Assembly (NCBI GenBank): GCA_025352065.1
Contig: JANXUC010000002.1
Coordinates: forward strand, 1-64,000
Reading direction: 5' to 3'
DNA length: 64,000 nucleotides
From: Acidobacteriaceae bacterium
Lineage (GTDB): Bacteria; Acidobacteriota; Terriglobia; Terriglobales; Acidobacteriaceae
This document shows positions 1 to 64,000 of the stretch, in pieces; position 1 is the stretch's first letter, and every line of letters begins with the position of its first letter. Made by a program: the position numbers and the translations under genes. The notes beneath the pieces are model-generated. The model ran no database searches, had not been told where the DNA came from, and worked only from the letters and a program-made list of their open reading frames with translations.

Positions 1-219
1 CGTGGCCGATGGCGCGACAATGTTTTCGTCGAGCGGGTCTGGAAGTCCATCAAGTATGAAGAGGTCTATCTCCACGCCTGCGAGTCTGTGCATCAGGCCA
101 GAACCTCGATCGGGAAGTACATCGAGTTCTACAACTCCATCCGTCCGCATTCCAGCCTGCAAGCGCTCACGCCCGATCCGGTATTCTTCAACCGCCGGCC
201 AGAATCCTTGGCAGCATAA
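1..219 (+). CDS. IS3-family transposase, C-terminal fragment (integrase core)
   Basis: Frame 1 is open from the first base to a TAA at 217-219 and gives 72 residues. They match the end of the DDE integrase core of IS3-family OrfB proteins: DNVFVERVWKSIKYEEVY, then the helix carrying the last catalytic acidic region, then the very typical FYNSIRPHSSLQ..TPDPVFF tail. The gene is cut by the window edge, so it is partial at its 5' end. Whether the complete element is active cannot be judged. It borders an accessory region rich in toxin-antitoxin genes. Confidence 0.85.
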   Translation, partial: RGRWRDNVFVERVWKSIKYEEVYLHACESVHQARTSIGKYIEFYNSIRPHSSLQALTPDPVFFNRRPESLAA

Positions 220-283
220 ACCAAGAACAAGAACTTCCACTTAAGAAAGAACAAAAACTGTCCGAACAACCGGGACCACCTCA
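1..283 (+). mobile_element. 3' end of an IS3-family insertion sequence
   Basis: The first bases encode the C-terminus of an IS3-type transposase. About 60 bases after its stop, the sequence reaches CCGGGACCACCTCA, ending near 283. Its reverse complement starts TGAGGTGGTCC, the TG...CA end typical of IS3-family terminal inverted repeats. Only the right end is in the window, so the left end, the target duplication and the subgroup cannot be seen. The exact end coordinate is an inference. Confidence 0.6.
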
Positions 284-547
284 GAAACATGGACAAGGTG
301 CTTACCTTTGGCACAACGTTACCTTGGTCAGTTGGACGAAAAAGATAGTGTGAGTATAGTTGGGATCGACGGCCAATCGCCCCAGTGCGCGCTACGCGGG
401 AGCTTAAAATAGCCTCTTCAATCTCCCAAGCGACACCAGTGCAACAGCCCGTCGCGCCAATTCTGGAATTTTGAAAAGTCGTTGACATCACAGCATCTGG
501 CGCAGATTTGTAGTAGAAACGTGCACGGTTGGTTCACCCGACCCATT

Positions 548-2746
548 ATGTCGCCAAATGCGGATACCCCAGTAGAACTGTTCGATAAAATCATTCGCCT
601 TTGGGGTGCTCGTCCCGATCCCTCCGAAAGCTTTACCTTTAAACAAATAGCAAATATGGTGTTTGGCCCCGGCACAGATGCTAATGCGTCCATCATCGGT
701 CGCACAATTGTAGATTTTCACAATTATTTTTATCAGCCGGATGGGGCTGTATATCTGTGGCATGTGCGCTGGAAGATGATCGATCAGGATCATCCTGATC
801 TGTTTCCACGAACCGCGAACAACGTATCGCCGATTCCGTCCGGAGGTCCTCTCGGCGACATGCTTCAGGCACTCAACGATGAGATCGGAGCAGTGCGGGA
901 GGAGTTAAGAAACCACCCGATAAAGGCGATGATATCCAGATCGCTCGGGCAAATGCCCGAAGGCGGGTTTTGGTATGAGGCGAAGCTAGAACTTCCCGGG
1001 GATACGGAACTACCTGTGCCAGAGGGCGTGGCAATCCGCCTTCGCTGGCCTAAGCGAATGCACGTGTACCCTTGTGACGCCAAGCTATTAAGTTACGAAC
1101 CTTTGAAGACTGCAATCATCTTCGAAACTGACCAACCGCTCGGCGAAACACATACAAAGAATCTGTTCGAGATCGATCCGAACATAGAGCAGCTAATTCA
1201 AGTAGTCGTTGAGCAGCTCGGCCGAGCGAGCACGTTCAAACACAGAGCTATTTGGCGTTTGATCGAAGGAGACCACGAGCGACGTGAAATGCCATGGTCT
1301 GGGGTATCCGTTAAGGGGCAGCTCGACGATACCCAACTAAATGCTCTGCAATCCTGTCTAAGCCATGACGTCACCTTTCTTTGGGGGCCACCGGGAACAG
1401 GCAAAACCCACACGCTTGGGCGACTGATGGCATCTGCCGCATTGTCGGGTAGACGAATAATTGCTACAGCAATTTCCAACATCGCTGTCGATCAGATGGC
1501 GCTTCATCTCTTGCAAGCTCTGGAGTCGGCAGGTGACGAGGGTATCGCACTTCTCAACGAGGGTCGGATAGTTCGGTTTGGGCACCCACGTGATCCAGCC
1601 GTAACTGCGGAAGCACGCTTCTTTCCTAACAAGACGGAGATTCAACGACTCCGTAAGGAACTTCACGACGCGCAGCAGCGACTGAGTGATCTGCGTGAAG
1701 GTCCCGCGGAGCTCCGCGCAAAGTTGCAGCATGAAATTCTTCACCTAAAGTCCCAGCTGCGAAACCTGACCAAGGATCTGCTAGATGAGGCGCGCATCGT
1801 TCTTACGACTGCAGTTCAAACTTGTATTGAGCCTGGAATTAGGGAACGATCGTTTGATTTTGTGGTGATTGATGAGGCAAGCATGATGCCGATTCCATAT
1901 GTCGCGTGTGTCGGTGCTCTTGGTAAAGATCAGGTCATCATCACCGGAGACTTTCGCCAGCTAGGTCCAATCGCACTATCCCATACTGCAGCGGCTTTTA
2001 GGTGGTTGCACAAGGACGCCTTCGAACTAGTTGGGATCCGCGGGGATTCTCCTCAGCATCAAGCGTTGGCGATGTTAAGAGTGCAACGACGCATGGATCA
2101 GGGAATCTGCGACTTAATAAACAAGCCGTTCTATGCCGGAATACTTGAGACGGCGACCAAACCGCGATCATCGCCACCAATGCCGCCTTTGCCGGACGAA
2201 CCAGCGGTCCTAATCTCCTTTCTTCCCGAGGATGGAAGTGCAGTGGAGCAAACCGTCGATGGTTCTCGTATCAATAAGCAATCCGCCGCGTTCGTGGCCG
2301 ATTTGGTCGCTCAATACCTGAGCAACTATTCGAAGGCAGCCGTGGGAGTCATAGCTCCTTATCGCGGGCAAGTAGCCTATATACGGCGACTCTTGCTAGA
2401 GCGCGCATTGCCAAAGGACCAAGCTGAGCGTTTGCGGTTGGGGACCGTCCACGCATTTCAGGGTTCCGAGGCGGACGTAATTATTTGGGACCTAGTCGAC
2501 ACGCGAGACCACAAGATCGGTCGGCTCTATCACGAAGACCAAGGTGAGAGGCTCGCGAATGTTGCAATCAGTCGAGCCAAAGGCAAACTGGTGATCGTAG
2601 GAGACCCGGACGCTTTCTTCATGGCTCCCGGTAATGAATCTGTTGGCAAGCTCCGCAGCATCCTCGCAATCAATTTCCACTCGAATTCCCCCAGAGTCGT
2701 TGCAGCACAGGACGTCATACGTACCCACGCCGGACGCCCTCGATAA
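548..2746 (+). CDS. UPF1/DNA2-like superfamily 1 helicase (AAA_11/AAA_12)
   Basis: A predicted ATP-dependent DNA or RNA helicase of about 732 residues. The first ~270 residues form an N-terminal region I do not recognise. The SF1 core follows: Walker A GPPGTGKT near residue 280, a charged coiled-coil insertion around 360-410, Walker B VVIDEAS near 440, motif III GDFRQLGP near 465, then APYRGQ, TVHAFQGSEADV near 635 and the arginine-finger motif AISRAKGK near 673. All core motifs look intact. The start is uncertain: an in-frame TTG at 482 would add 22 residues, and neither start has a strong Shine-Dalgarno sequence. It stands alone between an IS remnant and a toxin-antitoxin pair. A defence or repair role is possible, but nothing in the sequence proves it. 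Confidence 0.85.
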   Translation: MSPNADTPVELFDKIIRLWGARPDPSESFTFKQIANMVFGPGTDANASIIGRTIVDFHNYFYQPDGAVYLWHVRWKMIDQDHPDLFPRTANNVSPIPSGGPLGDMLQALNDEIGAVREELRNHPIKAMISRSLGQMPEGGFWYEAKLELPGDTELPVPEGVAIRLRWPKRMHVYPCDAKLLSYEPLKTAIIFETDQPLGETHTKNLFEIDPNIEQLIQVVVEQLGRASTFKHRAIWRLIEGDHERREMPWSGVSVKGQLDDTQLNALQSCLSHDVTFLWGPPGTGKTHTLGRLMASAALSGRRIIATAISNIAVDQMALHLLQALESAGDEGIALLNEGRIVRFGHPRDPAVTAEARFFPNKTEIQRLRKELHDAQQRLSDLREGPAELRAKLQHEILHLKSQLRNLTKDLLDEARIVLTTAVQTCIEPGIRERSFDFVVIDEASMMPIPYVACVGALGKDQVIITGDFRQLGPIALSHTAAAFRWLHKDAFELVGIRGDSPQHQALAMLRVQRRMDQGICDLINKPFYAGILETATKPRSSPPMPPLPDEPAVLISFLPEDGSAVEQTVDGSRINKQSAAFVADLVAQYLSNYSKAAVGVIAPYRGQVAYIRRLLLERALPKDQAERLRLGTVHAFQGSEADVIIWDLVDTRDHKIGRLYHEDQGERLANVAISRAKGKLVIVGDPDAFFMAPGNESVGKLRSILAINFHSNSPRVVAAQDVIRTHAGRPR

Positions 2747-3019
2747 ATCCGGGGAGAAATCCGGGGACAGACGGGACGTTTCCATCCCCATCAGCTCTAA
2801 AGTTGACCTTATGCCGGGTTCTGACGGGCGGCTGGGTGCCCCGGGTTCGCGTCCGTTCTTTGGACGATAACCTGGGCTACGGGACACTCGCAAAGAAAAT
2901 CAAGGTTTTAGGTTTCAGTTGGAGCGAAAGTCGCTGACTCGCGGTGCCTGCAATACCCAGGTTAACGACAGAGAACGTCGTGAACCTGGGGCACCGGTCC
3001 TCTCAGCCTCCAAATTTGT
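2747..3019. other. Intergenic stretch with a loose inverted repeat
   Basis: No gene is supported here. The only structure noticed is a pair of inverted segments, GTGCCCCGGGTTC near 2837 and GAACCTGGGGCAC near 2982, which differ at one position and lie about 130 bases apart. Their meaning is unknown. Confidence 0.4.
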
Positions 3020-3055
3020 TTGTGCTACAATACTCGTTATATTGTGCTACATATA
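3020..3055. promoter_or_regulatory. Two direct repeats upstream of a toxin-antitoxin operon (putative operator)
   Basis: TTGTGCTACA occurs twice, starting at 3020 and 3042, each followed by an AT-rich tail. The 22-base period is about two helical turns. The repeats lie 34-70 bases before the antitoxin start and overlap promoter-like AT-rich sequence (TACAAT, TATAAA). Antitoxins of this type usually repress their own promoter, so an operator is a reasonable inference. Confidence 0.5.
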
Positions 3056-3088
3056 AAGTCTTCATTAAGCCGCCTCAACGGAGAAAAC

Positions 3089-3397
3089 ATGAAGCGTAGT
3101 AGCCAAACCGACGTCTCACCGAGAAGGAATCCCGGCTTCGTTGGCGGCTCCAGCAAGTTCCGCGAGGCGATGGCCATCGCCGAAAGCGAAGGGCTGCTGC
3201 GGGGGGAGAGAACTCAGGTCGTCCGGGGAAGAATGCCCGAAGCGTTGGTGGCGAGAGCCAAGAAACGCACTGGAATCACTTCCGACACGGAGCTCATCGA
3301 GGTAGCGCTGGCCAACCTGGCGGTTGAGGACGATTACGCCAACTGGTTGCTGTCCCGCCGTGGCGTTATTAGTCGCGAGACGGATCTTGAGTTCTGA
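3089..3397 (+). CDS. VapB-like antitoxin
   Basis: A protein of about 102 residues. The ATG at 3089 follows GGAG at 3080-3083, which makes it preferable to more upstream in-frame starts. The N-terminal half is basic and Ser-rich. The segment GRMPEALVARAKKRTGITSDTELIEVALANLA looks like the ribbon-helix-helix/short DNA-binding region of antitoxins that oligomerise and bind their own promoter. It overlaps the PIN-domain gene by 11 bases, and this tight coupling supports the assignment. Two direct repeats just upstream may be its operator. The precise antitoxin family was not identified. Confidence 0.7.
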   Translation: MKRSSQTDVSPRRNPGFVGGSSKFREAMAIAESEGLLRGERTQVVRGRMPEALVARAKKRTGITSDTELIEVALANLAVEDDYANWLLSRRGVISRETDLEF

Positions 3398-3947
3398 TTT
3401 TCGAGAAACTCTCCGGCGGCTCGAGATTGAGAGGCGTCGGGCGCAGCTCAAACCACGCGGCGAAGCGGAACTTGAGTTCATCGATGCCACCGCGAAACGG
3501 CACTCCAAGCTGCTTTACGACACCACCGTCTACATTGACATTCTTCAAGGCCGCTTTCCCCAACAGGGCGAAGTCATGTTACGCGCAAGTGAGGCATGGC
3601 ATTCTCCGGTGACGGAAGCGGAACTGGCGGCGACCTGCGGTCTGCTCGATCCCGCGCACTCCAAAACGCGGGAAATTATTGGGCAGGTAACGGCTGTCAT
3701 CGAACTCCGGCCCAGCTATAGGATGATCGCACCGGATTCTGAGATTTGGCGGGAGGCGGGAATTCTGTCTGGCATACTTGCCCGATTGCAGGGATACGGC
3801 AAAGACCAGCGTCGCCGTGCCCTGAACGATGCGTTGCTCTTCGCAACCGCAAGGAAACACGGATGCGCGGTGCTAACACGCAATGTTGCGGACTTTGATT
3901 TCCTGCAGCAACTGGATCCGTCAGGGAAGGTTCTGTTTTACAGGTAA
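3387..3947 (+). CDS. PIN-domain toxin (VapC-like) with N-terminal extension
   Basis: A predicted endoribonuclease of about 186 residues. The PIN fold is visible from YDTTVYIDILQG (first Asp) through TEAELAATCGL (Glu) to ALNDALLFATA and TRNVADFD (last Asp residues), the acidic set that binds metal in PIN nucleases. A highly charged extension of about 50 residues precedes it (TLRRLEIERRRAQLK...). The start chosen is TTG at 3387, the last likely start before the domain, which overlaps the antitoxin stop. An upstream in-frame start at 3324 would lie wholly inside the antitoxin gene and is less likely. It is normally silenced by binding of the antitoxin encoded just before it. Confidence 0.8.
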   Translation: MSSDFRETLRRLEIERRRAQLKPRGEAELEFIDATAKRHSKLLYDTTVYIDILQGRFPQQGEVMLRASEAWHSPVTEAELAATCGLLDPAHSKTREIIGQVTAVIELRPSYRMIAPDSEIWREAGILSGILARLQGYGKDQRRRALNDALLFATARKHGCAVLTRNVADFDFLQQLDPSGKVLFYR

Positions 3948-4001
3948 GCGAGAGCGTTGAAAAAACAGCAATTTGGGGTGTCCGAAGGCGGCTTCGACAA
4001 C

Positions 4002-4018
4002 TTCACAATACGTGAAGT
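4002..4018. promoter_or_regulatory. Small palindrome upstream of the HigA-like gene
   Basis: CTTCAC and GTGAAG form a perfect 6-bp inverted repeat separated by five bases, about 35 bases before the HigA-like start. HigA proteins bind short palindromes in their own promoters, so this could be its operator. The evidence is only position and symmetry. Coordinates are accurate to a base or two. Confidence 0.35.
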
Positions 4019-4053
4019 ATCTTGGGCTCGCTGGATAGGAAGTTGGGGACAAA

Positions 4054-4471
4054 ATGAGCACAGGTCTGGCGAATCCGGCGGAAATGATTGCGCACGGCGC
4101 TCCTCGCGTCATCCACAATGATGTGGAGCTGGAAGCGTATACGGACGCACTCTTCCAACTGACGGCGCTGGGAAACCCGTCCTCCTTATGAAGTGGAAGC
4201 CATTGAACTCCTAACCTTATTGGTGGAGCGCTACGAGCAGGAGCATTCCGCGATTCCCATGGCTGATCCGATTTCCATCGTGCGGTTGCTCATCGAACAG
4301 CAGGGACTGACGCAACGGGATCTGATTCCTCAATTTGGATCGGAGAGCGCGGTTTCGATGTTCTTGGGAGGGCAACGAAAACTTACTGTCGAGCAAGTGC
4401 GGAGATTGAGCGCCAGGTTCAAACTTCCCGCTGATGTTTTCATTCGCAAGAGCCGCGTTGCCGGGGCTTGA
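4054..4471 (+). pseudogene. HigA-like HTH antitoxin, frameshifted
   Basis: ATG at 4054 opens a frame encoding MSTGLANPAEMIAHGAPRVI... that stops at 4190. The family continues in the next frame from about 4185, with YEVEAIELLTLLVERYEQ, then the helix-turn-helix GLTQRDLIPQFGSESAVSM and QRKLTVEQVRRLSARFKLP, ending at 4471. Joined, the two parts make a complete COG5499-type antitoxin of about 138 residues. Removing one T in the run CCTCCTTATG restores the frame, so this is a single-base insertion, a sequencing error, or (less likely) programmed frameshifting. No HigB/RelE toxin is visible before or after it, so it is an orphan. The downstream frame alone could start at GTG 4193 and still carry the HTH. 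Confidence 0.75.
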
Positions 4472-4537
4472 TGTGGCGTCTGAGGTGAGCGCTGCCCTTT
4501 ACGCTTCAACCCCGCGCATTTAGAATCGAAAGAGTGG

Positions 4538-4613
4538 GCCGACGTAGCTCAGTTGGTAGAGCAGCCGATTCGTAATCGGCAGGTCACCAGTTCAACTCTG
4601 GTCGTCGGCTCCA
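4538..4613 (+). tRNA. tRNA-Thr (anticodon CGT)
   Basis: A 76-base cloverleaf. The acceptor arms GCCGACG and CGTCGGC pair perfectly. The D-arm contains AGCTCAGTTGGTAGAGC, the anticodon arm is GCCGA-TTCGTAA-TCGGC with CGT at the anticodon position, and the T-arm contains GGTTCAA-like GTTCAACTC. CCA is encoded at 4611-4613. It reads ACG threonine codons. The 3' end was searched by eye for an attachment-site duplication and none was seen. Confidence 0.97.
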
Positions 4614-4742
4614 GTTTCCCGCCCTTTCAATCTTAGTTTTTTCGGCATTTCCTTTCCAAGGCGTATTCTCAAATCCAGCAAAGCGACGAGCAGGAATGCT
4701 CGCCCTGCACGAGCGTCGTGCGCTGAAGTCCGCACGTTTGGA

Positions 4743-5141
4743 GTGGCTGTGCAAATTCTTAAAGCTGGAGCAATTTACTTTGTGCTGGTATTTGGAGCTG
4801 GCTTCCTACTGGGGCCGCTCCGGCTTTTCTGGGTTGTCCCGCGCTTCGGAACCAGAATGGCGGAACTGATGGAGTTGCCCATCATGTTTGTGGTGATGGT
4901 GTTTGTGGCACGGTGGATCGTTCGACGCTGTGCGGTGCCGCTCACAGTTTCGAGCCGCTTAGGTATGGGCTTAGTGGCGTTTGCACTGATGCTGATTGCG
5001 GAGTTTGGATTTGTGCTTCGGCTACGGGGGATGACCATCGCGCAGTATCTCGCGTGGCGAGACCCGGTTTCGGGAACGGTTTACTACCTGATGCTTGCGG
5101 TGATGGCAGTGCTGCCGCTGCTTGTCGCCCGACGAGACTAG
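4743..5141 (+). CDS. Small integral membrane protein of unknown function
   Basis: 132 residues from a GTG start. Four hydrophobic segments are visible (about 6-28, 42-60, 70-92 and 108-128), separated by short Arg-rich loops such as RWIVRR and LRLRG. It therefore looks like a four-helix inner-membrane protein with no enzymatic motif. The pattern PRFGTRMAELMELPIM and a C-terminal DPVSGTVYYLML resemble a recurrent family of bacterial hypothetical membrane proteins that I cannot name. It stands alone, follows the tRNA and is followed by a hairpin terminator. Confidence 0.7.
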   Translation: MAVQILKAGAIYFVLVFGAGFLLGPLRLFWVVPRFGTRMAELMELPIMFVVMVFVARWIVRRCAVPLTVSSRLGMGLVAFALMLIAEFGFVLRLRGMTIAQYLAWRDPVSGTVYYLMLAVMAVLPLLVARRD

Positions 5142-5159
5142 TAGCGTCTCCGCAAACGA

Positions 5160-5192
5160 AAAGGCCACCCGGCAACAGGGCGGCCTTCTCTT
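5160..5192. terminator. Hairpin between convergent genes
   Basis: AAGGCC at 5161 pairs with GGCCTT at 5182-5187, with extra pairing in the loop (ACCC/GGGC). A short run CTTCTCTT follows. It lies between a plus-strand membrane gene and a minus-strand gene, so it may end transcription from one or both sides. Confidence 0.5.
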
Positions 5193-5372
5193 AAGGGAGA
5201 ATCGTTCAGGCGGAGATTCCGCCAAAACTTTTCAGAACCAAATCTTATGAGTCCAAAAGAGCGAGTGTCAAGCGTTTTTTAGGAAATAATCGCTTTGTTT
5301 TCAATGGCTTACAAAAATGTTCTCCAGCAGTACAAAAGTCTCATTTTCGAGATTTCGGGGAGCCAAAGAGGT

Positions 5373-6548
5373 CTAACCCGTCTGTCTGGAGCCACTTGCA
5401 TCGCTTTTTGGCCCCTCGACGGAAGGGCCGTCCAAGTGCAGGGAGATGAATTCCGGCCCTTCGGCGGCGCTCCGGACATGCTTGGGAAACATCCGGTTGG
5501 CGAACACTCTGAGGAAGCCAAAACCGACGCCAAACACCAGCGCCAGCACCATCAGTACGGCGGCTAGTGCGAAAGTGTTCAGGATGACGTAGCCGAGGTT
5601 GTCCTTCTTATTGAAGGCCCAACGTTCGTTCCACATGACGTCGGCGTCGTAGTTGACCGAATGCAGCAACTTGCCCACAGCGTTCGGCGTGACTAAGCCT
5701 GAGACGATCACGACGATGGGTCCGGTGCGGCGCGTGTAGATCTGCTCCAGGTTGATAAGCGCGGGGCCGTTCGGGTTTTGCTGCGCATTCGCCATCTTGT
5801 GCGCTTCCTCGATCCGCTTGAGGTGTTCGGTGGCGAGTTGCGGAGTGGGATATTCGATCAGGGTAACGGTGGCATCGCCGGGATCAGCCTGGTACTTGCT
5901 GAGTGCGACTTCGGCTCCGGCCGCGAAGTCGACAAGTTGAGCGCTGACTGGCGCGCCAATTTTGTCCAGTCCGACTGGACCTTGAGCATAGCGCGTGGAA
6001 TTCGCAATCTGTCTTTTGTGCGATAGATAACCGGGGAGGTCGGGAGCCTTGGCGTCACTTCCGGTGGCGATGGGCAACATCGTCGCCAGCTCGCGCAGTT
6101 GTGCGGCGGACATGGCGGTCAGCTTGTCGAACACCGCCTGCACGACAATGTTGGCGCGATAGAAGATAACGTGTTCGTTGTTGGACGATGCGAGATCGCC
6201 GATGCTCTCGTCATTCATCTGCGGCTGGCGGTAGTAGAGGAATGCTCCGAGTGCGCCGGTGGCATCGTGAAAACGCAGAGCTTTGATCTTGAGATGCCGA
6301 CCGTTCTGCTCGTAAGTAGCCGAGTCGAGGTTGATGAAGCCATATTCCTGCAAGAGAAGGCCTTGGGTCGGGTCGGCAAACTTGGGATCGGTGACCGCCT
6401 GGTCGCGGGTGGAAAGCTGCCATCCGCCGAAGTTGTCCGGCAAAAGCGGCGCTGGCACGGGTTCGGTTGCCCATGCGGATACAGCCATTGCCAGAAACAG
6501 CGAAATCGAAACCAGGCGCGAAACTGCCATTATGCGAGCCACAGACAC
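5373..6548 (-). CDS. DUF6599-type exported, membrane-anchored protein
   Basis: 391 residues. A signal peptide spans about 1-27 (hydrophobic core LVSISLFLAMAVSAWA). The exported region starts with PVPAPLLPDNFGGW and contains repeated blocks of the kind RHLKIKALRFHDATGALGAF and EYGFINLDSATYEQ, which I associate with the acidobacterial DUF6599 family. A single transmembrane helix follows near 318-345, then a polar cytoplasmic tail of about 45 residues. Predicted topology is a periplasmic domain held to the inner membrane by its C-terminal helix. No catalytic motif is visible and function is unknown. It is monocistronic. Confidence 0.75.
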   Translation of the reverse strand: MSVARIMAVSRLVSISLFLAMAVSAWATEPVPAPLLPDNFGGWQLSTRDQAVTDPKFADPTQGLLLQEYGFINLDSATYEQNGRHLKIKALRFHDATGALGAFLYYRQPQMNDESIGDLASSNNEHVIFYRANIVVQAVFDKLTAMSAAQLRELATMLPIATGSDAKAPDLPGYLSHKRQIANSTRYAQGPVGLDKIGAPVSAQLVDFAAGAEVALSKYQADPGDATVTLIEYPTPQLATEHLKRIEEAHKMANAQQNPNGPALINLEQIYTRRTGPIVVIVSGLVTPNAVGKLLHSVNYDADVMWNERWAFNKKDNLGYVILNTFALAAVLMVLALVFGVGFGFLRVFANRMFPKHVRSAAEGPEFISLHLDGPSVEGPKSDASGSRQTG

Positions 6549-6697
6549 TTAGACTACAGAGGTGGGCAGAAAGTTTCCAGGTAGTGGGAATTGAGGCGGG
6601 AATTGAGCTAGGAGCTAGAAGCCAGAAGCTAAAGCCTAGGTGCGCTTTGTGATTCCTTGGGATAGCAAAGTTCCGCAACCTGTGGGAGACTCAAGTT

Positions 6698-6757
6698 ATG
6701 GGAAACAAAAACGCACCAAAGCGCGAGACCAAAAAGCCGAAGAAGAAGAAGCCGTAG
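6698..6757 (+). CDS. Very small Lys-rich protein (19 residues)
   Basis: ATG at 6698 is preceded by GGGAG at 6684-6688 with normal spacing. The frame encodes MGNKNAPKRETKKPKKKKP and ends at TAG 6755-6757. The composition is extreme: ten of nineteen residues are Lys or Arg. Short proteins of the form M(G/S)NKN.PKRETKKPKKK seem familiar from annotated bacterial genomes, so I regard it as a real small gene, but I cannot confirm this without a search. Strong basicity suggests binding to nucleic acid or the ribosome, which is inference. A perfect hairpin lies 65 bases downstream. Confidence 0.5.
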   Translation: MGNKNAPKRETKKPKKKKP

Positions 6758-6822
6758 TTTGTGAGCCTCTAACCCCCAGCCGCCCGCGACTGGGACCGAC
6801 CGGATTCCAAGAATCCGATGGA

Positions 6823-6846
6823 AGCACGGGCGTCCCCGCCCGTGCT
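6823..6846. terminator. Perfect 10-bp hairpin between convergent genes
   Basis: AGCACGGGCG at 6823-6832 and CGCCCGTGCT at 6837-6846 form a perfect stem with a TCCC loop. It lies after the small Lys-rich ORF on the plus strand and after the VapC stop on the minus strand. The T-tract is weak on both sides, so it may be a repeat rather than a terminator. Confidence 0.45.
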
Positions 6847-6867
6847 GAAATCCTGTTTATTTTGGTG

Positions 6868-7314
6868 TCAGAGACTTCCGGGATGGACCGCCGTGATTCC
6901 CCGATAGCGCCGAAAGTCCTCAACATTGAGTGTGAGGATGTGCGGAATGCCGTGGACAAGCATAGCCGCAGCCAAGCGGGCATCATGAACTTGCAAACCC
7001 CGGACTTGATAATCGACGACTACGCGCCGCCACTCGTGATAGAGGGCTTCGCTATCGGGTAGAAGCGTCAAGCCCCGCTCAATACTCTGAACCTCTCGCT
7101 CTACTTCTGCCACCGATAACCCAAAGCCATTTTGCTCTTCCGAGCGAGTTGCTACGTTCCAGAATTCAGAAATGTTTTGGTGAGTAAAGAAAAGAGCAGC
7201 ATTGGCACCTTGCAGCTTGGCCACCGCAGACTGGACGACCCCGTGATCAGAATTGTCCCGCAAGGCCAGTCGAAGCAAAACATTGGTGTCCACCAGGTAA
7301 GAGGAGATCGCCAT
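6868..7314 (-). CDS. PIN-domain toxin (VapC-like)
   Basis: 148 residues with a full PIN domain: YLVDTNVLLRLA at the N-terminus (first Asp), TQNISEFWNV-type HQNISEFWNV (Glu), VHDARLAAAMLVHG (Asp) and LTLNVEDFRRY (last Asp). These acidic residues coordinate metal in PIN ribonucleases. The gene begins two bases after the stop of the small gene upstream on the same strand, the usual antitoxin-toxin arrangement. The target RNA cannot be predicted. A perfect hairpin follows the stop. Confidence 0.88.
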   Translation of the reverse strand: MAISSYLVDTNVLLRLALRDNSDHGVVQSAVAKLQGANAALFFTHQNISEFWNVATRSEEQNGFGLSVAEVEREVQSIERGLTLLPDSEALYHEWRRVVVDYQVRGLQVHDARLAAAMLVHGIPHILTLNVEDFRRYRGITAVHPGSL

Positions 7315-7316
7315 CT

Positions 7317-7577
7317 CTAGTCGTGATCCTGATAAATCATGGCGCGGGTAAAGGTTTCTCCAGGCATGGAGGGAATCTTGTCGGAGAACTGAGCCATATC
7401 ATCCAGCCAGGCTTGAATCTCTTCGGGAGTTTTGGGGCGAGGAGTGGCAGGCGTTTTAATCGCTACAGCCTCCTCAATCAAGGTTTCAACGTAGGTACGG
7501 ATTTCCACGCCGCGTGCTTGCGCCTCGCTGGCGAGGCGGGCTTCGATTTCAGGCCGCAGTTCAAGGTGGATGGTCAT
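7317..7577 (-). CDS. Antitoxin of a VapBC-like pair
   Basis: 86 residues. The N-terminus MTIHLELRPEIEARLASEA, followed by RGVEIRTYVETLIEEAV, fits a ribbon-helix-helix DNA-binding domain. The C-terminal half (PKTPEEIQAWLDDMAQF...SMPGETFTRAMIYQD) resembles the toxin-wrapping tails of VapB-type antitoxins. It lies directly before the PIN toxin with a two-base gap, so translation is coupled. It probably neutralises the toxin and represses the operon, as is usual for the class. Confidence 0.8.
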   Translation of the reverse strand: MTIHLELRPEIEARLASEAQARGVEIRTYVETLIEEAVAIKTPATPRPKTPEEIQAWLDDMAQFSDKIPSMPGETFTRAMIYQDHD

Positions 7578-7678
7578 GGGCTGACTTTAGCATGAAGTGG
7601 GTGGGGAGGGAATTCGTGAGAGCAACTGCTCTTTCTCCCGTAGGTAAAGTGCGCCCTGTGAGCCCGACTCATCCTCCT

Positions 7679-8355
7679 CTATTTAATCTGGAGCATCTGG
7701 ATAACCGTGCCGCACAAGCCGCCTCTTGCCGAATCGCCAGCGACCAAGAACTGATAGCACACCTGTTTCACTTGCGCTTCTCCAAAAACATCCTTGTATT
7801 CAATCTGACCCGTGAAACCAGTGGTGAAGCCTGGAATGCCACGAACATTGCGAAAATGCTTGAAAAGTGCCTGACCGGTCAAAATTCTCGACTCTTTCGG
7901 ACCCAAATCAAATGCCTCAAGAGTAGGGAAGGTGATCATGACTGGCGATCTATCGGGGTCCGGCACGACATTGACCTTAGGGTAAATAGAGTCAGCGGGC
8001 GTGTTTCCCATATTCGTGACCGTTACTTGATAGGTTAGAAAGAAGTCCTTGTCCGTGTGCACGGCTGCCACGACTTCATCCCGTTGATGACAGCCACTTC
8101 ATATTTAAGATAAGCCCTTTGACCCACTTTCATCGATCTTTGATTGGTCCATAGACTCATGAATGCGACGATCAGAGCCACAACTGCGATGGTCGGAGAA
8201 ACGAGGCCAAGCCTAACGCTTATCGGATGAGGTCGATCAGCTAACTTTTCTGGGGTAGGTTGTTCTTGAGGGCAAATGTTCTTATGCTCGGTCTGCGTAT
8301 TCGCATCCGACTCTTCGATGACAGTTGGTCTTGCGTTATCGTCTACCATACTCAA
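7679..8355 (-). pseudogene. Membrane-anchored protein of unknown function, frameshifted
   Basis: Two overlapping minus-strand frames look like one gene. The first (start ATG 8349 or TTG 8355) encodes a polar N-terminus, a transmembrane helix (LVSPTIAVVALIVAFMSLW) and QRAYLKYEVAVING, then runs out of frame. The second continues the sense as DEVVAAVHTDKDFFLTYQ, then a beta-rich domain (VTNMGNTPADSIYPKVN) ending at 7679. Adding one G in the GGG run near 8085 joins them. Similar bacterial proteins have a short cytoplasmic tail, one helix and a periplasmic immunoglobulin-like domain with a conserved 'N.G.TPA' motif. It starts about nine bases after the stop of the preceding Rap1a-like gene, suggesting one transcript. 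Confidence 0.65.
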
Positions 8356-8358
8356 CGC

Positions 8359-8948
8359 TCACTGAATCGCATCAGGAGGTTTGGTTGGCTGTGCGGGGCA
8401 CTGAAAAGCCTGCTGGAATGCGAGATAAACCACTCGCGAAGTGAATGCAACCGGTATGAGAAAATTACCTTTGCCTTCTTGGTCGCGAATGTACTTCACA
8501 ACGATGTCTCGCTCCTGCCCAATCGTAACGTAGTCGGGAATACAAGGGACGTCAACTTTCATCGCTGCTTGGCCCGCCTGAAGCTGCTTTAACGGAAGAT
8601 TTGCGAGTGACTTTTGCTCGTCTTTCGGCCATCCTTCGGGGAACTCCGCCGCGACAACGCCATGTTCATGGCCTTCTTTCCAGCCATGTTCAATCCCAGC
8701 CACATAAGCCAAGCACATTGTTACTTCGGTCGTCCTGTCAGCCATCGCTTCCTTGAGCTTTTCCATGAACTGCGAGGGTGCTACATTCTTCAAGGTCTCC
8801 AAGCGCTCTTTAGAAGGGAAGTGTCGGGGCGACCGCAAATATCTAGAAAGCCGTCTGCGGTCAGGATTTTCGAGAGCGGCGCGACTTGAGCGAAGCAGCC
8901 ACTCGACAAAAGTACGAGGGTGATAATCGACCATTGAAATCTTGTCAT
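8359..8948 (-). pseudogene. Rap1a/Tai-like secreted protein, frameshifted
   Basis: ATG at 8948 opens a signal peptide (MTRFQWSIITLVLLSSGCFA) followed by LTADGFLDICGRPDTSL, after which the frame ends. The next frame carries SKERLETLKNVAPSQF, then CLAYVAGIEHG, VPCIPDYVTIGQERDIVVKY and AFQQAFQCP, ending at 8359. The spaced cysteines, C-x-GY-like CLAYVAG, the CIP...G.....VV.Y block and a terminal F.C match the Rap1a/Tai immunity-protein family, which protects against type VI amidase effectors in some bacteria. One missing T in the CCCTTCT run near 8813 explains the break. No T6SS effector is near, so immunity is not claimed; the fold is. Confidence 0.65.
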
Positions 8949-8959
8949 GACATGACAGT

Positions 8960-9691
8960 CTAGCACCACCACTCTGCGCCCTGGCTGCCTTTCAGGAGAA
9001 TCAGCCGTTCCAGAATCTCCGCCGGTTCCGGACGCTCGGTGTAATCCGGATTTACAGAAGCGTAGAGGACGGTTCCGTCACGGTCGAGGATATACGTGGC
9101 CGGGATGGGAAGCTCCCATGAGGCGTCTCCGTTGGTGTTGGGGAGGTTGATGAAGACGCGGCGGTAGATGTCTTGCTGGTTGGTGGGTTCCGTGTAGGGC
9201 ACGCCGTAGACGATGCCGAACTGCCGCGCCACCTGATTGCCCGCATCGCTGAGCAGAGGGAAGCGCAAGCGGTGCTGGTCGTGCATGAAGTAAGAATGCT
9301 TTACGGTCTGCGGGGAGATAGCGACCAGCGCGGCTCCCGCTTGCCCGAATCTGGGAAGAAATTCATTCATGGCTTCGAGTTGGCCGCAGCAGAAGGGGTC
9401 CCAGCGTCCGCGGATGAAGCAAAGGATGAGGCGGCGTTGTCGCAGGAGTTCCACCGAAGAAACGGGTTTGCCATCTTGATCGGGTAATTTGAAGGCCGGA
9501 GCCTTAGCGCCAACCTGAAGCGAGCTTTCGAGGATTCCGGATTTTCTTAGGTCTTCAACTACTTGCCTGTGAACCGCGGTCAGTTCAGCGGGGACTAGCT
9601 TTTCGATCAACGCTCTGCGCTCCGCGAACTGCTCGCGGAGAGAGCGCGTGTCCTGGCCGGGCTTCGATTCTTTGAGGGAGCGCCACTTCAT
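8960..9691 (-). CDS. Peroxiredoxin-like protein (AhpC/TSA family)
   Basis: 243 residues. After a charged N-terminal helix region, the thioredoxin fold begins at LQVGAKAPAFKLPDQDGKPV (about residue 78). The active-site strand is LILCFIRGRWDPFCCGQL. In usual relatives this reads RG.WCPYC; here Asp occupies the first Cys position and Cys-Cys follows Phe, so the classic peroxidatic Cys is absent while the following Cys is kept. Later blocks (LVAISPQ, FPLLSDAGNQVARQFGI, ILDRDGTVLYA) are typical. It probably acts in cytosolic thiol redox chemistry, but activity is uncertain. It ends 11 bases before the Rap1a-like gene. Confidence 0.85.
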   Translation of the reverse strand: MKWRSLKESKPGQDTRSLREQFAERRALIEKLVPAELTAVHRQVVEDLRKSGILESSLQVGAKAPAFKLPDQDGKPVSSVELLRQRRLILCFIRGRWDPFCCGQLEAMNEFLPRFGQAGAALVAISPQTVKHSYFMHDQHRLRFPLLSDAGNQVARQFGIVYGVPYTEPTNQQDIYRRVFINLPNTNGDASWELPIPATYILDRDGTVLYASVNPDYTERPEPAEILERLILLKGSQGAEWWC

Positions 9692-9799
9692 AAGTTACGT
9701 TCCAACCCACCCGAACATCGGTTACATGTCGAGGCAACGCAATTCTTATGCTAACTTTATAAATTGTTCTGCCCAGTGTCAAAAAATCCGTGGGGCACA

Positions 9800-10420
9800 A
9801 TGGCTGTTTACTGCGGACTATTCAGTGTAATCGCGCGAAACGCATCTTTGGACGAATGCTTCCTCGGTGGTGTGCGCGCATTCCAAGAAATCTGTCCAAA
9901 TTTGACGTTCTGTACGGATGGACACATTTGCAGGCTTGGTTTTATGGCGCTTGATGACGCCAGAGGCTTCGTTTCGTGGGTAACCCAATCCGGCTTAGTG
10001 AAGGACGGATACAAATTAGACCTAGTCATCGTTAGTCCAGCAGTCGGCATTCTTCCTGCGCCTGATTGGCTCCGGTTCGGGAATATCCAAGGGTACACTG
10101 CTGCTTGGCTCGAGGAGAAAGAACCGGGAAACCTTTTTATTTCCCAGGGAGATTTGGAACTTCACTCGTCGCCCAAACCGGTTCTGCTCAGCGCTCACGA
10201 GCTACAGGAGTCCTATGATTTCGTCGGCACGAAGAACAGCGTCGAGGAGTACCGCCACAAGAAAACCGGGCAACCAACCTATGTGGGTCGGACCGGACAC
10301 GCGAATCAAGAAGGAACCATGCAGCCATTTAACATGGAACAACCGCAGAGCGACGCACGAGAGCTGCATTCCCCAAAACCGAGGTGGTGGCAGTTCTGGA
10401 AACGATCTCGCCCCTCATGA
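9800..10420 (+). CDS. Hypothetical protein of 206 residues
   Basis: The ATG at 9800 follows GTGGGG and opens MAVYCGLFSVIARNAS. No signal peptide is evident. The sequence FCTDGHICRLGFMALDDARGFV suggests a compact mixed domain, followed by LDLVIVSPAVG and W-rich segments. The C-terminal part (YVGRTGHANQEGTM) is polar and ends in a Trp/Arg-rich tail (KPRWWQFWKRSRP) that could contact membrane or nucleic acid. It resembles scattered small bacterial hypotheticals with 'FCTDG..TR.GFM' but I cannot name the family. An upstream start at 9764 is possible. It is convergent with ffh. Confidence 0.6.
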   Translation: MAVYCGLFSVIARNASLDECFLGGVRAFQEICPNLTFCTDGHICRLGFMALDDARGFVSWVTQSGLVKDGYKLDLVIVSPAVGILPAPDWLRFGNIQGYTAAWLEEKEPGNLFISQGDLELHSSPKPVLLSAHELQESYDFVGTKNSVEEYRHKKTGQPTYVGRTGHANQEGTMQPFNMEQPQSDARELHSPKPRWWQFWKRSRPS

Positions 10421-10434
10421 GACCGCATTGGAAT

Positions 10435-11793
10435 TTACATTCCCGGCATCTTCATGCCAGCCATCCTGCGCGCGAAGCTGGGTTTGCCCATTTGCTTGAA
10501 CATCTTTCGCATTTGCGCGTATTGGCGGAGGAGGTTGTTCACTTCCTGCACGCTGGTGCCGCTGCCGCGGGCGATGCGTTTGCGGCGGCTGCCGTTGATG
10601 ACTTCATGATGGTCGCGCTCATATTCCGTCATGGATCCGATGATAGCTTCCACGCGATTGATTTGTTTTTCGTCAATGCTGTCGGCGTGTTTCTGCATGC
10701 CTGCAAACGGGCCTACGCTGGGCAACATTCCGATCAAGCTTTTCAGCGAGCCCATTTTTCTTACTTGGCGGAGCTGTTCGCGGAAATCTCCCAGCGAGAA
10801 GCCATCGCCGCTGAGGGCTTTGGTGGCGAGTTCTTGAGCTTTTTTCTGATCGACATTCCGGCCGGCTTTTTCAATCAGCGTAGCTAGGTCACCCATGCCG
10901 AGAATGCGCGAAACAATGCGGTCGGGATGGAAGGGTTCGAGCGCGTCGTATTTTTCGCCGACGCCGATGAACTTGATGGGCTGCCCTGTAACGTTCCGAA
11001 TCGAGAGCGCTGCGCCGCCGCGAGCATCGCCGTCCATCTTGGTGAGGATGATCCCGGTGAGTGCCAGTTTTTTGTGAAAGTCGTCGGCGGAGCGGACGGC
11101 GTCTTGTCCGGTCATGGCATTGGCGACGAACAGAATTTCCTGCGGATTCAGGATGCTCTTGAGCGACTGCATCTCGTCCATGAGCTGGTCGTCGATGTGC
11201 AAACGCCCGGCGGTATCGACGATGAGCACATCGCAGCCAGTGTTGATGGCCTCGCGGCGAGCTTCTTTCACCAGGCGCTCGACCGTGGCCGTGTTAGCTT
11301 CGTCGGCGTGGCCTTCGTAAATTCTCGCTTTGACCGCATCGGCGACAACCTTAAGCTGCTGGCGGGCGGCGGGACGATAAACGTCGACGGAGACGAGCAG
11401 CGGTCGGTGGCCCCCGTTTTTGAACCAGTTCGCGAGCTTGCCGGAAGTGGTCGTCTTACCGGAACCTTGCAATCCAGCCATAAGCACGACCGTTGGCGGT
11501 TGCGAGGCGAACTTGATGCGAGCCGTGTCGCGGCCAAGGATCTCGATCAGCTCGTCATGCATGATCTTGACGACCTGCTCGCCGGGCGAGAGCGATCCCG
11601 CGACCTGCTGGCCGAGAGTTTTTGTCTGAATCTGGTCGAGGAGCTGCTTGACGACTTTAACGTTGACGTCGGCTTCGAGCAGCGCCATGCGGATTTCGCG
11701 CATGGGCTCCTGAATATTTTCTTCGGTGAGTGCGCCCTGGCCACGAAGGTTTTTGAAGGCGCGCTGAAGCTTGCTAGTTAGATTCTCAAACAT
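10435..11793 (-). CDS. ffh: Signal recognition particle protein Ffh
   Basis: 452 residues, full length. The N domain is followed by the SRP GTPase: GLQGSGKTTTSGKLA (G1, near 107), DVYRPAARQQL, VDTAGRLHID (DTAGR, near 190), TKMDGDARGGAALS, and the GVGEKYDALEPFHP closing loop. The Met-rich M domain ends RKMFKQMGKPSFARRMAGMKMPGM-like and binds 4.5S RNA and signal sequences. With FtsY it delivers membrane proteins to the Sec translocon. No SRP RNA gene was seen nearby. It is followed on the same strand by nothing, since the next gene is convergent. Confidence 0.98.
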   Translation of the reverse strand: MFENLTSKLQRAFKNLRGQGALTEENIQEPMREIRMALLEADVNVKVVKQLLDQIQTKTLGQQVAGSLSPGEQVVKIMHDELIEILGRDTARIKFASQPPTVVLMAGLQGSGKTTTSGKLANWFKNGGHRPLLVSVDVYRPAARQQLKVVADAVKARIYEGHADEANTATVERLVKEARREAINTGCDVLIVDTAGRLHIDDQLMDEMQSLKSILNPQEILFVANAMTGQDAVRSADDFHKKLALTGIILTKMDGDARGGAALSIRNVTGQPIKFIGVGEKYDALEPFHPDRIVSRILGMGDLATLIEKAGRNVDQKKAQELATKALSGDGFSLGDFREQLRQVRKMGSLKSLIGMLPSVGPFAGMQKHADSIDEKQINRVEAIIGSMTEYERDHHEVINGSRRKRIARGSGTSVQEVNNLLRQYAQMRKMFKQMGKPSFARRMAGMKMPGM

Positions 11794-11871
11794 GCTGTGA
11801 CTATTTTAGCAAGAGCGGGGTATCGGCTGTCAGCTTAGCCCTCGCGGAAAAGAGTGTCCGCGCCACATGAG

Positions 11872-14226
11872 CTATTTCGCTCGTACTACGTACTTAGCGG
11901 TTCCCAGATTGTCGTAGCGGTCATAGGCGCGGACTACGATTACGTGCTCGATAGGGACGTCGTTTAGGGTTGCTTTCTTGGCGGAAGGTTTCCCGGACAT
12001 TGCAGCGGACGGTGCTACGTTGGCGAGTGACACGCGGTAGTCGTAGTTCTCCGTCTTTGCATCCGAAAGCTTGCTAACGGGCTCAATGAACTGCCAGTCG
12101 CCCGCGTCGATGGAATACTCCGCGCGCTTGATGGACGAGAATTTATCCACCGCGCTGAATGCAATATGCAGTTCCCCGTCAGCCTCGTTCGCGGTGAAAT
12201 TTTCGATGTTCGGCGGGGTGGTGTCGATCTCTACGCGCAGACTTTCTTTTTCGACGGAAAGAGAATCGCCCGGAGAATGCGACGGCGCATCGGAGGCGAC
12301 GACTTTGAAGGTGTAGCCGTCATCGGGGAGCAGGCTGGCGTCGAAGGAGTAGAACTTGTCGGTGAGATTGTCTTTTAAGAGCAGCCAGCGCGATTCTCCA
12401 TCGCCGCGGTAGTAGAGCTTGTAGACGAGCTGGTCGTCGTTGTCATCATGCGCTGTCCACTTCACTCCGACGGAATCAGGGTCTCGAACGGTTGGTGGCG
12501 AAGGTTCGAAGTGCGGCTGTCCGGGATTGCTGTTGAGAGTGATGTCCGTGTTGGTCACTTTGGGTAGAGGTTGGTAGTGCATCCCGAGCTGAACGGTGAT
12601 GTCATCAATTTGCGGTGCCACGTTCTTCGGCAAATAGTTGACCAGCACGCTTTCCAGGATCGGCGCTTGCGTTCCAGAATGCAACACGGCCTTCCACTGC
12701 AGGAAGCGGGCGGGTGGGGCGTCGATCATGTTGCTTGCATCCAGATGCTTCCACGGGCTCCAATTGCGGTCGGGGTTGTCGACGTTGCCGCTGCGGGCGA
12801 AAAGTTCGACGTTTCCTTTGCTGCGGACTTCGATGCGACCGAAGCGAGAAAAATTGTGGGCGTCGAAAATGTCGCTCTCGTAAGTTCCTTCGTTTTCCGG
12901 CGTCGCGCCCAGCAAGAAAAGTTTTCCCAGATTGCTGGTAGCGGCGTAAAGTCCACCATTCGGAGCCTGCGCGAAAGCGGTTACCTGCGTGGCCGTGGCC
13001 TTGAGCAGATCGCTGTACTTGTCGCCGTATCCAGTTTCCCCGCTGCCATCGAGCGCGAATACATGACCGCGATTGCCGGTTCCAGCCAGCAGGCGTCCAT
13101 GCTGATCGAACGCCAACGCATAAACAATATCTTCGCGCGACGACCAAACTTTCAGCGGCGAGCCATCGGTCGCGATGCGATATATTTCGGAGCTTCCACC
13201 CGCGCCGAAACCGGGAAACGGAAACTGTGCTCCCGGCAACGGCGACGTTGGACCTCCGATGGTGAGACCGGGCTGCGCTCCTTGCGGGCTGCCCATACCG
13301 GGTGAAGCGGTACCGGGACCACCAAATACTCCCGTAAACCCAGCACCCGGCGTTGGGGCCGCCGCGCGCTTTTCGCCCACACCGGACGCGAAAATGGTGC
13401 CGCCTTTGTCGACAGCGAGCGCGGTGATTTCTTTCTTGGCGGCACTGTAGAGAACGAAAGCTTCTCCGGCGGGCGTGATGCGGTAGATGAGGCCGCTGCC
13501 GTCGGAACCGGCAATCAAGCTGCCCTTATTATCGAAAACCAGCTTGCGAATGTGGGTTTCGTCGCTCTTGAAAAAACTGGAGTGGGCACCGGAAGGAGTG
13601 ACCTTGAATATTTCTCCCCCATCGCCGGTTGCCACAAAGAGATTGCCGTTGGCGTCAAGAGCAAGATCCCAGACGTAGCGCGTTCCGGGATCGAAAAACA
13701 CAGATGCGGTCCAGCTGGCATCGACGGGCAACTTCGCGTCTTGCTTATCGCCCTTGGTGTCCGACTTGGTGTCCGATTTTGCATCCGGTTTTGTGTCCGA
13801 AGATGCGCTCGCGGGCACGCCGACCTTGCGTTCGATCTTGTAAACCTTGCCGTCGGGCGCAGTGGCGGCGTAAAGAATCCCGGATTTCGCGGCCAGGATT
13901 GCCTGCACCTGTAATTCTTTCGCCTCAAAAATGATGGTTCCCTGGCCGTCTGGCGTTATGCGGTAAACACGAGCGGGCGCTCCAGTGGCTGCGAACACTG
14001 TGCCCGCTCCGTCGGCGGCGATCGACCAGACATAAGTCGAAGGCGTCCCAAAGACGGACTTGAGCGCCGGAGCGAGTTCCAGGCCACCCGCACTACGAAT
14101 CGCAACCCCTTTAGCGGTGCCCTTTGTGAGGTCGTCAAACTTGGATTGCTCCCAGGTTCTCGTGCCTTCAGCAAAAACCAGCGTGGATGTCAGGAGAAGG
14201 ACCAGGGCGCGGATTGAACTCGACAA
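11872..14226 (-). CDS. Secreted beta-propeller-like protein with C-terminal Ig-like domains
   Basis: 784 residues from a TTG start, with a signal peptide at 1-19 (RALVLLLTSTLVFAEG). Residues ~60-480 contain repeated blades of the type G.VFAATG..ARVYRITPDG and G.LYAATSNLGKLFLLG, suggesting a 6-8 bladed propeller. One blade linker holds a low-complexity stretch (KPDAKSDTKSDTKGDKQD) and another a Gly/Pro-rich stretch. The C-terminal third has immunoglobulin/fibronectin-like repeats (VKWTAHDDNDDQLVYKLYYR, IENFTANEADGELHIAFSA). It is presumably periplasmic or outer-surface. No catalytic motif is seen and function is unknown. It is followed, on the same strand, by ffh. Confidence 0.75.
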   Translation of the reverse strand: MSSSIRALVLLLTSTLVFAEGTRTWEQSKFDDLTKGTAKGVAIRSAGGLELAPALKSVFGTPSTYVWSIAADGAGTVFAATGAPARVYRITPDGQGTIIFEAKELQVQAILAAKSGILYAATAPDGKVYKIERKVGVPASASSDTKPDAKSDTKSDTKGDKQDAKLPVDASWTASVFFDPGTRYVWDLALDANGNLFVATGDGGEIFKVTPSGAHSSFFKSDETHIRKLVFDNKGSLIAGSDGSGLIYRITPAGEAFVLYSAAKKEITALAVDKGGTIFASGVGEKRAAAPTPGAGFTGVFGGPGTASPGMGSPQGAQPGLTIGGPTSPLPGAQFPFPGFGAGGSSEIYRIATDGSPLKVWSSREDIVYALAFDQHGRLLAGTGNRGHVFALDGSGETGYGDKYSDLLKATATQVTAFAQAPNGGLYAATSNLGKLFLLGATPENEGTYESDIFDAHNFSRFGRIEVRSKGNVELFARSGNVDNPDRNWSPWKHLDASNMIDAPPARFLQWKAVLHSGTQAPILESVLVNYLPKNVAPQIDDITVQLGMHYQPLPKVTNTDITLNSNPGQPHFEPSPPTVRDPDSVGVKWTAHDDNDDQLVYKLYYRGDGESRWLLLKDNLTDKFYSFDASLLPDDGYTFKVVASDAPSHSPGDSLSVEKESLRVEIDTTPPNIENFTANEADGELHIAFSAVDKFSSIKRAEYSIDAGDWQFIEPVSKLSDAKTENYDYRVSLANVAPSAAMSGKPSAKKATLNDVPIEHVIVVRAYDRYDNLGTAKYVVRAK

Positions 14227-14292
14227 TGTATAGCCTCGCGAGAGAATAGGTATTGATTCTGGCTCAAGAACTCTTGCACTACCGAGATTGCA

Positions 14293-16128
14293 CTACTTGA
14301 TCGTAACCGTCAGCACCTGCACACCCGAGATGACGTAGTCGAACTCGGTCGAGGCCTCATTTACGGACGATTCTCCGAGCACAACCATCTCCTGCGTACC
14401 GCGCAAACCATCCATTACGTTGATAACGGAAAGCGGCAGGCTGGGCATTACTTTATCTCCGATCAGCGCCGAGGGATCGGATTCCATGAGTGAAACGTAG
14501 AGACGGTTATCCTCATGCTCTTTGTTGATCTGTGAAATTGTCGAGGCCAGGTCAAGGCGCCGACCGAACTGAAATGGGCCGCGGCGGGTACGGTCCAGCG
14601 TGTCGCCGTCACTGACCAGGATTCGAAGGACGCCTTTAGAGACCGACGTGGGTACATGCACCGGAATGCGGCGCAAAATACGGTCTCCGCGATAAGGGCG
14701 CAGCACAGCCTCAATCACGATGTCTTGGCCGGGACGAACTTCAGTCAGATCGGTGCGGACGGCTTCGAGCACGGCCCAGCGGCGCTCGCGAACCAGATTG
14801 AATTCCATCTCAACAGACTGAATATCCGGCGTGCTGTAGGCGTTATCGAAGATGCGTCCAAAGCGATCTCCGACCGAGAGCGCAGCCTGCGCGGCGGCGG
14901 GTTGTCCGTTGTCTGTGGCCGTGAACGTGTTCTTCAGGTCCACGTCGGGATAGCCGCTCACGCCAATGTGTCCACTCATACGATAGGTAACTTGCTCGCC
15001 ATATTCGTTCAAGCCATGCAAAGCGTTGAAGGTTGTGGCCATCATCGCGACGGGGCTTATGCGCGGGTTGTTCAGGACTTCGTAGTGGAAAACCTTATCA
15101 GTGGCGCCACCGCGAACCGTTAAGGTAACGGGAATCATCTTTGCGTCGCGACCGAAGACACCCATGATCCCAGCGTGGCGATCTTGCACGAAAGCGCCCG
15201 CAGGCTCAGTGGTATCCACAATCTTGAAGGCGTTGGCCGGTGAGGGAAGCGTCGCCAATACCCGGGCCTTGCTCATCGGTAAATCCGTGTTGCCGAACTG
15301 CATCAGCGGATGGCCGCAGGCAAGCAAGCGGTCGGCATCGGAGTAAGTGACGGTGCAAGTGGCAGCAATATTCATGTCGCCACGAACCAGCAGCGCGCTG
15401 ACCGCCGAGCCGGGAATCAGCGGCTCGGGCTGTTTGCCTCCGCTAACGGAGCCGGCGCCCATCACAGGAAAGATGCCAGCGGCGGAAAACTGCTTGCCAA
15501 AGCTGCGCACCGCCTCTTCGTCAAACCCGCTGAAGACAAGAGGAGTTTCAATTGGCTTCAGCGCCGTGGCGAAATCTTGCAGAGAGCCTGCCGCGTCCCA
15601 TCCAGAAAGCGAAGCTCCCGGTCCGGATGTTTTTGTCGAAGCACCGGAACTAGGCGTCGCCGATGAACTTTCGTTCCCCGGCGACTTATCCAGCTCATTG
15701 ATCTCCAGCATCTCGCCAATCGGCGTCACGCCAGCAATCGGCTCCTTGGAGAACTCACCAATTCGAAACGCCAGCGCTCCTGCAAGCTTGCCATCAATGT
15801 AAGCCGGACTGCCGCTCATTCCCGCAACCACACCGGTGTATTCCACTTTCTGGCCGTGCAGGCGGATCAGAATGATGCTCCCCTTGGGTCCGTTTACATT
15901 GTGGAGAATGCCCAGGACTTCAAACTCCATAGGTTCGGGTTGGGTGCCTTCAAAAACCGTATACGCCGTGCCGTGCATGCCAGCCTGAATCTGCTCCAGA
16001 GGGATCGTTTTGAAGCTGTCTGAGCTGGGAAGGAGTGCTTGGCCTGCTGCGGATAAACACAAGAAACTAAACAATGAGAGGACAGTTAGAACGGCGGGAA
16101 AGCGACCAGACTTCCGTTTCGGACACAT
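14293..16128 (-). CDS. SpoIVB peptidase S55-domain protein, secreted
   Basis: About 611 residues. A signal peptide at the N-terminus (FPAVLTVLSLFSFLCLSAAG) is followed by the S55-type domain: IQAGMHGTAYTVFEGTQPE, FEVLGILHN, and VVAGMSGSPAYIDGKLAGAL with the presumed catalytic Ser near 105. A Ser/Thr-rich linker and a long beta-rich C-terminal region follow. In Bacillus, S55 peptidase SpoIVB cleaves a membrane protease regulator during sporulation; acidobacteria do not sporulate, so the substrate here is unknown. A TTG at 16143 would add five residues. It lies upstream of the propeller protein on the same strand with a 66-base gap, so the two may be co-transcribed. Confidence 0.8.
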   Translation of the reverse strand: MCPKRKSGRFPAVLTVLSLFSFLCLSAAGQALLPSSDSFKTIPLEQIQAGMHGTAYTVFEGTQPEPMEFEVLGILHNVNGPKGSIILIRLHGQKVEYTGVVAGMSGSPAYIDGKLAGALAFRIGEFSKEPIAGVTPIGEMLEINELDKSPGNESSSATPSSGASTKTSGPGASLSGWDAAGSLQDFATALKPIETPLVFSGFDEEAVRSFGKQFSAAGIFPVMGAGSVSGGKQPEPLIPGSAVSALLVRGDMNIAATCTVTYSDADRLLACGHPLMQFGNTDLPMSKARVLATLPSPANAFKIVDTTEPAGAFVQDRHAGIMGVFGRDAKMIPVTLTVRGGATDKVFHYEVLNNPRISPVAMMATTFNALHGLNEYGEQVTYRMSGHIGVSGYPDVDLKNTFTATDNGQPAAAQAALSVGDRFGRIFDNAYSTPDIQSVEMEFNLVRERRWAVLEAVRTDLTEVRPGQDIVIEAVLRPYRGDRILRRIPVHVPTSVSKGVLRILVSDGDTLDRTRRGPFQFGRRLDLASTISQINKEHEDNRLYVSLMESDPSALIGDKVMPSLPLSVINVMDGLRGTQEMVVLGESSVNEASTEFDYVISGVQVLTVTIK

Positions 16129-16277
16129 GGATGGCACACCCAATCTACCTTCGCCTTACCTCCCACTACGCTGATGCTAGTAGTCTGACTTTCGGTGCGA
16201 GGCAAGGAGCCGTTTCCGGAGCAAGCCCCGGAGAGGCGATTTGCATCTATACTAGCATAAGAATTTTAGAGGCTCCG

Positions 16278-17486
16278 ATGACACAGAAGTGCTTGATCCA
16301 GCGGTTATTAGCCCGAGTTTTGTGTGCCATGGTTCTTGGGAGTATGAGCTTTATATTGTGTGCCTTACCATCCGCTACCCAAGCGCAGGAACCATCCCCG
16401 CCGCCGAGTTCGCAGACTGACCAAGGGTCCGGGCAAAAGCCAGAAACAGCGCCGCCCTCCGAAGCAGGAGGCCCCGGCGGTGATGTCGGCCCCTATGTGG
16501 TTCCGAAGAAGAAGGAAGAACCGCCAGCGCCGCCTCCCACCAGGCCCAAGAAGGTTGAGGGCATGCCGGACTACTCCATCCGCGTAGATGTGCCGCTCGT
16601 GAACGTCGACGTGCTGGTGACCACGAAGGATGGCCAGTTTATTCCTGGGCTAAAGCAGGGTAACTTCCGCATCTATGAAGATGGAGTTGAGCAGAAAGTC
16701 ACCAATATAAGCCAGGCTGAAGTGCCCATCACGGCCGTATTGCTGGTTGAGTTTGCTTCCACCAACTATTACTACCTGCGCGACGCGTTGAATTCAGCCT
16801 ATACCTTCGCCAGCCAGTTGAAAAAAAACGACTGGATTGCCGTGGTGTCCTATGACATGAGGCCACATATTCTGGTGGACTTTACGCAGGACAAGAGTCA
16901 GGTCCAAGGCGCTCTGAATAGTTTGCGAATTCCGGGGTTCTCCGAACGGAATCTGTTTGACGCTTTGTACGACACCATCGACCGGATTGACGGAACCGAA
17001 GGCCACAAGTACATCATTCTGCTTTCGTCGGGGCGCGATACGTTCAGCAAACTCAACTACGACCAGATATTGAAGAAGGTAAAGGCAACCAAAGACATCA
17101 CGATTTATCCAGTGAGCATTGGCAGAGCGCTGAGAGAAAAATTGGATTCTTACGGAGCGGTGGGACCGATACAGAATCTGGACTACCTGCAAGCCGACAA
17201 TCAGATGAACACCTTCGCTCGCATGACTGGCGGCCAGGCTTTCTTTCCGCGCTTCGAAGGCGAGCTGCCGGAAATCTTCCACTCCATCGGAAATTCAATT
17301 CGCAATGAATATTCGCTTGGCTACCGCCCAACCAATACCAAGATGGATGGCAGCTACCGCAAGCTCAAAGTCGAGTTGGTAGCACCCGATGGCGGACCGC
17401 TGAAGGTGAAGGATCAGCATGGCAAAGATGTGAAAGTTACCATCGTCGCCCGCGAAGGATATACGGCGAAACACGTAGTAGAGTAG
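16278..17486 (+). CDS. Acidobacterial VWFA-related secreted protein
   Basis: 402 residues. ATG at 16278 fits a signal peptide (LLARVLCAMVLGSMSFIL...ATQAQ). A Pro/Gln-rich linker covers about 38-95. The von Willebrand A-like domain starts at IRVDVPLVNVDVLVTTKDG and continues through PGLKQGNFRIYEDGVEQ, YIILLSSGRDTFSKL and YSLGYRP. This arrangement is the acidobacterial VWFA-related family (TIGR03436-like). The usual MIDAS DxSxS is replaced by LLVEFASTN, so classic metal-dependent ligand binding is doubtful. The protein is likely exported; its ligand is unknown. It is divergent from the S55 gene. Confidence 0.85.
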   Translation: MTQKCLIQRLLARVLCAMVLGSMSFILCALPSATQAQEPSPPPSSQTDQGSGQKPETAPPSEAGGPGGDVGPYVVPKKKEEPPAPPPTRPKKVEGMPDYSIRVDVPLVNVDVLVTTKDGQFIPGLKQGNFRIYEDGVEQKVTNISQAEVPITAVLLVEFASTNYYYLRDALNSAYTFASQLKKNDWIAVVSYDMRPHILVDFTQDKSQVQGALNSLRIPGFSERNLFDALYDTIDRIDGTEGHKYIILLSSGRDTFSKLNYDQILKKVKATKDITIYPVSIGRALREKLDSYGAVGPIQNLDYLQADNQMNTFARMTGGQAFFPRFEGELPEIFHSIGNSIRNEYSLGYRPTNTKMDGSYRKLKVELVAPDGGPLKVKDQHGKDVKVTIVAREGYTAKHVVE

Positions 17487-17551
17487 GACTGCTCCAATCT
17501 CGGCAACAGGTACCGTTGCTGTGGATTCGCGCCCGGTACTCGCAACTGCCA

Positions 17552-18277
17552 ATGAACCCGATCCTCATCAGCCTGCTGCTCGGTTTAACCGCCGCGCTTG
17601 CCAACGTGTTTGGCGGCGCGATTATTGTCCAGCGCAATTGGGAGCGGTCGTATCTGCGGTATTTTGTCGCCTTGGGCGCGGGCTTTATGCTGGCTACCGC
17701 GATTTTGGAAATGATTCCGGAGAGCCTGGAGCTGCACGGGCGGGCCGGAGCGTTTCTCATCCTGCTGGGCTATCTGATCGTGCATTTTTTTGAGCACACG
17801 GTCACACCGCATTTCCATTTTGGCGAGGAAATCCATGGCGAGCATTTTCTGCACGCGCACAAGGGGTATTCCGTTCTCTTAGGATTGCTGGTGCATACGT
17901 TTTTCGACGGGATCGCGATTGCGTCGGGCTTTATTGTTTCGAACTGGCTGGGCTGGCTGATTTTCTTCGCCGTCTTTCTGCATAAAATTCCAGAGGGCTT
18001 CACCATCGCATCTGTAATGCTCGCGAGCGGGCGCAGCCGGAAGTTTGCGTGGTTTGCGTCGGTTCTGCTCGGCGTTGCCACCATGGCGGGCGTGCTGACC
18101 ATGGCCGTTTTCAGGCGCCATGTTGACGCAGGACTACCCCTGGCTGCTGGCGTAACGATCTATGTCGCGGCTTCCGATTTAATTCCAGAAGTCAATCGCG
18201 AGCCGGGAGTAAGGATGGCGCTAGTGGTTTTTGCGGGTGTGGCGTTGGTGTTTGGGCTCGACAAGCTCTTTCACTAG
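17552..18277 (+). CDS. ZIP-family divalent metal transporter
   Basis: 241 residues from ATG 17552, with about eight transmembrane helices. ZIP signatures are present: LVHTFFDGIAIASGF in helix IV and FLHKIPEGFTIASVMLASG in helix V, whose His, Asp and Glu residues form the metal path (H..D and HKIPEG). A cytoplasmic His-rich loop follows helix III (EHTVTPHFHFGEEIHGEHFLH), typical of zinc sensing. It imports zinc or a related divalent metal, but no adjacent regulator is present. It starts 66 bases after the VWFA gene in the same direction. The upstream start at 17516 seems too long. Confidence 0.9.
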   Translation: MNPILISLLLGLTAALANVFGGAIIVQRNWERSYLRYFVALGAGFMLATAILEMIPESLELHGRAGAFLILLGYLIVHFFEHTVTPHFHFGEEIHGEHFLHAHKGYSVLLGLLVHTFFDGIAIASGFIVSNWLGWLIFFAVFLHKIPEGFTIASVMLASGRSRKFAWFASVLLGVATMAGVLTMAVFRRHVDAGLPLAAGVTIYVAASDLIPEVNREPGVRMALVVFAGVALVFGLDKLFH

Positions 18278-18300
18278 GACGTCGTCGAAAAATTCGAAAT

Positions 18301-18340
18301 TTGTCATTTCGAACAGTTTTATCGTGAGGAATCTGCTGTC
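18301..18340 (+). repeat. Half copy of dispersed palindrome family A
   Basis: TTGTCATTTCGAACAG followed by ATCGTGAGGAATCTGCTGTC matches one arm of the palindromes at 36109 and 36953. It lies between the convergent ZIP and ychF genes. Confidence 0.75.
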
Positions 18341-18369
18341 TCTGTTCGCCACGGATCACTCGCAACTCG

Positions 18370-19461
18370 CTATCCACTATGTCGAATGTGCATGACGTCG
18401 CCGTCCTTGGCGATGTAATCCTTGCCTTCCAATCGGAGAATGCCCTTCGCGCGGGCATTGGCTTCCGATCCCGCTTCCAGCAGTACATCCCAGGCAATGG
18501 TTTCCGCACGGATGAAATGTTTTTCCAGATCGGAATGGATTGCCCCGGCTGCAGCTGCGGCGCGAGTGTTGATGGGGATGGTCCATGCGCGACACTCATC
18601 CTCGCCAACCGTGAAGAACGACATTAAACCGAGCAGCTTGTACGACGTGCGTACCAAACGCGCCAGCCCACTTTCCGTCAGGCCGTAGCTGGAAAGGAAA
18701 TCGGCTGCGTCAGCATCGCTCATCTCAGACAATTCCGCTTCCACTTTTCCGCAAATAGCGGTGGCACCGGCGTTTGGGCGACTCGCAACTTCTTCGAGTT
18801 TGTATTTGGCGACGGCACCTTCCAGGTCCTGACCCAGATGCGTGCTCTCGCTGATGTTGAGTACGTAGAGGATCGGTTTCTCGCTCAGGAACATAAAGCC
18901 GCGGATGAGCTTTTTCTCGTCCGTCGTCATCTCCATTTCACGGAGAGGTTTTTCGGTCTCCAGATGGGCCTTTGCGCGTTTGATAAGTTCGAATTCGCGC
19001 TCGATTTCCGAAGTGCGCGCCTTCTTCAGATCTTTCTCCAGACGCTCAATGCGCTTCTCGGTTTGGCCCAAATCGCTGACGATTAAATCGAAATCAACAT
19101 TCTTGATGTCGCGCAGCGGATCAATCGAGCCGTCGCCGACGTGCGCGATTGACGGATCGTCAAACGCCCGCACCACATGGGCAAGGGCGTCCACGTTTCG
19201 CAAGTGGGCCATATAGGAGCCGTCCTTGAGAGCTTCCTGGCTCATGGCGCCGACATCTACGTATTCAATGGAGGCGTGAGCCAGCTTCTTCGGATTGAAG
19301 AGCGCAGCCAGACGGTCGAGGCGATCGTCGGGGACTTTTACGACGCCAATGTGCGCCTCGCGCGGGTTGGCGAACTGCTGACTAGACAACGACGCCTTGG
19401 TCAAAATACGAAACAGAGATGTCTTGCCAACTTGAGGAAGGCCTATGATTCCGGTTTTCAT
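18370..19461 (-). CDS. ychF: Redox-regulated ATPase/GTPase YchF
   Basis: 363 residues, full length. The Obg-type G domain starts IGLPQVGKTSLFRIL, an unusual G1 with Gln, then a coiled-coil insertion around 120-200 (EKRIERLEKDLKKARTSEIERE), YVLNISE in place of the guanine-specific NKxD, consistent with ATP preference in this family, and the TGS domain near 280-363 (MSFFTVGEDECRAWTI, EKHFIRAETI, YIAKDGDVMHIRH). YchF binds ribosomes and is linked to oxidative-stress control. It reads on the minus strand, alone, divergent from nothing adjacent. Confidence 0.96.
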   Translation of the reverse strand: MKTGIIGLPQVGKTSLFRILTKASLSSQQFANPREAHIGVVKVPDDRLDRLAALFNPKKLAHASIEYVDVGAMSQEALKDGSYMAHLRNVDALAHVVRAFDDPSIAHVGDGSIDPLRDIKNVDFDLIVSDLGQTEKRIERLEKDLKKARTSEIEREFELIKRAKAHLETEKPLREMEMTTDEKKLIRGFMFLSEKPILYVLNISESTHLGQDLEGAVAKYKLEEVASRPNAGATAICGKVEAELSEMSDADAADFLSSYGLTESGLARLVRTSYKLLGLMSFFTVGEDECRAWTIPINTRAAAAAGAIHSDLEKHFIRAETIAWDVLLEAGSEANARAKGILRLEGKDYIAKDGDVMHIRHSG

Positions 19462-19506
19462 GACGAGTTTTTATGATAGCAGGCGGCTGGAGCGGCGAGT
19501 CAGTTG

Positions 19507-19968
19507 CTACTCACGCGTAGTTAGGTAGACCAGCACCAATCCAAGCAGCAGCACGCCGCCTTCGAGGCGCGTGGACCATGCGTGCAGTGCGTCGAATTGC
19601 GTCTGCAAAGCCGTAGGGACCGATTCCATTGCCGCCATTTGCGCGCGCAGAGGCGCCATCTGGGGCGTGACGGCGAACTGCGAAATGCACGTCAGCAGGA
19701 GCATAAGGACGATAAGGAAGTGGCTGGCGGCAAAAAGATGAAATTCCCCTCTAGTAAAGCGCGAATAGACCAGTGAACTCGCCAGAAAAACAATTCCGGA
19801 GATAATGCCGATCCAATGCAGCCGATTCAGCGTGGGGTTGACGACCGATCCGGCGAGGTGGCGCGGCAGAACGGCAAACAGCGTGCGTGCCATAACCAGA
19901 ACAAAAAATAGGATGCCGCCGATCCACGAAATCAGCGACAGAGACATGAGGAAACGAAGAAAGTGCAT
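19507..19968 (-). CDS. DUF4149 (TMEM205-like) membrane protein
   Basis: 153 residues with four hydrophobic helices: LMSLSLISWIGGILFFVLVMA, IGIISGIVFLASSLVY, HFLIVLMLLLTCISQF and GGVLLLGLVLVYLT. The arrangement, with W-x-G-G in helix 1 and a polar ALPTMAPLRAQM-type loop (TPQMAPLRAQMAAM), fits DUF4149/TMEM205 proteins. It is an inner-membrane protein of unknown activity. It begins just downstream of the MoxR-like gene on the same strand and ends 45 bases before ychF on the same strand. Confidence 0.8.
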   Translation of the reverse strand: MHFLRFLMSLSLISWIGGILFFVLVMARTLFAVLPRHLAGSVVNPTLNRLHWIGIISGIVFLASSLVYSRFTRGEFHLFAASHFLIVLMLLLTCISQFAVTPQMAPLRAQMAAMESVPTALQTQFDALHAWSTRLEGGVLLLGLVLVYLTTRE

Positions 19969-20016
19969 GACCTCATTTAATCATGTTTCGCAAAGACTTT
20001 TGCGTTAGGCAGCCCC

Positions 20017-20040
20017 GTGGCGACGGAGCTTGCTCCGCCG
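20017..20040. repeat. Short palindrome, dispersed family B
   Basis: GTGGCGACGGAGCTTGCTCCGCCG contains an 8-bp inverted repeat around TT. Similar elements occur at 33733 and 50783. Confidence 0.65.
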
Positions 20041-20051
20041 ATGACTTGGGA

Positions 20052-21011
20052 TTAGACGGGAACCCGCACGTTCGCCACGATTTCGCGCAAAACAGTTTCT
20101 GCCTGATCTGATTTTTTCTGCGAAGATGCGTAGTTCGAGTTGACCACAACTCTATGCCCGAATACCGGAACCACAAGCTGCTTGAAGTCGTCGGGAGTGC
20201 AGAAATCTCGACCGTTCACAAAGGCCATTGCCTGCGCTGCGTGGTAGAGCATCAACGACCCGCGCGGAGAAACACCGAGCGAGAGAGACTCCGATTCGCG
20301 GGTGCGGTGAACGATGTCGAGAGCGTAGTCCACCAGCGAATCATCGACACGGACCTGGTCGACCGTCCGCTGCAATGCCAGAACATCCTCGGCGCTCAAA
20401 ACAGATTTTAATTCGTCCAGTCGCGACGCCCCAGCTCGAGCCTTCAAAATATCGCGTTCACTAGAGCCTTCCGGATAGCCCATGCGGACACACATCAGGA
20501 AGCGATCCAACTGCGATTCGGGCAGCGGATACACTCCGTGATGTTCCACGGGATTCTGCGTAGCAACGACAAGAAAGGGCTGCGGCAGCGGGTAAGAGCG
20601 GCTGTCGACCGTCACCTGGCCTTCACTCATGGCTTCCAGCAGGGCGGATTGCGTCTTCGGAGTGGTGCGATTGATCTCGTCTGCTAACAACACATTTGTA
20701 AAAACCGGCCCGCGCTTGAAATCGAATTGCTGCTCGACGGAAGAGTAAATGGACACGCCCAGAATATCGCTGGGCAACATGTCGCTGGTGAACTGGATGC
20801 GTTGAAACCCGCAACCGAGAACTCGCGAAAGTGCATGCGCTAGTGTGGTTTTACCTACGCCGGGAACGCCTTCCAACAGAAGATGTCCGCGCGCAAGGAT
20901 CGACACCAGGGCGAGGCGCACTACCTCGTCCTTGCCGCGAATCACGGAGCGCAAAGCAGTTTCAAGCTGGCCCACACTGGTAGCGCGAGCGGCTGCTATG
21001 TTGGGAGACAT
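20052..21011 (-). CDS. MoxR-family AAA+ ATPase
   Basis: 319 residues. Walker A LEGVPGVGKTTLAHAL near residue 50, Walker B NVLLADEINRTTPKTQ near 108, sensor region VATQNPVEHHGVYPLPESQLDRF, and the C-terminal lid SPRGSLMLYHAAQAMAF are all present. MoxR ATPases act as chaperones that mature or insert cofactors into VWA-domain partners. Typical partner genes (DUF58, VWA) are not adjacent here, so the partner is unknown. The gene lies alone, and downstream on the same strand is DUF4149. Confidence 0.95.
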   Translation of the reverse strand: MSPNIAAARATSVGQLETALRSVIRGKDEVVRLALVSILARGHLLLEGVPGVGKTTLAHALSRVLGCGFQRIQFTSDMLPSDILGVSIYSSVEQQFDFKRGPVFTNVLLADEINRTTPKTQSALLEAMSEGQVTVDSRSYPLPQPFLVVATQNPVEHHGVYPLPESQLDRFLMCVRMGYPEGSSERDILKARAGASRLDELKSVLSAEDVLALQRTVDQVRVDDSLVDYALDIVHRTRESESLSLGVSPRGSLMLYHAAQAMAFVNGRDFCTPDDFKQLVVPVFGHRVVVNSNYASSQKKSDQAETVLREIVANVRVPV

Positions 21012-21112
21012 TCGACTGCGATTCTAGCTGCTGCAGGCCCTTCGGCGAGAGTTACGGAGGTCACGAGACGATTGAATTGGAGGCCCAACGCGTTTTGCAA
21101 ATTCACTTTATG

Positions 21113-21155
21113 TTTGTCATTCCGAACGGCTTCATCGTGAGGAATCTGCTATTTG
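21113..21155 (+). repeat. Half copy of dispersed palindrome family A
   Basis: TTTGTCATTCCGAACGGCTT followed by CATCGTGAGGAATCTGCTATTT matches the left arm of the full elements at 36109 and 36953. It sits between the mutase-like gene and moxR. Confidence 0.75.
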
Positions 21156-21218
21156 CAGCGCCGAAATTTCCGCGCAGACGCCAAAAGCCTTGGGCAGGAG
21201 TGCCCGTGCGACTTGAGC

Positions 21219-23030
21219 TTACGTAATGCTCACTTCCGTATAAGTTCCAAAAACCTCGCGCAGCGCTTCGCAAATTTCACCGACAGTCGCGTAAGCGCGG
21301 ACCGCATCAATGATGTAAGGCATGGTGTTCGCCTCGGAAATACCGTTCGCCCGCAACTGCGGTTCTTGCGCGGCGACTTTCTTGAGAGTATTCAAACGGC
21401 GCCTAACTTCTTCATTGGAGCGTCGGGCTCGTAGCTCGGCGAGTTTTTCAGACTGGCGCTTAGCCACGGATTCGTCGATATATAAAGTCTTCGGCGACTC
21501 TTCCTGAATCACAAATTCGTTCACGCCGACGACGATCTTTTCTTTGGCTTCCACCGCGCGCTGATACTGATAGCTGGATTCGGCAACCTCTTTTTGCGGG
21601 TAACCACGCTCGATAGCTTTCACCATGCCACCCATGGCGTCCATCTTGTCAAAATACTCGAAAGCGCCCTTTTCCATGTCGAGTGTCAAACGTTCCAGGA
21701 AATAAGATCCACCCAGCGGATCGACCGTTTGAGCCACCCCACTCTCGTAAGCGATGATTTGTTGTGTGCGCAGAGCGATTCGCGCCGCGTCTTCAGTGGG
21801 GAGCGCAAGTGCCTCGTCGTACGAGTCGGTATGCAACGATTGCGTGCCACCCAAAACCGCTGCCAGCGCCTGAATTGCCACGCGTGCGATATTGTTGAGC
21901 GGTTGTTGCGCCGGCAGCGAAACGCCAGCGGTCTGCGTGTGAAAACGCATCAGCCAAGTTCGTGGATTCTTCGCTCCAAAGCGATCCTTCATCACGCGAT
22001 ACCAGATTTTTCGTGCCGCGCGATACTTAGCAATCTCTTCGAAGAAATCGCTGTGCGCATTGAAGAAGAAACTTAACCGAGGCCCAAAGTCGTCGACATC
22101 GAGCCCGCGCCGCTGCGCCCATTCCACATATTCCACTCCGTCGTAGAGTGTGAATGCCAGCTCTTGCAGTGCGGTCGAACCAGCTTCGCGAATGTGGTAT
22201 CCGCTGATGGAAACAGTATTGAACTTGGGCGTAGCCTTGGCGCCAAACTCAAACGTATCAATCACCAATCGCATCGAAGGAGCAGGCGGATAGATGTATT
22301 CCTTCTGCGCGATGTATTCCTTCAGGATGTCGTTTTGCAGCGTGCCGTTCAGCTTCTTCCAGTCCGCTCCCTGTTTTTCCGCGACCACCAGGTACATCGC
22401 CCACAGCACGGATGCGGGCGAATTGATCGTCATCGAAACCGAAGTCTTTTCGAGCGGGATGCCGTCGAAAAGAATTTCCATGTCTTCCAGCGAATCAATC
22501 GCTACCCCGCACTTGCCGACCTCGCCTTCACTCGCCGCGTGGTCGGAATCGTAGCCCATCAACGTCGGCAGATCGAACGCGACGCTCAGCCCTCCTCCGC
22601 CATGTTCCAAAAGATACTTGTAGCGCTGGTTCGTTTCTTCCGGCGAAGCAAAGCCGGAAAACATGCGCATGGTCCAAAGCTTGCCGCGATATCCAGTCGC
22701 ATGAATGCCGCGTGTATAAGGCGGTTGGCCTGGATTCGCCAAGTATTTTTCATAGCCGGCTTCGGTCGCGAAGTCCTCCGGCAGATCGGCTTCAGTATAA
22801 AGCCGTCGAATTGGAACATCAGAAATTGTGCTGAAGCGCGCGTGCCCATGCTCGTCAAGATTCGTGCCAGTGGCCGCGCCAATCGGCTTCTCGGGATTCT
22901 TGGCTAACGTGGGCGCAAGAACCTTTTCTGCCCACGCCTTCTCGCTGGCGGAGGGATGACGGTTCGTGAAAACATCAGCGATAGGGCTTTCGGCGACAGG
23001 CTGGGTTGGCTTGATATCCGGCATTTTCAC
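21219..23030 (-). CDS. Methylmalonyl-CoA mutase-type large subunit
   Basis: 603 residues, corresponding to the TIM-barrel substrate-binding chain of B12-dependent acyl-CoA mutases; no C-terminal cobalamin-binding domain is fused. The substrate signature is [18 protein letters not shown], followed by [17 protein letters not shown]. Later motifs [20 protein letters not shown] and [26 protein letters not shown] are also conserved. The usual TMYRG is TGYRG here, so the exact substrate (methylmalonyl-CoA or a branched-chain relative) is not certain. The partner small chain and B12 chaperone are not adjacent. Confidence 0.88.
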
Positions 23031-23096
23031 TCCGCGTGCTGTTCGATGATAGAGGAGTAGAAAATCGGAGGCAACCGACCGAGCGGTTGGTGGAGG

Positions 23097-23891
23097 CTAA
23101 GAGCTTTCTGATTTCGACGTTCCGCCAACTCGGCTCATTTCCCAGGCCTTGGTGTATTTCCACGAAACATAAACCGCGTGGTACAGATGCAGCAGAAGCC
23201 CTTCGCGTCCATCAATGAATCCCAGGCGAAAGATGTAGTTGTAGATAAAAGTAGCGGCGGGCCGCAAAACAATGTCGAACAAGCTGAAGCGGACTTGGCC
23301 TTTGGCGACAACCATCTGTGCGCCCAGCGACGAATAGCGATTCATGTGGTCGATATAAGAAGAGAGCGTGGGGTAGGCATGATGTCGTAGCGCTCCGTAT
23401 CGCACGGTGCCGGTCCTGCCTTCGACAGTCAGAGTTTCATGAACAGCGCGATCTTCGAAACGTCCAGCGCCACGGCGAAAGAAGCGCAGTTTGGGATCGG
23501 GAAAAAATCCACCATGCTTGATCCAACGTCCTAGAAAAAAGTTCTTACGCGGAATCCAGAAGCCAGCAATTTCGCCGTCCGATCCTTTTAAGACCTCTTG
23601 CAGCGCCTGTTTTAGATCCGCGTCGACTTCCTCATCCGCATCCAAGTTAAGGATCCAATCGCTCGCTGCTTTTCCTATCGCGGAATTCTTCTGTGCGGCG
23701 TATCCCTTCCAAGCTTCTTGGAATGTTCGAGCGTCAAACGATTTCGCGATCTCAACCGTGCAATCTGTAGAACCGGAATCGACAAGGATAATTTCGCCTG
23801 CGCCATCGCGCACCAGTGGCTCCACGCTCTTCAGCGTTCGGCCAATATTCGCTTCTTCGTTGTAAGTAATGATGACGACCGAAAGCCGCAC
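23097..23891 (-). CDS. Family 2 glycosyltransferase (WaaE/KdtX-like)
   Basis: About 264 residues. The GT-A fold starts RLSVVIITYNEEANIGRTL; LVDSGSTDCT and LNLDADEEVD supply the nucleotide and metal-binding acidic motif. A downstream block FFLGRWIKHGGFFPDPKLR plus GRFEDRAVHE resembles LPS-core beta-glucosyltransferases. A hydrophobic C-terminus (FIYNYIFRLGFIDGREGL) may associate with the membrane. It likely transfers a sugar to LPS or another cell-surface glycan. Start: GTG 23891 is chosen over TTG 23909 because the fold begins immediately after it. It lies between cysE and the mutase gene, all on the minus strand. Confidence 0.85.
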   Translation of the reverse strand: MRLSVVIITYNEEANIGRTLKSVEPLVRDGAGEIILVDSGSTDCTVEIAKSFDARTFQEAWKGYAAQKNSAIGKAASDWILNLDADEEVDADLKQALQEVLKGSDGEIAGFWIPRKNFFLGRWIKHGGFFPDPKLRFFRRGAGRFEDRAVHETLTVEGRTGTVRYGALRHHAYPTLSSYIDHMNRYSSLGAQMVVAKGQVRFSLFDIVLRPAATFIYNYIFRLGFIDGREGLLLHLYHAVYVSWKYTKAWEMSRVGGTSKSESS

Positions 23892-23942
23892 GTAGAAAGG
23901 ATAAACCAAGCAGCGTGAAAGTACCGCCAGCGCTACAAATAC

Positions 23943-24668
23943 CTACTTAGCCGCAGTGCTCGCCGCAGGCGGAGTTTCCTCATCCAGCCCCAAATCCGGA
24001 TCAGGCCCGCAGGGCTCATGATTGTGCTCGGCCACGCGATGCCGCAGGTCGCGCACTTCTTCCGCCAGCCGAATAATCACTTCCGACAAAGGATCGCTGA
24101 TTTCCTTGGGATCGGTAATCACGACGCGCTTCCCGTCGCGCAAAACAATGTGCCCGGGCACTCCGACGACGGTCGAGTTATCCGGAATATCGCGCAGCAC
24201 CACGGAGCCAGCTCCCACGCGGCAGTTTTCACCGACTGTAATATTTCCCAAAACGCGCGCGCCTGAGCCGATCGTCACGTTATTCATCAGCGTGGGATGG
24301 CGCTTGCCTTTTTCTTTGCCTGTGCCGCCCAGCGTGCATCCCTGATAGATGGTGCAGTCGTCTCCGACAATGCTGGTTTCGCCAATCACCACGCCCATAC
24401 CATGATCGATGAACAGGCGGCGGCCAATAGTAGCGCCGGGATGGATTTCCACCCCGGTCCAAAAGCGTACCCACTGCGAGAGCAATCGTGCCAGGAAATG
24501 CAGGCGCCGGTTCCACAGCCAATGGTTCAGGTGGTGAGCCCAGACCGCCTGCAATCCCGGGTAGCACAGCAATACTTCCAGCCACGAAGTCGCAGCAGGG
24601 TCGCGCTCAAACGTGGCGCGAACATCTTCGCCGACGGACTGGAAGAATCCTGGCTTGGCTTCGTTCAT
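23943..24668 (-). CDS. cysE: Serine O-acetyltransferase
   Basis: 241 residues. The helical N-domain is followed by a left-handed beta-helix of hexapeptide repeats, with [18 protein letters not shown] (catalytic His-Asp region) and [16 protein letters not shown]. It acetylates L-serine with acetyl-CoA, the first committed step of cysteine synthesis. The tail after about 195 is acidic and Pro-rich and ends in AAK, so the C-terminal Ile used by E. coli CysE to enter CysK is missing. It starts two bases after cysK ends, so the two are co-transcribed and probably translationally coupled. Confidence 0.95.
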
Positions 24669-24670
24669 TT

Positions 24671-25642
24671 TCAGACTGCGACCGCGGTCATCTCCTGCGC
24701 TTCCTTGCGCAGCGTGTCGAACATGTACGACGTCAAATAGCGTTCACCGAAGCTGGGGATGATGACCACGATCAGCTTCCCAGCATTCTCGGGGCGTTTG
24801 GCTACTTGCAGCGCCGCAACTACGGCCGCCCCCGACGAAATTCCGACCAGCAAACCCTCTTCCCGAGCCATGCGGTGGGCCATCGCTACGGATTCGTCCG
24901 TGCCCACTTGAATGACCTCGCTGATGTAGTCGACGCGCAGGATGTCGGGCACGAAGCCTGCTCCCAATCCCTGAATTTTGTGCGGACCCGGCGCACCGCC
25001 AGAAAGTACCGGGCTATCTTTTGGCTCGACAGCGATCGCCTTAAACGAAGGCTTGCGCGGACGAATATATTCGGTAACACCCGTGAGGGTGCCGCCGGTT
25101 CCGATTCCGGAGATAAGAATGTCTACTTGACCATCGGTGTCGTCCCAGATTTCAGGGCCGGTAGTTTCGAAGTGAATTTGCGGGTTCGCCGGATTCGAAA
25201 ATTGTTGCAGGATATAACCGTTGGGCGTTTGCGCCAGCAGCTCTTCGGCTTTGGCAATCGAACCTTTTATGCCCTTGGGCCCGGGCGTCAGAACGATTTC
25301 CGCGCCGAATGCTCGGAGCAACATGCGGCGTTCCATGCTCATTGTCTCCGGCATGGTCAGAATCAGGCGGTAACCCCGCACAGCCGCCACAAATGCGAGC
25401 GCAATGCCAGTGTTGCCGCTGGTCGGCTCAATCAGAACGGTTTTTCCGGGTGTGATTTTTCCTTCGCGCTCCGCCACGTCGATCATGTTGTTGCCAATGC
25501 GATCTTTCACGCTGGCACAAGGGTTAAAGTATTCCAATTTGGCGGCGACTTGCGCCTGGCAGCCTTCGGTAACGCGGTTCAGGAAAACAAGTGGGGTCTT
25601 GCCAATCAGTTCCGTAACGTCGCGTGCGATTTTCATGGCCAA
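24671..25642 (-). CDS. cysK: Cysteine synthase A (O-acetylserine sulfhydrylase)
   Basis: 323 residues, full-length fold-type II PLP enzyme. [14 protein letters not shown] carries the PLP Lys near 45. [13 protein letters not shown] is the substrate loop, [13 protein letters not shown] binds the PLP phosphate, and [13 protein letters not shown] holds the Ser that contacts the PLP ring. It makes cysteine from O-acetylserine and sulfide. cysE follows with a two-base gap. A likely terminator for the upstream TolC gene lies before it, so it probably has its own promoter in 25643-25744. Confidence 0.97.
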
Positions 25643-25744
25643 TCTCCTGGGAGCGTGTCTAGATGCGATCCAAACATTGTCCTACGAACCGCGGGGTTTG
25701 TGAAAGCCTGCGGCGTATTTTCGCCTGCCGTTATTTCAATTAGA

Positions 25745-25780
25745 CGAAAAGAAAAGGCACAAGTTGCAAAACCTGTGCCT
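25745..25780 (-). terminator. Rho-independent terminator after the TolC-like gene
   Basis: On the minus strand AGGCACA and TGTGCCT form a 7-bp stem around AGGTTTTGCAACT-like loop sequence, followed by TTTTCTTTTC. It lies 45 bases after the TolC-like stop at 25826 and before cysK. Confidence 0.7.
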
Positions 25781-25825
25781 GGGAAGTTGTAAGCTGATCG
25801 CCGACAGCCGATAGCGCTTTCTTGT

Positions 25826-27883
25826 TTACTGCTGGGGCGCTTGCGGCTGCTGCGGAGTGGTCGCTGGCGGAGGCGCCATGTTTTCATAGCGTTGCACGAC
25901 CGGATCCAGCTTGATTGTGCCAGGTACCAACGGCATTTTTGTGACCTGACCCTTGACTGCGTCAGCCAGCTCGATGCCAAGATTCTCCAGCGTTTTGCCG
26001 GTCACACGGTCGAGTTCAACGCGAGCCTTCTCGTAAGCCGCCATGGCTGCGACGAGGTTCGTAGCTCCTTGCGTCAGATCGCGCTGTGTCTGCAGAACCA
26101 AAGTGTTGGTCGAAGCGCCGAGAGCATACTTCTTGGTCTCAGCATCCAGCGACTGCTTCGCCAATTCCACGCCCGCCTTGGCCGCATCCACACGCGCCCG
26201 GTCCTGCTGCACGGTGAATAGAGCATTGCGTACTTCAATTCGAACCTGATTCTCCAGCTGATTCAAGCGCATTTCCGCTTGGCGGTATTCCAGCTGGGAA
26301 CGAATCTGGTCAGCCTGCGCAGCGCGGTTGCGGAGCGGGATGGTCAATTGAACTCCAGCACCCCTATCCGGCGCTGTGCTGGTGAAAAGATCGGAGAGCG
26401 TGTCTCCATAGCCCTTGGTCGGAATTGGTTTTTCGCAGAAACCCTGGACAATAGTCCCGTCCGGAAGTTTCACAGTCGGCACGCAGCGGGGATTTTGTTT
26501 GCCGCCCAACGCCGATCCGCCGTAAAACCCGTACAAATCCAGGCTCGGCAAGAGAGCGTTCTTGGCGGCTTTGTTGGTGATTTCGCGGTTTGTGAGATCG
26601 ATGCGAGACTCCGCCAACTCAGACCGATTCTTGAGGGCCTCTTTGACCAAATCTTCGGTAGGAATCCCCGCGTCCTTGTCGGGAACCTCCATGGTGTCGG
26701 TCGGGACTACTTCCGCATCCGCAAGATGAGGATCGGTCAAGCTGCGGCTGATGGCGTTCTTCATCAGCAATTGCTCGAGCTGAAGATTGGTTTGGGAAAT
26801 GATCAGATCTTGCTGCCGCGTGGACGCATCACTCTGAGCGCGCACAATTTCAATCGGTGCCAACGTCCCGATTTCCACCTGCTTCTTGTTGTCGGAAAGC
26901 GTCTTGTCCGCTAGCTGAACGGAGCGTTCCTTTACCTTAACGTCTTCGTAGGCGTTGACCAGATCCCAGTAGATATTCTGAATCTGATTCACTGTTGTGA
27001 TCACTTGCAGCCGAAACGCAACATCTGAAATCTTGCGGTTGTTCTTGGCGGTGACAATGAAGCGGCGGTTGGGAAGGAAGCCAAACCCTTGCAGGAGATG
27101 CTGGCTTAGCGTGAAGCGATAAGTAGGCGTGAGCGAAGGGCTGTAACTGGAAGACGTATTCGTAACCGTCGTCCGGCTGTTGTCGAAGCTCATGCTCAAA
27201 TTGGTACCGGTTTGGAACCCCTGTTGGTATCCAAAATTTCCAATAGTCGTGTTTTGCGACGATTTCGGACCGGAGAAAACCGAAAAGTTATTGAGAGACG
27301 TGGAGCGCTCCATCTGCAGCGTTCCCGTGATGACCGGGTCAAACGAAGCGATGGCCGATCCAACGCCCGAGGTCGAAGTCACAATGCCCGACGTTCCCGA
27401 CCCAGCACCGCCCGTGCCCGTCGATGTTCCGCCAGCGCCCGATCCGCCCGTGGAACCGATTCCCCCGACTCCTCCGCCCGGCGTATTCTGCACCACGCCG
27501 GTATTAACGCCGCGCGTGGACCCGCCAGACTTCGCACGCAGCAAATCCGTATCCGCGATGTCCAGGTTATAGCGCGCGATCGCGATATCCAGATTGTTCT
27601 CCAACGCCAGCGCAATCGCATCGTTCACCGAGAGCATGAGTTTGCCGTTCTGCATCATTAGGTCAATGCGCGGCGTGTTGCTCAGATTCGGCTCTGGCAC
27701 GAGATGCGGAATATAGGGGGCAAAAGGATTCGGAAAATGAGGGTTCGGCCGCGAATAGTCCGGCTGGGCTGACATGGGCTTGGCGATTGCCGGGGCCGCT
27801 TGTTGAGCCATGCCCGGCAAAACCAGTGCCAACGTCAATACGCAAGAAGTAATAAGCCGTAGGGCTGAAGTCAAACGCTGCAT
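25826..27883 (-). CDS. TolC-family outer membrane efflux/export protein
   Basis: About 685 residues. ATG at 27883 is preceded by GGAGAG; an upstream start at 27901 is possible. A signal peptide (LITSCVLTLALVLPGMA) precedes a Pro-rich segment. Two outer-membrane efflux repeats follow: NDAIALALENNLDIAIARYN near 90 and the second around 470-560 (AGVQLTIPLRNRAAQADQIRSQ), with coiled-coil ends (LRDV/QAEMRLNQLENQVRIEVRN). A Gly/Thr/Ser-rich insertion (~120-170) is unusual. The C-terminus is Pro/Gln-rich. It should form a trimeric outer-membrane channel, but no MFP or inner-membrane pump is adjacent. Confidence 0.88.
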   Translation of the reverse strand: MQRLTSALRLITSCVLTLALVLPGMAQQAAPAIAKPMSAQPDYSRPNPHFPNPFAPYIPHLVPEPNLSNTPRIDLMMQNGKLMLSVNDAIALALENNLDIAIARYNLDIADTDLLRAKSGGSTRGVNTGVVQNTPGGGVGGIGSTGGSGAGGTSTGTGGAGSGTSGIVTSTSGVGSAIASFDPVITGTLQMERSTSLNNFSVFSGPKSSQNTTIGNFGYQQGFQTGTNLSMSFDNSRTTVTNTSSSYSPSLTPTYRFTLSQHLLQGFGFLPNRRFIVTAKNNRKISDVAFRLQVITTVNQIQNIYWDLVNAYEDVKVKERSVQLADKTLSDNKKQVEIGTLAPIEIVRAQSDASTRQQDLIISQTNLQLEQLLMKNAISRSLTDPHLADAEVVPTDTMEVPDKDAGIPTEDLVKEALKNRSELAESRIDLTNREITNKAAKNALLPSLDLYGFYGGSALGGKQNPRCVPTVKLPDGTIVQGFCEKPIPTKGYGDTLSDLFTSTAPDRGAGVQLTIPLRNRAAQADQIRSQLEYRQAEMRLNQLENQVRIEVRNALFTVQQDRARVDAAKAGVELAKQSLDAETKKYALGASTNTLVLQTQRDLTQGATNLVAAMAAYEKARVELDRVTGKTLENLGIELADAVKGQVTKMPLVPGTIKLDPVVQRYENMAPPPATTPQQPQAPQQ

Positions 27884-27901
27884 TTCGCTTCTCTCCATCA
27901 A

Positions 27902-28216
27902 ATCGAGACTGCCAAATCCCTAAACTGCAGATTTGGCGTTGAACAATAAGGTTAGACAAAAAAGCCGGGCACTGGTTGGTACGCAAATCCTAAGGCCAAG
28001 GTTCCGTTAGCCTCGCATTCCCTGCCATAGCCAACTCGTACTGAGATCAAAGTTCCAAGAACCAAGGGACCAGTTAGTATAACGAATCAAAGGCAAGCGG
28101 ATGCTGAAGTAAAGCCTTTGGATGACGGCTTTTGCAAGAAAGGTTCGATTTTTACAATGTTTGACAAAGCATATGCAGAATTGGATTTACAAACCTAACC
28201 TACGGCTTCCTCGAGA
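27902..28216. other. Divergent intergenic region between the TolC-like gene and truA
   Basis: No gene is supported. It must hold promoters for both directions. TTGACA at 28161-28166 is a plausible -35 element for truA, but the -10 region is weak and I cannot fix a start of transcription. Confidence 0.3.
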
Positions 28217-29017
28217 ATGCTTCTGATCATGCGTAACCTTAAGCTCATCCTAGCCTACGACGGCACCGAGTTCTCCGGCTGGCAGGTGCAGCCCGGCCTC
28301 CCCACCATTCAAGGATCCCTGGCGTCCGCTATTGGACGGCTCACCGGGGAAAACGTCTTGCCGCAAGGCTCCGGACGCACCGACGCTGGCGTCCACGCCC
28401 GTGCCCAGGTCGCCACATTTTCGACCGACTCGCCTATTCCTGTGGAAAATTGGGAGAAGGCTATGAACGGCATCCTGCCCGCCGCCATCCGAGTGCTTTC
28501 CGTCGAAGCAATGGCCCCTGACTTTCATGCCAGAAAGTCAGCCAAGGCCAAGACTTACGAATACCGCATCTTCCGCGGCCCGATTTGTCCGCCGTTCGAT
28601 GCCAGATACGTTTGGCACTATCCCTACCCGCTCAACGAAGAGGCGATGATTGCGGCTGCGAGCGTGATGGAAGGGGAACACGATTTCACCTCATTCGCGG
28701 CGGTGGACCCGGAGAAAATTGCTGGGGAGAACGCGGCCGAAACGCAAAATCGCGAGCCCCGCACCAACATCCGGCGAATTCATTCGTCTTCCTGGCAGCG
28801 CCGAGGCGACGAACTGATCTACACCGTGCGCGGCTCCGGCTTCCTCCACCACATGGTGAGGAATCTTGTGGGGACGTTCGTCCTGTTAGGGAAGGGAACG
28901 ATCCATCTCGAGGGCCTGTTGAAGATTCTTGCAGCCCGCGACCGCTCCGCCGCCGGACCAACCTCACCCGCTAGCGGATTGTTTCTGGTGTGCGTGGAAT
29001 ACGAGCAAGTTCCGTGA
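28217..29017 (+). CDS. truA: tRNA pseudouridine(38-40) synthase
   Basis: 266 residues. LILAYDGTEFSGWQVQPG opens the domain, PQGSGRTDAGVHARAQVA carries the catalytic Asp, and the second half contains RIFRGPICPPFDARY, HDFTSFAA and SGFLHHMVRNLVGTFVLLG. TruA modifies U38-U40 in the anticodon arm of many tRNAs. An ATG at 28229 would start MRNLKLILAYDG and is just as likely as the one used. An insertion of roughly 15 residues (ENAAETQNREPRT) in the 160s is non-conserved. It is followed by a repeat and the aldehyde dehydrogenase gene. Confidence 0.96.
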   Translation: MLLIMRNLKLILAYDGTEFSGWQVQPGLPTIQGSLASAIGRLTGENVLPQGSGRTDAGVHARAQVATFSTDSPIPVENWEKAMNGILPAAIRVLSVEAMAPDFHARKSAKAKTYEYRIFRGPICPPFDARYVWHYPYPLNEEAMIAAASVMEGEHDFTSFAAVDPEKIAGENAAETQNREPRTNIRRIHSSSWQRRGDELIYTVRGSGFLHHMVRNLVGTFVLLGKGTIHLEGLLKILAARDRSAAGPTSPASGLFLVCVEYEQVP

Positions 29018-29030
29018 ACGCTCAATACAC

Positions 29031-29121
29031 TTTGTCATTTTGAGCGCAGCGAAGAATCCCTTTCGACACCGACACTCTTGGGTGCTAGCAGGAATCCCTC
29101 GGTGCGCTCAGAATGACAAAC
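29031..29121. repeat. Full copy of dispersed palindrome family A (variant)
   Basis: TTTGTCATTTTGAGCGCAGCGAAGAATCCC-type left arm faces a right arm ending CGCTCAGAATGACAAA. The arms pair with a few mismatches around a 25-base loop. It fills most of the truA-aldehyde dehydrogenase gap. Confidence 0.8.
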
Positions 29122-29165
29122 ACATTTGTCAACGAGACGTCTTTCAGCCTGTTAAACTTCCAGCG

Positions 29166-30740
29166 ATGCAAGTGGCCGCACAAACCGAAGCCCGAAGTTT
29201 CGCTTCCTACAACCCCGCCACCGGAGAAGTCTTGCGTGAGTTCGTCTGCGCTTCGAAAGACGAAGTCGACGCCGCCGTAGCGCGCGCCCATGCTGTGCAG
29301 TCGGAATGGCAAGCGCTCGGAGTTCGACGCCGAATCCAAATCCTGCGCAGATTCCAGCGGCGGCTGCAGGAGCGTAAATCGGAAGTCGCACAACTCATCA
29401 CACAAGAAGCCGGCAAGCCTCTGGGCGAATCTTTATTGACGGAAATCTTTGTTGTGCTCGATGCCGCGCGCTTCTGTTTGCACACCGCGTATTCATTTTT
29501 GCGCCCGCAACGAGTGCCGCACGGCAGCCCGATCATGAAGACCAAGTCCGGATGGCTGCTGCACGAGCCGCACGGCGTGATTGGAATTATTTCGCCCTGG
29601 AACTATCCTCTGTCGACTCCCGCGACGGAGAGTGTCGCCGCGCTCGTCACTGGCAACGCCGTGGTGTTGAAGCCTTCAGAACTCACACCGCTGGTAGGAC
29701 TGAAGTTAGCGGATCTGTTGCATGAAGCAGGCGTTCCGAAAGATGTTTTCCAAGTCCTCATCGGCGATGGCTCCACTGGAGCCGCCTTGGTAGACGCGCA
29801 GATCGACAAGATTGTTTTCACCGGCAGCGTAGCCACCGGACGCCGCATCGCCGAAGCGGCTGCGCCAAGATTTTTGCCCGTAGTGCTCGAACTTGGCGGC
29901 AAAGATCCCATGATTGTGCTCGAAGACGCCGACCTCGACACCGCTTCTAGCGCCGCCGTCTGGGGAGCATTCATGAACGCCGGACAAACTTGTCTCTCCG
30001 TCGAGCGCTGCTATGTTCATCGCAGCTTGTATCCGCAATTCGTGCAAGCCTGCGTGAAGAAAACGCGCGAACTCCATGTAGGAAAGGGTGCGGATGGCAC
30101 GACCGAGATGGGCCCGATGATCAGCGAACGCCAGCTGCGTATCGTCGAGTCGCACGTAGAAGAGGCGCGATCAGCCGGCGCCCGCGTTCTGACCGGCGGC
30201 AAAAGACTGCCGGAAATCGGCGCAAATTTTTACGCTCCGACCGTGCTGGCCGACGTGACTCACCGGATGCGCATCGTCACCGAAGAAACCTTTGGCCCAA
30301 TTCTGCCCATCATGCCCTTCGATACCGAAGACGAGGCCATCCAACTCGCGAACGATTCCATCTACGGCCTCTCTGCCAGCGTGTGGACGAAGAACCGTGC
30401 CCGTGGCGAATCCGTAGCCCGCCGCGTCTACACTGGGACAGTCATGGTGAACGATCTGCTCTCCGGTTTCGCCATCAGCGAAGCTCCGCACGGAGGTTTC
30501 CGAGACAGCGGTATCGGACGCACGCACGGCCGCCTCGGCATGGAGGAAATGGTGCGAGTGAAATACGTCGATTCCGACCGGTTGCCGAGGATGAAAAAAC
30601 TCTGGTGGTACGGGTACGGTCCAGCGTTCGCGGCGCAGATGGAGGGCTTCATTGATGCTCTCTTCGCGCGAAGCCCCAGCCAGCGTCTGGCAGGGGCGTT
30701 GCGGTCTTTAGCCGCACTCCGAAAGAAGAAAATGATTTGA
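29166..30740 (+). CDS. Aldehyde dehydrogenase (NAD(P)-dependent)
   Basis: 524 residues from ATG 29166. The Rossmann and catalytic domains carry ISPWNYPLSTP, KPSELTPLVG, FTGSVATGRRIAEAA, the general base in PVVLELGGKDPM near 242, and the nucleophile in NAGQTCLSVERCYV near 275. The family reads EETFGPILPI later. It oxidises an aldehyde to a carboxylate; substrate is not predictable. A C-terminal extension of about 60 residues beyond the usual end is basic and Leu-rich (WWYGYGPAFAAQMEGF...). It lies alone between truA and recJ. Confidence 0.93.
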   Translation: MQVAAQTEARSFASYNPATGEVLREFVCASKDEVDAAVARAHAVQSEWQALGVRRRIQILRRFQRRLQERKSEVAQLITQEAGKPLGESLLTEIFVVLDAARFCLHTAYSFLRPQRVPHGSPIMKTKSGWLLHEPHGVIGIISPWNYPLSTPATESVAALVTGNAVVLKPSELTPLVGLKLADLLHEAGVPKDVFQVLIGDGSTGAALVDAQIDKIVFTGSVATGRRIAEAAAPRFLPVVLELGGKDPMIVLEDADLDTASSAAVWGAFMNAGQTCLSVERCYVHRSLYPQFVQACVKKTRELHVGKGADGTTEMGPMISERQLRIVESHVEEARSAGARVLTGGKRLPEIGANFYAPTVLADVTHRMRIVTEETFGPILPIMPFDTEDEAIQLANDSIYGLSASVWTKNRARGESVARRVYTGTVMVNDLLSGFAISEAPHGGFRDSGIGRTHGRLGMEEMVRVKYVDSDRLPRMKKLWWYGYGPAFAAQMEGFIDALFARSPSQRLAGALRSLAALRKKKMI

Positions 30741-30748
30741 ATTAAGGG

Positions 30749-30830
30749 AGTGCGGTGCTTCAGCGTCGCAAAAGGCTGCTAGTCTTTGATGGACTTTAGT
30801 CCCCGAGGTCAACGCCGCTGAGCGAGAATA
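30749..30830. repeat. Partial copy of palindromic repeat family C
   Basis: AGTGCGGTGCTTCAGCGTCGCAA, then GACTTTAGTCCC, match parts of the larger 159-base element at 50889-51047 (the second part in reverse complement). It occupies the aldehyde dehydrogenase-recJ gap and comes close to the recJ start. Confidence 0.6.
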
Positions 30831-30840
30831 GAAGTTCTTG

Positions 30841-32616
30841 ATGCGCTGGCTTCCCAAACCCTCCGATGTTTCCCTGACTGGCGCGCTTGCCGCGGAATTG
30901 CGCGATCTTCCGGGATTTCGCAAAAGCGAAACCGCTGCTCAGATTCTGGCGCAGCTCCTGCTAGCTCGCGGCATCAGCACTGCCGAACAAGCCGCGCGCT
31001 TTCTGACTCCCTCTCTCGACCACCTACATTCTCCCTACGACATGCTCGGCATGACCGCCGCCGTCGAGCGCCTCGAAGCCGCCATTGAGCGCAAAGAAGA
31101 CATCCTCATCTACGGCGACTACGACGCGGATGGGACCACCGCGATTGTCGTCCTGAAAACTGCCATAGAACTTCTCGGAGGCACAGCGGACTTCCACGTG
31201 CCGCACCGCATTCGTGACGGCTATGGCATGAAAGACGACGTGATCGAGAGCGCCGCCGCCGCTGGCGTCCATCTGATCATCAGCGTCGATACCGGAATCC
31301 GCGCCTTTGCGGCGGCGGAAACTGCGCACCGTCTCGGAATTGATCTGATCGTCACCGATCACCACCTTCCCGGACCGCAAGGCGTGCCGCACGCGCTGGC
31401 CGTTCTGAATCCGAACCAAGCGGGATGCCCCTACCCGACGAAAGACCTCTGCGGTGCGGGCGTGGCTTTCAAGCTGGCGCAGGCTTTGCTGGAGAAGGCA
31501 GGCCGAGAGCGCTTGCTGCCGTCGTTTTTGAAAATCGTAGCCATCGGCACCATTGCCGACTCCGTGCCGCTGACGGGCGAAAATCGCGTCTTCGCCAAAC
31601 TCGGACTTGCCGGTCTGCGAAACCCCGTCAATGTCGGCCTCAAAGCGCTATTTGAAGTGGCGAAGCTCGAGGGCTCGCGCCCGCTGACCGCGACCGATAT
31701 TGGTTTCCGCGTCGCTCCGCGTATCAACGCCGCCGGACGCATGGATATTGCCGGCAGCGTGATTGAACTCTTCGCCACCAAAGATCCGGCCCGCGCCCGC
31801 GAAATCGCCGGCCGCCTCGATATTCTGAATGCGGAACGTCAGGACGCGGAGCGCAAAATCCTCGCTTCTATCGAACAGCGCTTCGAACAAGAACCAGCCC
31901 TTCTCGATACCTACTGTATTGTCGTGGACGGCGAAGGATGGCATCGCGGCGTGATCGGCATAACAGCCACCCGCATCGTCGAGCGCCACAACCGGCCAAC
32001 TCTGGTGATCTCGCACGAAGACGGCGTCGCCCACGGTTCAGGCCGTTCGATCCCTGCGTTCCATTTACTCAACGCCATCGAATCTTGTGCCGAACTCTTT
32101 ACCCGCCACGGCGGCCATGCCCACGCCTGCGGGTTCGGATTGCCCTCGGAGCGGGTTCCGGAGTTGCGCCAGCGCCTGGATGCTTATGCGCGCGGCTGTC
32201 TCACCGAAGCCGATTTCGTCCCAACGCTCGAGTTTGAAACCGACTTGCCGCTCGAGGAAGTCACGCCGGAGTTCTTCCAACTCCTGCAGCGTCTCGAACC
32301 TTTCGGCGTCGGCAATCCCGAGCCTGTTTTCGTCGATCACAACGTGAAGGTCAACTACCCCCCGCGCATCATCAAGGAGAAGCACATCAGCCTCAAGCTG
32401 GCGTCGTCCATCAACGGCGGCCGCCCCCTCAAGGCCATGGGCTGGCGCATGGCCGAGCGCGCTGAGCAAGCGCAGCTCCTGGCCGGAGATGAGTTAGACA
32501 TCGCTTTCACCTTGACCCACAACGACCACCCCGATTTCGGCGGCCTGGAACTCGTGCTGCGCGATTTCCGTAAATCTAAGATTGAAGATGCGCTGCCGAC
32601 TTCAATTCCGGCGTAA
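30841..32616 (+). CDS. recJ: Single-stranded-DNA-specific exonuclease RecJ
   Basis: 591 residues from ATG 30841; a TTG at 30838 is the alternative. The DHH domain has ILIYGDYDADGTTAIVV near 86 and the DHH motif IVTDHHLPGPQG near 175. DHHA1 follows with RVAPRINAAGRMDIA and HGGHAHACGFGLP, and an OB-fold region at the end (LQRLEPFGVGNPEPVF). RecJ degrades 5'-ended ssDNA in recombination and repair. The next gene starts one base after its stop, so the two are probably co-transcribed. Confidence 0.96.
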   Translation: MRWLPKPSDVSLTGALAAELRDLPGFRKSETAAQILAQLLLARGISTAEQAARFLTPSLDHLHSPYDMLGMTAAVERLEAAIERKEDILIYGDYDADGTTAIVVLKTAIELLGGTADFHVPHRIRDGYGMKDDVIESAAAAGVHLIISVDTGIRAFAAAETAHRLGIDLIVTDHHLPGPQGVPHALAVLNPNQAGCPYPTKDLCGAGVAFKLAQALLEKAGRERLLPSFLKIVAIGTIADSVPLTGENRVFAKLGLAGLRNPVNVGLKALFEVAKLEGSRPLTATDIGFRVAPRINAAGRMDIAGSVIELFATKDPARAREIAGRLDILNAERQDAERKILASIEQRFEQEPALLDTYCIVVDGEGWHRGVIGITATRIVERHNRPTLVISHEDGVAHGSGRSIPAFHLLNAIESCAELFTRHGGHAHACGFGLPSERVPELRQRLDAYARGCLTEADFVPTLEFETDLPLEEVTPEFFQLLQRLEPFGVGNPEPVFVDHNVKVNYPPRIIKEKHISLKLASSINGGRPLKAMGWRMAERAEQAQLLAGDELDIAFTLTHNDHPDFGGLELVLRDFRKSKIEDALPTSIPA

Positions 32617-32617
32617 A

Positions 32618-33727
32618 ATGCGCAGCATGAAGCTCGTTCTCTTTCTCTTCTTCATGACTGCCATCTCCGTCGGCCAATTGCGTCCCGTTCAATGGCAACC
32701 AATCTCCGTTCCCACGACGGCCAGTTTGCGAGGACTCAGTGTCGTCGACGACAACACAGTCTGGGCCAGCGGCACGGATGGGACGGTGATCCGGACGACC
32801 GATAGCGGTAAGACCTGGTCGGTCCTCGCAGTTCCGCAGGCGGAAAAGCTGGACTTTCGTGGCATTCGCGCCTTCGACGCATCCACGGCAGTCATCATGA
32901 GCTCAGGTCCCGCTGAACAAGGCCAGGCCCGCGTCTCTCGCACCACCGATGCCGGGAAGCACTGGATGCTCGTTCTGGAAGAGAAAACGACTGGCGCATT
33001 TTTCGACGCCATCGCTTTCTGGGATGCGAAGCACGGCATTCTTGTGGGCGATCCTGTGGACGGCCACTTCATGCTTTTCACGACGGAGGACGGGGGAGTG
33101 ACTTGGCAACGTGTTCCACCGGGGAAACTACCTCCCGCGCTGGAAAAAGAAGGCGCCTTCGCCGCCAGCAATTCCTGCCTCACTGTGCAAGGCGACAACA
33201 ATGTCTGGTTCGCCACCGGTGGCGCCTCCGTAGCACGAGTCTTCCGCTCAACCGATCGCGGCCAATCTTGGCAAGTCGCGGAAACGGCGCTGCATCCCGC
33301 CAACGCATCCACCGGAATTTTCTCTTTGGCTTTTCGCACCCCCCAACACGGCATCGCCGTCGGCGGCGACTACGCTCACCCCACCGCTTCGCCCGCTCCG
33401 AATATTCTCACAACGGAAGACGGCGGCAAGACGTGGCAGCCCGCTGCCCCGAGCGATCTCCCAGGGCTTTTCTTTTCGGCGGTGGCTGACCTGCCTTTCG
33501 TTGATGCGCCTGCATCCGAGCCGACACTTCGCGAAATCCGTTGGGCCGTTGGCAGCAACGGCGTGAACTTCATGACAGCAGACGGCAAGTGGCACAAGAA
33601 AAGCGATGACAATTTTAACGCCGTCGCATTCTCCAGTTCCGGAGTAGCATGGGCCGTCGGCCCCAAAGGAGCGGTCGCGCGCTGGGATGGGAACCAAGAG
33701 AAACCCACCGGTGTCAGTAAACACTAG
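32618..33727 (+). CDS. Exported YCF48/BNR-repeat protein
   Basis: 369 residues. ATG 32618 follows the recJ stop directly; ATG 32627 is equally possible. A signal peptide (LVLFLFFMTAISVGQ) precedes repeated BNR-type blades with the S/T-D-x-G-x-T-W core: TDSGKTW, TDAGKHW, TEDGGVTW, STDRGQSW and TEDGGKTW. This gives a predicted beta-propeller like the YCF48/Hcf136 photosystem assembly factors, though in a non-photosynthetic context the fold is probably used for protein or surface interactions. Function is unknown. Confidence 0.85.
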   Translation: MRSMKLVLFLFFMTAISVGQLRPVQWQPISVPTTASLRGLSVVDDNTVWASGTDGTVIRTTDSGKTWSVLAVPQAEKLDFRGIRAFDASTAVIMSSGPAEQGQARVSRTTDAGKHWMLVLEEKTTGAFFDAIAFWDAKHGILVGDPVDGHFMLFTTEDGGVTWQRVPPGKLPPALEKEGAFAASNSCLTVQGDNNVWFATGGASVARVFRSTDRGQSWQVAETALHPANASTGIFSLAFRTPQHGIAVGGDYAHPTASPAPNILTTEDGGKTWQPAAPSDLPGLFFSAVADLPFVDAPASEPTLREIRWAVGSNGVNFMTADGKWHKKSDDNFNAVAFSSSGVAWAVGPKGAVARWDGNQEKPTGVSKH

Positions 33728-33732
33728 CGTTC

Positions 33733-33760
33733 GTGTGGCAGCGGAGCTTGCTCCGCTGAG
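33733..33760. repeat. Short palindrome, dispersed family B
   Basis: GTGTGGCAGCGGAGCTTGCTCCGC is a second copy of the element at 20017, with a perfect GCGGAGC/GCTCCGC stem around TT. Confidence 0.65.
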
Positions 33761-33875
33761 ACTCTTAACTGTCCAGATGCAAAAACTTGTAAATCACCAA
33801 ATCCCGCAATATTTCCCTCAACCCCCGTTCCATTTAAGATCGAATCCCGCATCCAAGCGCCATAGGAGGAACTCC

Positions 33876-36077
33876 ATGCCCCGCCCACTCGTTACGATTT
33901 TGCTAACTCTCGCACTCACGCTCGCCGTTCAAACAGAAGCTCAAGCCCAGTCCGACCTCGGCCGCCTGCCCGTTAAACGCGTCGTCCTCTACAAAAACGG
34001 CGTTGGATATTTTGAGCATTCCACCCACGTCCACGGTACGCAGGAACTCAATATCGACTTCACCACCGCGCAGCTCAACGACGTGCTCAAGTCACTGACC
34101 GTCGTCGATCTCGGCGAGGGCCGCATTTCGTCCGTGCGCTACAACTCCATCGCGCCGCTCAGCGAGCGCCTCAAAGGCCTGCGCCTGCCCTTCGGCGAAG
34201 ACGTGGATCGCGATGCTTTTCTTACGGCGCTCCGGGGCGCTCGCGTCGATGTCCGCAGCGGCGACGTTCGTTCTGGCAACGTCACCGCCACCGGCAAGCT
34301 CCTCAGCGTTGAGAAAGTGAAACATCAAAACGCTAAGGGAGAAGACCTCTACGAAACCACCGAATTCGCCATCGTTACCGACTCCGGCGAAATGCGCAGC
34401 TTCGTCCTCAGCCCCGCCGTCTCCGTCCATCTCGCCGATCGCGAACTCACCGGAGAAGTCGGCCGCTACCTCGATCTCGTCGGCTCCTCGCGCGCCCGCG
34501 ATCTCCGCCGCATGACCATCACCGCCACCGGCGACGGCGACCGCAACGTCTTCGTCAGCTACATCAGCGAAGTGCCCATCTGGAAGAGCACCTACCGCAT
34601 CATTCTTTCGGAGAAGTATCCCGGCAAGCCGCTGCTGCAAGGCTGGGCCATCATCGACAACACCATCGGCGAGGATTGGAAGAACGTGCATCTCTCGCTG
34701 GTAGCGGGCGCGCCGCAGAGTTTCGTGCAGAACATTTCGCAGCCGCAGTACACCCGCCGCCCGGAGATTGCGCTGCCGCAATCAGTGATGCTAACCCCGC
34801 AATCGCATGAGGCGACGCTGGAGGAAGACAAAGGAGAAGTTGCTACAGAGATCGTGAATGGTCAGGTCGGGTCCGGTTCAGGCGGAGGAGTGGGAAACGG
34901 AAGTGGCTCTTATCAGGTAGCCGGGGTCATCGGCGGAATTGTTTCGAGCAATGCCGCACCACCCCCAGCCGCGTCGCCCGCAAACGGGCGCAATTTCAGT
35001 CAACTGCAACAGTTTGCCAAGCTGCAAAAAATGCCCTTAGAAAGCCGCAACTTCTCCAACATGGCCGCGGCAACAGCGGATGTTGCCAACCAAACCGAAG
35101 GCAAATCCCTAGGCGATTTCTTCGAATACGACATCAAACAAAACATCACCATCGGAAAGAATCAGTCCGCTCTCGTTCCAATCCTGCAAGCCCATGTGGA
35201 AGCCGACAAAGTTACACTCTGGAACGCCGACTCCTTCCCGCTGCGCTCTCTCTGGGTTAAGAACACCAGCGGCCAAATCCTCGATTCCGGCAGCTTCAAC
35301 ATTATCGAAGGAGATACCTTCGTCGGCGAGGGTCTCATCGACACTCTTCATCCCGACGAGCGCCGCCTGCTTTCCTACGCGGGCGACCCAGCTGTTCACG
35401 TAAAAGTGGAACAGGATAACCGCAACAATTCCTACAGCCGCATCGTCATGGCCAAGGGCTACATGACCATGACCCAGGAACAGCGCGAAACCAAGAAATA
35501 CAGCATCCACAACGCCGACAAGACCGCACGAGTCGTCGTCATCGAACATCCCGCCCGCGAAAACTGGAAATTTGCGGACACCACTCCGAAGCCAGAAGAA
35601 ACCTCCGCATCCTTCCACCGCTTCAAAGTCAATGTCGAACCCGGCAAAACCTCCGAACTCACAGTGGAGGAATTTCATCCCGAAGCTTCGGTGACTCAGA
35701 TCTCCAACCTCGACGACAACACCGTTGAATTGCTGGTGAGCCAAAACCGTATGACGCCCGCCATGAAGCAGGTCTTCGACAGAGTGCTAACGCAAAAAGA
35801 AAAAGTCCGCGACTTCGACCGTCAGATCAACGAGCGCAATCAGGAAACCAACCAGATCAACACCGACCAAGCCCGCCTGCGCGAAAACATGAAAGCCTTG
35901 AAAGGCAGCGCAGAAGAAAAAGCTCTGCTCAGCCGCTACACCCACCAACTTGATAGCCAGGAAGACCGCTTAGCAGCTCTGCGAAAAGAAATCGCCGCCC
36001 TGCAAGCGCAACGCAACCAAGCCAACGCCGAACTCGAACGCATGGTGCTGGATGTAAATGTGGACGAAAAGTTCTAG
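33876..36077 (+). CDS. DUF4139-domain exported protein with C-terminal coiled coil
   Basis: 733 residues. A strong AGGAGG at 33864-33869 fixes ATG 33876. A signal peptide (VTILLTLALTLAVQTEAQAQ) is followed by LPVKRVVLYKNGVGYFEHS, typical of the DUF4139 N-terminal region (DUF4140). The DUF4139 region continues with TYRIILSEKYPGKPLLQGWAIIDN and the C-terminal Ig-like domain containing LVSQNRM. A Gly/Ser/Ala-rich linker lies around 330-390. The last ~110 residues are charged heptads (KEKVRDFDRQINERNQETNQ...), a long coiled coil. Exported; function unknown. It may face its partner through the coiled coil. Confidence 0.82.
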   Translation: MPRPLVTILLTLALTLAVQTEAQAQSDLGRLPVKRVVLYKNGVGYFEHSTHVHGTQELNIDFTTAQLNDVLKSLTVVDLGEGRISSVRYNSIAPLSERLKGLRLPFGEDVDRDAFLTALRGARVDVRSGDVRSGNVTATGKLLSVEKVKHQNAKGEDLYETTEFAIVTDSGEMRSFVLSPAVSVHLADRELTGEVGRYLDLVGSSRARDLRRMTITATGDGDRNVFVSYISEVPIWKSTYRIILSEKYPGKPLLQGWAIIDNTIGEDWKNVHLSLVAGAPQSFVQNISQPQYTRRPEIALPQSVMLTPQSHEATLEEDKGEVATEIVNGQVGSGSGGGVGNGSGSYQVAGVIGGIVSSNAAPPPAASPANGRNFSQLQQFAKLQKMPLESRNFSNMAAATADVANQTEGKSLGDFFEYDIKQNITIGKNQSALVPILQAHVEADKVTLWNADSFPLRSLWVKNTSGQILDSGSFNIIEGDTFVGEGLIDTLHPDERRLLSYAGDPAVHVKVEQDNRNNSYSRIVMAKGYMTMTQEQRETKKYSIHNADKTARVVVIEHPARENWKFADTTPKPEETSASFHRFKVNVEPGKTSELTVEEFHPEASVTQISNLDDNTVELLVSQNRMTPAMKQVFDRVLTQKEKVRDFDRQINERNQETNQINTDQARLRENMKALKGSAEEKALLSRYTHQLDSQEDRLAALRKEIAALQAQRNQANAELERMVLDVNVDEKF

Positions 36078-36108
36078 GAAAGCTGAAGTAGTTGAAAACG
36101 CACCTATA

Positions 36109-36217
36109 AGTTTGTCATTCCGAAACGGCTCCATCGTGAGGAATCTGCTATTTCTCTTAACTGGAAGGGAGCGCAAAGCAGATTCCTCACGATAAGGCTG
36201 TTCGGAATGACAAACTT
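36109..36217. repeat. Full copy of dispersed palindrome family A
   Basis: Left arm TTTGTCATTCCGAAACGG..GAGGAATCTGC and right arm GCAGATTCCTCACGATAAGG..TTCGGAATGACAAA pair almost perfectly, flanking a central AACTGGAAGGGAGCGC segment. It is nearly identical to the element at 36953. The two flank the RDD gene in direct orientation. Confidence 0.9.
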
Positions 36218-36303
36218 CGGTGGAGCTGGAAGACTCCGCCTCTCGCCAACCGTCGCACAAAACCTCTTCCCAAACCCACCCACTTCAGCTATAGTTCCCG
36301 CCC

Positions 36304-36909
36304 ATGACCGACACGCCAATCTTCTGCAATCAATGCGGCCAGCAAAGTGCCGCCGGAGCCACCTTCTGCACCCGCTGCGGTGCCTCACTTGTTTCTGCGG
36401 GTAGCGCGGCCATGCCTCAGACACCGCTCCCCGGAGCCACCTTTGTAGCCCGGCAGTACGGCGGCTTCTGGATTCGCTTCGTTGCCGCCTTGATTGACGG
36501 CATCATCATCTGGGCCGTGTTCCTTCCGCTGCGCTTGGTTTTTGGCGGCGCGTTCGGCCTGGGTCATGCTCTCGGCGGCCAAGGCGATATTGCGCGCAAC
36601 CCCGCCGCCATCGGCATGTTTGCCGCCATGATGTCAGGGATGGCTCTTGTCAATATCGTTGCCGACTGGGTGTACTCCGCCTATTTCGAAAGTTCCGAAC
36701 GCCAAGCCACTCTTGGGAAGATGGCTTTGGGGCTCAAAGTCACGGATCTCAACGGCAATCGCATCTCGTTCGCACAAGCTACCGGACGACACTTCGCCAA
36801 ATGGGTGTCCGCCATCATCCTCATGATTGGTTTCATCATGGCGGGCTTCACCGACCGCAAGCAGGCCTTGCACGACATGATTGCCGGAACCCTGGTTGTG
36901 AAAAACTAA
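36304..36909 (+). CDS. Zinc-ribbon and RDD-domain membrane protein
   Basis: 201 residues. An N-terminal zinc ribbon with two CxxC knuckles (IFCNQCGQQ and FCTRCG) spans 1-25. An RDD domain follows: GGFWIRFVAALIDGIIIWAVF (helix with RxxD), a second membrane region around 95-115 and ATLGKMALGLKVTDLNGNRI leading to a third helix near 160. RDD proteins include a suspected Na+ or Ni2+ transporter and several signalling proteins. Zinc ribbon plus RDD is a common bacterial architecture of unknown task. It is flanked by two almost identical 110-base palindromes. Confidence 0.88.
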   Translation: MTDTPIFCNQCGQQSAAGATFCTRCGASLVSAGSAAMPQTPLPGATFVARQYGGFWIRFVAALIDGIIIWAVFLPLRLVFGGAFGLGHALGGQGDIARNPAAIGMFAAMMSGMALVNIVADWVYSAYFESSERQATLGKMALGLKVTDLNGNRISFAQATGRHFAKWVSAIILMIGFIMAGFTDRKQALHDMIAGTLVVKN

Positions 36910-36952
36910 GGCTGAGCCATGCAAAACGCAATTCGAAGCCAAAAACCTTCTA

Positions 36953-37063
36953 TAAGTTTGTCATTCCGAAACGGCTCCATCGTGAGGAATCTGCTATTTC
37001 TCTTAACTGGAAGGGAACGCAAAGCAGATTCCTCACGGTAAGGCTGTTCGGAATGGCAAACTT
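36953..37063. repeat. Full copy of dispersed palindrome family A, near-twin of the 36109 element
   Basis: It has the same orientation and the same central segment, and differs from the 36109-36217 copy at only a few positions (for example GGAGCGC/GGAACGC, CGATAAGG/CGGTAAGG). A third, weaker half copy starts at 37206. Confidence 0.9.
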
Positions 37064-37205
37064 CTTTGAAATTCCCACCCGTCGCAGGGAACGCGACAGG
37101 GACGTGGTACCCTGTGTTCCGTTACTAAAACCCGAGGGTGCCCCGCCTTCCTTCGCGTTCTTTGCGAAGTAAGGTGGGAGGAAACAAACTCTCCCCACCC
37201 AGCAA

Positions 37206-37240
37206 TTGTCATTCCGAGCAACGCGAGGAATCCCTTTCAC
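37206..37240 (+). repeat. Half copy of dispersed palindrome family A
   Basis: TTGTCATTCCGAGCAACGCG followed by AGGAATCCCTTTC is a degenerate left arm. It precedes the lptC/A gene by about 60 bases. Confidence 0.6.
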
Positions 37241-37300
37241 TGCAGCACTCTCTTAGCCAACACCTGATAGCCGACAGCCCTTTCCGCTAGACTATCCCCA

Positions 37301-39661
37301 ATGGCCCTCGCCGTTCCCCGCCTTCGCCGTTGGATCGCCTTTGCCGCCGTGCTCGCGGTCGCAACCGTGGGAGGCTTCTACGTTTACGCGCGCTACCGCG
37401 TCACCATCGCCATGCGAATGCTCCCAGCCAAGCTGGAGAAACTAGGAGTCGAAGTCAAAGAAACCGCCGAGGACTTCACCATTTCAAAATCCGAAGGCGG
37501 TCGCACCCTCTTCACCATTCACGGCAGCAAGCTGATGGAATACAAAGGCGGCAAGGCTCAACTTCACAACGTCACGGTGACCGTCTACGGCAAAGATGCC
37601 AGCCGTTACGACCAAATCTCCGGCGCCGATTTCGAATACGACAAAGACTCCGGCAACATCTCCGCGCGCGGCCCCGTTACGATTGATCTCGTCGCCAACC
37701 CCAAGGGCTTACTGCACGCCGATCAAGCCCCTCCAGAAGATCTGAAAGACCCTCTCCACATCCGCACCAGCGGATTAGTCTTCAACCAAAAAACCGGCAA
37801 CGCCTACACCCATGACAAAGTTGAGTTCAGCATGGCCACCGCCAGTGGCGGTGCCATCGGCGCTACCTACGATTCGAAATCGGGGGTGCTGGTGCTGGAA
37901 CGAGACATCCGCATCTCAACCACCGGACCCAGCGCCGCCGACCTCACCGCCAGCCATGGGCGCATCACAAAAGAGCCGCTCCGCGTTGACCTCGAACACA
38001 CGCATCTGGTCCATGCTGCGCAACAAATCGACGCACAGAACGTGACGTTATTTCTCAACGGCGACAACACCATCGACCGCATCCTCGGTGAAGGCAACGT
38101 TCACTTGAAGGCTCGTGGCGATACCAATATCGAGCTGAATTCCGAACGCGCGGAACTGTTTCTTGCCGGAAAGAACGACCAGTTGAGGCAGGCCATCGTC
38201 TCCGGCAACGTGGTCGTGACTACAACCGGCGGCCAGAACACGCAAGCCAACGCTGGGCGAGTCGTTTTTGACTTCGCCGGAAACACGTTGCTCACCAAGG
38301 CCCACGCCGAGGACAACGTCAAACTGGTCCAGAAACCTTCGACCCCAGCCGCGGGCTCAGCCGGAGTCAAAACGGCGTCGACCGCGCAGCAAGTAGAGAT
38401 CGCAGCCGCAGCTATGGACTTCTTTACCGAAAGCGGTCGCCACCTCTCCCGCGCAGAAACGCTGGGCGCTGGCCAGATCACCCTCTCTCCGCCCAACGGG
38501 CAAGCTGGCCAAGTCACGCGCGTCAATGCCGGACAGTTCATCGCGCAGTTTGACGCCAAGAATCGTATGCAAACGCTGCATGGCGCGCCTCAAGCCACTA
38601 TCACAACCAGCACTCCTGGCCAGGCTGACCGCGTAAGCTCAAGCGCGACTCTCGATGTCGCCTTTAAGTCCCAAGGAGGCATCGACACCATCCTGCAGCA
38701 AGGCGACGTCCACTACAGAGACAGCGAGCGCCAAGCCTTCGCTGCCCAAGCGCGTTACACGCCAGACGACAAGATGATCGCCTTAGTGGGTTCTCCTCGC
38801 GTGACAGGGCAAGGCCTAACCACGACCGCACAGACTTTGCACCTCAACCGAGAGACCGGCGAAGCCGTGGCCGAGGGGAACGTCAAGAGCACCTACAGCC
38901 AACTCAAGCCGCAACCAGGCGGCGCGTTGCTGGCATCTTCCGACCCGATTCACGTAACGGCCGCGCGCATGACAGCCAAGCGTGAATCCGGTGCAGCGTT
39001 TTACTCCGGCAACGCGCGACTCTGGCAGGGGCCCAATATTGTTTCAGCGGCGAATATCACTTTCGACCGTGAGCACCGCTCCATGCTCGCTGAGGGTGGA
39101 TCGGGGAGCCTGAGCACGTCAGGGGCCAAACAAACGAATGGCGGTCCCTCCCAGCCCCTTGGCAAGCCATCCCAGCCCGTGACCACCGTCCTGGTTCAGA
39201 CCGGCGCTGACCACAAAACCAACCTCGTGACCATAACTTCGACCCGCCTGACCTACATCGATAGCGACCGCCGCATTCACTTCGAAGGCGGTGTGAGGAT
39301 GCAAGCCGCCGACGCGACGATCACCAGCCGGGAGCTGGACGCGACGCTGGCCCAGACAGGCCAAACGTCTTCTCAAGCCACTTCGAATCAAGCAGTTGGC
39401 ACGCCCAGCCGCCTGGAAAAAGCGGTTGCCAGCGGCAATGTCGTCATTCAGCAGCAAGCCCGCAAAGCTACTGGAGAATCATTGGTTTACGAGGTTTCCG
39501 AGGACAAATTCACCTTGACGGGCGGACCTCCGAGCATTTTTGATGCCGAACGGGGCAAAATCACCGGCAATTCGTTGACTTTTTTTAGACGCGATGATAG
39601 GGTCGTCGTGGAAGGGAAGGCTAACTCCCCTGTTATCACGCACACCCGAATGGCACGCTAA
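37301..39661 (+). CDS. LptC/LptA-type LPS transport protein, very long
   Basis: 786 residues. A transmembrane helix at about 12-30 anchors an N-terminal LptC-like region (TIHGSKLMEYKGGKAQLHNV). Several OstA/LptA-like beta-jellyroll stretches follow, from QIDAQNVTLFLNGDN and NIELNSERAELFLAG on, with repeated 'NV.L' and 'G..VF' strands and low-complexity Thr/Ala/Ser linkers. It thus seems to join LptC and one or more LptA-like modules in one chain, forming a bridge for LPS from the inner membrane toward the outer membrane. The lptB start abuts its stop, and rpoN follows. The gene name is not assigned because it covers two functions. Confidence 0.85.
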   Translation: MALAVPRLRRWIAFAAVLAVATVGGFYVYARYRVTIAMRMLPAKLEKLGVEVKETAEDFTISKSEGGRTLFTIHGSKLMEYKGGKAQLHNVTVTVYGKDASRYDQISGADFEYDKDSGNISARGPVTIDLVANPKGLLHADQAPPEDLKDPLHIRTSGLVFNQKTGNAYTHDKVEFSMATASGGAIGATYDSKSGVLVLERDIRISTTGPSAADLTASHGRITKEPLRVDLEHTHLVHAAQQIDAQNVTLFLNGDNTIDRILGEGNVHLKARGDTNIELNSERAELFLAGKNDQLRQAIVSGNVVVTTTGGQNTQANAGRVVFDFAGNTLLTKAHAEDNVKLVQKPSTPAAGSAGVKTASTAQQVEIAAAAMDFFTESGRHLSRAETLGAGQITLSPPNGQAGQVTRVNAGQFIAQFDAKNRMQTLHGAPQATITTSTPGQADRVSSSATLDVAFKSQGGIDTILQQGDVHYRDSERQAFAAQARYTPDDKMIALVGSPRVTGQGLTTTAQTLHLNRETGEAVAEGNVKSTYSQLKPQPGGALLASSDPIHVTAARMTAKRESGAAFYSGNARLWQGPNIVSAANITFDREHRSMLAEGGSGSLSTSGAKQTNGGPSQPLGKPSQPVTTVLVQTGADHKTNLVTITSTRLTYIDSDRRIHFEGGVRMQAADATITSRELDATLAQTGQTSSQATSNQAVGTPSRLEKAVASGNVVIQQQARKATGESLVYEVSEDKFTLTGGPPSIFDAERGKITGNSLTFFRRDDRVVVEGKANSPVITHTRMAR

Positions 39662-40417
39662 ATGCACGTTCTGGCCACCGACGAGATTGGCAAGACCTAT
39701 CGGGGCCGCCCAGTGGTTAACGGCGTAACCCTCCGGGTCGAGCAAGGCGAAGTTGTAGGCCTGCTTGGGCCGAACGGTGCGGGTAAAACAACTTCCTTCT
39801 ATTCTATTGTTGGTCTGATTCCCCCAGACACGGGCCGAATCCTGTGGGACAACGAGGACATCACGGATGTCCCCATGTACCTGCGGGCACGCGAATATGG
39901 CATCAGTTATTTGCCGCAGGAGCCCTCGATTTTCCGCAAGCTGACCGTGGAGGACAACATTCTCGCGGTGTTGGAAGCGCAATCGATTTCCTGGCATGAG
40001 CGCCGGGAAAAGCTGGAGGAGTTGGTGGAGAAGTTGGGACTGGAGCATGTGCGCAAGAGCCGTGGCTGGTCGCTTTCAGGCGGCGAACGCCGGCGCGTCG
40101 AGATTGCCCGTGCTTTGTGCATCAATCCAACTTTTATCCTGCTCGACGAACCTTTTTCAGGCATTGATCCGATTGCTGTGCTCGATTTGCAGAAGATTAT
40201 TGGCGACCTCAAAGCGAGTGGAATTGGCATCCTGATTACAGATCACAACGTGCGAGAGACGCTGTCGGTGACCGATCGCGCGTACATCATTAACGAGGGG
40301 CGCATTTTCCGTTCGGGATCGCCAGAAACTTTAGGGAGTGATCCAGAGGTTCGCCGCGTGTATCTGGGCGAAAATTTCTACTTCAATCCCACGAATGGAG
40401 AGGCTTTGCCGAACTAG
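39662..40417 (+). CDS. lptB: LPS export ABC transporter ATPase
   Basis: 251 residues. Walker [16 protein letters not shown] near 37, Q-loop [17 protein letters not shown], signature [15 protein letters not shown] near 140, Walker [13 protein letters not shown] near 160 and the switch His ITDHNVRET. LptB powers extraction of LPS from the inner membrane with LptFG and LptC. LptF and LptG are not in the window. Its start ATG abuts the lptC/A stop, so translation is coupled. Confidence 0.97.
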
Positions 40418-40518
40418 CTTGCCTGAAGGTAACTGCCGGGCTTGCTACTTTGGACAGTGTCGGAAGGGCCCTTCGGGCAGATATGCTGTGAGTCGTTGGA
40501 GATGCTTCGGAAACGCGA

Positions 40519-40607
40519 TTGTCATTCTGATGCGGAGCGAAGAATCCCTATCGTCGTCGAGACTGTAGGTGTTGAAAGTGATTCTTCGCTGCGCTCGGAA
40601 TGGCAAA
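40519..40607. repeat. Full copy of dispersed palindrome family A (variant)
   Basis: ATTGTCATTCTGATGCGGAG..GAAGAATCCC faces GATTCTTCGCTGCGCTCGGAATGGCAAA across a 25-base loop. It fills most of the lptB-rpoN gap, so it may act between the two genes. Confidence 0.8.
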
Positions 40608-40642
40608 GTAGATAAAAGGGACGGAAAGGTACGTAACACTGA

Positions 40643-42550
40643 ATGGGTAGTCTGAAGCACAATCTGAGCCTGCGGGTTTCGCAACGGCAGATCCTTACCC
40701 CGGGCCTGGTGCAGATGGTCAGCGTGCTTGCGCTCAACAAACTTGAGCTCAAGGACATGATCAACGCCGAGATTGTGGAGAACCCCGTTCTGGAAGAGCT
40801 GGATGAGTCCATGCCCTTGCTGGACCAGGCTACCGGTCGCGACGACGAGCGTGCTGCCGAGCGTGCCGCCGAAGCCGCTGCCACAGAGACGGCTCCAGAG
40901 AAGAAAGATCCGTTCGACGAGATTGATTTCGGTTCGTATTTCCAGGACTACCTTGACCCCGGCTACAAGAGCCGCGCCGAAATGGAAGAGATTGAGCGCC
41001 CGTCGTTTGAGGCGTTCCTTTCCAAGGCTCCGAATCTAACCGACCATCTGATGTGGCAGATTGGCTCGCTTATCTTATCGCCGCCGGTGCGCGACGCTGC
41101 TGAGACCGTTGTTGGAAATCTGAATGAAGACGGCTACCTGTTGGCTAGCGAAGAAGAGCTGCTGGGACTGAGCGAAGCGACGTTTGAGATTCTGCCGGCA
41201 GAGAAGGCGAAGCGCGCCAGTTCCAGGCCGCCGCGGCCTGACCTCTTGAGCCAGGAAACCGGAAGCTCGGAGTTTGGTAATAGTGAGTTTGCAAATCGAG
41301 AGTTTGCAAATCGAGAGTTTGCAAATCTTAGTTCCGCGGATTTATCCGCGCACCTGGAAGAGGCGATTGTTCCGGAGATGTCCGCGGGAGCGGCGGATTT
41401 CCGCTACTTCAGCAGCGATCCGGTGGAGTCTGCGAACGGCATTTTCCCCGGCGTTGCGGTTCCGGCGATTGATACCCGCGCTTTCTCGGCGGCAGCAACG
41501 GCTCCTGCGGCGGATACCTCTTCTGGCAGACAGATTCCTGAAGCCAAGAAGGCGGCGCCGCGTCCGGTCTATCGCGTCAATTTCAATCGTGAGCAATTGC
41601 AGGAAGCGATTGCCGCCGTGCAACAACTTGATCCTCCCGGAGTGGGCGCGCGCGATTTGCGCGAATGCCTGCTGGCGCAGATTCATTATCTGCAACAGGT
41701 CCGCGGCCAACATAGAGACAACGAATTTGCCGCTTACTCACAACTACTGACCGACGCCGAAGCGGTAGTCGAGTGCCATCTGCATGCGCTGCAGCTGAAG
41801 AATTACAAAGAAATTGCTCGTGCGATCGGGCGTCCCGCTGAGGCCGTAACCCGCGTGCTGGAAGTGATTCGCACGCTCGACCCCAGGCCCGGCCTGCGCT
41901 ACAACAACGTAAACGCTCGCATCATTGAGCCGGATGTTGCCTTTGTGAAGCATGGCGACGAGTGGCTGGTGATGTTCAACGACGACGACGTTCCTCAGCT
42001 GCGCCTGAATCCCGGCTACAAGAAGCTGATGCAGCGCGACGCCGCCGAACGCGACGTCCGCAACTATGTGAAAGAGCGCTACAAATCCGCCATCCAGCTG
42101 ATTAAGAACATCGAACAGCGCAAGCAGACCATCCTGAAAGTTTGCGTCTCAATTTTGGAACGCCAGCACGAATTCCTCGACAACGGCATCGACCTGCTGA
42201 AGCCGATGATGATTAAAGAAGTTGCTGAAGAAATTGGCGTACATCCGTCGACCGTGAGCCGCGCGGTGGCCAATAAGTACGTTCACACCCCGCAAGGAGT
42301 CTTCGAGCTGCGCTACTTCTTCTCGGAAAGCGTGCAGGGCCCGGAAGGCGGCGGCACGTCGCTATTAATTCTCAAACGCCGCGTGAAAAAACTGATTGAA
42401 GACGAAGATCCCTCCAAACCGCTGACCGACGATCAGATTACGGCGATCCTGCAAGGGCAGGGGATTCAGGTCACGCGGCGGACGGTGGCCAAATACCGGG
42501 AAGATATGAAGATTCCGAGCACGCACCAGAGGCGGGTTAAGAAGAAGTAG
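40643..42550 (+). CDS. rpoN: RNA polymerase sigma-54 factor, with long insertion
   Basis: 635 residues, about 130-150 more than usual. Region I starts SLKHNLSLRVSQRQILTPGL. The core-binding domain is split by an insertion around 190-325, rich in Ala/Ser/Pro and containing a 4-unit, 5-residue repeat (REFAN). LDPPGVGARDLRECLLAQIHY restarts the conserved part, and the C-terminus has the HTH (DGIDLLKPMMIKEVAEEIGVHPSTVSRAVANKYV) and the RpoN box VTRRTVAKYREDMKIPST. It directs RNA polymerase to -24/-12 promoters with enhancer-binding activators. lptB precedes it; hpf lies 5 kb downstream after an insert. Confidence 0.97.
   Translation: MGSLKHNLSLRVSQRQILTPGLVQMVSVLALNKLELKDMINAEIVENPVLEELDESMPLLDQATGRDDERAAERAAEAAATETAPEKKDPFDEIDFGSYFQDYLDPGYKSRAEMEEIERPSFEAFLSKAPNLTDHLMWQIGSLILSPPVRDAAETVVGNLNEDGYLLASEEELLGLSEATFEILPAEKAKRASSRPPRPDLLSQETGSSEFGNSEFANREFANREFANLSSADLSAHLEEAIVPEMSAGAADFRYFSSDPVESANGIFPGVAVPAIDTRAFSAAATAPAADTSSGRQIPEAKKAAPRPVYRVNFNREQLQEAIAAVQQLDPPGVGARDLRECLLAQIHYLQQVRGQHRDNEFAAYSQLLTDAEAVVECHLHALQLKNYKEIARAIGRPAEAVTRVLEVIRTLDPRPGLRYNNVNARIIEPDVAFVKHGDEWLVMFNDDDVPQLRLNPGYKKLMQRDAAERDVRNYVKERYKSAIQLIKNIEQRKQTILKVCVSILERQHEFLDNGIDLLKPMMIKEVAEEIGVHPSTVSRAVANKYVHTPQGVFELRYFFSESVQGPEGGGTSLLILKRRVKKLIEDEDPSKPLTDDQITAILQGQGIQVTRRTVAKYREDMKIPSTHQRRVKKK
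41270..41329 (+). repeat. 15-bp tandem repeat inside rpoN
   Basis: Four units of GAGTTTGCAAATCGA (the first and last degenerate) encode SEFGN-S, EFAN-R, EFAN-R and EFAN-L. The repeat lies in the non-conserved insertion of the sigma factor near residue 210-229 and keeps the reading frame. Confidence 0.9.
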
Positions 42551-42582
42551 ATGTAGAGCGGACAAGAGTGTCCGCTCTACAT
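42551..42582. terminator. Perfect 14-bp hairpin right after rpoN
   Basis: ATGTAGAGCGGACA and TGTCCGCTCTACAT pair perfectly around AGAG, starting at the base after the rpoN stop. No T-run follows, so it may be an imperfect terminator or a member of a dispersed repeat family; AAGAGTGTCCGCGCC near 11850 is similar. Confidence 0.5.
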
Positions 42583-42658
42583 GGGACTCAGGCGTGTTCC
42601 AGAAACTGGAAGCGGCGCTACGCTGGATGCCGCTTCCGTTCCAGGTTTGCAGCGTCGG

Positions 42659-43195
42659 TTAGTTGGCTGTGATTCGCGTTGCAGTGACTGAGCCTGCCAC
42701 GTGGGCCAGTAAGTTGCCGCTGGTATCGTATTGGTCGATCGTGAACGTTCCAGAGTAGTGTTTCCGTTGGCTATCCACTACAACCAATTCCCGGATGTTG
42801 GCGGGGCCGATCAGGTTTTGCCCGGTTGAATCCCAGCTCAGCGCGAAGTGATTGAGCTTAAACATGCCGCGTTGGGTCTGCTTCCAGGCTCCCATGCAGA
42901 AGCTGCCGGTGATGGGGGCGCGGCCTGAATTCATAATCTCCGTCCCATCACTGTGCCATGTGGCGTAACCGCTATCAATCACGGTGCCATCTGGTAGGGC
43001 GAACTGGAACTGCCAAAGTCCGACGATTGGGGCATTCTGCTCAGACACCAGAACGAATGAGGCGGGCTTGAGGGTGGGGGTTGACTCTCCGAGATATCCG
43101 CAACCGTTCCTCGATTGTGCCGACATTGCCGACGTGAGCGCGAGAGCGACTGGGATCAGCGCGAACCAAAAACGAGCGTTGAATTTGCTTTTCAT
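42659..43195 (-). CDS. Secreted hypothetical protein
   Basis: 178 residues. ATG 43195 follows a strong AGGAGG 13 bases earlier on the minus strand, which decides it over an upstream start at 43243. A signal peptide (FWFALIPVALALTSAMSAQ) precedes Cys-containing beta-rich sequence, with GLWQFQFALPDGTVIDSG, WHSDGTEIMNSGRAPI and GSFCMGAWKQTQRGMFKLNH. The strand pattern looks like a lipocalin- or calycin-like barrel, with two to three Cys that may form a disulfide. Function is unknown. It reads divergently from the winged-helix regulator and opens the accessory insert. Confidence 0.72.
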   Translation of the reverse strand: MKSKFNARFWFALIPVALALTSAMSAQSRNGCGYLGESTPTLKPASFVLVSEQNAPIVGLWQFQFALPDGTVIDSGYATWHSDGTEIMNSGRAPITGSFCMGAWKQTQRGMFKLNHFALSWDSTGQNLIGPANIRELVVVDSQRKHYSGTFTIDQYDTSGNLLAHVAGSVTATRITAN

Positions 43196-43487
43196 ATTGT
43201 GAATCCTCCTGGCTGGATCAAATTGATACTCAACTGCACGCAACCGTTATCGCCGAGTTACCGGAGGATGGCAATGGCAAGTACCTCACACGTTGAACTT
43301 TTCTACAACACCGTGCAAGTAATTGATTATGAATTGTTTATTGTTTGGCGATAGATTGGCCCTGCGTTCGGAAGAGGTCCGCGCTGGATCGGATGGAAGG
43401 AATCTTGTTGACCGCAGACGGGCAACTGGCCCAACATTATCCGGCTGCTAGCTTGTCGGCAGTTTCCTCTTCTCAAGGCTTTCGTAT
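43196..43487. other. Divergent intergenic region before the winged-helix regulator
   Basis: The Shine-Dalgarno of the minus-strand gene lies at its left end. The middle (about 43315-43350) is AT-rich and presumably holds promoters for both genes; no clear operator was recognised. Confidence 0.3.
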
Positions 43488-45402
43488 ATGAAGATGACCT
43501 CGGCCCGTACCGCTTCGTTTGGTCCCTACACGCTTGATTTGCGTTCCGGGGAACTGCGTAAGTTCGGGATCAAAGTGAAGATGGGGGAGCAGACCTTCAA
43601 GGTCCTGCGGATGCTGCTTGAAACTTCGGGGGAGATGGTGACCCGGGAGGAGTTGCGGAGCAAACTATGGGCCGACGACACATTTGTAGATTTTGATCAT
43701 GGACTGAACTCAGCCGTGCAGCGGTTGCGGGATTGCCTTTCCGATTCGGCGGGAGATCCTCGATGGGTGGAAACGATTCCGCGCCGCGGCTACCGCTTTA
43801 TTGGTGAGGTGGAGTGGTCGGATGCCGGAGTGGATTCTGAGGTTTCGGTTTCAGGCGTTCTCGCCGATTCTGCCGCGACACCAGCGACGGAGGATGTCGT
43901 CGCGGATAGGCCGCCGCAAAAGCCCGGGCAATCTGGAAAGCGCCAGATCGCGCTGGCCGCGTCGCTGGTGTTGCTACTGGTAGTTGCGGGGTTTCTCTCT
44001 GCGAGATGGATTCAGGAAGCCGGACGAAAACAGCGCGCCTTGCGGATCCGTTCCATTGCCGTGCTGCCGTTAGAGAATTTTTCGGGCGACCCTGCTCAGG
44101 AGTACTTCGCCGATGGTATGACGGATGAGTTGATCACGATGCTGGCCAGGAACCCGGCCTTGCGCGTGACGTCGCGAACCTCGGTAATGCAATACAAGCA
44201 TGTGCACCGTCCGTTGCGGGAAATCGCGCGGGAACTTGGCGTAGAGGGCATCTTAGAGGGTTCGGTCGGTCGCACTGGAAGCCGTGTTCACGTTACAGCC
44301 CAATTGATTCATGCTTCGAGCGATACGCATGTCTGGGCGGACAGCTATGATCGCGACCTTGGCGACGTGGCCAGCCTGCAAAGCGAGCTGGCGCAAGCCA
44401 TTGCCAAGCAGGTGGGGGCCACCACTTCCGACTCGAACCGGCAAGAGAAACCCATCCCGCCAGCCGCACACGATGCCTATCTGCTTGGAAGGTACCTGTG
44501 GTTCGCGGGCCGATACGTGAAAAGCCAGGAGGCTTTCCAAAAAGCGATTGACGCGCAACCGGACTATGCCGCGGCGTGGAGCGGGCTGGCGGACGCACTC
44601 ACCGTGAGAGCGGTGGCGGAACTTGATCGTCCAGCGACCGTGATGCCGCAGGCGTTAGCCGCAGCCAAGAAGTCGATCGAACTCGACGACTCGCTGGGCG
44701 AGGCGCATAACTCATTGGCAGCCATCGAGATGTTTAACCTGTGGGACTTTCAAAAGGCTGAGAGGGAATCCGCGCATGCCGTGGAACTGGATCCCAGGCG
44801 CGGCGAATCGCACCATCTGCGAGCCTATGTACTAACGGCTTTGAATCGCACGGACGAGGCTCTGCAGGAAGAACGCCGGGCAGCCGAATTGGAGCCGCTG
44901 GCGCGGCCGTGGGCGGTGGGACGAGCGCTGCTCCGCGCGCATCGATTCGAGGAAGCGGTCAAGGAGCTGCGTGTGCGCACCGAGGGTCAGCCCAACGACG
45001 GTGCCACACTCTACTCCCTGGCTCGGGCCTATGAATATCAGGGCATGGAGAAGGAAGCCGAAGAAGTATGGGTAAGGATCAATCTTCTTGCCGGTGACAA
45101 GGAAAAAGATGCAGCGTTCCTTAAGGCGACGCGAAAAGGTGGTTTGAGAGGTAGGGTTGCGGGGCACCTTGAAGACTTAAAGTCAGCGGCGACCAAGGAA
45201 TACATCTCTCCTAATAGATTTCGCGGGGGCGCATGCCCAACTTCGACATAGGGAAGAGACGCTTCATTATCTGGAAGAGTCGTATCGCGAAAGGGCGCCG
45301 TGGCTGGTGCATATGCAACACGATCCCGATTTCGACTTTTTGCATGGAGAGCCACGCTACCGAGCCATCGTTGCGAAGATGGGATTGCCGCCCGCGTGGT
45401 GA
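43488..45402 (+). CDS. Winged-helix/TolB-like/TPR regulator, frameshifted near its end
   Basis: The 43488 frame gives a winged-helix Trans_reg_C domain (FGPYTLDLRSGELRK..., HGLNSAVQRLRDCL), a transmembrane helix near 160-178 (ALAASLVLLLVVAGFLSA), a FlgO/TolB-like domain (IAVLPLENFSGDPAQEYFADG) and TPR repeats (LGRYLWFAGRYVKSQEAFQ...). This frame ends at 45251. The next frame continues the TPR pattern as AHAQLRHREETLHYLEESY and ends at 45402 with GLPPAW. One extra or missing base near 45215 restores it. CadC-like proteins sense in the periplasm and bind DNA in the cytoplasm. The start codon is ATG 43488. Confidence 0.8.
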
Positions 45403-45434
45403 GAATCAACGGGCAGCTGAGTGTTGAGTTTGGC

Positions 45435-45474
45435 TTGACTTCCTATATTCCTTACTATAAAGTAAGGAATATAG
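45435..45474 (+). promoter_or_regulatory. Promoter with perfect 14-bp palindrome (TA operator)
   Basis: A -35-like TTGACT at 45435 is followed by a perfect inverted repeat of CTATATTCCTTACT around four bases at 45443-45474. A TATAAA -10-like element lies at its centre. The operator therefore covers the promoter of the AbrB-VapC pair that starts 19 bases later, consistent with autorepression by the antitoxin. Confidence 0.65.
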
Positions 45475-45492
45475 ATATTTGAAAGGAATCCA

Positions 45493-45732
45493 ATGGCATC
45501 CGCCACTGTAACTTCGAAAGGCCAGATTACGATTCCGGCTCCTGTTCGCGAAGAGCTGGGGCTTAAGGCTGGAACCCGGGTGGAGTTCGTGAAGATCGCC
45601 AACGGGCAATATGCGATCCGGCCCGCTACGATTTCGATTAAGTCAATGAAAGGGATGTTCCGAGGGCGCGGCACCGCGACGATTGAGGACATGAATCGCG
45701 TCATTGCAGAGCGAGGAGCGTCCGCGCGGTGA
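45493..45732 (+). CDS. AbrB/MazE-like antitoxin
   Basis: 79 residues. ATG 45493 follows AAAGGA. The swapped-hairpin AbrB domain is plain: TVTSKGQITIPAPVREELGLKAGTRVEF. The C-terminal part (MKGMFRGRGTATIEDMNRVI) is the usual toxin-binding tail. It binds the palindrome upstream and neutralises the PIN toxin, whose start overlaps its stop (GTGA). Confidence 0.93.
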   Translation: MASATVTSKGQITIPAPVREELGLKAGTRVEFVKIANGQYAIRPATISIKSMKGMFRGRGTATIEDMNRVIAERGASAR

Positions 45733-46127
45733 TTGGGATCGACACGAATGTGCTCGTGCGTTACTTCACAGACGATAATGCTGAGCAAACCTTGCGCGCT
45801 ACTCGATGGATCGAGGCACTCACGAAGGAAGACCCTGGTTTTATTCCATTGGTCGTGATCGTGGAGCTGGTTTGGGTTATGCAGGGATTCTATCGAGCCA
45901 CCAAGGAAGAAATGGTAACGTTACTGGAAGACCTGCTGCAGACCAAAGAAATGGTGATCCAGAATGCGGAGATTGTTTGGGAAGCAGTTCGCGCTTATGG
46001 CGGATCCAATGCCGATCTTGCGGATTGCCTAATCGAACGCTCGGCCCACGATGCCCACTGCACGCATACGGTCACATTTGACCTCAAGGCGGCGAAGACG
46101 GCAGGGATGACGCTACTGGATTCGTAG
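45729..46127 (+). CDS. PIN-domain toxin (VapC-like)
   Basis: 132 residues from a GTG that overlaps the antitoxin stop by four bases. IGIDTNVLVRYFTDDNAEQ (first Asp), VVIVELVWVM (Glu), NADLADCLIERSAHDAHC (Asp) and VTFDLKAAKTAGM (last Asp) form the PIN metal site. A predicted ribonuclease inhibited by the antitoxin encoded just upstream. This is the third PIN-antitoxin pair in the window and sits in the insert that separates rpoN from hpf. Confidence 0.93.
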   Translation: MIGIDTNVLVRYFTDDNAEQTLRATRWIEALTKEDPGFIPLVVIVELVWVMQGFYRATKEEMVTLLEDLLQTKEMVIQNAEIVWEAVRAYGGSNADLADCLIERSAHDAHCTHTVTFDLKAAKTAGMTLLDS

Positions 46128-46202
46128 TCCTGTTTCGTCTGCAGAAATTGCCATCTGAGTGCCAGCGAAGAAGCCCTTCGAACAGCAGCGGTCCTTCCAG
46201 CG

Positions 46203-46308
46203 AAAGGGATTCTTCCCCTTCGCAAAGAACGCTCAGGGTCAGAATGACAAAGAGCTGCGACCCAATAGCAGATTTTTCACGATGGAGCCGTTCGGAATGA
46301 CAAATTTC
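46203..46308. repeat. Compound copy of dispersed palindrome family A
   Basis: Two right arms lie in series: GATTCTTCCCCTTCGCAAAG...TCAGAATGACAAAG (46209-46251) and AGCAGATTTTTCACGATGG...TTCGGAATGACAAAT (46266-46305). Both match right-arm sequence of the element at 36109. They fill the VapC-membrane protein gap. Confidence 0.75.
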
Positions 46309-46358
46309 TTTACGGCCCCAGCTTGCGAATTGGCTTTGCCGAACGTAGCATTTGCCGA

Positions 46359-47405
46359 ATGATGTTTTGGACTTATCTGGGCAGAAGATTTCTGATTTGG
46401 ATTGTTCTCTTTCTGATCTGCCTGGGGCTTGGTTACCCGACGCTGAATCGTTACGATCTGCGCACCGCTGTTCCGGATGCCGGAGTTTACGCCAAGATTG
46501 CGACCGATGGGCCGGGCGTAGTGGAGAATCACTTCCGGTTTCGCGTGCTGATTCCTTTTCTTGTGCGGCCGGTTTATGCGGTGGCTCAGGGTCATCTCGG
46601 AAGCTGGGACGCTTTGTCCTTTGGATTCCTAATTGTCCATTCCGCGTTTGTTGCCAGCACGGCATTTCTGTTGCTGGAAATTGGACTCGTAGTTTTGGGA
46701 AGTTTCCCGGTTGCGCTGGTCGGAGCCACGCTGTTCCTACTGAATTTTGCGGTGTCGAACGCGCAGCTTGCGGGCTTGGTGGATGGCGGCGAAGGCTTTT
46801 TTCTGATGGCGATTGTCGCGAGCCTATTCTGTGGGCGCTGGTGGATGTTGCCGATGTTGGGCGTGCTGGGGGCACTGACGAAAGAATCTTTTGTTCCGTT
46901 TTCTATTGTTCTGGCGGGAACCTGGTGGGGGGTCTCCAAAAGCGGTGGCGCGAATCGGTTGAAAACAGGTATCTGGCTGTTTGGGATGATCCTTGCAGAA
47001 ATGGCGGCTGTGACGACTCTGCAATCCTCCATTTCGGGACATCTGATTTGGCCGTGGAGTTTCGCTCTTGGCCTGAATTCGCATTCGAACTATGCCAGCA
47101 ATTTTGTCGCGTGGTTGACCGACAGGAATTCCTGGTACATCCTGCTTTGGCTGTTGCCATTGGGGCTCTTGCGTATTCGGCGATTTCCCCGGAAATGGGT
47201 GATGGCGTCCGCGGCGGCATCGTTCGTCGCAATGCTGCTCAACGCTTACTACGGAGGCATGGGAGGGTCCGGCGGAGGCGTGGGGCGCTACGTTTTCGAC
47301 ATTGCGGGACCGCTGCTGAGCCTGTCGGTCGCGACTTTTTTCTGCGGAGTGAATCTTGAAAGAGCCCCCGTGAATGCCTCAGATTCTGTTCGTGGTCAAC
47401 CGTAA
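46359..47405 (+). CDS. Polytopic membrane protein of unknown function
   Basis: 348 residues from ATG 46359; upstream starts are less likely because they lie in repeat sequence. About nine hydrophobic segments occur, for example IWIVLFLICLGLGYPTLN, SFPVALVGATLFLLNFAVS and WYILLWLLPLGLLRI. The loop RYDLRTAVPDAGVYAKIATDGPG contains a conserved-looking Asp near the start of the second helix, as in GT-C-fold glycosyltransferases, but no DxD partner is certain. A C-terminal Gly run and VGRYVFDIAGPLL follow. It may be a lipid-linked sugar transferase or a membrane enzyme of unknown type. Confidence 0.65.
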   Translation: MMFWTYLGRRFLIWIVLFLICLGLGYPTLNRYDLRTAVPDAGVYAKIATDGPGVVENHFRFRVLIPFLVRPVYAVAQGHLGSWDALSFGFLIVHSAFVASTAFLLLEIGLVVLGSFPVALVGATLFLLNFAVSNAQLAGLVDGGEGFFLMAIVASLFCGRWWMLPMLGVLGALTKESFVPFSIVLAGTWWGVSKSGGANRLKTGIWLFGMILAEMAAVTTLQSSISGHLIWPWSFALGLNSHSNYASNFVAWLTDRNSWYILLWLLPLGLLRIRRFPRKWVMASAAASFVAMLLNAYYGGMGGSGGGVGRYVFDIAGPLLSLSVATFFCGVNLERAPVNASDSVRGQP

Positions 47406-47523
47406 CAAGATCAACCGTAACAAAGTGGTGGCACCACCGGGTGATCACGACGAGCCCGGAACGGTGTACTCTGAAGTTGCAACCCTGATTGCCATCTCGA
47501 TCTCGCAGTTTTGAGGAGGCGCC

Positions 47524-48159
47524 GTGAACGTGGAATATACGGGCAGGCATTTTACGATTACTCCTGCCATCAAGAAGAATGTTGAAACTGGCCTGCATAA
47601 AATCAAGAAAATCCTGGGCGGAGCATTCGAAGCCAGCGTGATTCTGGCTTTGGAAAAGCATCGCCACAAAGCTGAAATCACGATTACGCCACGGAATGGA
47701 ACGATTGTTGGGCTGGCGGAATCTACCGACATGACTGTGGCGGTGGGTGAGGCGTTGGAGCATTTGGAGAAGCAGGCGCTGAAGCATCGCGCCAAGTCGC
47801 GGACCAAGAAGCGGCATCCGAAAAAGAAGTGGGATGGAGTTGCCGCAGAAGGAACACTTCTAGTGGAAATCGGTTCTGCTGCGCTTGCGAAGGAGGTCGT
47901 GCCGAACGGAAGCGCTGTGCGAAAGACGACAGCCGTGCCTTTGGTCGTCCATAAGTTTCAGCCCAAAACGGTGGCTTCGGAAATTCATGTGGTGAGCTCG
48001 GGAGATTCGATCGCGCTGCATCCCATGACGTTGGAAGAGGCCGTGAAGGAAGCGCACTTCCGCGATCGCGATGTGTTTGTGTTTCGGGATAAGAAGGGAA
48101 AGATCAAAATCCTGCATCGCACGCGGGATGGAAAGATGGAGTTGATCGAGGCGCCGTAG
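47524..48159 (+). CDS. hpf: Ribosome hibernation-promoting factor, long form
   Basis: 211 residues. GAGGAGG precedes GTG 47524. The N-terminal S30AE domain starts NVEYTGRHFTITPAI and has basic ribosome-contacting residues (KHRHKAEITITP, ALKHRAKSRTKKRHPKKK). The C-terminal dimerisation domain starts near 145 and ends with EAVKEAHFRDRDVFVFRDKKG and LIEAP. Long HPF dimerises ribosomes into 100S particles in stress. It lies 5 kb after rpoN and 1.5 kb before rapZ, the usual neighbours, with accessory genes between. Confidence 0.96.
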   Translation: MNVEYTGRHFTITPAIKKNVETGLHKIKKILGGAFEASVILALEKHRHKAEITITPRNGTIVGLAESTDMTVAVGEALEHLEKQALKHRAKSRTKKRHPKKKWDGVAAEGTLLVEIGSAALAKEVVPNGSAVRKTTAVPLVVHKFQPKTVASEIHVVSSGDSIALHPMTLEEAVKEAHFRDRDVFVFRDKKGKIKILHRTRDGKMELIEAP

Positions 48160-48233
48160 GGTGGACTAAACTGTTGGATGGCGTAGGCGCAACGATCTAA
48201 AGTTTTGTTTACAGATTTCAGGAGAGTCTCGAC

Positions 48234-48449
48234 ATGGCAACCCATCCCCGCAGTTCACAGAAACCAGCAGCAGCACGGACGCACGAGATGAGTTTTGAAG
48301 AAGCCATGCAGACGCTCTCCCGCGACGACAGATTTCGCGCTACGGTCTACGCCATGAACACGCTGCTGGTGCAAAAAGGGGTTTACTCGCCGGAAGAATT
48401 CGAGCAGCAGTTCAGCCAGTTCGCGAGCAAGAACATCCCAACTACCTAG
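48234..48449 (+). CDS. Small acidic-basic hypothetical protein
   Basis: 71 residues. AGGAG sits 11 bases before ATG 48234. The sequence MSFEEAMQTLSRDDRFRATVY and GVYSPEEFEQQFSQFA suggests a short helical domain. A basic N-terminus (HPRSSQKPAAARTH) precedes it. It lies 75 bases after hpf in the same direction and is likely transcribed with it. I do not recognise the family. It is convergent with the Cys-rich small ORF. Confidence 0.6.
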   Translation: MATHPRSSQKPAAARTHEMSFEEAMQTLSRDDRFRATVYAMNTLLVQKGVYSPEEFEQQFSQFASKNIPTT

Positions 48450-48450
48450 C

Positions 48451-48621
48451 TTATTCGTCCCGTTTGATGTCGTTCCATTTCGGCATGTGGCAGTCCCGCG
48501 ACGTGCATCGTTCGTGTGCGCCGATATCGCATTGGGAGCAGGTACAGTCGCAAGAGTAAGCGACGGGACGCTCTAACTCAGGCTTCGTCGTTTTCTCTGC
48601 CTGCGTTCGCTTTTTCTTCAT
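48451..48621 (-). CDS. Small Cys-rich protein (56 residues)
   Basis: Minus-strand ORF: ATG at 48619-48621, stop at 48451-48453. It has a GAGG Shine-Dalgarno about nine bases upstream. The protein starts basic (MKKKRTQAEKTTKPELER) and then carries a dense Cys cluster, SCDCTCSQCDIGAHERCTSR and DCHMPKW, with six Cys and two His spaced to bind metal. The end is polar (NDIKRDE). It lies immediately after, and convergent with, the 71-residue gene. No family is recognised; a small zinc-binding or thiol-redox protein is plausible. Confidence 0.55.
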   Translation of the reverse strand: MKKKRTQAEKTTKPELERPVAYSCDCTCSQCDIGAHERCTSRDCHMPKWNDIKRDE

Positions 48622-48966
48622 TCAGTACAACCTCGTTCCCATCATTTTGCACACTAGCACGAAATTTCTTGCGGGAACGCAACGTTTTTCATTATGCGAG
48701 ACATCGAGAGCGTGGTTTCCATTTGGTCCGTTCGTAATTCACGTACTGTCCCTTCGGCCAGTGTGGTAACAGGTCCCACCGCCGTATCTGGGTGATTCTC
48801 CCGATGGCAATCCTTCCTTATATTCCGTAACTTGTTGATTATGTTGGGCTAACTTACAGTCTCTGCAAGCGGTTGAAACCTCTGGCCGACGAACTCTGCT
48901 GGGGCATTGGGCGATAGGCCCGCCTTGGATTGCTGATGGCGATTACTGATCCCCTTAGGAGGTTCC
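48622..48966. other. Upstream region of the PEP-CTERM gene
   Basis: About 345 bases without a supported ORF. It holds the promoters for the Cys-rich small gene (left) and the PEP-CTERM gene (right), including a candidate -24/-12 promoter listed separately. No riboswitch pattern was recognised. Confidence 0.35.
48925..48941 (+). promoter_or_regulatory. Possible sigma-54 promoter of the PEP-CTERM gene
   Basis: TTGGATTGCTGATGGCG has GG at 48927-48928 and GC at 48939-48940, separated by ten bases, the spacing required between -24 and -12 elements. Identity to the full consensus is poor. Transcription would begin near 48952, just before the AGGAGG at 48957, leaving a very short leader. Confidence 0.3.
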
Positions 48967-49539
48967 ATGTTTAGGACCACGAAATTTACGACGAAAAAAG
49001 GCGGCTTGCTGCTGGTGCTGGCTTTAGGGCTGGCACTACCAACAGCGGCTATGGCGAGCTCAGTCTCTTTCTATGATGTATTTGCGCTGCAGAACGGAGG
49101 GTCCTCCAAGGTCTTTCTGTTGGGCAATCCTGGAGCGACTTTGAAGCCGACCGGTAGAGGTCATCAGCTGGAATTTGGCGTGAAGCTGAAAGGAATTGTG
49201 CCCAAGGGTGGCGACACGCTGGTGATTACAGCCGTCGTCATGGGCAGCACGTTGACGCAGACTGTGGCGTTTGCGCAGGGGACGTACGCTCCGGGGAATT
49301 CCTACATTGCCCTTTTCGGCTTCAATATGCCGAAGGGCGGGTACAAGGGAACCCCGGTGCAGATGGCGATGCAGCTATTTGGGCCCAACGGCAAATTGCT
49401 GCAGAGCAGCAATGCGAACTTTAACTACATAGCTCCGGTGCCGGAACCTGCCAGCCTGGGTTTGATGGGCATCGGACTGGTGGGGTTGAGCTGGACGATG
49501 ATTCGCAAGTATGGGAAAGGTGCGGGTGAACAGGCGTAA
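48967..49539 (+). CDS. PEP-CTERM sorting-domain protein
   Basis: 190 residues, ATG 48967 with AGGAGG upstream. A signal peptide (GLLLVLALGLALPTAAMA) precedes a beta-rich domain (SSVSFYDVFALQNGG, QLEFGVKLKGIVPKGGDTL). The C-terminus has VPEPASLGLMGIGLVGLSW and then RKYGKG, the PEP-CTERM motif, helix and basic tail recognised by exosortase. The mature protein is presumably anchored or exported to the surface or extracellular matrix. No exosortase gene is in the window. A hairpin terminator follows at 49596. Confidence 0.9.
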   Translation: MFRTTKFTTKKGGLLLVLALGLALPTAAMASSVSFYDVFALQNGGSSKVFLLGNPGATLKPTGRGHQLEFGVKLKGIVPKGGDTLVITAVVMGSTLTQTVAFAQGTYAPGNSYIALFGFNMPKGGYKGTPVQMAMQLFGPNGKLLQSSNANFNYIAPVPEPASLGLMGIGLVGLSWTMIRKYGKGAGEQA

Positions 49540-49595
49540 GGGTAAGTTCGTTTCTAAAGTCCTTCCGCCGCAATCTGGTTAGGCGACCAGTTAGT

Positions 49596-49617
49596 CAGGC
49601 ACCTTTCGGGGTGCCTG
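49596..49617 (+). terminator. Rho-independent terminator
   Basis: CAGGCACC and GGTGCCTG pair perfectly around TTTCGG, followed by CGCTGTTTTGC. It ends the PEP-CTERM gene 57 bases after its stop and separates it from rapZ. Confidence 0.7.
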
Positions 49618-49650
49618 CGCTGTTTTGCGGGCAAATGCTAACATCGCAGC

Positions 49651-50727
49651 ATGTCCTTGCGTAAAGTCTCGCGGAAAGTGATTACGAAGAAACTGACACG
49701 GAAGCTGAAACACTCCGAGGAAGAGCCCAAGGCGTACCACGGACCGGAGAGGCGAGCGTCGGCGCTGGCTGGTTTGGCTGGGAGCTCGGCTGTGTCGGTG
49801 CCTCGCGTCCGAGCGCTGACGGTGCCGGTCTTGCAGGCGCGGCATGACGAACAGGCTCCCGACAGTCGCAAGCGATCCACCGAACTGGTGATCATCACTG
49901 GGATGAGCGGGTCGGGTAAGGCCTCTGCGCTGAAGGCGTTCGAAGACTTGGGCTATTACTGCTCCGACAATCTTCCGGTAGATTTGATCGCGCGCTTTGC
50001 GGAGTTGGCGCTGCAGTCGTCGGAAATTGACCGGGCCGCGCTGGTGGTGGATGTGCGCGAAGGCAACGCGCTGGAAAAATTCCCCAAAGTCCTGAAAGAA
50101 GTCCGGAAACTGCTTCCGGTGCGCGTGGTGTATTTGGAGGCGCAGGATATGGTGTTGCTGCGCCGATATAGCGAGACGCGGCGTCCGCATCCGCTGGGGA
50201 CGGACGCGCCGGTGCGAGCGTCGCTTAAAGCCGAACGCAAGCAGCTTAGCGCGATTCGGAAGCTGGCGGATATTGTGATCGACACTTCCCGATTCAATGT
50301 GCATGAGTTGCGTGCGCATGTTCTGGAACAGTTCACGCGGCAGACGACGGGGAAGGGAATCCTGGTTTCCGTCGTGAGCTTTGGCTTCAAGCAGGGCGTG
50401 CCGGAAGACGCGGACCTGGTGTTCGATGTGCGATTCTTGCCGAACCCACATTTTATTCCTGAGTTCAAACCGTTTACCGGACGGCATCCGAAAGTTGCCG
50501 CATATATTCGTTCGTTTCCGCAGACGCAGGAGTTTTTGTCGCGCATCTCCGAACTGATGGTTTATCTTTTGCCACACTACATTCGCGAAGGTAAAAGCTA
50601 TCTCACGATCGCGATTGGATGCACCGGCGGGCAGCATCGCTCGGTGATGATGTCGGAAGAACTGGGGAAGTATTTGCGAAAGGCTGGGTACCGGGTGAAG
50701 ATTGTGCATCGGGATATGCCGAAGTAG
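49651..50727 (+). CDS. rapZ: RNase adapter protein RapZ
   Basis: 358 residues. The kinase-like N-domain has VIITGMSGSGKASALKAFED (Walker A near 83-91) and FEDLGYYCSDNLPVDLI. RRYSETRRPHPLG, then KQGVPEDADLVFDVRFLPNP and the C-terminal IAIGCTGGQHRSVMMSEEL are typical. Compared with E. coli RapZ it has an extra basic N-terminal extension of about 70 residues. RapZ controls GlmS expression through small RNAs in enterobacteria and regulates c-di-AMP elsewhere. It normally clusters with rpoN, hpf and ptsN; ptsN is absent here. Confidence 0.94.
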   Translation: MSLRKVSRKVITKKLTRKLKHSEEEPKAYHGPERRASALAGLAGSSAVSVPRVRALTVPVLQARHDEQAPDSRKRSTELVIITGMSGSGKASALKAFEDLGYYCSDNLPVDLIARFAELALQSSEIDRAALVVDVREGNALEKFPKVLKEVRKLLPVRVVYLEAQDMVLLRRYSETRRPHPLGTDAPVRASLKAERKQLSAIRKLADIVIDTSRFNVHELRAHVLEQFTRQTTGKGILVSVVSFGFKQGVPEDADLVFDVRFLPNPHFIPEFKPFTGRHPKVAAYIRSFPQTQEFLSRISELMVYLLPHYIREGKSYLTIAIGCTGGQHRSVMMSEELGKYLRKAGYRVKIVHRDMPK

Positions 50728-50782
50728 GAGCGGCTGTCGGCTATCAGCTGTCGGTTTTTGGTCAGGCTGCGGAGAATTGGCT

Positions 50783-50810
50783 CGTGTGGCGACGGAGATT
50801 GCTCCGTCGG
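50783..50810. repeat. Short palindrome, dispersed family B
   Basis: CGTGTGGCGACGGAGATTGCTCCG resembles the elements at 20017 and 33733 with one mismatch in the stem. Confidence 0.6.
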
Positions 50811-50833
50811 GCGGCTGCAAATACCCTCTCAAA

Positions 50834-50868
50834 TTTGTCATTCCGAAGCGCAGCGAGGAATCTGTGCA
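50834..50868 (+). repeat. Half copy of dispersed palindrome family A
   Basis: TTTGTCATTCCGAAGCGCAG followed by CGAGGAATCTGTG is a left arm of family A, lying between two other repeat families. Confidence 0.65.
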
Positions 50869-50888
50869 GATGGGCACTACCCGATAAG

Positions 50889-51047
50889 GTAGTGCGGCCC
50901 TTCAGCGCCGCAAAACGCCGTGAAGAATTTTGGGTTTCCCCCGAGGTAAAGGCTCTGGCAGTCTTCAACAATTCCGCGTCTCTCACCTCCAGGGACTAAA
51001 GTCTGAAATTGTAGACAGCCTCTTGCGGCGCTAAAGCACCGCACTAC
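50889..51047. repeat. Large imperfect palindrome, repeat family C
   Basis: Left arm (25 bases from 50889) and right arm (25 bases ending 51047) are inverted with three mismatches; each contains GTAGTGCGG and GCGCCGCAA-type sequence. Between the arms lies about 109 bases of non-coding sequence. A partial copy of the left arm and of internal GACTTTAGTCCC is at 30749. This fills most of the rapZ-ABC exporter gap. Confidence 0.7.
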
Positions 51048-51177
51048 CGACCCGAATTTCGTCCGTACTTTAGTGCGCTAAGACCCGTTCCCCGCCCCTT
51101 GCCATCCCGAACTCAGAGTAGAATGAGGCCTTGCATTCCTTGCGGAACAAATCCGAGTGCGGCGGGTTTCGCGGCGC

Positions 51178-53037
51178 ATGAAGCAGCTTCGGCGATTGCT
51201 CCATTACGTGTTGCCGTACTGGTGGCAAGTCAGCGCCTCGGTGCTTCTGATGGCGGGGGTCGGATTGCTCGACGCCTTCCGCGTGTTGCTGATTGGGCCG
51301 ATTTTCAATCAAGTTCTAAATCCCTCTTCGTTGACCCGCTCGGTGCCCCTCTTCAAAATCCCTGGTACGGAACGTTTGCTGGAATTGCAACAACTTGTGC
51401 CGTCCCATTTCCAGAATGTTTGGACCGTGGTGGCGTTCGCGCTGGTGGCGTCGACGGTACTGAAAGGCTTGTTCGACTACGTAGGGACTTATCTGGTGAA
51501 CTACGCCGGGTTTGGGATGATTACGGACTTGCGTGATGATTTGTATGACGGCATGCTGCGACGGTCGTCGGCGTTTTTTCAGAAACATGCTACCGGCACA
51601 CTGCTGTCCGCACTGGTGAACGACATAGAGCGCGTGCAGTATGCCATGTCGAGCGTGCTGGCAGAGTTTTTGCAGCAGGTCTTTACGCTGATCTTTACCG
51701 CTGCAGTCGTCGTCGTGTTGGGCGGAAAGTTGGCATGGGTGCTGCTGCTGTTCGTACCGGTAATTTTGTTTTCGGTGCGCAAGATTGGCCGGCAGGTGCG
51801 TTGGACGACGCGGCGCGGGCAAGACAAGCTGGCGGATATCCAAAACATCTTGCACGAAACGATTACAGGGAACCGGATTGTCAAGGCGTTTGGCATGGAA
51901 CGCTGGGAGATCGCGCGCTTCCGGCGAGCGGCGAGCAGGCTGTTTCGAGCGAACTTGCGGTCGGCAGCGGCGCAGGCTGTGAGCTCTCCGCTGATGGATA
52001 TATTTGGGTCAGTGGCGATCGCACTGCTCATGCTGCTTGGACGCGACAAGATTCTGCACCAGGTTTTCACATCGGGAACGTTTCTGGCATTCATCGTGGC
52101 CGTATTTAAGCTCTACGACCCGGTGCGAAAATTCGCGGGTTTCAATAACAATTTTCAGCAGGCGATTGGGGCGTCGGCGTCGATATTTGAGTTTATCGAC
52201 TCGGACGACGACGTAAAAGAAAAGCCTGCCGCGAAGAAGCTCGGCGCATTTCAGGACTCGATCCGTTTTGAGAACGTTAATTTTTCCTATGCTGCCGATG
52301 GCGATGAGTCGCGCGAAGTTTTGCGCGACATCAATTTGGAAGTTCGCCGCGGAGAAGTGGTTGCCGTGGTCGGATCCAGCGGTGCCGGTAAGAGTACGTT
52401 GGTGCATTTAATTCCGCGTTTTTTCGACGTAACTGCGGGGTGCCTGACCATTGACGGCAACGATGTTCGCGACGTGACACTGGCATCCCTGCGGGCGCAG
52501 GCTGGGATCGTGACGCAGGAAACCGTGTTGTTTAACGACACGGTGCGGAACAATATTGCCTACGGACAGCCGGATGTCTCGCTCGAAACGGTGGAAGCGG
52601 CGGCGAGAGCGGCGCTGGCGCATGAGTTCATCCAAGAATTGCCCGCGGGATATGACACGATGATTGGAGAGCGCGGCGTGCGGCTCTCGGGTGGCGAGAG
52701 GCAGCGGCTTGCGATTGCTCGAGCTATTCTGAAGAACGCTCCGATATTGATTCTGGATGAAGCGACGTCGGCGCTGGATACGGAATCGGAGGCGCTGGTG
52801 CAGTCGGCGCTGCAGAATTTGATGACAGGCCGGACGGTGCTAGTGATCGCGCACAGGCTTTCGACAGTGCGTCGCGCGGATCGGATCGTTGTGCTGGAAA
52901 ACGGAACCATCAGCGACATCGGCGCGCACGAGCAGTTGATGCAAAAGTTGGGAACGTATCGGCGGTTGTACGAGTTGCAGTTTGACGAGCAGTCTCCGGC
53001 TGCGAGTAGTCAGTTGCCCATACCTACTCGACAGTAA
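51178..53037 (+). CDS. ABC exporter (MsbA-like lipid/LPS flippase)
   Basis: 619 residues. The transmembrane domain has six helices (first VSASVLLMAGVGLL, others near 85-105, 155-175, 180-200, 270-290). The ATPase domain follows with VAVVGSSGAGKSTLVHLIPR, Q-loop GIVTQETVLFNDTV, signature LSGGERQRLAIARAIL, Walker B ILILDEATSALD and IAHRLSTVRRADRI. It fits a homodimeric MsbA-type exporter, possibly moving lipid A toward the LptB2FG system encoded elsewhere. ATG 51178 is preferred to GTG 51157. Confidence 0.9.
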   Translation: MKQLRRLLHYVLPYWWQVSASVLLMAGVGLLDAFRVLLIGPIFNQVLNPSSLTRSVPLFKIPGTERLLELQQLVPSHFQNVWTVVAFALVASTVLKGLFDYVGTYLVNYAGFGMITDLRDDLYDGMLRRSSAFFQKHATGTLLSALVNDIERVQYAMSSVLAEFLQQVFTLIFTAAVVVVLGGKLAWVLLLFVPVILFSVRKIGRQVRWTTRRGQDKLADIQNILHETITGNRIVKAFGMERWEIARFRRAASRLFRANLRSAAAQAVSSPLMDIFGSVAIALLMLLGRDKILHQVFTSGTFLAFIVAVFKLYDPVRKFAGFNNNFQQAIGASASIFEFIDSDDDVKEKPAAKKLGAFQDSIRFENVNFSYAADGDESREVLRDINLEVRRGEVVAVVGSSGAGKSTLVHLIPRFFDVTAGCLTIDGNDVRDVTLASLRAQAGIVTQETVLFNDTVRNNIAYGQPDVSLETVEAAARAALAHEFIQELPAGYDTMIGERGVRLSGGERQRLAIARAILKNAPILILDEATSALDTESEALVQSALQNLMTGRTVLVIAHRLSTVRRADRIVVLENGTISDIGAHEQLMQKLGTYRRLYELQFDEQSPAASSQLPIPTRQ

Positions 53038-53122
53038 CTTGTTACGGAGGGGTGATGTCGAGAAGAATAGCAATGCAAGGGTCCCAGCTAAAAGCCAGGA
53101 GCCAAGAGCTAGAAGCTGTCTT

Positions 53123-54022
53123 ATGACCATTCGATCCATGACGGGTTACGCGCAGGTGAAGGGCACGCTGGAGAGCGGGCGCGGATTTGCGCTTTCACTG
53201 AAGTCGGTGAATCACCGTTTTCTGGATTTGCAATTTCGCTTGCCGTCCGAAAGCGATGGACTGGAGATGAAGTTGCGCCGCCTGTTGAAGGAGAAGATTG
53301 CGCGTGGGCATGTGGACGTTACCGTTTCGCTGGATCGCGCAGGTGACGAAAATGCCGCGCTGAGTGTCTCAGTGAATAAGGAGATTGTTAGCGGGTATGT
53401 GCAGGCGTTTCGCACAGCGTCCAAGGATTTCGGCGTCCCCGGAGATCCTGATCTGAACGCAATTCTGCGAATTCCCGGAGCTATGGAACTCGCCGCGCTA
53501 CCTGCGGGCGAAGAATTAGAGCAGGCTGTGCTGGCGAACGCGCAGGGTGCTCTCGACCGCTTGAACACGATGCGCGAAGAGGAAGGCAGCGCTACGGCTC
53601 GCGAGTTGCGCGATCGCATGAGTCGCTTGGCCGAGGGTGTGTCGGAAGTCCAGAAGCATCGTTCCGCCGTGCAGAAGGCCTATATGGAGCGCCTGACAAT
53701 ACGTTTGCAGGAACTGGTTGGCTCGCAAATCGATCCTGCGCGTGTAGTGCAGGAAGTGGCGGTGCTGGTGGATCGCAGCGATATTCAGGAAGAGCTTGTA
53801 CGATTGGGAAATCATGTCGAACATTTTCTTGGCTTGCTGCAGGCGGGCGGAGAAGTTGGCAAGAAACTGGACTTCCTGCTGCAGGAAATGAATCGTGAGG
53901 CGAATACTTTACTTTCGAAGACGTCCGGCTTAGCGGGTGAGGCGCTGAAGATTACGGAAGCCGGGTTGCTGATGAAGTCCGAGATTGAAAAGTCGAAGGA
54001 GCAGGTACAAAACCTGGAATGA
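53123..54022 (+). CDS. yicC: YicC-family endoribonuclease
   Basis: 299 residues from ATG 53123. The N-terminal region IRSMTGYAQVKGTLESGRG and HRFLDLQFRLP, and the C-terminal DUF1732 part (EEELVRLGNHVEHFLGLLQ-like, GKKLDFLLQEMNREANTLLSK), define the family, which includes the YicC RNase. The start of gmk overlaps its stop. In many bacteria yicC and gmk adjoin, as here, followed by rpoZ. Confidence 0.93.
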   Translation: MTIRSMTGYAQVKGTLESGRGFALSLKSVNHRFLDLQFRLPSESDGLEMKLRRLLKEKIARGHVDVTVSLDRAGDENAALSVSVNKEIVSGYVQAFRTASKDFGVPGDPDLNAILRIPGAMELAALPAGEELEQAVLANAQGALDRLNTMREEEGSATARELRDRMSRLAEGVSEVQKHRSAVQKAYMERLTIRLQELVGSQIDPARVVQEVAVLVDRSDIQEELVRLGNHVEHFLGLLQAGGEVGKKLDFLLQEMNREANTLLSKTSGLAGEALKITEAGLLMKSEIEKSKEQVQNLE

Positions 54023-54780
54023 CGGTTGTCTCAATGACGGTTGTCTACATTATTTCTGCGCCTTCCGGGTCGGGGAAATCGACGCTGGTGAACGAAGTGC
54101 GGCGGCTGGTGCCGGGGTTGGACTTCTCGGTGTCCTTCAGCACGCGTGCGCCGCGGGGCAGCGAACAGAATGGCCGTGAATATTTTTTCGTGACCCGGGC
54201 GGATTTTACCGCCATGCTGCGGAAGGGTGAGTTTCTGGAACATGCCGAGGTGTTTGGGAATTACTACGGCACGTCCCGAAGATTCTTGCGCGAAGCGACG
54301 CAGAAGGATCACGATCTAGTGTTGGATATTGACGTGCAGGGAGCAAGACAGATTCGCCAGCAACTTCCGGATGCGGCCAGTATTTTTATCCTGCCGCCGG
54401 ATCGGAAGACGCTGGAGTGGCGTTTGCGGAACCGAAGTTCGGATGATGAGGAAGTAATTCAGTGCCGGTTGGCCACGGCCAAACGTGAAATTGAGAATTA
54501 CGGCGAGTACGACTATATACTTGTAAATGACAGGTTGGAGCAGGCGGCGGATGAACTGAAAGCTGTGGTTCTCGCCGAGAGATTTCAACGGCTGGGCCGG
54601 AAGCTCACGGAAGATGAGCAGCGCCTGGCAACCATTGCGGACCGGTGCCGGTTGGGAAATGCGCGCAGCCGGGTGCGACCAATCTTGGATTCTTTTAAAG
54701 ACGATGATTCTTCTAAGGACGAATCGGAAGAGGGTTCATCGAAAGATGAATTTTCGGATGATGACTCGCCGAAGAAATGA
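54019..54780 (+). CDS. gmk: Guanylate kinase with acidic C-terminal tail
   Basis: 253 residues; the P-loop SAPSGSGKSTLVNE is at 13-21 and GMP-binding YFFVTRADFTAMLRKGEFLEHA follows, then DLVLDIDVQGARQIRQQ. It phosphorylates GMP to GDP. The start region is duplicated: ATGACGGTTGTCTCA is repeated, so translation can begin at 54019 or 54034. The last ~30 residues are Ser/Asp/Lys/Glu-rich (DDDSSKDESEEGSSKDEFSD), unusual for this family. It overlaps yicC by four bases and is followed by rpoZ. Confidence 0.95.
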   Translation: MTVVSMTVVYIISAPSGSGKSTLVNEVRRLVPGLDFSVSFSTRAPRGSEQNGREYFFVTRADFTAMLRKGEFLEHAEVFGNYYGTSRRFLREATQKDHDLVLDIDVQGARQIRQQLPDAASIFILPPDRKTLEWRLRNRSSDDEEVIQCRLATAKREIENYGEYDYILVNDRLEQAADELKAVVLAERFQRLGRKLTEDEQRLATIADRCRLGNARSRVRPILDSFKDDDSSKDESEEGSSKDEFSDDDSPKK

Positions 54781-54826
54781 TGATTCGTTGAAGCAGTCGG
54801 CAAATTGAAGGGATGTCTACAGACCA

Positions 54827-55093
54827 ATGACAACGATGGAGAAAGACGGAGGCAACATGCAGCTAACCAGCGGCTTCGACAGTAACTATCGCTTCATTTT
54901 GGTGGCGGCGCGCCGGGCGCGCCAGCTGCAATCCGGGGCCCCAACGCTGATTGATACGAGTTCCAGAAAGCCTTGCCGCATTGCCCAAGATGAAATTAAG
55001 GCAGGCAAGATTCGCTGGGAACTGACGCACGAAGAAAAACACACGGTGGAAGCTGATCCAGTGATGTTAGATGGAGCGCACGCCGAAGTCTAA
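54827..55093 (+). CDS. rpoZ: RNA polymerase omega subunit
   Basis: 88 residues. SGFDSNYRFILVAARRARQLQ and RKPCRIAQDEIKAGKIRW are the omega subunit core that chaperones the beta' subunit. The start is ambiguous: ATG 54857 with a GGAGG four bases upstream would give MQLTSGFDSNYRF, as in many relatives, and is the likely true start. The sequence before it (MTTMEKDGGN) looks like leader. The order gmk-rpoZ-coaBC is common. Confidence 0.92.
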   Translation: MTTMEKDGGNMQLTSGFDSNYRFILVAARRARQLQSGAPTLIDTSSRKPCRIAQDEIKAGKIRWELTHEEKHTVEADPVMLDGAHAEV

Positions 55094-55124
55094 GAGACGG
55101 ATATCTGAGAAAACGGAGAGCTGA

Positions 55125-56333
55125 TTGAAAATCGCCCTCGGGGTTAGCGGCGGGATTGCGGCGTACAAGGCAGCGGAGATTGTGCGCCTGCTACAAGACC
55201 ACGAGGTCTGGGTGCAGGTCATCATGACGCGAGCGGCACGGGAGTTTGTGACGCCGCTGACTTTTGCGGCGCTCTCCGGTGAAAAAGTTATCACCGATTT
55301 GTTTGGCGCGGGTACCGAGCCCCCGAATCTTGAGTCCTCTGTGGAACACATTGCAGTAGCGCAATCGATTGATGCGCTGCTGGTTGCACCCGCCAGCGCT
55401 GGTATCCTGGCCAAATTTGCCGCCGGTCTGGCGGAAGATTTCCTAACCACTACATTTATTGCTACGAAAGCGCCGGTGATTGTCGCGCCCGCCATGAACG
55501 TGAATATGTGGGAGCATCCCGCAACGCAGGCGAACCTGACGCTGCTGCGGTCGCGTGGCGTGCGAATCGTTGAACCCGATAGCGGGCATTTGGCGTGCGG
55601 AATGACTGGCCCGGGGCGACTCGCGACGAACGAGGCGATTGTTGCGGCAGTCATGGAAACCTTAGGTACGGCACAGGATTTTGCCGGGAAGACCGTTTTG
55701 GTCACAGCTGGACCAACGCGGGAAAAGATTGATCCAGTGCGCTACCTGACCAACCGTTCGAGCGGTCGGATGGGCTATGCGATTGCCGAAGCGGCTCAGC
55801 GGCGCGGTGCTCGTGTGCTGCTGGTGACCGGCCCAGTTGCGATCGCGCCTCCCTCGGGGGTTGAAGTTACCCGCGTTGAGACGGCGGAAGAAATGCGCGA
55901 GGCTGCGCTGCGGTTTTTGCCCGAATCGAATGTCGTGATTATGACGGCTGCCGTCGCGGACTATCGCTCGAAAGAGCAGGCCGGACAGAAGATCAAGCGC
56001 AAAGGCGCGATGACGTTGGAACTCGAGCCTACTTCCGACATACTAGCGGAGTTGGTGCGCAAGAAAACATCCCAGGTTGTCATTGGCTTTGCGGCGGAGA
56101 CCGAAAACGTTCTCGAAAATGCGCGCAAGAAGCTGGTTTCGAAAGCGCTGGATGCGATTGTTGTGAATGACGTTTCGCGCGAAGGCATTGGATTTGATTC
56201 CGAGCGCAATGCGGTGACGATCATTTCGCATTCGGAGGTCGTTGAGGTCCCCGAGATGTCGAAGCGGGAGGTGGCGCAGCGCGTGCTGGATGCGGTTGCC
56301 GGGTTGTCAACGGTGGCTTCCAAGACCGTTTAG
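55125..56333 (+). CDS. coaBC: Phosphopantothenoylcysteine synthetase/decarboxylase
   Basis: 402 residues from a TTG start. The CoaC flavoprotein half has GVSGGIAAYKAAEIVRLL, VEHIAVAQSIDALLVAPAS (active His), PAMNVNMWEHPATQ and CGMTGPGRLATNE. The CoaB half (from ~185) has VLVTAGPTREKIDPVRYLTN-type motif split over the linker, SSGRMGYAIAEAAQ and the dimer/CTP region. The two steps make 4'-phosphopantetheine from phosphopantothenate and cysteine in CoA synthesis. It follows rpoZ. Confidence 0.97.
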   Translation: MKIALGVSGGIAAYKAAEIVRLLQDHEVWVQVIMTRAAREFVTPLTFAALSGEKVITDLFGAGTEPPNLESSVEHIAVAQSIDALLVAPASAGILAKFAAGLAEDFLTTTFIATKAPVIVAPAMNVNMWEHPATQANLTLLRSRGVRIVEPDSGHLACGMTGPGRLATNEAIVAAVMETLGTAQDFAGKTVLVTAGPTREKIDPVRYLTNRSSGRMGYAIAEAAQRRGARVLLVTGPVAIAPPSGVEVTRVETAEEMREAALRFLPESNVVIMTAAVADYRSKEQAGQKIKRKGAMTLELEPTSDILAELVRKKTSQVVIGFAAETENVLENARKKLVSKALDAIVVNDVSREGIGFDSERNAVTIISHSEVVEVPEMSKREVAQRVLDAVAGLSTVASKTV

Positions 56334-56393
56334 CCTCCACTCAGTCGCTCACGCCTCCATGGTCGCCCTCTGAGCTGATAGACTTTGTCTCGC

Positions 56394-57329
56394 ATGGCGC
56401 GAACTCTTAATACCCAACTCAAAGAGGCCTTAACGGCACGAGTGCGTTACTACCGCGACTTGGGGATTTTCGATTTCTACCGGCGCGATGTGGTGGACGA
56501 CATGCTGAGCGATAGCGCCAACGAACAGCAGATTCCTCACGGTGAGGCTGTTCGGAATGACAATTCCTATCCGGTTGAATATGAAGGTACTTCGCAAGCT
56601 GCGCCCGAGCTCTGGACGGAACAAAATTCGGACCAGTTTCCCGAACCAAATTCTGAACAACGAGATGACATGGCACGAAAAACAGTGGCCGCGCCGGTGG
56701 CGTCGGACCAGAACTTAGTGGTAGCGAAAGCCGAGGCGGGGGTCGCCGACCCAATTGCCGCGCTCAAAATGATTCGCGAGGATATTGGCGACTGCACACG
56801 CTGCAAGCTCCATCAGCAGGGGCGCAAGCAAATTGTATTCGGCGCGGGCAATCCAAAAGCGGAACTGATGTTTGTTGGCGAAGCTCCAGGAGCGGACGAA
56901 GACCAGCAAGGCGAGCCCTTTGTAGGCCGCGCCGGCCAGTTGCTGAACAACATGATCAAGGCGATGGGAATTGCGCGGGAGCAGGTCTATATCGCAAACG
57001 TAGTGAAGTGCCGTCCGCCATCGAACAGAACGCCAGAGCGGGATGAATGCGATACGTGCTCTCCGTTCCTGATGCGGCAGATCGCCGTGGTCAAGCCGAA
57101 AGTCATCGTCGCACTGGGCGCAATTGCAGCAAAAAACCTGCTGGCAGTCGAGTCTTCGTTGGCGAGTCTGCGGGGAAAGTGGCATGAATACCGCGGATGC
57201 AAGCTGGCAGTCACCTACCATCCGGCGTATTTGCTGCGCGATCCACGGCAAAAGGCTGAAGCCTGGAAAGACTTGCAGATGGTGATGAAAGAGCTCGGCC
57301 TGGTGGCGCCGCAGAAAAGCGCGGAGTAG
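56394..57329 (+). CDS. Family 4 uracil-DNA glycosylase with repeat-derived segment
   Basis: 311 residues from ATG 56394 (a TTG 56385 would add three). The first ~40 residues are helical and basic. A dispersed repeat half-copy (56527-56563) is read through as about [19 protein letters not shown] Gln/Glu/Pro-rich linker continues to ~115. The catalytic family 4 domain follows with [57 protein letters not shown] and [12 protein letters not shown]; the four Cys bind an Fe-S cluster. It removes uracil from DNA. The N-terminal half is absent from standard family members. Confidence 0.92.
56527..56563 (+). repeat. Half copy of dispersed palindrome family A inside a CDS
   Basis: AGCAGATTCCTCACGGTGAGG followed by CTGTTCGGAATGACAA matches the right arm of the elements at 36109 and 36953 except for three bases (GATAAG/GGTGAG). 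It lies in frame within the uracil-DNA glycosylase gene and its translation contributes to the N-terminal linker. Confidence 0.85.
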
Positions 57330-57383
57330 GAAGTTGCGAGTCGCGAGTACCGAGTCGGCGCGAGGTTAGCAAGCCTGTAGTTT

Positions 57384-59921
57384 ATGCTTGCAGCAGTGTC
57401 CCAACCCGTCCAAGAGAATCTGTTAGAAGATACAGCGCAAGCTGCCCTCGTCTTCTGCGATGTGGCGCTGCCTGTCCCGCTGGACATGGCATTTACCTAC
57501 CGCGTTCCAGAATCGCTACAAGGCGCCGCTGCACCGGTTGTGGGCGGTCGAGTTCTTGTGCCATTCCGGCAGCAGCGGCTGTCGGGCATTGTGCTCGAGC
57601 TGCATGATCGTCCGCCTTCTGTAACCGCCAAGAGCATCCTGAGCGTCCTTGATGCAACTCCCGTGCTTGATGCATCGTTACTCAAGCTGGGCCAGTGGAT
57701 TGCCGACTATTACCTGGCTCCGCTGGGCGAAGTTTTGCGAACGATGTTGCCGTTGGGCGCGGAATTTCAGAAGACGATTGCCTACCGCATTACCGATGAC
57801 GGACGGATGGCCCTACATCTGGCGGGAATGCAAGGTTCATCGAAGCGGGCGCAGCGGTCCCCAGAGGATCAGAGGATCGAATTTCGTGCCCTGGACTATT
57901 TGTCGGAGCGCGACTGGGCGAAGGAAGCCGTGCTCCGGAACTCTACAGGCGCATCCCGAACCAGCAAGACAGGGGATCTGCTGGCTGGGATGCTGCGCAA
58001 GAAATGGATTGAGCGCCGCGATTTCTCCGATGTGAAAGACGCGTCGCGCACCGTCGCCTTTGCCGTGCTCAAGGGCGAAGCCGCCAAGCTGAACGCAAAC
58101 CAGCGAACCTTGATCGACACACTGGCCGAAACCGGCGGAAAAGTTTCAGTCGAAACGCTGCGATCGTTACAGGTACCACGCTCCACTTTAGGAACGCTGG
58201 TACGGCGCGGGCTTGTCGAAATTGTGGAGGAGCCCGCTGAGTTCGCCATGACCAAGTTCAAGCCGCGGCGCTCGCCTTTCGATTTTGATTTGACGCTGGC
58301 GCAAAAGGCTGCGTTGCAGACGATTACAGCTTCGGTCGAGACGCGCAAATTCCACGGTGCGCTGTTGCACGGGGTGACTGGCTCGGGGAAGACAGCTGTG
58401 TATCTAACGGCGATGCACGCGGTGCTTGAGGCAGGACGTTCGTCGATTTTGCTGGTGCCGGAGATTGGATTGACTCCAGCGGTGGCAGCGGACCTGCACC
58501 AAATATTCGGTGAGGAAGTTGCAATCCTGCACTCGGCCCTAAGCGGACCGGAGCGAGCCGAGCAGTGGCATCGCATCCGGCGCGGCGACGCTCGCGTCGT
58601 GGTGGGGACGCGGTCCGCTGTCTTCGCACCAGTACAAGACTTAGCGTTGATTCTTGTCGATGAAGAGCAGGATTCGTCCTACAAACAGGAAGAGACCCCG
58701 CGTTACCATGCGCGGGACGTAGCTGTGGTTCGGGCGAAAATGGCGGGGGCGACTGTGGTTCTCGGTTCTGCGACGCCATCGCTGGAATCGTACTTCAATG
58801 CCTTCAAGCAAAAAGGCTCAGCCAGCAAATACACGTTGATCGAGCTACGGGATCGCGTGGAGTCGCGGCCTCTTCCGGAAGTGGAAATTCTCGACATGCG
58901 GCAGGAATTTCAGGAGACCGGCCAGGAGCAAGTCATCTCCCGTAAACTGCAAGCGGGAATTGCGGAACGCATGGAGCGGAACGAGCAGGTCATGGTGCTC
59001 CTCAATCGGCGCGGGTTTTCTCCCGTGGTGCTGTGCCGGGCGTGTGGAAAGGAGCTGGAATGTGAAGATTGCGCCATCGCGATGACACACCACAAGCAGG
59101 CTCGACGGATGGAATGTCACTACTGCGGGGCGACCAAGCCGGTGCCAAAAGGTTGCGTGCACTGCGGCAGCGAGTACGTATATTTCCTCGGAACCGGTTC
59201 CGAAAAACTGGAGGAGTTGCTGCACGGCTTGTTTCCGCGAGCTCGAATCGCGCGCCTGGATCGCGATACCGTGCGCGGGCGTTACGATTTTGAACGCGTC
59301 CTCGGGGCGTTGCATGAAGGCGAGTTGGACATTCTTGTCGGCACGCAGATGATTGCCAAAGGCCACGATATTCACGGTGTGACGCTGGTGGGTGTCGTTG
59401 GCGCGGATACTGCACTGGGGCTGCCGGATTTTCGCGCCGCAGAGCGCACGTTCCAATTGCTCACGCAGGTGGCGGGTCGCGCGGGCCGCGGAGATGCGCC
59501 GGGTAAAGTAGTGTTGCAAACATTTTTCCCGGACCACTATGCCGTGCAATATGCTGCCCGCCATGATTTCGCAGGTTTTTACGAAAAGGAATTGCGCTTC
59601 CGCAGTTGGATGCATTATCCGCCCTACAACGCGTTGGCGAATGTCCTGATCCGTTCTACGAAACTTGAAGAGGCGTTGCAATGGTCCGGCGTCCTGGGCA
59701 AGTGGTTTGAGAAGACGAGGCATGAAGGCGTGCGTGTGCTGGGACCCGCGGCGGCGCCCATCGTGCGACTCAAAAAAGACTTTCGTTATCACTTTGTACT
59801 GAAAGCGGAAAGCCGGGAGAAGATGAACCGCCTTCTGCGATCCATGCTGGCGCATGCGGTAACCGAGAAGATTCCACGGACAAATATTGTCGTTGATGTG
59901 GACGCGCTGTGGCTGATGTAG
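57384..59921 (+). CDS. priA: Primosomal replication restart helicase PriA
   Basis: 845 residues. The N-terminal 3'-DNA-binding region (VALPVPLDMAFTYRVPE) is followed by a circularly permuted winged-helix region and the SF2 helicase: LLHGVTGSGKTAVYL (Walker A near 329), LVDEEQDSSYKQEE (Walker B; Gln replaces the usual His of DEEH), LGSATPSLESYF. Zinc-binding Cys cluster CRACGKELECEDC and CHYCG...CVHCGSEYVYF holds six or more Cys. ADTALGLPDFRAAERTFQLL and QVAGRAGRGDAPGKV complete it. It reloads the replisome at collapsed forks. It starts 54 bases after the glycosylase. Confidence 0.96.
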   Translation: MLAAVSQPVQENLLEDTAQAALVFCDVALPVPLDMAFTYRVPESLQGAAAPVVGGRVLVPFRQQRLSGIVLELHDRPPSVTAKSILSVLDATPVLDASLLKLGQWIADYYLAPLGEVLRTMLPLGAEFQKTIAYRITDDGRMALHLAGMQGSSKRAQRSPEDQRIEFRALDYLSERDWAKEAVLRNSTGASRTSKTGDLLAGMLRKKWIERRDFSDVKDASRTVAFAVLKGEAAKLNANQRTLIDTLAETGGKVSVETLRSLQVPRSTLGTLVRRGLVEIVEEPAEFAMTKFKPRRSPFDFDLTLAQKAALQTITASVETRKFHGALLHGVTGSGKTAVYLTAMHAVLEAGRSSILLVPEIGLTPAVAADLHQIFGEEVAILHSALSGPERAEQWHRIRRGDARVVVGTRSAVFAPVQDLALILVDEEQDSSYKQEETPRYHARDVAVVRAKMAGATVVLGSATPSLESYFNAFKQKGSASKYTLIELRDRVESRPLPEVEILDMRQEFQETGQEQVISRKLQAGIAERMERNEQVMVLLNRRGFSPVVLCRACGKELECEDCAIAMTHHKQARRMECHYCGATKPVPKGCVHCGSEYVYFLGTGSEKLEELLHGLFPRARIARLDRDTVRGRYDFERVLGALHEGELDILVGTQMIAKGHDIHGVTLVGVVGADTALGLPDFRAAERTFQLLTQVAGRAGRGDAPGKVVLQTFFPDHYAVQYAARHDFAGFYEKELRFRSWMHYPPYNALANVLIRSTKLEEALQWSGVLGKWFEKTRHEGVRVLGPAAAPIVRLKKDFRYHFVLKAESREKMNRLLRSMLAHAVTEKIPRTNIVVDVDALWLM

Positions 59922-60138
59922 GACAGCTTCTAGCTGCCGGGTTTCCGGCCGCTAACGTAAAGCTTTCGTCATCGGCTTTGCGATTGCGGAGAACAAAGAA
60001 TCTCTTGCCCGGGTTCGGAGATATTCAGTATCTCCCGTTAGAATCATAGAGGGTCGTGTCTCCGAGCCCTTGGACAGACCCCTGGGGCTGCACGACGAAC
60101 CAGCTAAAAAGCTGGCAGCTAAGAGCTTAGGAGCTCAT

Positions 60139-61884
60139 TTGATTAATCCGAAACAGAACATTCCGGTGGTCGCGTATTTCTCTATGGAGATTGCGCTCGA
60201 TCCGAATATGCCGACTTACAGTGGCGGCTTGGGCATGCTCGCCGGGGATACCTTGCGGTCGGTCGCAGACTTGGCTGTGCCACTGGTTGCGGTGACGCTG
60301 GTATACCGTCGCGGATATTTTCGCCAGCACCTGGATTCCAACGGTCAGCAGACGGAGCAGCCGCAGCCTTGGGATCCCGTTCACACGCTGGAAGCCGTGG
60401 ACGCCCGCGCCAAAGTCGAGATCGAAGGCCGCACTGTTTGCGTCCGTGCTTGGAAATACACGGTGCAAGGGGTCACGGGCGGGACGGTTCCCGTGTATCT
60501 CCTGGATACCGATTTGCCGGAGAACACGCCTGCCGACCGCGAATTGACGAATTCTCTCTACGGCGGCGATTCGCATTACCGGCTCTGCCAGGAAATTGTG
60601 CTCGGCCTTGGTGGCCTGCAAATCCTGCAGCTCGTCGGACACAACATCCAGCGCTATCACATGAATGAAGGGCACGCGGCGTTGCTGGCTTTGGGGCTCC
60701 TTGAGCGCCGGTTGAGCCAGAGTTTTGCCGGCCGCGTGAAGCAACTCGACGTCGACAGTGTTCGCAGCCTGTGTATTTTTACCACCCACACGCCGGTCCC
60801 GGCGGGCCACGATGAATTCACTCGCGAACTCGTGGAATTCGTTCTAGGACCAGAACGAACCGCGCTGCTGGATGAGGCCAAGGTATGGAAAGGCGACGTC
60901 CTGAACATGACCTACCTAGCGCTGCAGTTCTCTGGTTATGTGAACGGCGTGGCCATGCGGCATGGAGAGGTTTCGCAGGATATGTTCCCCGCTTATGTGA
61001 TCAGTGCGATCACCAACGGCGTACACGCGCTCACCTGGGCCGCGCCGTCGTTCAAAGAATTGTTCGACCGCTACATTCCCGCGTGGCGGACCGACAACAA
61101 CTATTTGCGCTATGCCATCAGTATTCCTCTGGATGACATTCGTGAAGCGCACGTTCGCGCCAAGAAACGCCTGTTGGGCGAAATTAAAGAACGCATGGGC
61201 GTCGATCTGGATCCGGATGTTTTTACCATCGGTTTCGCCCGGCGCGCCAGCACCTACAAACGCGCCGCACTTCTATTTCAGGATCCGGAACGTCTGCGAA
61301 GAATTGCGAAAGAGGTGGGCCCAATCCAACTGGTTTACGGTGGCAAAGCTCATCCGCGCGATGAAGGCGGCAAGAAGCTGATTCGCGACGTATTCGGCGG
61401 CGCTTCCTTAGTGCGCGATGTGATTCGCACGGTCTACGTCGAAAACTACGATATGCGTTGGGGAGCTCTCATCACGGCAGGCGTCGATGTGTGGCTGAAT
61501 AACCCTATGCGCCCGCAGGAAGCCTCCGGCACCAGCGGCATGAAGTCGGCGCTGAATGGCGTCCCCAGCTTCAGTGTGCGCGATGGCTGGTGGATTGAAG
61601 GTCACATTGAAGGCGTGACGGGTTGGTCGGTGGGTAACGCCGAAGATGAGGAAGATCACGACTCCGAGGTGAATTCGCTCTACGGCAAACTGGCGTCCGA
61701 CATTGTGCCGATGTATTACAAACAGCCGGAGCGGTATACAAACGTGATGCGTATGTCGATTGCGCTGAATGCTTCGTTTTTTAATACGCAGCGCATGGTG
61801 CAGCAATACGTATCCAACGCCTACATGTTGCGCAAGGATAACCGGCCATCGGTGCCGCAGCTGGCGAAGGGTGAGGCGGAGTAG
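60139..61884 (+). CDS. Alpha-glucan phosphorylase (short GT35 form)
   Basis: About 581 residues. The likely start is TTG 60139, preceded by AGGAG at 60129; a TTG at 60070 is the longer alternative. The family motif VAYFSMEIALDPNMPTYSGG begins the catalytic domain, with VYRRGYFRQHLDSNG, YHMNEGHAALLALG, FTTHTPVPAGHDEF and SKGT-like GTSGMKSALNGVPSFSVRD. The Lys in GMK (near residue 467) binds pyridoxal phosphate. It releases glucose-1-phosphate from alpha-glucans. The absence of an ATG near the start is unusual. No other glycogen gene is adjacent. Confidence 0.92.
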   Translation: MINPKQNIPVVAYFSMEIALDPNMPTYSGGLGMLAGDTLRSVADLAVPLVAVTLVYRRGYFRQHLDSNGQQTEQPQPWDPVHTLEAVDARAKVEIEGRTVCVRAWKYTVQGVTGGTVPVYLLDTDLPENTPADRELTNSLYGGDSHYRLCQEIVLGLGGLQILQLVGHNIQRYHMNEGHAALLALGLLERRLSQSFAGRVKQLDVDSVRSLCIFTTHTPVPAGHDEFTRELVEFVLGPERTALLDEAKVWKGDVLNMTYLALQFSGYVNGVAMRHGEVSQDMFPAYVISAITNGVHALTWAAPSFKELFDRYIPAWRTDNNYLRYAISIPLDDIREAHVRAKKRLLGEIKERMGVDLDPDVFTIGFARRASTYKRAALLFQDPERLRRIAKEVGPIQLVYGGKAHPRDEGGKKLIRDVFGGASLVRDVIRTVYVENYDMRWGALITAGVDVWLNNPMRPQEASGTSGMKSALNGVPSFSVRDGWWIEGHIEGVTGWSVGNAEDEEDHDSEVNSLYGKLASDIVPMYYKQPERYTNVMRMSIALNASFFNTQRMVQQYVSNAYMLRKDNRPSVPQLAKGEAE

Positions 61885-61892
61885 GCAGCTCT

Positions 61893-62966
61893 CTACTTTT
61901 CGCTTGAAGGCTTGCCGAATATTTTGGGGAAGACGTCTTTCGCTGTAAAGCGCTTGATTGGAACAGGCGTAATGCTGACCAGCAGAAGAACAACCGCTAG
62001 CAGCGCTAGAACCTTGCGTTTGCTGTCCAGTGGAGGCCAGCGCGGAACCTCCGGGTGCCTCCATCCAGTTGCCAGTAACACTGCGGACCAGATCCACCAT
62101 CCCACCGACTGAAGTCCGAACGGAATTAGGGCAACAACCGTCAGCACAGTTGCAAGCCGGTGAGCTTGGGGAAAAACCGCGTAAATGATGTGGCCTCCGT
62201 CGAGTTGGCCACCGGGCAAAAGATTCAACGACGTGACAACCATCCCCACCCAGGCGGCGAATGCGATTGGGTGCAGGGAAACCTTCTCCATTGGCAGCAG
62301 ATGCAACGGCGCGTGGGTCAGCCGCGCGAGAATATGCTGCGCCGCGCTGAAGATGAATGGATGCCCAAATTCGATATCAGGAATAATCACCGAGGTCGGA
62401 GGCGCATGTTTGGAGAGGGTCAGCCCCACGAAAAGCGCAGCCAAAGCCGGGACAAATCCAGCAATGGGTCCGGCAATTCCAATATCAAACAGTGCGGCCC
62501 GCGAGCGGATTGCGCTTCGAATGCGAATAAATGCGCCCATGGTCCCGGCCAGACTCAGGAACGGGATGAAGTAAGGCAGCGTGGCCCAAACGCGATAACG
62601 TCGACAGTAGAGATAGTGCCCCATTTCGTGGCAGAGCAGGATCACGAGCAGCGTGGCGGAAAATGGGATTCCAAAGGTAAGTCGGGAAGGATGACGCACA
62701 ATCCACTCAATGGGGAAAAAGGCCAGAAACGCTTTGGGGTCCGCCGAATAGGGCGCAAGGTTATTCTGGAAACTGAACTGCATTCCCGCTCCCACAACCA
62801 GCGTCGTAAATACCGTTGCCAGAAAAAGCAGCGCGTGCAGCCAATAGTGGTCGGACGGCGGATCGGCATCGACCAGAACTGCCTCCATCACCGGCTGCAT
62901 TTGCGCAGCGTACTCGTAGGTGGAAGAAACAGCCGCTGAGGTTGGGTCGGAATTCGGATCGGGCAT
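61893..62966 (-). CDS. Site-2 protease family (M50) metalloprotease
   Basis: About 357 residues. ATG 62966 gives MPDPNSDPTS; the longer frame to 63101 is Pro/Arg-rich and unlikely to be coding. The first helix (WLHALLFLATVFTTLVVGAG) precedes LLVILLCHEMGHYLYCRRY, the HExxH zinc site near 112. LPYFIPFLSLAGTMGAFIR, IAGPIAGFVPALAALFVG and SLNLLPGGQLDGGHII (second zinc-side motif) follow. It probably cleaves membrane proteins within the bilayer. It is convergent with the glucan phosphorylase gene, whose stop is 8 bases away. Confidence 0.9.
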   Translation of the reverse strand: MPDPNSDPTSAAVSSTYEYAAQMQPVMEAVLVDADPPSDHYWLHALLFLATVFTTLVVGAGMQFSFQNNLAPYSADPKAFLAFFPIEWIVRHPSRLTFGIPFSATLLVILLCHEMGHYLYCRRYRVWATLPYFIPFLSLAGTMGAFIRIRSAIRSRAALFDIGIAGPIAGFVPALAALFVGLTLSKHAPPTSVIIPDIEFGHPFIFSAAQHILARLTHAPLHLLPMEKVSLHPIAFAAWVGMVVTSLNLLPGGQLDGGHIIYAVFPQAHRLATVLTVVALIPFGLQSVGWWIWSAVLLATGWRHPEVPRWPPLDSKRKVLALLAVVLLLVSITPVPIKRFTAKDVFPKIFGKPSSEK

Positions 62967-63109
62967 CGGGCTGGACACTAGGCGCAGGTTGCGGGGATCC
63001 GGGCAGCCCGGTGCTCCTAACAACACTCTAGCGGAGAGTGGCCTGTGTGCGCTAGTCGGTGGTGCGCACGGCTGTCCGATCAACCAGGTTTCGCACGGCA
63101 AGTAACAAA

Positions 63110-63139
63110 AATAGGCCCGGGGGGGAACCCGGGCCTATT
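63110..63139 (-). terminator. Rho-independent terminator on the minus strand
   Basis: AATAGGCCCGGG and CCCGGGCCTATT pair perfectly (12 bp) around GGGGAA. On the minus strand a TTTTTGTT run follows. It lies just after the 63154 stop, ending the hypothetical gene. Confidence 0.75.
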
Positions 63140-63153
63140 AGCTCCTGACGTGC

Positions 63154-64000
63154 CTATTTCAATCCCACCCCATACAGGTAGTCGTAGGTGCTTCCCGGCT
63201 GCACAGGAAGAACTGTGCTGAAAGATGAAAACATTACGGACCGATCTTGGAATGTCACGAAGACGTCACGCTGTGAATTAGCAGTCGTAACGCGAAATGT
63301 GAACAGTCCAAAACAAGGGTTCGTGAGTTCGTTGGTTCCGACCAGATAAGCCGCATCGGCAACAGGGGTAAGCTGTGCTGCCACCAATGTCGCTCCCTGA
63401 GCATCCAGCACGGTGATCTGTCCGGTGGCATCGATCACCATGCTGGCGTTGCCCAAAGCGGACGTTCCGGTTTCGACATTCCCGATGCCGGTGTTGGCTC
63501 CCGTTTTTTCGAAATAGATCGCTTTGTACGTTCCCGCAAAGGTTGGGTTGAAGGCTTTTGAGGCGGCTTGGGGCAAGCCCAGGATGGCGCCCTGAGGTGT
63601 ATCCACCGCAAACATGCCATTTGCTGTTCCAAATACGTAATCGAAAGTGCCGCCGTTGTCAGCCAGCTCCAGGAACGTTCCGGAAGGGTCGTTGATGAAG
63701 AGGCTGCCATCAAAAGTTCCATTGCCGAACGCGTTGCCATTATTCACCGCGCCGTAGGGCCAGTATCCCTGGTGAGCGACACTGCCAGTTGCGTCCACAG
63801 CAATTGACCCAATTTCCAAACCACCAGCGGCCGTACGGAACTACATGTAGTTGTAGTTCTTGTTAGCCCACGTCGCCTTGCTGATGGGTCCGCTTTCAAT
63901 AGCGGTAATCAGCGCGAGCTGGTCGTGGTTTGGCCCGGTCTTAACAGCTTGGATCAATAGCGCGTAGCCAGGAACCTCATAAGCGGCAAGCAGGTTGGCT
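63154..64000 (-). pseudogene. Hypothetical protein interrupted by an in-frame TAG, partial
   Basis: Minus strand, running past the window. From about 64000 to 63844 the frame reads ANLLAAYEVPGYALLIQAVK and ...KATWANKNYNYM, then TAG at 63841-63843. The same frame continues FRTAAGGLEIGSIAVDATGS and FGNGTFDGSLFINDPSGTFL to the stop at 63154. The downstream part has a beta-repeat pattern (ADNGGTFDYVFGTANGMFAV). If the gene is intact in relatives, one C-to-T change creates the stop. The 63154-63819 part alone would need a non-ATG start (TTG 63817). Function unknown. Confidence 0.5.

Follow-up and report, generated by a model that had tools for sequence, protein, structure and literature searches.

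Two nearly identical palindromes enclose a gene for an RDD-family membrane protein in the 64,000-nt stretch of an Acidobacteriaceae draft genome analysed here (the window). Did these repeats bring the gene to its site—as the ends of a composite mobile unit—or was a repeat copied around a gene already in residence? To answer this, we examined the anatomy of the two elements, the distribution of their building blocks and the corresponding locus in related bacteria.

Two copies of one inverted REP dimer flank the RDD gene

An earlier note on this DNA described two palindromes of ~110 bp, in direct orientation around the RDD gene and matching at nearly every base. Alignment of the two elements, termed A and B (Table 1), bore out this description and placed the reported positions right to within a few bases. 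Over a length of 115 bp each, with starts 846 bp apart, 112 bases are identical; the mismatches (A/B) fall at 36171 (G/A), 36192 (A/G) and 36210 (A/G), and the BLAST E-value of the match (9.9e-51) rules out chance. As also noted earlier, the elements enclose one gene: RDD is the only sizeable gene between them.

Both elements consist of two inverted REP units of ~37 nt around a short spacer, with palindrome arms at 36108-36217 (A) and 36954-37063 (B). For each, folding predicts a single long hairpin (A, −67.7 kcal/mol, z-score −12.7; B, −66.8 kcal/mol, z-score −11.9), and none of 200 shuffled sequences folded as well. Beyond the 115 bp, ungapped flank identity in 10-base bins drops to 0-50%, a loss of similarity that points to a copied element rather than a copied segment. 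With three differing bases, a contig of 151,762 bases and a gene order as in relatives, an assembly artefact is unlikely. A role as transcription terminator was likewise considered, yet a terminator scan returned no above-expectation site at either element.

Table 1 Features of the RDD locus (window coordinates).
Feature	Coordinates	Strand	Remark
Element A, inverted dimer of CGTC/TGTC-tagged REP units, 27-nt spacer	36104..36218	+	97% full-length match to B
Left REP unit of A	36112..36148	+	pattern match
Spacer core of A	36154..36176	+	elsewhere in genome only in B
Right REP unit of A	36178..36213	-	pattern match
Element B, second copy of A's dimer	36950..37064	+	3 substitutions vs A
Left REP unit of B	36958..36994	+	pattern match
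Spacer core of B	37000..37022	+	
Right REP unit of B	37024..37059	-	two substitutions from A's right unit
DUF4139 protein, 796 aa	33687..36077	+	upstream neighbour
RDD-family membrane protein, N-terminal zinc ribbon, 201 aa	36304..36909	+	resident gene; Pfam RDD E 1.5e-27
LptA/LptC-like LPS transport protein (LptAC), 786 aa	37301..39661	+	downstream neighbour, followed by LptB-like ABC protein

The REP unit is dispersed, the spacer is private to the pair

A pattern for the single REP unit, which reads about TTGTCATTCCGAACRGYTYTATCGTGAGGAATCTGC in the unit alignment, had 64 matches (36 forward, 28 reverse) across the 4.25-Mb draft genome, as opposed to none for the reversed pattern. Tag and outer stem follow the form TTTGTC-ATTCC...GGAAT, that is, with a CGTC/TGTC-type tag at one end. 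Within this genome, the unit combines an outer 5-bp stem with a weaker inner one, and single units fold no better than shuffled sequences (z about 0). Units from other genera possess different, matched and longer inner stems (e.g., ACGCC/GGCGT), supporting a hairpin within the unit itself.

Most units in the draft genome are singlets, over which doublets are not over-represented. Read by eye, the list of 64 exact-pattern units contains a single inverted pair with its members no more than 150 bp apart, that of A; B and an element on another contig (C37:12503-12595) are further dimers, each with one half off pattern. The latter is the next-best full-length copy, at 77%, among the 40 of 181 first-look candidates that were scored. 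Longer or multi-unit copies also occur dispersed, namely near 114.7 kb of C37 and at the end of contig C24 (96.8% over 93 bp), and at 87.4 kb of C108 and 21.5 kb of C27 (95% over 148 bp). Inverted dimers with differing spacers exist in other genera of the family (L172, L175, L177); a family-wide scan was positive in at least 11 of 300 genomes, with at most two candidates scored per genome. The plasmid records searched contained no match. Within the window, further REP units at 46264-46307, 50831-50860 and 56524-56563 overlap putative ORFs of >450 bp.

The spacer, in turn, was found at only two sites in the whole draft genome—those in A and B—even with up to three mismatches allowed, implying that both dimers are of one origin. 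The REP halves are less telling. The left halves of A and B are separated by zero edits and the right halves by two, but four other units differ from the left half of A, and a unit on C37 from its right half, by a single edit. Taken singly, the halves thus appear hardly closer between A and B than to some other units, which limits dating; it is the common spacer and the dimer layout that tie A to B. The earlier note had asked whether A and B might be no closer to each other than to unrelated copies: this holds approximately for the single halves, not for the spacer or the layout. Its proposal of a duplication stands, in that one dimer was duplicated, with the spacer at two sites only and the repeats at this locus in none of the relatives sampled.

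The RDD gene occupies its site without repeats in other genera

Among 30 RDD loci of the family, each retrieved together with flanks of at most 1.5 kb, 21 show an LptAC-like gene beside RDD in the same order. None of the 30 carries the repeat, a 19-nt match in L158 (E 0.047) being the sole similarity. A second, overlapping set—so that counts from the two are not additive—comprised the best 80 of 276 confirmed RDD loci in named GTDB genomes. Among these best 80, LptAC follows within 2 kb downstream of RDD in 21; many of the other 59 come from other phyla and were found by RDD similarity alone. The full DUF4139-RDD-LptAC order occurs in three genomes of this set, with a DUF4139-RDD gap of 79-82 bp. 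Since the upstream sequences of L151, L159 and L164 are the same as those of L204, L197 and L205, these represent three genomes rather than six. Again, the gaps between these neighbouring genes were free of the repeat, and two partial matches of 19-22 nt lay elsewhere in L198 and L201.

All of these comparisons involve other genera; the same genus was not represented among the relatives searched, and a first contig scan with the LptAC protein as query confirmed no relative. Whereas the earlier note had allowed for every relative sharing the arrangement, no sampled relative carries the repeats at this locus. When LptAC was taken as the starting point instead, RDD was found upstream at 2 of 18 loci in relatives (L106-L123, ~5 kb of upstream sequence for most), and 56 of 300 family genomes encode RDD at an E-value of 1e-15 or better. 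RDD has been gained or lost within the family without help from these repeats.

In the window, the DUF4139-RDD and RDD-LptAC gaps measure 226 and 391 bp, respectively. Both exceed those of relatives by the dimers, the downstream gap additionally by two further palindromes. The stretch from a TATAGT box to the ATG of RDD resembles that of three relatives, and A lies upstream of it, a position from which it need not interfere with the promoter of RDD. Given the repeat-free RDD-LptAC arrangement in other genera, including the three genomes with the full three-gene order, we judge from gene order that RDD did not arrive with A and B.

The pair as a known kind of repeat

CGTC-tagged REPs, as described by Di Nocera et al. 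(2013, PMC3733652), are stem-loops with a CGTC tag, often TGTC, at one end; their stem starts with AT and measures 8-9 bp, the loop 4-5 nt, and they often form dimers with spacers of 20-100 bp, with no dedicated transposase in that description. The units reported here share the tag, the AT-starting stem, the dimers, the high copy number and the lack of a bracketed transposase gene, but differ from that account by the predominance of singlets and, in this genome, apparently also by a weak inner stem and a loop larger than 4-5 nt. REPINs, in the account of Bertels and Rainey (2011, PMC3116915), comprise two inverted REPs plus spacer, predicted to form a single hairpin and copied as a unit; A and B resemble them as inverted REP doublets forming one predicted hairpin. 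Classic REPINs in that account are RAYT-linked and mostly doublets, whereas here a RAYT link was sought without success and singlets prevail.

A and B represent the duplication of a CGTC-type REP dimer, with the resident gene in between, and are as such of an ordinary, widespread and already known kind: a small piece of genome clutter rather than a vehicle for the gene. It adds a further case of a known palindromic repeat class in a poorly sampled acidobacterial lineage. Beyond that, its value is modest: the private spacer makes such a dimer the record of a single copying event, which bears on what moves CGTC-type REPs.

How the pair arose

Most probably, two local insertion or copying events placed a REPIN-like CGTC/TGTC-tagged REP dimer on either side of the resident RDD gene. 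The anatomy of the elements, the many-copy unit, the private spacer, the abrupt drop in similarity beyond the element edges and the repeat-free gene order elsewhere all argue for this account. Two inverted units of ~37 nt with a short spacer would allow a single strand to fold into one long hairpin, and the dimer would have been moved or copied as a unit bounded by its tag ends into the gaps upstream and downstream of RDD, in a lineage that presumably already had the DUF4139-RDD-LptAC order. Copying may have proceeded via a single-stranded hairpin intermediate, with a Y1/HUH-type transposase supplied in trans, and the second insertion may have been local. The predominance of singlets and the lack of a transposase tied to the unit count against this reading. 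At both substitutions within the right REP unit it is A that agrees with the family consensus, while B departs from it, suggesting B to be the more drifted and A the less changed copy, which falls short of proving the direction of copying.

The earlier note had also raised a transfer of RDD together with the repeats, making A-RDD-B a composite mobile unit. Near-identical ends around one gene would fit such a unit, yet its cargo should be absent where the repeats are absent, and RDD is present at the repeat-free syntenic site, including in the three genomes with the complete gene order. Furthermore, the sole RDD paralogue in the genome is a remote one, with 26% identity in a partial alignment, and not a close second copy, and A sits upstream of the TATAGT-to-ATG stretch that RDD has in common with relatives. 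The proposal is rejected as extremely improbable. Recombination between the 115-bp direct repeats could, conversely, delete RDD.

The closeness and direct orientation of the dimers would also result from tandem duplication of a segment comprising RDD and a single dimer, if one of the two RDD genes was lost afterwards. By post hoc arithmetic, two copies placed at random in 4.25 Mb would lie within 846 bp of each other with a chance of about 4 in 10,000. Just outside the elements there is also weak likeness, with 8 of 8 bases matching at the left edge and 11 of 12 at the right, scores reached by 41 and 3 of 500 shuffles, respectively. Outside the 115 bp the flanks are otherwise unrelated, however, and no RDD remnant was seen in the short gaps, leaving this scenario unlikely. 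Alternatively, the dimers might have arrived separately long ago and been kept alike by gene conversion. Nearby direct repeats are able to convert each other, and two of the three A/B differences fall in one half; but with the spacer nowhere else in the genome, separate arrivals would require a source no longer present, and we consider this history improbable, slightly more so than tandem duplication. Returning to the favoured double insertion, a broader version of it can be put forward tentatively: CGTC-type REP dimers could themselves be mobile, giving rise to nearby copies of the same orientation via an unlinked Y1/HUH transposase, and the pair would be a recent trace of such an event. If so, the enzyme moving such dimers could be identified in Acidobacteriaceae.

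Candidate mobilisers and neighbouring palindromes

The genome contains seven matches to Y1-type transposase genes. With flanks of as much as 1.5 kb searched on either side, none of the seven proved to be bracketed by the REP unit, and a RAYT link was therefore rejected. One unit lies near the Y1 gene on contig C85, on one side only and outside that gene's own terminal repeats; by an arithmetic estimate, up to about one unit is expected by chance in the searched flanks. In titles and abstract openings, the papers found on REPIN/RAYT systems, on REPs in Acidobacteria and on CGTC REPs with transposases named no mobiliser of CGTC-type REPs.

The C85 gene itself (L128, near 2650-3290) has an in-frame stop in the match and lies between inverted repeats beginning GGTGCCCC. 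This arrangement is like that of the TIRYTs described for Acidobacteria (PMC3733652), and the element is probably TIRYT-like; its terminal repeats show no resemblance to A and B.

Several dispersed REP units (L022, L028, L029, L132, L136, L137, L141) have a leader, TTGAAAAACTCT, in common on their upstream side. A loose form of this motif was met in 14 of 53 unit contexts (54 were taken, one being without anchor), and two leader-bearing loci share 148 bp at 95%.

A second palindrome type, likewise beginning GGTGCCCC, is located at 37137-37180 of the window, just downstream of B, and a palindrome of similar layout at 2835. A shorter, single REP-like hairpin (GTCATTCCGAGC...GAGGAATC) occupies 37206-37229, so that, together with B, three palindromic repeats are gathered between RDD and LptAC.
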